A stretch of 17,212 nucleotides of DNA from an uncultured Chromatiaceae bacterium (GTDB lineage Bacteria > Pseudomonadota > Gammaproteobacteria > Enterobacterales > Alteromonadaceae). Below are positions 1-17,212 of this stretch, in pieces. Position 1 is the first letter of the stretch. Each line of letters begins with the position of its first letter. The notes below the pieces were generated by a model. It saw only the letters and a program-made list of their open reading frames with translations. It ran no database searches and was not told the DNA's origin. Both the position numbers and the translations under genes were made by a program. The stretch is taken from the NCBI GenBank assembly GCA_946482615.1, contig CAMLSF010000080.1:1-17212 (forward strand), written 5' to 3'.

Positions 1-1719
1 GCCTTAATGGACGATGAGGGCGCTTATACCAATCCTCTGTCTGGTAATAAAGTAGACCCCTGTGCTGATGATGAAGCCAGAGACCTGGCTTGTCGGGATA
101 TCCGCTTATTGGATGCATATGTTTATGGCAATTTTGCGTTAAATGATGGCGCTAATCCATTGTCAGTCCGGGTCGGTCAACAGGTATTAAGCTGGGGTGA
201 AAGCACCTTTATCCAGCACGGTATTAACATTACGCCTATTGACGTCGGTGTAGCACGCAGCCCTGGTGCTGAATTAAAAGAAGCCTATATTCCTGTTGGC
301 ATGGCCTGGGCCTCTTTAGGTGTGACAGAGAACTTAACAGCGGAAGTGTTTTATCAGTACGAGTGGGAAAACAGCTATCTGCCCGTACCTGGCTCCTATT
401 TCTCTACCAACGACTTTGCCGGCAAAGGTGGTTATGGCCAGAATATTCAGTTAGGTTTTGCCGGTAACCCGGACATCGACCTGGACTTTTTAGTCTCTGA
501 AATGAACCTGATATCACAAAACGCTCCGGCACTGTTGGCCGCTCTGACCAACCCGGCTTCAACAGCGGCGCAACGTGCAGCTGCTGTAAATGCGATGCTG
601 GCGTATTCCACTAAAGTAACCTTAAGACCTGCGGGCTCAGCCGGTGAAATTGAACCGGAAGATGGTGGTCAATATGGTATCAAGCTGGAGTATTTTGCCC
701 CTGAACTGAACGACACCGAATTTGCTCTGTACCATATGAATTACCATAGCCGCACTCCGCTGATTTCAGGTATTGCTTCTGACTTCCGCGTAGGTGTTGA
801 TGCCAATGGACAGCCTTTGGGTGTGATCCAGTCTTTGGCCTATCTGGCGGCGAATCAGGGCAATATCACAAAAGACAATATCAATGAACTGGATGTATTC
901 TCTAAAGGTTTAATTCAGTATCCGGAAGATATTAAGCTCTATGGCTTTAGTTTTAATACCACGGTTGACGGCACCTCAGTGGCCGGTGAATTAGCCTACC
1001 GTCAGGATGAACCACTGCAAATTGATGACGTGGAAATTCTGTATGCCGGTATGCCAGAGCAGTTGGCCAACGCCGGTTTGCGTCCGGAATTGGAAGGCAT
1101 TAGTCAGATTGGTCGTTACGATGGCAATAAAATAGGTCCGGGTGAGTTTGCTCAGGGCTTTATTTTATCTGACACCACACAAGCACAAATTACAGTGACC
1201 CATTTGTTTGGTCCTATGTGGATTGCTGACAACTTCACTATGTTAGCTGAAGTGGGTGGTATCAAAATTAATGATATGCCGGATCCGTCAGTGTTACGTT
1301 TAAATGGTCCAAATACTGACCGTAGTGGTGGTCCTTTATTAGGCACTATCAACGGTGGTCCACTGGTGAATAAAGACGGTGTACATACAGCCTTGTCTAA
1401 TGGCGCTGAAACCAACCCTTTCCCGACCGCATCGGCCTGGGGTTACCGTTTATTAGCAAAAGCAGATTTCAACGATATCTTTGCGGGTGTCAATATGTCC
1501 CATCGTGTGGTGTTTTCACACGATGTGAACGGTATCACACCTGATCCACTGTTTATGTTCTCAAAAGACAAAAAGTCTGTGGGTTATACAGTGGCCTTTG
1601 ATTATCTGAACCGCTGGTCCTCTGAGTTCTCTTACAATGCCTTCTGGGGTGGCGTAGGTACAACCAATAATACGGCGGACCGTGATTTTGTATCTTTTAA
1701 CATTAAATACTCTATTTAA
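1..1719 (+). CDS. DUF1302 family outer-membrane protein (5' end cut by window edge)
   Basis: The reading frame is open from base 1 with no upstream stop. The ATG at 7 is therefore probably internal, and the signal peptide and first strands lie outside the window. Family hallmarks are visible: a motif around LLDAYVYGNF, then VGQQVLSWGESTFIQ (about residues 58-72), then RSPGAELKEAYIPVGMAWA, and FYQYEWENSYLPVPGS. Many short alternating polar/aromatic stretches and frequent Gly/Asn/Asp turns suit a beta-barrel or beta-rich outer-membrane protein. The last strand (FVSFNIKYSI) ends in Ile rather than the usual Phe/Trp. DUF1302 genes typically sit next to DUF1329 genes, as here (20 bp gap), so co-transcription is likely. 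A role as the outer-membrane end of a lipid or hydrophobic-substrate path is inference. Family call firm, function unknown. Confidence 0.88.
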   Translation, partial: ALMDDEGAYTNPLSGNKVDPCADDEARDLACRDIRLLDAYVYGNFALNDGANPLSVRVGQQVLSWGESTFIQHGINITPIDVGVARSPGAELKEAYIPVGMAWASLGVTENLTAEVFYQYEWENSYLPVPGSYFSTNDFAGKGGYGQNIQLGFAGNPDIDLDFLVSEMNLISQNAPALLAALTNPASTAAQRAAAVNAMLAYSTKVTLRPAGSAGEIEPEDGGQYGIKLEYFAPELNDTEFALYHMNYHSRTPLISGIASDFRVGVDANGQPLGVIQSLAYLAANQGNITKDNINELDVFSKGLIQYPEDIKLYGFSFNTTVDGTSVAGELAYRQDEPLQIDDVEILYAGMPEQLANAGLRPELEGISQIGRYDGNKIGPGEFAQGFILSDTTQAQITVTHLFGPMWIADNFTMLAEVGGIKINDMPDPSVLRLNGPNTDRSGGPLLGTINGGPLVNKDGVHTALSNGAETNPFPTASAWGYRLLAKADFNDIFAGVNMSHRVVFSHDVNGITPDPLFMFSKDKKSVGYTVAFDYLNRWSSEFSYNAFWGGVGTTNNTADRDFVSFNIKYSI

Positions 1720-1739
1720 GGGACGAGGCGAGAACCATT

Positions 1740-3101
1740 ATGAAAAAACTCACCCTGATTGCATCCACTATTGCGCTAGTTGTTAGCTGTGGTGCTATTG
1801 CGAAGTTAACTCCTGATCAGGTGGCCCGTTTGGGTGCTGATCTGACGCCACTTGGCGCAGAAAAAGCCGGTAATGCTGATGGCAGTATTCCGGCCTGGGA
1901 AGGCGGTATTCAATCAGCTCCTGCTGGTTATAAACCAGGTGATCACCACCCGGATCCGTTCGCTGGCGATAAAGTACTCTTTACTATTGATAAATCCAAT
2001 CTGGCGCAATACAAAAGTCTGTTAAGCCCGGGTCAGATCAAACTGTTTGAAGCTTACCCGGACAGTTACAAAATGAATGTGTATCAAACTCGCCGTACTG
2101 CGTCTTACCCACAGTATGTCTATGATGCAACAAAGAAAATTGCTGGAAATGCCGAATTGGTTGAAGGCGGTAATGGTATTGTTAACGCAGCCATTGGTAT
2201 TCCTTTTCCAATTCCATCGAACGGCTTAGAAGCGATTTGGAACCATACATTACGTTTCCGTGGTGTAGCGGCCAGTCGTAACGGCGGTCAGGTTGCACCT
2301 ACTGCTTCAGGCGACTATGTGACTATCGGCTTTGATGAACAAATTATGTTCAAATACTCAGCGCCTGATGCCACAGTAGAAGCGTTGCAAAAAGAAAATA
2401 TTCTGTTTCGCTTCAAGCAGGCAGTTACTACTCCGGCTCGTCTGGCTGGTACTGCGCTTTTAGTGCATGAAACTATGGATCAGGTGAAAACTCCACGCCA
2501 GGCCTGGACTTACAATACGGGTCAGCGCCGTGTACGTCGTGCACCAAACGTAGCTTATGATGCACCAGGTACAGCCTCTGATGGTCTGCGTACCACGGAT
2601 GACTTCGATATGTTTAACGGTTCACCTAACCGTTACGACTGGAAGTTAGTGGGCAAACAAGAGCTGTTTATTCCTTACAACAGCTATAAGTTGCACAGCA
2701 AAGACGTGAAATATGCGGATCTGATCAAACCAGGTCATATTAATCCGGATTATGTGCGCTGGGAAAAACACCGTGTCTGGGTAGTGGAAGCCAACCTGAA
2801 AAGCGGCACCAGCCATGTTTATGGCAAACGTGTGTTCTTTATTGATGAAGACAGCTGGCAGGTTCATGTCGCTGATCTGTATGACAACAGAGGTGAGTTA
2901 TACCGTGTTGCTGTTGCTCATGGTCTGAACTACTACGAAGTACCAACACACTGGAGTACGCTGGAAGTTTTCCACGATCTGAATACCCGTCGTTATATCG
3001 CGATTGGTTTAGATAACGAAGACAAGATGTATGACTTCTCTGTACCGTTAACAGATAACGATTTCACTCCAGCGGCTTTACGCCGTGAAGGTACCCGTTA
3101 A
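1740..3101 (+). CDS. DUF1329 family periplasmic protein (LolA-like fold)
   Basis: This is a 453-residue exported protein. The ATG follows a GAGG Shine-Dalgarno at 1725-1728. The signal peptide is KK plus a hydrophobic core ending in AIA before Lys22; a VVSC at 14-17 could instead act as a weak lipobox. The mature N-terminus carries the family motif LGAEKAGNADGSIPAWEGG (about 39-57). Further family-like blocks are AWTYNTGQRRVRRAPNVAYD near the middle and YDWKLVGKQELFIPYN after it. A conserved C-terminal region (RVWVVEANLKSGTSHVYGKR, then DLYDNRGELYRV) follows. The family is described in domain databases as resembling LolA/outer-membrane lipoprotein-sorting proteins, which are hydrophobic-ligand carriers. 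It forms a pair with the upstream DUF1302 gene, and the transcript probably ends largely at the hairpin 17 bp downstream. A role as periplasmic carrier between the RND pump and the outer-membrane protein is inference. Confidence 0.9.
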   Translation: MKKLTLIASTIALVVSCGAIAKLTPDQVARLGADLTPLGAEKAGNADGSIPAWEGGIQSAPAGYKPGDHHPDPFAGDKVLFTIDKSNLAQYKSLLSPGQIKLFEAYPDSYKMNVYQTRRTASYPQYVYDATKKIAGNAELVEGGNGIVNAAIGIPFPIPSNGLEAIWNHTLRFRGVAASRNGGQVAPTASGDYVTIGFDEQIMFKYSAPDATVEALQKENILFRFKQAVTTPARLAGTALLVHETMDQVKTPRQAWTYNTGQRRVRRAPNVAYDAPGTASDGLRTTDDFDMFNGSPNRYDWKLVGKQELFIPYNSYKLHSKDVKYADLIKPGHINPDYVRWEKHRVWVVEANLKSGTSHVYGKRVFFIDEDSWQVHVADLYDNRGELYRVAVAHGLNYYEVPTHWSTLEVFHDLNTRRYIAIGLDNEDKMYDFSVPLTDNDFTPAALRREGTR

Positions 3102-3117
3102 GCTGTAAACATCTAAT

Positions 3118-3152
3118 AAACGGTTGGCTTAATGCCAACCGTTTTTGTTTTT
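3118..3152 (+). terminator. Intrinsic terminator after the DUF1329 gene
   Basis: An 11-bp perfect stem (3118-3128 with 3134-3144, core CGGTTGGC/GCCAACCG) and a TTAAT loop are followed by a T-rich tract to 3152. It begins 17 bp after the DUF1329 stop codon and ends only about 25 bp before the start of the next gene of the same cassette. Confidence 0.9.
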
Positions 3153-3177
3153 AAATTGATGCTGAGTGAAAACTCTA

Positions 3178-4203
3178 ATGATGGTTAAACTTTTATCCTC
3201 TGTCGCAGCTTTGCTGCTGACAACTCACATTTACGCCGGTTCTGCGGTCGTGCCAACCCCATCTTATCTGATGCCTTTGGCGGAAAAAGCAGTACTGACA
3301 GATTTAATCCGGGTGAACGATCAGCTGTATGTTGCGGTGGGCGATCGTGGCCATTTGCTGTTAAGTAAAGACAGCACAAGCTGGACTCAGGTGCAAACCC
3401 CGGTACAAAGTTTGTTTACGTCAGTGTATTTTTCTGATGAAACACATGGCTGGGCAGTAGGGCATGACGCCACTATTATTGCGACGAAAGACGGTGGCCA
3501 AAGCTGGCAGCTGCAGCAATTTAAACCTGAAACCGACAAGCCGCTGTTTGATATTTTGTTTGCTGATGCCAATAACGGTATAGCACTTGGCGCTTATGGT
3601 ATGTTTTACCGCACCACAGACGGCGGTAAAACCTGGCTGGACGAATTCCATCTGGAGTTGGTGGGTAGCGAGGATCAGGAGTATTTAAAAGAGCTGCAAG
3701 AAAGTGATCCTGATGCGTATCTGGAGGAACGCGCTTCTGTACTGCCACATTTTAACCGCATTTATCAGCACAACAATGTGCTGTATCTGATTGGTGAAGC
3801 AGGCTTTTTTGCCACCAGTGCAGATTTTGGCAAAAGTTGGACCCGTCACCCGGAGTTTTATAATGGTTCTTTGTTTGGCCTGACCATGACGCCAAAAAAT
3901 AGCCTGATCGCTGTAGGTTTACGTGGACATGTGTTCAGAAGCACTGACCTGGGCCAAAGCTGGCAGGAGATAAAACTGAATCAAACCGCGACACTGAACA
4001 GCGTGCTGACGGATGCTGCCGGCAATGTGTATTTAACCGGCAATGCCGGCACTTTGCTGGTCAGTCAGGATGATGGCGTTAGTTTTAGCGCTATACCAAC
4101 ACAAGACAGTAAAGCCATTTTGAATGCCGTCGCAGTCAAGGATCAGCTGGTATTAGTGACCGAAGCTGGAATTCGAACCTTAGCAATCAAGAAGCCGGAA
4201 TAA
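3178..4203 (+). CDS. YCF48-type beta-propeller protein, exported (Asp-box repeats)
   Basis: This is a periplasmic beta-propeller of about 341 residues. At least six BNR/Asp-box-like repeats (S/T-x-D-x-G-x-S/T-W/F) are visible: LLLSKDSTSWTQ, IIATKDGGQSWQL, FYRTTDGGKTWLD, FFATSADFGKSWTR, VFRSTDLGQSWQE and LLVSQDDGVSFSA. The N-terminus is a signal peptide (MMVKLL, a hydrophobic core, then THIYA before GSAV). I chose the ATG at 3178 because a GAGTGA-like sequence lies 8 nt upstream. The in-frame GTG at 3166 would add four residues but has no ribosome-binding site. The family is named after cyanobacterial Ycf48 and plant HCF136, photosystem II assembly factors. Nothing else here suggests photosynthesis, so 'photosystem' labels would mislead. 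The stop codon lies 1 nt before the RND gene, so the two are almost certainly translated together. An adaptor or scaffold role for the pump is inference. Confidence 0.85.
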   Translation: MMVKLLSSVAALLLTTHIYAGSAVVPTPSYLMPLAEKAVLTDLIRVNDQLYVAVGDRGHLLLSKDSTSWTQVQTPVQSLFTSVYFSDETHGWAVGHDATIIATKDGGQSWQLQQFKPETDKPLFDILFADANNGIALGAYGMFYRTTDGGKTWLDEFHLELVGSEDQEYLKELQESDPDAYLEERASVLPHFNRIYQHNNVLYLIGEAGFFATSADFGKSWTRHPEFYNGSLFGLTMTPKNSLIAVGLRGHVFRSTDLGQSWQEIKLNQTATLNSVLTDAAGNVYLTGNAGTLLVSQDDGVSFSAIPTQDSKAILNAVAVKDQLVLVTEAGIRTLAIKKPE

Positions 4204-4204
4204 C

Positions 4205-6523
4205 ATGAGTCTGAATCGAATAGTAACCAGCTGCGAAACGGTGTTATTCCGTCATCGTATCGCTGTCATCGTACTTTTTGTACTCGCTACTTTGTTTTTA
4301 TTATTTAAAGCCAGCCAAATTAAACTGGATGCGGCTTTTACTAAAAATATCCCGTTGCAGCATGAATACATGCAGACCTATATGCAGCACGCCAAAGATT
4401 TTGGTGGCGCCAATAATATTCTGGTGTCGGTCTGTGATGCCAAAGGCGATATTTTTAACCCGGATTTTTTTGCGTCATTTAAGAAAATCCATGATCAGAT
4501 TTATTACCTGCCCGGGGTAGACCGCAGTCTGGTGAAATCTCTGTATAGCCCCAGCACCCGTTTTGTCGAAGTAGTGGAAGACGGTTTTGCCGGTGGTCCT
4601 GTGATCCCAGCCGACTTTGCTCCAACGGCTGAAGGTTTGGCTGTAGTCAAAGCCAACGTAGAAAAAGCAGGTATTGTTGGCCGCATGGTGGCTGATGATT
4701 TCAGCTGCGCCATGGTGACAGCTCAGTTGCTGGAAGTGGACCCTGATACTCAACAAAAGCTCGATACTATTAAATTTGCTGCAGAGCTTGAGCAGCAGGT
4801 ACGAGGCCAGTATCAAAACGAAAATCTGACGGTGCATATTATTGGTTTTGCCAAAATGGTGGGTGATGTAGCGGACGGTGCTAAAGGCGTATTGGCGTTT
4901 TTTGCTGTGGCTATCGTTATAACTGCCATCATGGTGTATCTGTTTAGTGGCTCAGTGATGCTGACCTTATTACCTATCGCCTGTTCCTTAATCGCCGTGA
5001 TCTGGCAAATGGGTATGTTGACGGTATTGGGTTTTGGCATTGACCCTATGTCCATTCTGGTGCCTTTCCTGATTTTCGCTATAGGTGTCAGCCATGGCGT
5101 GCAGATGATCAATGCGACAGGTAAGAATGTTGCTTTAGGTATGGATGCAAAAACCGCAGCTCAGGCCAGCTTCCGTAAGCTGTTGATCCCGGGTGGTATA
5201 GCACTGTTATCCGACACTGTGGGTTTTATTACTCTGTTGATTATTGAGATTGGAGTGATCCGTGAGCTGGCCATTACCGCCAGTTTAGGTGTAGGTATTA
5301 TTATCCTGACGAACCTGATCTTATTGCCAGTATTGATGTCCTACGTCAAATTCAGCGACAAGTACAAGCAGAAGGTTCAGACGCCACATCCGCGTATTGA
5401 AAAGTTTTGGTACAGCTTGTCGGCCTTTGCGACCCCTAAATATGCAGTAGTGATTTTGATAGCTACAGCGGCGTTATTTGCTTTGGGCTGGCAGCAAAGT
5501 GCTTACCTGAAAATTGGTGATTTGCATCCGGGCGCGCCGGCTTTGCATGAAGATTCGGTTTATAACCAGGATACTTTCCTGATCACGGACCGCTATGCCA
5601 TTTCTGTGGATTACATCAATGTGATGGTCGAAACTCCGGCAAACGGTTGTACCTTCCATGATGTGATGAATAGGGTCGATCAGTTCCAGTGGCAAATGGA
5701 AAACGTACCTGGGGTGCAGTCTGCTGTGTCTTTGGCCTCAGTGTCCAAAACCATCAATGCGGCCTTTAATGAAGGCAACGTGAAATGGAAAGTGTTGCCA
5801 CGTACTACAGAGAGTTTAGTGCAGTCGTCCAGTAGAGTAGAAACCAGTACAGGTTTACTGAATAGTGATTGTTCTGTGATGCCGGTGATCCTGTTCTTAA
5901 ACGACCATAAAGCTGAGACTATTGAAACTGTGGTCGCTGCCGCGAAAAAAGCCGGCGCAGAACTCAGCACGGATGAGGTGAAGTTTAAGTTAGCTTCAGG
6001 TCCTGTCGGTGTGATGGCCGCTACTAACGAAGCGGTTGATGCAGCTCAGACCCCTATGATGTGGTATGTCTATGCGGCTGTGATAGTGCTGTGCTTAATC
6101 AGCTTCCGCTCAGTCAAAGCCACTGTGGCCGTGATAGTACCGCTTTATGTGGTCTCTATTCTGGCGACTGCTTTGATGACTAAACTGGAAATCGGCTTAA
6201 CAGTATCGACTTTACCCGTGATAGCCCTGGGTGTGGGTATAGGTGTCGACTATGGTATTTATATCCTGTCGAACATGACCCAGTTGCTGCGTGATGGTAC
6301 GCCGCTGCGTCAGGCTTATTTCACTGCATTAAAAGAGACGGGCAGCGCTGTTCTGTTCACTGGTATTACATTGGCTATAGGTGTCAGTACCTGGGTGTTC
6401 TCGGCGCTGAAATTCCAGGTCGATATGGGCATATTGCTGACCTTTATGTTTTTAGTGAATATGCTGGGTGCCGTTTTGGTGTTGCCGGCACTTGCAGCCT
6501 TTTTCTGGCGAAAAAATAACTAG
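4205..6523 (+). CDS. RND superfamily (MMPL-type) transporter, predicted hydrophobic-substrate exporter
   Basis: This 772-residue inner-membrane protein has the duplicated RND layout. TM1 is at about 17-36, a periplasmic domain at 37-225, TM2-6 at 226-382, TM7 at about 412-430, a second periplasmic domain at 431-612, and TM8-12 at 613-768. It lacks the long docking domains of 1000-residue AcrB-type pumps and matches the shorter 'predicted exporter' group that includes MMPL/HpnN-like proteins. TM10 carries GVGIGVDYGIY with the Asp682-Tyr683 pair typical of MMPL proton relays. The equivalent TM4 segment reads FAIGVSHGVQ, with Ser296-His297 instead. Each periplasmic domain has two cysteines (77/168 and 482/556). 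The start follows the YCF48 stop by 1 nt, with GGAA at its end as ribosome-binding site. No membrane-fusion-protein or TolC-like gene is adjacent; the DUF1329/DUF1302 pair may fill those roles (inference). Confidence 0.88.
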   Translation: MSLNRIVTSCETVLFRHRIAVIVLFVLATLFLLFKASQIKLDAAFTKNIPLQHEYMQTYMQHAKDFGGANNILVSVCDAKGDIFNPDFFASFKKIHDQIYYLPGVDRSLVKSLYSPSTRFVEVVEDGFAGGPVIPADFAPTAEGLAVVKANVEKAGIVGRMVADDFSCAMVTAQLLEVDPDTQQKLDTIKFAAELEQQVRGQYQNENLTVHIIGFAKMVGDVADGAKGVLAFFAVAIVITAIMVYLFSGSVMLTLLPIACSLIAVIWQMGMLTVLGFGIDPMSILVPFLIFAIGVSHGVQMINATGKNVALGMDAKTAAQASFRKLLIPGGIALLSDTVGFITLLIIEIGVIRELAITASLGVGIIILTNLILLPVLMSYVKFSDKYKQKVQTPHPRIEKFWYSLSAFATPKYAVVILIATAALFALGWQQSAYLKIGDLHPGAPALHEDSVYNQDTFLITDRYAISVDYINVMVETPANGCTFHDVMNRVDQFQWQMENVPGVQSAVSLASVSKTINAAFNEGNVKWKVLPRTTESLVQSSSRVETSTGLLNSDCSVMPVILFLNDHKAETIETVVAAAKKAGAELSTDEVKFKLASGPVGVMAATNEAVDAAQTPMMWYVYAAVIVLCLISFRSVKATVAVIVPLYVVSILATALMTKLEIGLTVSTLPVIALGVGIGVDYGIYILSNMTQLLRDGTPLRQAYFTALKETGSAVLFTGITLAIGVSTWVFSALKFQVDMGILLTFMFLVNMLGAVLVLPALAAFFWRKNN

Positions 6524-6558
6524 TTTTTGTTTATGTAAAAAACTGCATGTTTAAACAA

Positions 6559-6590
6559 GAAAATGGCCGTAAGGCCATTTTCTATTTACA
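6559..6590 (+). terminator. Probable intrinsic terminator closing the envelope cassette
   Basis: A 10-bp perfect stem (6559-6568 with 6573-6582, GAAAATGGCC/GGCCATTTTC) has a GTAA loop, 36 bp past the RND stop. The T-rich tract is partly inside the stem (ATTTTCTATTT), so it is less canonical than the other terminators here. The rest of the 238-bp gap to the glutamate dehydrogenase gene should hold that gene's promoter. A TTGTCA at 6604-6609 resembles a -35 box, but I found no convincing -10 partner. Confidence 0.7.
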
Positions 6591-6761
6591 GCGGATGAAT
6601 AACTTGTCAAATCAGCGATTTTTCTTCTGGTACAACCAGTAGCAAAGACATAAATAAAGCTCGAAAAGCCCGTCAATACTCAATAAACTTCGCACCTGAC
6701 ACGCTCTGTATGTAAGTAAACCCGGTCTTTGCAGGCTGAGGTTTCAAAAAAGGATACAAAA

Positions 6762-9700
6762 ATGGCACTGATAGACGGTCAACCTTCTGTACTACTACAA
6801 AATGTAAGTAAGCTAATTCGTTCTAAAGTCAAAGATCAGGTCCAACTGGTCGAAAAATTTGCCCACACTCTGTATGGCAATATGTCTCACGAAGATTTGT
6901 TTGGCCGCAATGACAGCGATTTATATGGCGCTGCCTTGAGCTTATGGCAAAGCTTTAACGGTCATACCGATGCAAAGGCATTAATTCGCGTATTTAACCC
7001 TGAAATCGCTAAACACGGTTGGGAGTCTAAGCACACTATTGTTGAAATCGTAGTGAAAGACAGCCCGTTTTTAGTGGATTCAGTGCGGATGGCATTAAGC
7101 CGCCAATCCATTACCGCTCACTTGTTATTGCATTATCCATTGCAAACGCTCCGTAACGATAAAAACGACATCACGGACTTTTTTAAACTGGGTACTGTGG
7201 AGCAAGCCAGCACTGAACAAACTGTATTCCATATCGAAATTGATCGTATGACAGACAAAGCTGCGGTAGAGGCTTTAACCTCTGAACTGCAGTCTGTGAT
7301 GGAAGATGTGTCTTTGGCGGTGCAGGACTGGAAACCTATCCGGGCAAAACTGCTGCAGGTGATAGCTGATCTGCCAAAACAAGCCGCTGTGAATGCTTCA
7401 GAACTAGAGCAGGCCACAGAATTTTTAAACTGGATGGCCAAAGATAATTTCACCTTGCTGGGGTATCGTGAATACCGCATCAAAGCTGTGGAAGGCGATC
7501 ATAAAATTGAAGGCGTAAACGACAGCGCTTTAGGTTTAATGCGCCGTTCGACGTCGCGCGATTTAATGTTATCTGATTTACCAGAACAGGCCCGTAAGCA
7601 GGCGTTAAGTTCTTCGCTGTTAATACTGACCAAAACCAATAACAAATCCCGTGTGCACCGTCCTGCCTATATCGACTATGTCGGTATCAAACGTTTTGAC
7701 GACAAAGGTCATGTGATAGGGGAAGACCGTTTTATTGGTTTGTATTCGTCATCCTTATATAACAACAGCGCTGCTGATATTCCACTATTGAAAAACAAGC
7801 TGGCCAAAGTGATGGCCAAGTCTGGTTTTGCTCATGGCACTCATGCTTATAAGGCGCTGTTAAATATTCTTGAGACTTACCCACGGGATGAGTTGATCCA
7901 GGCCACCACAGACGAGTTGTTGGACGTGTCGACCGGCGTACTGCAAATGCAGGAACGGGATATGACCCGTCTGTTTGTGCGCAAAGACGCTTTTGGCCGT
8001 TTTGTCTCGGCTATGGTCTATGTGCCGCGTGAGCGTTATAACACTCAGCTGCGTAAAGACACGCAACAGATTTTAGCTCAGTCTCTGGGCAGCACAGAAG
8101 CTGTGGAATTTACCACTTACTTCTCTGAGTCTGTGCTGGCACGTACCCATTATTTCGTTCGGATCAACGATAACAATATCGAGTTTAATGTGAAAGAAAT
8201 TGAACGCAATTTAGTCGAAGCGGCCCGTACCTGGGAAGATAAGCTGGAAGCTGCGCTGGTTGGCCATTATGGCGAAGCCCGTGGTCGTGAGCTGGCCCGC
8301 AAGTATTTAACGGCTTTCCCTTCATCGTACAAAGATGAAATGTTGCCAAACGATGCGCTGGTCGATATCGAAAAAATCGAGTCGCTGAACGACGAACACC
8401 GTCTGGACATGCTGTTTTACCGTCCACAGGAAGAACGTAACGACAGCAAAGCCGTGCGTCTGAACCTGTTCCACAAAGATCACCCCATCCATTTATCCGA
8501 TGTATTGCCGATACTGGAAAACTTCGGTTTACGTGTGATAGGTGAAACTCCATATGCTGTGCGCTGCCCGGATGGTTCTGTCAGCTGGATCTTAAACTTC
8601 GCGATGGAAGTCAACGGCGCTATGCCAACGGACTTTGAACAGGCACAGCTTTCGTTTCAGGATTCCTTTGCCAAAGTATGGAAAGGCGAGCTGGAAGACG
8701 ACGGCTTTAACCGTCTGATTTTAGGCGCAGGTTTAACAGGCCGCGAAGCCTCGTTATTACGTGCTTATGCTAAATACAAACGTCAGATCGGCGGTACCTT
8801 CAGCCAGTCTTATGTCGAAAACGCTTTTGCCCGTTATCCAAAACTGGCGCATTTGTTAGTGCAGTTGTTTAACACCAAGTTTGATCCACAAAACACAGGT
8901 GACGCTGCTGCTATCGAAGCTATTGAAAAGCAGCTTAATGAGCAACTGGATAGCGTAGTCAATCTGGATGATGACCGTATTATCCGTCGTTTTGTCGCCA
9001 TGATGTCGGCAACTTTACGGACCAACTACTTCCAGCCTAATGCGCAGGGCCAGCAGAAGAGCTACATCTCCTTTAAGGTGAAGTCCTCTTTAGTGCCGGA
9101 TATGCCATTGCCAGTGCCGGCTTTTGAAATATTCGTTTATTCGCCGCGTGTGGAAGGTGTGCATTTACGCGGTGGTAAAGTGGCCCGTGGTGGTCTGCGT
9201 TGGTCTGACCGTCGTGAAGACTTCCGTACCGAAGTTTTAGGTCTGGTTAAAGCCCAGCAAGTAAAAAACACTGTGATAGTACCAGTAGGTGCCAAAGGTG
9301 GTTTTGTTTGTAAAAAACTACCGGAAACCGGTGGCCGTGAAGCCTACTTGAACGAAGGCAAAGAATGTTACCGCACCTTTATCCGTGGTCTGTTAGACAT
9401 CACAGATAACATAGTGCAGGGCCAAATCGTTCCGCCTAAATCTGTAGTGCGTCTGGACGAAGATGACCCGTATTTAGTAGTAGCTGCCGATAAAGGTACG
9501 GCCACTTTCTCAGACATAGCGAACGCTATTTCTGCTGAATACAACCACTGGTTAGGTGATGCCTTTGCATCGGGTGGCTCCAACGGTTACGACCACAAAG
9601 GTATGGGTATTACTGCCCGTGGTGGTTGGGAATCTGTTAAGCGTCACTTCCGTGAAATTGGCATTGACTGTCAGACCACGGATTTCACTTGTGTGGGTAT

Positions 9701-11597
9701 AGGTGATATGGCCGGTGACGTTTTTGGTAACGGTATGCTGTTATCCAAACATATTCGTCTGCAGGTTGCTTTTAACCATATGCATATTTTTGTTGACCCA
9801 AATCCTGATGCAGCAAAAACCTTTGTTGAACGTGAGCGTATGTTTAATCTGCCGACCTCAACCTGGGAAGACTTTGATAAGTCACTGATCTCAGAAGGCG
9901 GCGGTATTTTCCTGCGCAGCGCCAAATCCATCAAACTGACACCACAGATGCAGCAAATGCTGGGCACCAGTGCAACCAGCCTGACGCCTAACGAATTTAT
10001 CCGTGCTGCGCTGATGATGGACGTGGATCTGATTTGGAACGGCGGTATCGGTACTTATGTGAAGGCGACGGACGAAACTCATGCTGAAGTGGGTGACCGT
10101 GGTTCAGAAGCGCTGCGTGTTAACGGTAAAGACGTTAAAGCTAAAATCATAGGTGAGGGCGGTAACTTAGGCACGACTCAACGTGGTCGTATTGAATACG
10201 CTGCTAATGGTGGTCGTATCAACACCGACTTCATCGACAACGTCGGTGGCGTCGACTGCTCAGATAACGAAGTTAACATCAAGATCCTGCTCAACGCTCT
10301 GGTGGCCAGTGGCGATATGACGCTGAAACAACGTAACGAGTTGTTAGCGGCTATGACCACTGATGTGGCGGACATAGTGATTAACGACTGTTACCGTCAG
10401 ACTCAGAGTATTTCTGTGTCTTCAGTGCTGGGCGCTGAACAGATGAAGGAATACACCCGCTTTATCCATGCGTTGGAAAAAGACGGCAAGTTAAACCGTG
10501 AACTGGAGTTTTTACCTTCAGATGATGCGTTGGCTGAACGTACAGTCAAAGGTCAGGGCTTAACCCGTCCTGAGCTGGCGATTCTGACTGCGTACGGCAA
10601 AATGGTGATGAAAGAGTGGCTGGTTCTGCCGGAAATTTATGAAAACAGCTACTTTAAACGTCATCTGTTTACTGCTTTCCCGAAAGTGCTGCAGCAAAAT
10701 TATGCCAAAGAGATGGAAACTCACCCGTTAAAGGCGGAGATCATCGCCACTAAACTGGCGAACCTGATGGTCAACGATATGGGCGCTAACTTTGCCCAGC
10801 GTATGATGGAAGAAACAGGGTCTTCTATTGCCGAAGTGGCAGTTTGTTACACCATAGCCCGTGATTTATTTGATGTGGAAGCGGTGTGGAACAAGCTGGA
10901 AGAATTAGATAACTCGATTCCGGCAGCGCTGCAGATCAAATTGTTCCACCAACTGCGCCGCACTATGCGTCGCACAACACGCTGGTTCTTACGTCACCGT
11001 AACAAGGCGCTGGATATTCAGCAGACGATCGATTTCTTCAAACCAGCTTTTGTTGAAATCAGCAATAATCTGCAAAAATTACTGGCACCAGCCGAAGCAC
11101 AACAACTGGCCGCGAACGAGCAAGCCTTTATCGCACAAGGTGTACCTGCGGATGTTGCCCGTTATTTAGCTCAGCTGAGTACCTGTTTCTCTGTGATGGA
11201 CATTGCCCAGGTGGCAGATGCAGAGAAAAACTCATTGCTCCTGAGCGCCGAAATTTACTTCAAGCTGGGCGATCGTTTGGATCTGCACTGGTTCCTGGAG
11301 CAAATTACCCAGCAGCCAGTAGCAAACCACTGGCAGGCACTGGCCCGTGCTTCGTACCGCGAGGAGCTGGACTGGCAACAACGTGCGCTGTCTGCTGTGG
11401 TCGTGCGTGGTTGTGGTGGTGCCTGTGATGCAGAAGCTGTGATCAGCAGCTGGATCACTGAGCATGAACCCGTACTGGCGCGTTGGCGTTTGATGCTGGC
11501 CGAGTTCAAAACCACTAAGAGCCATGAATTTGCCAAGTTCTCAGTGGCACTTCGTGAACTGATGTTGCTCAGCCATCACTGTGACCCTGTGAAATAA
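6762..11597 (+). CDS. gdhB: NAD-specific glutamate dehydrogenase, large (about 180 kDa) class
   Basis: This enzyme oxidatively deaminates L-glutamate to 2-oxoglutarate and ammonium with NAD+, in the cytoplasm, feeding amino-acid carbon into the TCA cycle. The protein of 1611 residues matches the usual length of the class described in Streptomyces and Pseudomonas aeruginosa. The N-terminal half (to about 700) corresponds to the ACT-like regulatory region. The catalytic core follows: RGGLRWSDRRED (809-820), PVGAKGGF with the likely catalytic Lys845, the nucleotide-binding GIGDMAGDVFGNGM from 979, and EGGNLGTTQRGRIEYA near 1130-1150. The C-terminal third is helical. I chose ATG 6762 because AAGGA lies 7 nt upstream; an in-frame TTG at 6729 has no such site. 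The gene is monocistronic, bounded by hairpins on both sides. The class is often allosterically controlled by amino acids, which cannot be checked here. Confidence 0.96.
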   Translation: MALIDGQPSVLLQNVSKLIRSKVKDQVQLVEKFAHTLYGNMSHEDLFGRNDSDLYGAALSLWQSFNGHTDAKALIRVFNPEIAKHGWESKHTIVEIVVKDSPFLVDSVRMALSRQSITAHLLLHYPLQTLRNDKNDITDFFKLGTVEQASTEQTVFHIEIDRMTDKAAVEALTSELQSVMEDVSLAVQDWKPIRAKLLQVIADLPKQAAVNASELEQATEFLNWMAKDNFTLLGYREYRIKAVEGDHKIEGVNDSALGLMRRSTSRDLMLSDLPEQARKQALSSSLLILTKTNNKSRVHRPAYIDYVGIKRFDDKGHVIGEDRFIGLYSSSLYNNSAADIPLLKNKLAKVMAKSGFAHGTHAYKALLNILETYPRDELIQATTDELLDVSTGVLQMQERDMTRLFVRKDAFGRFVSAMVYVPRERYNTQLRKDTQQILAQSLGSTEAVEFTTYFSESVLARTHYFVRINDNNIEFNVKEIERNLVEAARTWEDKLEAALVGHYGEARGRELARKYLTAFPSSYKDEMLPNDALVDIEKIESLNDEHRLDMLFYRPQEERNDSKAVRLNLFHKDHPIHLSDVLPILENFGLRVIGETPYAVRCPDGSVSWILNFAMEVNGAMPTDFEQAQLSFQDSFAKVWKGELEDDGFNRLILGAGLTGREASLLRAYAKYKRQIGGTFSQSYVENAFARYPKLAHLLVQLFNTKFDPQNTGDAAAIEAIEKQLNEQLDSVVNLDDDRIIRRFVAMMSATLRTNYFQPNAQGQQKSYISFKVKSSLVPDMPLPVPAFEIFVYSPRVEGVHLRGGKVARGGLRWSDRREDFRTEVLGLVKAQQVKNTVIVPVGAKGGFVCKKLPETGGREAYLNEGKECYRTFIRGLLDITDNIVQGQIVPPKSVVRLDEDDPYLVVAADKGTATFSDIANAISAEYNHWLGDAFASGGSNGYDHKGMGITARGGWESVKRHFREIGIDCQTTDFTCVGIGDMAGDVFGNGMLLSKHIRLQVAFNHMHIFVDPNPDAAKTFVERERMFNLPTSTWEDFDKSLISEGGGIFLRSAKSIKLTPQMQQMLGTSATSLTPNEFIRAALMMDVDLIWNGGIGTYVKATDETHAEVGDRGSEALRVNGKDVKAKIIGEGGNLGTTQRGRIEYAANGGRINTDFIDNVGGVDCSDNEVNIKILLNALVASGDMTLKQRNELLAAMTTDVADIVINDCYRQTQSISVSSVLGAEQMKEYTRFIHALEKDGKLNRELEFLPSDDALAERTVKGQGLTRPELAILTAYGKMVMKEWLVLPEIYENSYFKRHLFTAFPKVLQQNYAKEMETHPLKAEIIATKLANLMVNDMGANFAQRMMEETGSSIAEVAVCYTIARDLFDVEAVWNKLEELDNSIPAALQIKLFHQLRRTMRRTTRWFLRHRNKALDIQQTIDFFKPAFVEISNNLQKLLAPAEAQQLAANEQAFIAQGVPADVARYLAQLSTCFSVMDIAQVADAEKNSLLLSAEIYFKLGDRLDLHWFLEQITQQPVANHWQALARASYREELDWQQRALSAVVVRGCGGACDAEAVISSWITEHEPVLARWRLMLAEFKTTKSHEFAKFSVALRELMLLSHHCDPVK

Positions 11598-11617
11598 TTC
11601 AGCGTCCAGTTAGAATA

Positions 11618-11649
11618 CACCGGCTCTTTTCAGAGCCGGTGCTTTTTTT
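11618..11649 (+). terminator. Intrinsic terminator of the glutamate dehydrogenase gene
   Basis: A 10-bp perfect GC-rich stem (CACCGGCTCT, 11618-11627, with AGAGCCGGTG, 11632-11641) and a TTTC loop are followed by C and seven Ts. It starts 20 bp after the gdhB stop codon. Confidence 0.95.
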
Positions 11650-11698
11650 GGCACACTAAGATTTTACTTTTCCCCTTTACTGACAAAAGCAGGTTGTT

Positions 11699-12712
11699 AT
11701 GTTTTATTCACTGGCGCGTTCTTTAATGTTTTGTACAGATGCTGAGTTTTCACATCACCTGGCCCTTGGCAGCTTAAAGCATTTAAAAAATACCCCGGCA
11801 TCTTTGCTGTGGCGTCAGGATTTACCGAAAAAACCTGTGACAGTGGCCGGTATTCATTTTGATAACCCTGTGGGTTTAGCGGCTGGCTTGGATAAAAACG
11901 CTGATTGTATTGACGCTTTTGGCCAGATGGGTTTTGGTTTTATTGAAGTAGGGACTGTGACACCCCGGCCTCAGGCAGGCAATGACAAACCACGATTGTT
12001 CCGTTTACCTGAAGCGGGCGCCATTATTAACCGCATGGGCTTTAATAATAAAGGCGTGGATTATCTGGTTGAGAATGTAAAAAAATCGAACTACAAAGGT
12101 GTGCTTGGTATCAATATAGGCAAAAACAAAGATACACCTAATGAGCAGGGCAAGGACGATTACATTGCCTGTATGCGCAAGGTTTATGCTCACGCCAGCT
12201 ACATTACAGTGAATATTTCTTCACCCAATACACCGGGTTTACGGGATCTGCAATTTGGTGATGCCTTATTTGATTTGTTGCAGGCGGTGAAAAACGAGCA
12301 ATTGGATCTGCAAGCCCAGCAAGACAAGTACGTGCCGGTTTTTGTCAAAATTGCGCCTGATATGGATGAAGTGGCCGTACAGCAAGTGGCTGAGACCTTG
12401 CTTCGCAGCAAAATGGATGGCGTCATAGCCACCAACACCACGCTGGATAAAAGTGCGGTGCAACACCTGAAACATGGCAATGAAATGGGCGGTTTAAGCG
12501 GTTTGCCAGTGCAACAAAAAAGCACAGAAATTATCCGGCAGTTCCGTGTAGCCCTGGGTCCAAAAATGCCAATTATTGGCGTAGGTGGCATAGATTCAGC
12601 CAAAGCGGCACAGGACAAAATGGCCGCCGGTGCCAATCTGGTCCAGGTGTATTCCAACTTTATCTATCAGGGACCAGCGTTGATCAAACAGATCGTCGAG
12701 AGCCTGAAATAA
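11699..12712 (+). CDS. pyrD: Dihydroorotate dehydrogenase (quinone), class 2
   Basis: This membrane-associated FMN enzyme of de novo pyrimidine synthesis oxidises dihydroorotate to orotate and passes electrons to quinone. Its 337 residues compare with 336 in E. coli, and long blocks read alike. The N-terminal helix ([20 protein letters not shown]) is the class 2 membrane/quinone-binding extension. [15 protein letters not shown] is near residue 59, [19 protein letters not shown] near 85 and NRMGFNNKG near 111. The catalytic-base serine is Ser175 in [11 protein letters not shown]. The FMN-phosphate glycine motif IGVGGIDS lies near the C-terminus. ATG 11699 has only a short AGG (11691-11693) as ribosome-binding site. 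zapC follows, as in E. coli. The pyrimidine-rich leader (11671-11678) is discussed as a possible regulatory region. Confidence 0.98.
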
Positions 12713-12730
12713 GGCATATGCCGATCAATT

Positions 12731-12760
12731 TTGGATCCCTGATACTTAGTTCAAAATAAT
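12731..12760 (+). promoter_or_regulatory. Candidate promoter upstream of zapC
   Basis: A TTGGAT at 12731-12736 and an AATAAT at 12755-12760 (5 of 6 to TATAAT) are separated by 18 bp. The 109-bp pyrD-zapC gap would leave room for a separate zapC promoter. The -35 is poor, so this is tentative. An inverted repeat ATCCCTG (12735-12741) / CAGGGAT (12767-12773) encloses the -10. Confidence 0.3.
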
Positions 12761-12821
12761 CTTTAACAGGGATTAAAAACAGGTGTAGAAAGGCAACATC
12801 TTGAATTCACAAGGATTGAAT

Positions 12822-13340
12822 ATGTTGTCTTTATGCCCTGACTGGTGCTGGCAGTATTGCGAACAGCAAGACCTTTTGCTGTTACAGTTATCAGCCAGCC
12901 ACCATATTCAAACCGCCTTTAGTGCAAAAGAGCTTACCATCAAACCTGAGCAGCAAAGCTTATGTATGGAGCAAGCTCAGCTGCTGATGGACTTTGCTGA
13001 AGCCCTGGAAGGTGTATTGCCTGACAGCGACTTACTGAAGGTCTCGGCTCAGGCTGTTGCTGCTTTATGTTTTGTTAAAGCTCCGGTGCAAAAAAGTCAC
13101 TTGTTTAATTTCTCCAGTATTGAATGCAGAGCCGATCTGATGAGTATCGCCAAACTTGAAGGCTTAAGCCGGGCTAAAGTGGTGCTGGTGGCCAAAGCTG
13201 AGCCTATGGTGGATTGCCTGTTACTGGAGCCTATGGAACTGTTAAATGGTAAACAATTATCGGCCGGCCAGTTAGTGCGGGTGCAACAAAACCGCCTGAT
13301 GCCGCTGCAATTTGCACCTCTTTATGCGCTGACCGCCTGA
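12822..13340 (+). CDS. zapC: Cell-division protein ZapC (FtsZ-ring-associated)
   Basis: ZapC binds FtsZ in the cytoplasm and promotes lateral bundling of protofilaments in the Z-ring. This copy has 172 residues; E. coli ZapC has about 180. Similarity is modest but recognisable: the N-terminal W-x-W-x-Y block (PDWCWQYCEQQDLLLLQLS) and the C-terminal CLLLEPMELLNGKQLSAGQLVRVQQNRLMPL, which aligns with the E. coli stretch ending in NDRLKP. The position directly after pyrD is the same as in E. coli (pyrD-ycbW/zapC), which strongly supports the call. I chose ATG 12822 because AAGGA at 12811-12815 lies 6 nt upstream; an in-frame TTG at 12801 lacks a site. ZapC is confined to certain gammaproteobacterial orders, which supports the taxonomic guess. 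Confidence 0.85.
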   Translation: MLSLCPDWCWQYCEQQDLLLLQLSASHHIQTAFSAKELTIKPEQQSLCMEQAQLLMDFAEALEGVLPDSDLLKVSAQAVAALCFVKAPVQKSHLFNFSSIECRADLMSIAKLEGLSRAKVVLVAKAEPMVDCLLLEPMELLNGKQLSAGQLVRVQQNRLMPLQFAPLYALTA

Positions 13341-13419
13341 AAGTCGCAAAAGCGTTTAATAAATAAACAACCGCCAAGAGATCGGGCCAGATTGAGCTGG
13401 TGATCCGGCAGGCAACAGG

Positions 13420-13425
13420 TAGAAT
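13420..13425 (+). promoter_or_regulatory. Candidate -10 box for the acyltransferase gene
   Basis: A TAGAAT (5 of 6 to TATAAT) sits 32 bp before the GTG start at 13458, in the 117-bp gap after zapC. The spacing to the nearest -35-like TTGAGC (13392-13397) is 22 bp, too long for a standard promoter, so the call rests on the -10 alone. No terminator is visible between zapC and this point, so read-through from zapC is also possible. Confidence 0.25.
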
Positions 13426-13457
13426 AGGGCACATTTTCAAGCCGGGGTTTAAAAGCT

Positions 13458-14636
13458 GTGCCAAATCAAACGGATCCTTTTCAGGATATTCGCCCATATT
13501 TTGACCATGAAGTACCAGAAGCGATTCGTCGTTTATTGGACGACGCCGATTTTTTGCATGCCATTTTAAATTACCGTCTGGCCAGCTGGCCTAAAACCAT
13601 CCGTTATTTGTTTACGCCCGTGCTACGTTGGCTGCTGGCGCGTAAAGCCAAAGGTTTGCGTTCTGTGTCTGATGTGCAGCATATGGTGGCTGACTTTTTA
13701 CAACAAAGTCTGCAAAAAAGTTCTGCCGGCGTCAGCGTTAGCGGTCTAGAGCATTTGGATCCCAAACAGTCTTATTTGTTTGTGTCGAATCACAGGGATA
13801 TCGCCATGGATCCGGCACTGGTAAACTGGTGTTTACATCAAAAAGGCATGGACACTGTACGCATCGCTATTGGCGATAATCTGCTGAAAATGCCCTGTGC
13901 CACCGAGCTGATGAAGCTGAATAAAAGTTTTATCGTCAAACGCTCCATCAAAGCCCCACGCGAGATGCTCAAAGCTCTGGGCCATTTATCGGCTTATATC
14001 AAAGATTCGCTGGAAAGTGGCCATTCTATCTGGATAGCGCAAAAAGAAGGCAGGGCCAAAGATGGTTTGGATCAAACTGATGAAGCCATCTTAAAAATGT
14101 TTTATATCGAAGGTAAAAAACGTGGTCTGGACTTTGCGACTTATATGCAGTCGTTAAATATTGTACCTGTGTGTTTATCTTATGAATTTGACCCTTTGGA
14201 TCAGGCCAAAGCCAACGAGCTGCATCAACTGGCCTGCACAGGCGAATATAAAAAATCCGAGATGGAAGATATCCAAAGTATAGTGCTGGGCATAGTGGGC
14301 CAAAAAGGCCGGGTGCATGTGCATTTTGGTGAAGCTATTCAGGCCTGTTGCCAGGATCCGGCGGCTTTGGCTGCTGAAATAGACCGGCAGATCTGGGCGG
14401 GTTACCGTTTATATCCGGTGAATTATTTAGCGGCTGGAATGGATGTGGAGCTGGATCCTGGTGAAGAAAGCTTATGGTATCAGACCAAAATGGCGTCTTT
14501 GCCTTCGGAGCTTAAACCTTATGTGCAGCAAATGTATGCAGCACCGGCACTAAAACAACAGCAAACCTTAGCCCAGCAAGAACAGCTGGCGGCACAACAT
14601 AAGGAGCTGGAAGATGGCGCGGCACATCAGCTATAA
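13458..14636 (+). CDS. PlsC-like glycerol(phosphate) acyltransferase family protein
   Basis: This 392-residue protein has an acyltransferase core at about 85-320. Family blocks are in order: the catalytic SNHRDIAMD (110-118), KSFIVKRS (156-163) as the second block, SIWIAQKEGRAKDG (about 195-208) as the third, and NIVPVCLSYEFDP as the fourth. The histidine-aspartate motif is H112-x5-D118 rather than the canonical HX4D. It presumably acylates a lysophospholipid, glycerophosphate or related lipid at the inner membrane, though the exact substrate is unknown. No clear transmembrane span is seen; residues 46-60 are hydrophobic and may bind the membrane. The C-terminal about 35 residues are Gln/Ala-rich and low in complexity. 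The start is GTG, chosen because the family begins with D-I-R-P-Y close to the N-terminus; its ribosome-binding site is weak. The end overlaps the next gene by 23 nt. Confidence 0.82.
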   Translation: MPNQTDPFQDIRPYFDHEVPEAIRRLLDDADFLHAILNYRLASWPKTIRYLFTPVLRWLLARKAKGLRSVSDVQHMVADFLQQSLQKSSAGVSVSGLEHLDPKQSYLFVSNHRDIAMDPALVNWCLHQKGMDTVRIAIGDNLLKMPCATELMKLNKSFIVKRSIKAPREMLKALGHLSAYIKDSLESGHSIWIAQKEGRAKDGLDQTDEAILKMFYIEGKKRGLDFATYMQSLNIVPVCLSYEFDPLDQAKANELHQLACTGEYKKSEMEDIQSIVLGIVGQKGRVHVHFGEAIQACCQDPAALAAEIDRQIWAGYRLYPVNYLAAGMDVELDPGEESLWYQTKMASLPSELKPYVQQMYAAPALKQQQTLAQQEQLAAQHKELEDGAAHQL

Positions 14637-14874
14637 ATACAAAGGCGAGTGGAAAAAGATCCCATTTAGCTACGACAAATACGCCGACAGCTTCGAAGCT
14701 GTCGCTGCTGCTGAAGGCATAGACTTAACGGCCTTTCGTAAAATGGAGCAGCAAGTAGCCATGACCGCCAAGGGCAAAGGCGCACTCAAGGACTATCGCA
14801 AAAACGCCTTTATCCAAATGGGCTTTAGCGAAATTCTGCTACTGCGGGATGATCAGGAACCTTTTAATCTTTAA
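14614..14874 (+). CDS. Small DUF2960-like protein, overlapping the acyltransferase gene
   Basis: This 86-residue basic cytoplasmic protein has no signal peptide or membrane segment. The order of blocks, ISYKYKGEWKKIPFSYDKY, then EAVAAAEGIDLTAFRKMEQQ, then KDYRKNAFIQMGFSEI, matches what I recall of the DUF2960 family of Vibrio, Shewanella and relatives. That assignment is from memory and needs a profile search. ATG 14614 has an excellent AAGGAG at 14601-14606, inside the acyltransferase gene. The two genes overlap by 23 nt, so they are very probably co-transcribed and translationally coupled. Function is unknown; the context hints at a link to lipid acylation, but this could be simple neighbourhood. 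A hairpin starts 15 bp after the stop. Confidence 0.75.
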   Translation: MARHISYKYKGEWKKIPFSYDKYADSFEAVAAAEGIDLTAFRKMEQQVAMTAKGKGALKDYRKNAFIQMGFSEILLLRDDQEPFNL

Positions 14875-14889
14875 GCTGTACTGCTTCAG

Positions 14890-14915
14890 AGTGCAATAGC
14901 GCATGCTATTGCACT
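14890..14915. repeat. Perfect inverted repeat (hairpin) between convergent genes
   Basis: The arms AGTGCAATAGC (14890-14900) and GCTATTGCACT (14905-14915) are exact complements around GCAT. The gap lies between the DUF2960-like gene (ending 14874) and the convergent DUF192 gene (stop at 14948). No T-run follows on either strand, so it is not a canonical intrinsic terminator, though it could end or protect both transcripts. Confidence 0.9.
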
Positions 14916-14947
14916 TGCTCAGTGGACTATTGCACTTGCTCAGTGGA
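14906..14947. repeat. Exact 21-bp tandem duplication
   Basis: Two identical, abutting 21-bp copies occupy 14906-14926 and 14927-14947, each starting CTATTGCACT and ending CTCAGTGGA. The first copy contains most of the right arm of the adjacent hairpin. The second copy ends exactly where the DUF192 stop codon begins. Confidence 0.95.
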
Positions 14948-15379
14948 TTAACCACACTTCTTACTGCCACAGCGAATAATCTTAGTGCCCGCAGCCAACC
15001 CTTGGGCTTTAAACCAGCCTTGTGGCATTTCCAAAGCACCTATGGCTGGGCCTTGAGATTTTTTACCTTTCTCGTCGTAGGGATAGAGGAACTGAACCGG
15101 CTCTATAGTCCAGTCGGCCTTGATATAGGCGATGTCCAGCGGCACCTTGGTGTTACGCATCCAGAACGACAACACACGGGCTTGGTCGTACACAAACAAC
15201 ATGCCGTTTTCTACGTTGTCGCGATACATCAGACCACGGGCGCGTTGCTCTGTGGTTAATGCAAGTTCTACTTCTAAATCAAGATGACCCACTTTGATCC
15301 ATTCTTTGTCGAACCGGATGTCTTCAACAGCAGCAACAGAAAAACTCAACGCAAATAAAGCAGATACCAAATAGTTCAT
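14948..15379 (-). CDS. Exported DUF192 family protein
   Basis: This is a 143-residue protein with a short, uncharged N-terminal signal-like segment (MNYLVSALFALSFSVAA), suggesting export to the periplasm. The DUF192 signature is complete: TTEQRARGLMYRD, then GMLFVYD, then SFWMRNTKVPLDIAYI, and ALEMPQGWF near the C-terminus. The start follows a GAAAGG about 9 nt upstream. The C-terminus carries two cysteines, at 137 and 142 (RCGSKKCG), that could form a disulfide if exported. The molecular function of the family is not established. The gene lies downstream of ald on the same strand, but ald's strong terminator separates them, so it probably has its own promoter in 15380-15429, where I see no convincing boxes. 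Confidence 0.9.
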   Translation of the reverse strand: MNYLVSALFALSFSVAAVEDIRFDKEWIKVGHLDLEVELALTTEQRARGLMYRDNVENGMLFVYDQARVLSFWMRNTKVPLDIAYIKADWTIEPVQFLYPYDEKGKKSQGPAIGALEMPQGWFKAQGLAAGTKIIRCGSKKCG

Positions 15380-15429
15380 GGCAGGAAACCTTTCAGAAAG
15401 AAGGGCTAAAGACTAACGGAGATTAACGG

Positions 15430-15459
15430 AAAAAAAAAGGGCGGCTCTAAAGCCGCCCT
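15430..15459 (-). terminator. Intrinsic terminator of ald
   Basis: Read on the minus strand, the stem AGGGCGGCT/AGCCGCCCT (9 bp, 15459-15451 with 15446-15438) has a four-base loop and is followed by a run of Ts that reads as nine As at 15430-15438 on the plus strand. It lies 21 bp beyond the ald stop codon. Confidence 0.95.
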
Positions 15460-15479
15460 GATCGGGCTGTGCAGTAAAA

Positions 15480-16601
15480 TTACAGAGCAGCTAAAGCTTG
15501 TTTAGGTTCAACAAATGGCAGCTTTAATGCGTCAGCCACGTGTTTGTTCACCACATGACCGTTGATCACGTTTAAGCCGTTTAACAGGTGTGCATCGTCC
15601 AGCAGCGCCTGTTTATAGCCTTTGTTGGCTAAACGGATGATAAATGGCAAGGTTGCGTTGTTCAGTGCAAAAGTAGAAGTCAGTGGTACTGCGCCTGGCA
15701 TGTTGGCCACACAGTAATGGACTACGTCATCCACTATATAAGTAGGTTCAGCATGAGTAGTGGCTCTTGAAGTTTCCACACAACCGCCCTGGTCGATGGC
15801 CACGTCAACAATGGCTGAACCTGGTTTCATCCGTTTGATATGATCTGCGGTGACCAGCTTAGGAGCTGCGGCGCCAGGGATTAACACACCACCAATAACT
15901 AAGTCGGCAGATAACACATGTTTTTCCAAAGCATCTACAGTGGAGTACACAGTTTTCACTGCGCCATTGAACTGAGCATCAATACGACGTAATACGTCGA
16001 CACTGCGGTCCAGTACCACTACGTCAGCACCCATACCAACAGCCATCTGAGCTGCATTGGTACCGACCATTCCACCACCGATAATCACGACTTTGGCTGG
16101 TTCCACACCTGGTACGCCACCTAATAACATACCGCGACCAGCACAGGATTTCTCTAAAGCACGGGCACCGGCCTGAATAGACATACGGCCAGCTACTTCA
16201 GACATAGGAGCTAATAAAGGCAAGCCACCACGATTGTCTGTGACCGTCTCATAAGCGATACAAATAGCTTTTGATTTGATCAAGTCTTCAGTTTGTGGCA
16301 GATCCGGCGCTAAGTGCAGGTAAGTAAACAGAATTTGGCCTTCACGCAGCATAGCGCGTTCAACAGCCTGAGGTTCTTTCACTTTGACAATCATTTCTGC
16401 TTTAGCGAAAACTTCTGCAGCTGTCGTTAATACTGTGGCACCAGCTGCCTGATAGGCATCGTCACCAAAACCAATGCCGCTACCGGCATTGTGTTCAACA
16501 TAAACAGTGTGACCAAGAGCTGTCAGCTCACGCACGCTGGCAGGAGTCATACCGACGCGGTATTCGTGGTTTTTTATCTCTTTTGGTACGCCAATAATCA
16601 T
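15480..16601 (-). CDS. ald: Alanine dehydrogenase (NAD+)
   Basis: Ald catalyses reversible oxidative deamination of L-alanine to pyruvate and ammonium with NAD+, in the cytoplasm. Its 373 residues are the standard length. The N-terminal AlaDH/PNT domain shows GVPKEIKNHEYRVGMTP with substrate-binding Arg15, KVKEP with Lys75, and YLHLA with catalytic His96. The NAD domain has VVIIGGGMVGTNAAQMA (171-187), then the acidic VVLD strand end, and VDVAIDQGG with Asp270. R15, K75, H96 and D270 all match the numbering known from this enzyme family, so the gene appears intact and active. ATG 16601 has AGGCGG as ribosome-binding site about 5 nt upstream. It is divergent from lrp across 135 bp and has its own strong terminator. 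Control by Lrp in response to amino acids is likely but inferred. Confidence 0.98.
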   Translation of the reverse strand: MIIGVPKEIKNHEYRVGMTPASVRELTALGHTVYVEHNAGSGIGFGDDAYQAAGATVLTTAAEVFAKAEMIVKVKEPQAVERAMLREGQILFTYLHLAPDLPQTEDLIKSKAICIAYETVTDNRGGLPLLAPMSEVAGRMSIQAGARALEKSCAGRGMLLGGVPGVEPAKVVIIGGGMVGTNAAQMAVGMGADVVVLDRSVDVLRRIDAQFNGAVKTVYSTVDALEKHVLSADLVIGGVLIPGAAAPKLVTADHIKRMKPGSAIVDVAIDQGGCVETSRATTHAEPTYIVDDVVHYCVANMPGAVPLTSTFALNNATLPFIIRLANKGYKQALLDDAHLLNGLNVINGHVVNKHVADALKLPFVEPKQALAAL

Positions 16602-16640
16602 GATATTCCGCCTGTGTAGGGTTAAGAAAAATTTTCGCCT

Positions 16641-16646
16641 AGTATA
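16641..16646 (-). promoter_or_regulatory. ald: Candidate -10 box of the ald promoter
   Basis: The minus strand reads TATACT (5 of 6 to TATAAT) about 40 bp upstream of the ald start. No good -35 hexamer lies 16-18 bp further upstream, which would suit an activator-dependent promoter. Confidence 0.45.
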
Positions 16647-16670
16647 GTTATGGATTGGTAGTTTTACCTG

Positions 16671-16699
16671 TTGTTTTTTGGCTGAATTGCAGTTATAAA
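16671..16699 (+). promoter_or_regulatory. lrp: Candidate lrp promoter
   Basis: TTGTTT (16671-16676) and TATAAA (16694-16699) are separated by exactly 17 bp. This puts transcription start near 16706, about 31 nt before the lrp ATG. Confidence 0.45.
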
Positions 16700-16736
16700 T
16701 CCTGCTATAAATTAAAAAGTGAAATTTTTATCTGCC

Positions 16737-17212
16737 ATGTACGAAACCAGTAAAAGTGTCAAAAAACTCGACCGGATTGACCGTAAAATTCTGACTGAAT
16801 TGCAACATGACGGCCGCATTGCCAATGTCGAATTGGCCAAAAGGGTAGGGTTGAGTGCTACCCCCTGTCTGGAGCGGGTGCGTAAACTCGAAGCAGAGGG
16901 TTACATCTTAGGCTACACAGCTCAGGTCGACCCCAATAAAGTAGGTTCCGCGTTACTGGTTTTTGTTGAAATTACCCTAAGCAAAACCTCACCTGAGGAC
17001 TTTGATGAATTCAGTAAAGCTGTGCAGAAGCTGCATGAAATACAGGAATGTCATTTAGTATCAGGCAGTTTCGACTTTCTGTTAAAAACCCGGGTGGCCA
17101 ATATGGCGGCCTATCGCGAACTGTTAGGGGAAACTTTATTACGTTTACCCAGCGTACGGGAAAGCCGGACTTATGTGGTGATGGAAGAAGTGAAACAAAC
17201 CACTTTTGTTGC
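16737..17212 (+). CDS. lrp: Leucine-responsive regulatory protein Lrp (3' end cut by window edge)
   Basis: This global transcription regulator of the Lrp/AsnC family binds DNA and responds to leucine and other amino acids. The visible 158 codons cover nearly all of the about 164 residues typical of E. coli Lrp, so only a few C-terminal residues are missing. The N-terminal part LDRIDRKILTELQHDGRI leads into the helix-turn-helix NVELAKRVGLSATPCLERVRKL (about 31-52). The C-terminal RAM ligand/oligomer domain includes LVFVEITLS, IQECHLVSGSFDFLLKTRV, LLGETLLRLPSVRESRTYVV and MEEVKQT. Identity with E. coli Lrp is very high by eye, so this is the true Lrp orthologue rather than another family member. 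The ATG has a weak ribosome-binding site; an in-frame GTG at 16719 is possible but would not match the usual N-terminus. It is divergent from ald. Confidence 0.96.
   Translation, partial: MYETSKSVKKLDRIDRKILTELQHDGRIANVELAKRVGLSATPCLERVRKLEAEGYILGYTAQVDPNKVGSALLVFVEITLSKTSPEDFDEFSKAVQKLHEIQECHLVSGSFDFLLKTRVANMAAYRELLGETLLRLPSVRESRTYVVMEEVKQTTFV

Follow-up and report, generated by a model that had tools for sequence, protein, structure and literature searches.

Little is known about the way in which Gram-negative bacteria bring oily nutrients such as fatty acids across the periplasm. Four adjacent genes in a 17,212-nucleotide stretch of DNA from a Rheinheimera-like bacterium (the window) raise the question of whether they encode such a route and, if so, what it carries and in which direction. 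The genes, for a DUF1302 protein, a DUF1329 protein, a YCF48-type beta-propeller and an MMPL-type RND pump, lie on one strand, and their open reading frames and Pfam matches agree with the first-pass annotation, which had placed all four within positions 1-6523 (Table 1). DUF1302 is the sole incomplete member, as the window's left edge truncates its 5' end (572 aa, against 714 aa in the relative locus L001). A single base separates the YCF48 stop from the pump ATG, the two genes overlap by 4 bases in 21/50 relatives, and the propeller is probably a partner of the pump. A Pfam scan of nine window proteins, all but those of the last two genes (by eye an alanine dehydrogenase and an Lrp-like gene), found no membrane-fusion or TolC-type protein (HlyD/OEP), as the first-pass annotation had also noted, so the set does not fit the HAE1 tripartite (AcrAB-TolC type) layout. 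A promoter scan of positions 6400-6800 returned none, with 1.0 expected by chance, which says nothing either way on gdhB. Beyond gdhB, pyrD and zapC, 7 kb downstream, the window also holds an acyltransferase gene (PF01553).

Table 1. Features of the four-gene cassette and its downstream neighbour, in window coordinates
Feature	Positions	Strand	Evidence and remarks
DUF1302 outer-membrane protein	1..1719	+	PF06980, 429 bits
DUF1329 periplasmic protein	1740..3101	+	PF07044, 532 bits
YCF48/PSII_BNR beta-propeller	3166..4203	+	PF14870, 84 bits; signal peptide by eye
MMPL/HAE3-like RND inner-membrane pump, AmeD-like	4205..6523	+	PF03176, 96 bits; TIGR00921, 168.8 bits (under the cut-off of 351.9)
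Ser296-His297 (GVSHGVQ)	5090..5095	+	Placed in TM4 by hydrophobicity and known RND topology; cassette-pump signature
Asp682-Tyr683 (GVDYGIY)	6248..6253	+	Placed in TM10 by hydrophobicity and known RND topology; canonical proton-relay pair
NAD-glutamate dehydrogenase gdhB	6729..11597	+	PF05088, 892 bits; conserved neighbour, not counted in the transporter

Described relatives and chromosomal setting

The four genes had been taken for an uncharacterised set, which does not hold: AmeABCD of Castellaniella defragrans was described and deleted in 2018 (PMC6394551). AmeABCD comprises the same four families, DUF1302, DUF1329, YCF48-like (COG4447) and RND, the Ame pump being assigned to an HAE3 lineage; according to that report, composition and order are conserved within the lineage, and the set is interpreted as an exporter. 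In the window the DUF1302, DUF1329, YCF48-like and RND genes are adjacent, in that order and on one strand, and the quartet is almost certainly an AmeABCD-type cassette, a likeness drawn from family composition and gene order as described rather than from the Ame protein sequences. The two differ in setting, as AmeABCD is inducible and belongs to a monoterpene island (PMC6394551), whereas the window copy belongs to a pepN-gdhB locus. Related sets occur elsewhere. PP_0765, PP_0766, PP_2018 and PP_2019 of P. putida likewise encode a DUF1302 protein, a DUF1329 protein, an efflux-type transporter and one further periplasmic protein, which have been linked through their fitness on Tween 20 and through contact prediction; unlike the window's single block, their locus numbers fall at two separate places, and the available text gives no transport direction (PMC10866462). 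PP_2018 would be the YCF48 protein. The 'Nanopod' cluster of the benzene degrader ORM2a combines DUF1329, YCF48 and MMPL proteins with a porin-like protein, as in the window, but comes from Desulfobacterota and has extra genes, including one for a universal stress protein (PMC13101534). The same paper cites impaired phenanthrene growth after deletion of a Delftia DUF1329 gene (PMC3958437), on which we do not rely, as a term search of the cited paper gave no match. We therefore rejected the quartet as a new set; it is known but barely studied.

The first-pass annotation had called for a gene-neighbourhood survey, and we compared 80 loci, the best of 510 and thus the window's closest kin. The full quartet was present in 79/80 of these loci, the remaining one (L040) being cut by a contig end, and tblastn positions placed the genes in the order DUF1302-DUF1329-YCF48-pump in 79/79. 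The relatives' cassette sits between pepN (present at 78/80 loci) and gdhB (no more than 700 bp past the pump's 3' end in 79/80). Because order and downstream neighbour are so constant, the pepN-gdhB site is, on comparative grounds, an old chromosomal locus, and the grouping of the quartet is by the same measure not chance. Across the class, a close pump was found in 19/143 sampled genomes, 16 of them with the quartet in the window's order; in two others (G092 and G026) the four genes are rearranged, and G113 has two sites, one with DUF1329-YCF48-pump but no DUF1302 and the other with a lone pump. The pump also matches 39 plasmid records, among them one from a Massilia plasmid (43.8% match to the window pump) on which all four families are annotated, and some plasmid copies lie in catabolic surroundings. 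The first-pass link of such gene groups to hydrocarbon degraders thus suits the plasmid copies and not the window locus, which in relatives is flanked by pepN and gdhB. We considered and rejected a mobile degradation island in the window, as the relatives' loci are fixed in order and site, though plasmid copies exist.

Such a fixed site could mean that in Alteromonadales the pepN-cassette-gdhB copy shifts one of the cell's own lipids between membranes, the lipase- and catabolism-linked copies elsewhere being later specialisations. The near-constant gdhB and pepN neighbours are consistent with this, as are the pump's presence in 14/14 genomes of the same genus or family among those listed (96 of 116 misses lie outside that list), the downstream PF01553 gene, and the finding that none of six lipid-catabolic gene types occurs at any of the 80 loci. 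Against it, only 81/197 genomes of the order carry a close pump, so the pump is not general there, and we consider this housekeeping role distinctly unlikely.

Component folds and the pump signature

MmpL3-5 and HpnN are RND transporters with lipid cargo, and in NPC2-NPC1 a soluble hydrophobic carrier stands alongside an RND protein. The cassette shares the RND fold with these and would share the lipid cargo and the soluble carrier, but it is a four-part set with an outer-membrane barrel. The pump's top NCBIfam match is TIGR00921 (HAE3), under its cut-off (Table 1), and its best solved-structure matches are MmpL4/5. In MmpL3, TM4 and TM10 each carry an Asp-Tyr proton-relay pair; the window pump has Asp-Tyr in TM10 only and Ser-His in TM4. 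This asymmetry characterises the family: Ser-His occupies TM4 in 140/142 aligned RND proteins and in 120/120 homologues among the matches listed, and TM10 reads [VI]DY in 141/142, with DY in 120/120 among the matches listed. The mycobacterial MmpL analogy proposed earlier is only partial, because of this difference in TM4.

DUF1329 had been proposed to be LolA-like, and its model bears this out: 137 extra N-terminal residues of the mature chain precede a fold of the LolA/LolB superfamily. By eye, the window's DUF1329 has a candidate lipobox, VVSC, but its Cys is missing in most relatives compared. The DUF1302 model appears to resemble an Occ/OprD-type beta-barrel. At E <= 0.01 the window's DUF1302 piece matched only PF06980, and not the FadL family (PF03349); FadL-type barrels were absent among the 50 structure matches listed, which does not exclude them, and a profile search for solved relatives gave nothing of note (a single match, E 0.59). 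The YCF48 protein matched solved Ycf48-like chains at a best E of 5e-23. As the solved Ycf48 and HCF136 chains carry names of photosystem II assembly or stability factors, and an assembly role has been proposed for AmeB and AmeC (PMC6394551), YCF48, DUF1329 and the pump could instead aid insertion or supply of the DUF1302 barrel or of another outer-membrane part. We regard such an assembly module as very improbable, since the informative linked genes serve lipid and aromatic catabolism, and a LolA-fold member together with an RND pump indicates hydrophobic cargo.

Lipid-gene neighbours and direction of transport

In Vibrio, the lipase VolA frees fatty acids, which ligases then activate; in this VolA-FadL-acyl-CoA-ligase route, the available text describes no shuttle or RND pump (PMC9496633, PMC12208996). 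The neighbours of the cassette in other families of Gammaproteobacteria can include genes for VolA-type lipases, for acyl-CoA ligases and for beta-oxidation, and DUF1302, though without a PF03349 match, can take FadL's place next to a VolA-type gene. VolA genes lay within 6 kb of DUF1302 in 6/18 genomes and of FadL in 5/18, never of both together, and quartet membership was shown for 3 of the 6 VolA-linked DUF1302 genes. In one lineage (G067) the pump and a ligase-type domain are predicted to form a single fused protein; of 8000 candidates scored, 7372 matched, and domain pairing in the best 120 revealed no second fusion beyond the query's own cluster. For enrichment we used 38 control regions at hand-picked positions within cassette-bearing genomes, leaving out L212 (800 bases) and L204, part of which lies in the flank of a cassette. 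For the lipid genes pooled, the p of 2e-5 is inflated, because query sequences came from loci under test; without the seven query-source loci, the pooled counts were 11 vs 9 matches (p 0.017; 42 loci, 326 kb of flank). VolA carried the clearer signal on the same basis, with 5 matches near cassettes vs 0 in controls (p 0.0025), or 4 vs 0 (p 0.008) without a weak match at L151; the full-set count of 9 includes that match and counts a split gene at L120 twice. FadD-like genes were not significantly enriched, either with query-source loci (5 vs 5, p 0.21) or without them (2 vs 5, p 0.67), and pairing of FadL loss with cassette gain was a weak trend.

The published interpretation runs the other way: the pump would take monoterpenes, fatty acids or similar compounds from the membrane or periplasm and expel these toxic hydrophobics by way of DUF1302, while DUF1329 and YCF48 would do the work of membrane-fusion proteins. 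RND pumps usually export, and this one is HAE3-like. Deletion of ameABCD reduced growth at high limonene, slightly increased the Nile Red accumulated by limonene-grown cells after de-energisation, and had effects limited to non-functionalised monoterpenes (PMC6394551). Other results of the same study count against export: when Nile Red efflux was followed in real time, mutant and wild type were nearly identical; on acetate with limonene at up to 5 mM, the two grew comparably; and the mutant grew poorly with limonene as only carbon source, a result that an uptake defect would give as well. The lipase and beta-oxidation genes that adjoin the cassette in some relatives also suit uptake better, and we consider an exporter unlikely. 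The relatives' gene neighbourhoods suggest instead, contrary to the published reading, that cargo is carried inward as food.

Our best overall explanation, to which we assign a probability of about 0.54, is a trans-envelope carrier of the AmeABCD type for hydrophobic molecules, most likely fatty acids and similar compounds, with net movement more likely inward than outward. The core proposal of the first-pass annotation, a trans-envelope hydrophobic route, gains support from co-occurrence, YCF48-pump gene coupling, the LolA-fold and Occ-like models and some relatives' lipid neighbours. We infer the following path, with its partners, substrate, direction and energy coupling. The DUF1302 barrel would be the port in the outer membrane, DUF1329 the carrier that takes cargo across the periplasm, and the YCF48 propeller a docking part seated on the pump's periplasmic domain; the pump would pass cargo into the inner membrane, with proton flow by way of Asp-Tyr in TM10 and Ser-His in TM4 as its driving force. 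Very probably hydrophobic, the cargo would be fatty acids and similar compounds, and in some copies perhaps hydrocarbons or aromatics; that of the window copy may be a different one. A lipase outside and an acyl-CoA ligase inside would set the inward sense, which we favour by a little. Odds for direction and for the whole were slightly reduced because the ame mutant grows normally on perillic acid (PMC6394551) and because only 3/6 VolA-linked DUF1302 genes lie in shown quartets. A more specific version is tentative: the family would be a proton-driven, FadL-independent importer in which DUF1302 replaces FadL next to surface lipases, DUF1329 ferries fatty acids, and the asymmetric Ser-His/Asp-Tyr pump runs inward to an acyl-CoA ligase, fused to it in one lineage.

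The present analysis adds the lipid-gene neighbours with one predicted pump-ligase fusion, the Ser-His/Asp-Tyr signature, and the DUF1329 and DUF1302 fold models. In a 2022 abstract, FadL was called the sole known long-chain fatty-acid uptake protein of Gram-negative bacteria (PMC9496633). If the cassette imports fatty acids, it would be a second uptake route and an RND system running inward, and there would be ground for re-reading the published 'exporter' data. DUF1302 and DUF1329, two unknown families, would then be tied to the scavenging of lipids and the breakdown of hydrocarbons.

The cassette and its published counterparts

Four plus-strand genes occupy the opening 6.5 kb of the window, encoding in turn a DUF1302 protein, a DUF1329 protein, a propeller of YCF48 type and an MMPL/RND pump (the quartet, or cassette). 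The DUF1302 gene is truncated by the window edge (572 aa visible, against 714 aa for the complete protein in locus L001), and a single base separates the YCF48 stop codon from the pump ATG. Downstream of the pump lie gdhB, pyrD, zapC and an acyltransferase gene, along with a DUF192 gene on the opposite strand. The closest named relatives are Rheinheimera species, with pump identity of 96–99% across L001–L009, a set that includes two gammaproteobacterial MAGs (L004 and L007).

The first-pass annotation had proposed a possibly uncharacterised lipid route; the cassette is of the AmeABCD type, already published from Castellaniella defragrans. In the excerpted text of that report (PMC6394551), AmeA is DUF1302, AmeB is DUF1329 (LolA superfamily), AmeC is COG4447 and AmeD is an RND pump on a separate branch of HAE3, and the authors describe composition and order as kept throughout the lineage. 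An ame deletion mutant grew poorly when its only carbon source was limonene or another non-functionalised monoterpene, and like wild type on perillyl alcohol, the aldehyde and perillic acid; on acetate plus limonene it matched wild type up to 5 mM and did worse above (PMC6394551). Nile Red uptake was slightly higher in de-energised, limonene-grown mutant cells, and real-time Nile Red efflux was nearly the same in mutant and wild type (PMC6394551). In our view, these mutant data, as excerpted, fit a defect in hydrocarbon uptake about as well as one in export, and they do not demonstrate that growth on a hydrophobic acid depends on the cassette.

Excerpts of other papers describe related genes. 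In Pseudomonas putida, PP_0765 (DUF1302), PP_0766 (DUF1329), PP_2018 and PP_2019 are linked by Tween 20 fitness, with co-folding contacts that are weak for 0766–0765 and 0766–2019 and strong for 2018–2019 (PMC10866462). DUF1329, YCF48 and MMPL are highly expressed in a benzene degrader (2026 paper, PMC13101534), and DUF1302 with DUF1329 is reported from nanopods (PMC3110197), from a Zoogloea phenol-hydroxylase cluster (PMC7012976) and, adjoining an RND gene, from a crude-oil Pseudomonas aeruginosa (PMC7145413).

Conservation of gene order and pump signature

Gene order was analysed at the 80 best-matching of 510 related loci from a species-genome collection; they represent Rheinheimera, Alishewanella, Arsukibacterium, Pseudoalteromonas, Shewanella, Colwellia, Thalassotalea as well as other Alteromonadales. 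All four genes were present in 79/80 (the contig of L040 ends inside the cassette), with the same order and strand in 79/79 complete loci. Among these best 80, gdhB lay at most 700 bp downstream of the pump in 79 and pepN was matched in 78; the pepN–cassette–gdhB order recurs in L127, from a more distant family, whose pump is 44% identical.

A close pump was found in 81/197 genomes of an order-level survey, and in 14/14 of those listed as same genus or family, a listing that omits 96 of the 116 misses. At class level, 19/143 genomes had a close pump (at least 43% identity): 16 carried the quartet in the window's order, two had it rearranged (G092 and G026), and G113 had the other three genes without an adjoining DUF1302. 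In a wider class sample, the pump was matched in 45/369 genomes at an E value no higher than 1e-150. Exactly the canonical order was seen for 36/50 pumps of fetched neighbourhoods, the remainder being rearranged, duplicated, contig-cut or partial. Coupling between the YCF48 and pump genes is tight: of these 50 pumps, 39 show a spacing of -60 to 25 bases and 21 a 4-base overlap. More distantly related quartets have a pump at about 26% identity (e.g. G121:C44, G092:C40).

Genomes G026 and G113 (loci L124, L125, L129, L130, L133 and L143–L145) show an expansion of the DUF1302/DUF1329 family (7–8 DUF1302 matches; 9 and 6 DUF1329 matches); a cytochrome P450 gene adjoins the L129 cassette. Many proteins of 260–290 aa in the class sample, probably short LolA-like proteins, weakly match the DUF1329 model (residues about 130–225 and 260–345).

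Numbering helices from hydrophobicity and known RND topology, we found Ser-His in TM4 of 140/142 aligned RND proteins and a [VI]DY motif in TM10 of 141/142; the two lacking Ser-His are other RND genes, included at low scores. Both features were kept in 120/120 homologues among the matches listed, and also in the pumps at about 26% identity. MmpL-type pumps have Asp-Tyr in TM4 and TM10 alike, whereas cassette pumps pair Ser-His in TM4 with Asp-Tyr in TM10, so their proton relay would be asymmetric.

Lipid genes beside the cassette

Around cassettes of other gammaproteobacterial families, we combined Pfam scans of 50 selected proteins, 16 NCBIfam entries (several for the same proteins) and sequence searches of the flanks. 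Six lipid-catabolic gene types were sought: 14/49 cassette loci had at least one match to them, either fused or no more than 5 kb away (that at L151 weak), 35/49 had no such match, and none occurred in the 80 Alteromonadales loci (best 80 of 510). The pump–ligase fusion formed one protein cluster only among 120 matches listed. Many further neighbours are apparently unrelated (GatB, histidine kinases, photolyase, RecG, citrate synthase). The divergent PAS histidine kinases, from two genomes of one family, are possible cargo sensors.

Features in and around cassettes (L, fetched loci)
Locus	Position, strand	Arrangement
Window	13458-14636 +	acyltransferase (PF01553, PF19576), 7 kb past pump, beyond gdhB, pyrD, zapC
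L112		VolA-type lipase, one gene, quartet, FadD-like ligase 36 bases past pump
L114		VolA-type lipase, three genes, FadD-like ligase, quartet
L116	11793-14399 +	PAS histidine kinase directly adjoining DUF1302
L117		fadA-like gene
L120	3150-5283 + (VolA-type gene)	fadB-like, fadA-like, VolA-type lipase (broken into two overlapping frames), quartet; all one strand
L123	3558-7568 -	RND pump and acyl-CoA-ligase-type (AMP-binding) domain in a single 1336-aa frame
L148		fadA-like, VolA, one gene, quartet
L152		FadD-like ligase, convergent
L154		fadE, fadB-like, fadA, quartet
L156		VolA overlapping DUF1302; FadD11-like ligase, opposite strand, one gene past pump
L157		VolA 26 bases from DUF1302
L158	11456-14464 +	PAS histidine kinase directly adjoining DUF1302
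L162		FadD11-like ligase 54 bases upstream of DUF1302
L165		wax-ester synthase/DGAT directly behind pump
L172		VolA 16 bases from DUF1302
L214		Massilia plasmid copy; hydroxyquinol dioxygenase nearby
L215		P. putida plasmid copy; pobA about 3 kb away

VolA is described, in excerpts of two papers, as a lipase releasing fatty acids from external lipids for uptake (PMC12208996, PMC9496633). To keep the test free of query bias, VolA was detected in the 143-genome sample with the curated model TIGR03502, and DUF1302 and FadL (a fatty-acid uptake protein) with Pfam models. A VolA-type gene occurred in 18 genomes, lying at most 6 kb from DUF1302 in six (0.136 expected by position; Poisson P 8e-9), at most 6 kb from FadL in five (0.076 expected), near both in none and near neither in seven. 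DUF1302 can thus take FadL's position beside the lipase. Of the six VolA-linked DUF1302 genes, those of G057, G094 and G127 are part of quartets; at those of G026, G039 and G113 no quartet was seen. VolA–FadL spacing was 25–1017 bases in the five genomes (G011, G075, G076, G102, G132).

Cassette flanks were also compared with 38 control regions, excluding query-source loci. Gene by gene, the comparison supported enrichment of VolA (5 versus 0, p 0.0025; 4 versus 0, p 0.008, leaving out the weak hit) but not of FadD (2 versus 5, p 0.67).

Cargo and direction of transport

There is good support for reading the cassette as a four-part carrier of hydrophobic molecules. We infer that inward transport of fatty acids best explains both the gene combinations in part of the relatives (an external lipase, with internal ligase and beta-oxidation functions) and the growth phenotypes seen with Tween 20 and limonene. 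Support is indirect for the copy in the window: none of the six lipid gene types was linked to the cassette in the 80 Alteromonadales loci, and FadL and VolA are located away from it in the closest genome examined.

Separately, L213 on the Comamonas plasmid pBHB, possibly a reduced cassette, has an AmeD-like pump between short hypothetical genes and transposases, with no DUF1302 or DUF1329 annotated in an incomplete gene table. Plasmid copies of the cassette in named bacteria (L214, L215) lie among aromatic-degradation genes, and the cargo therefore probably varies from copy to copy.
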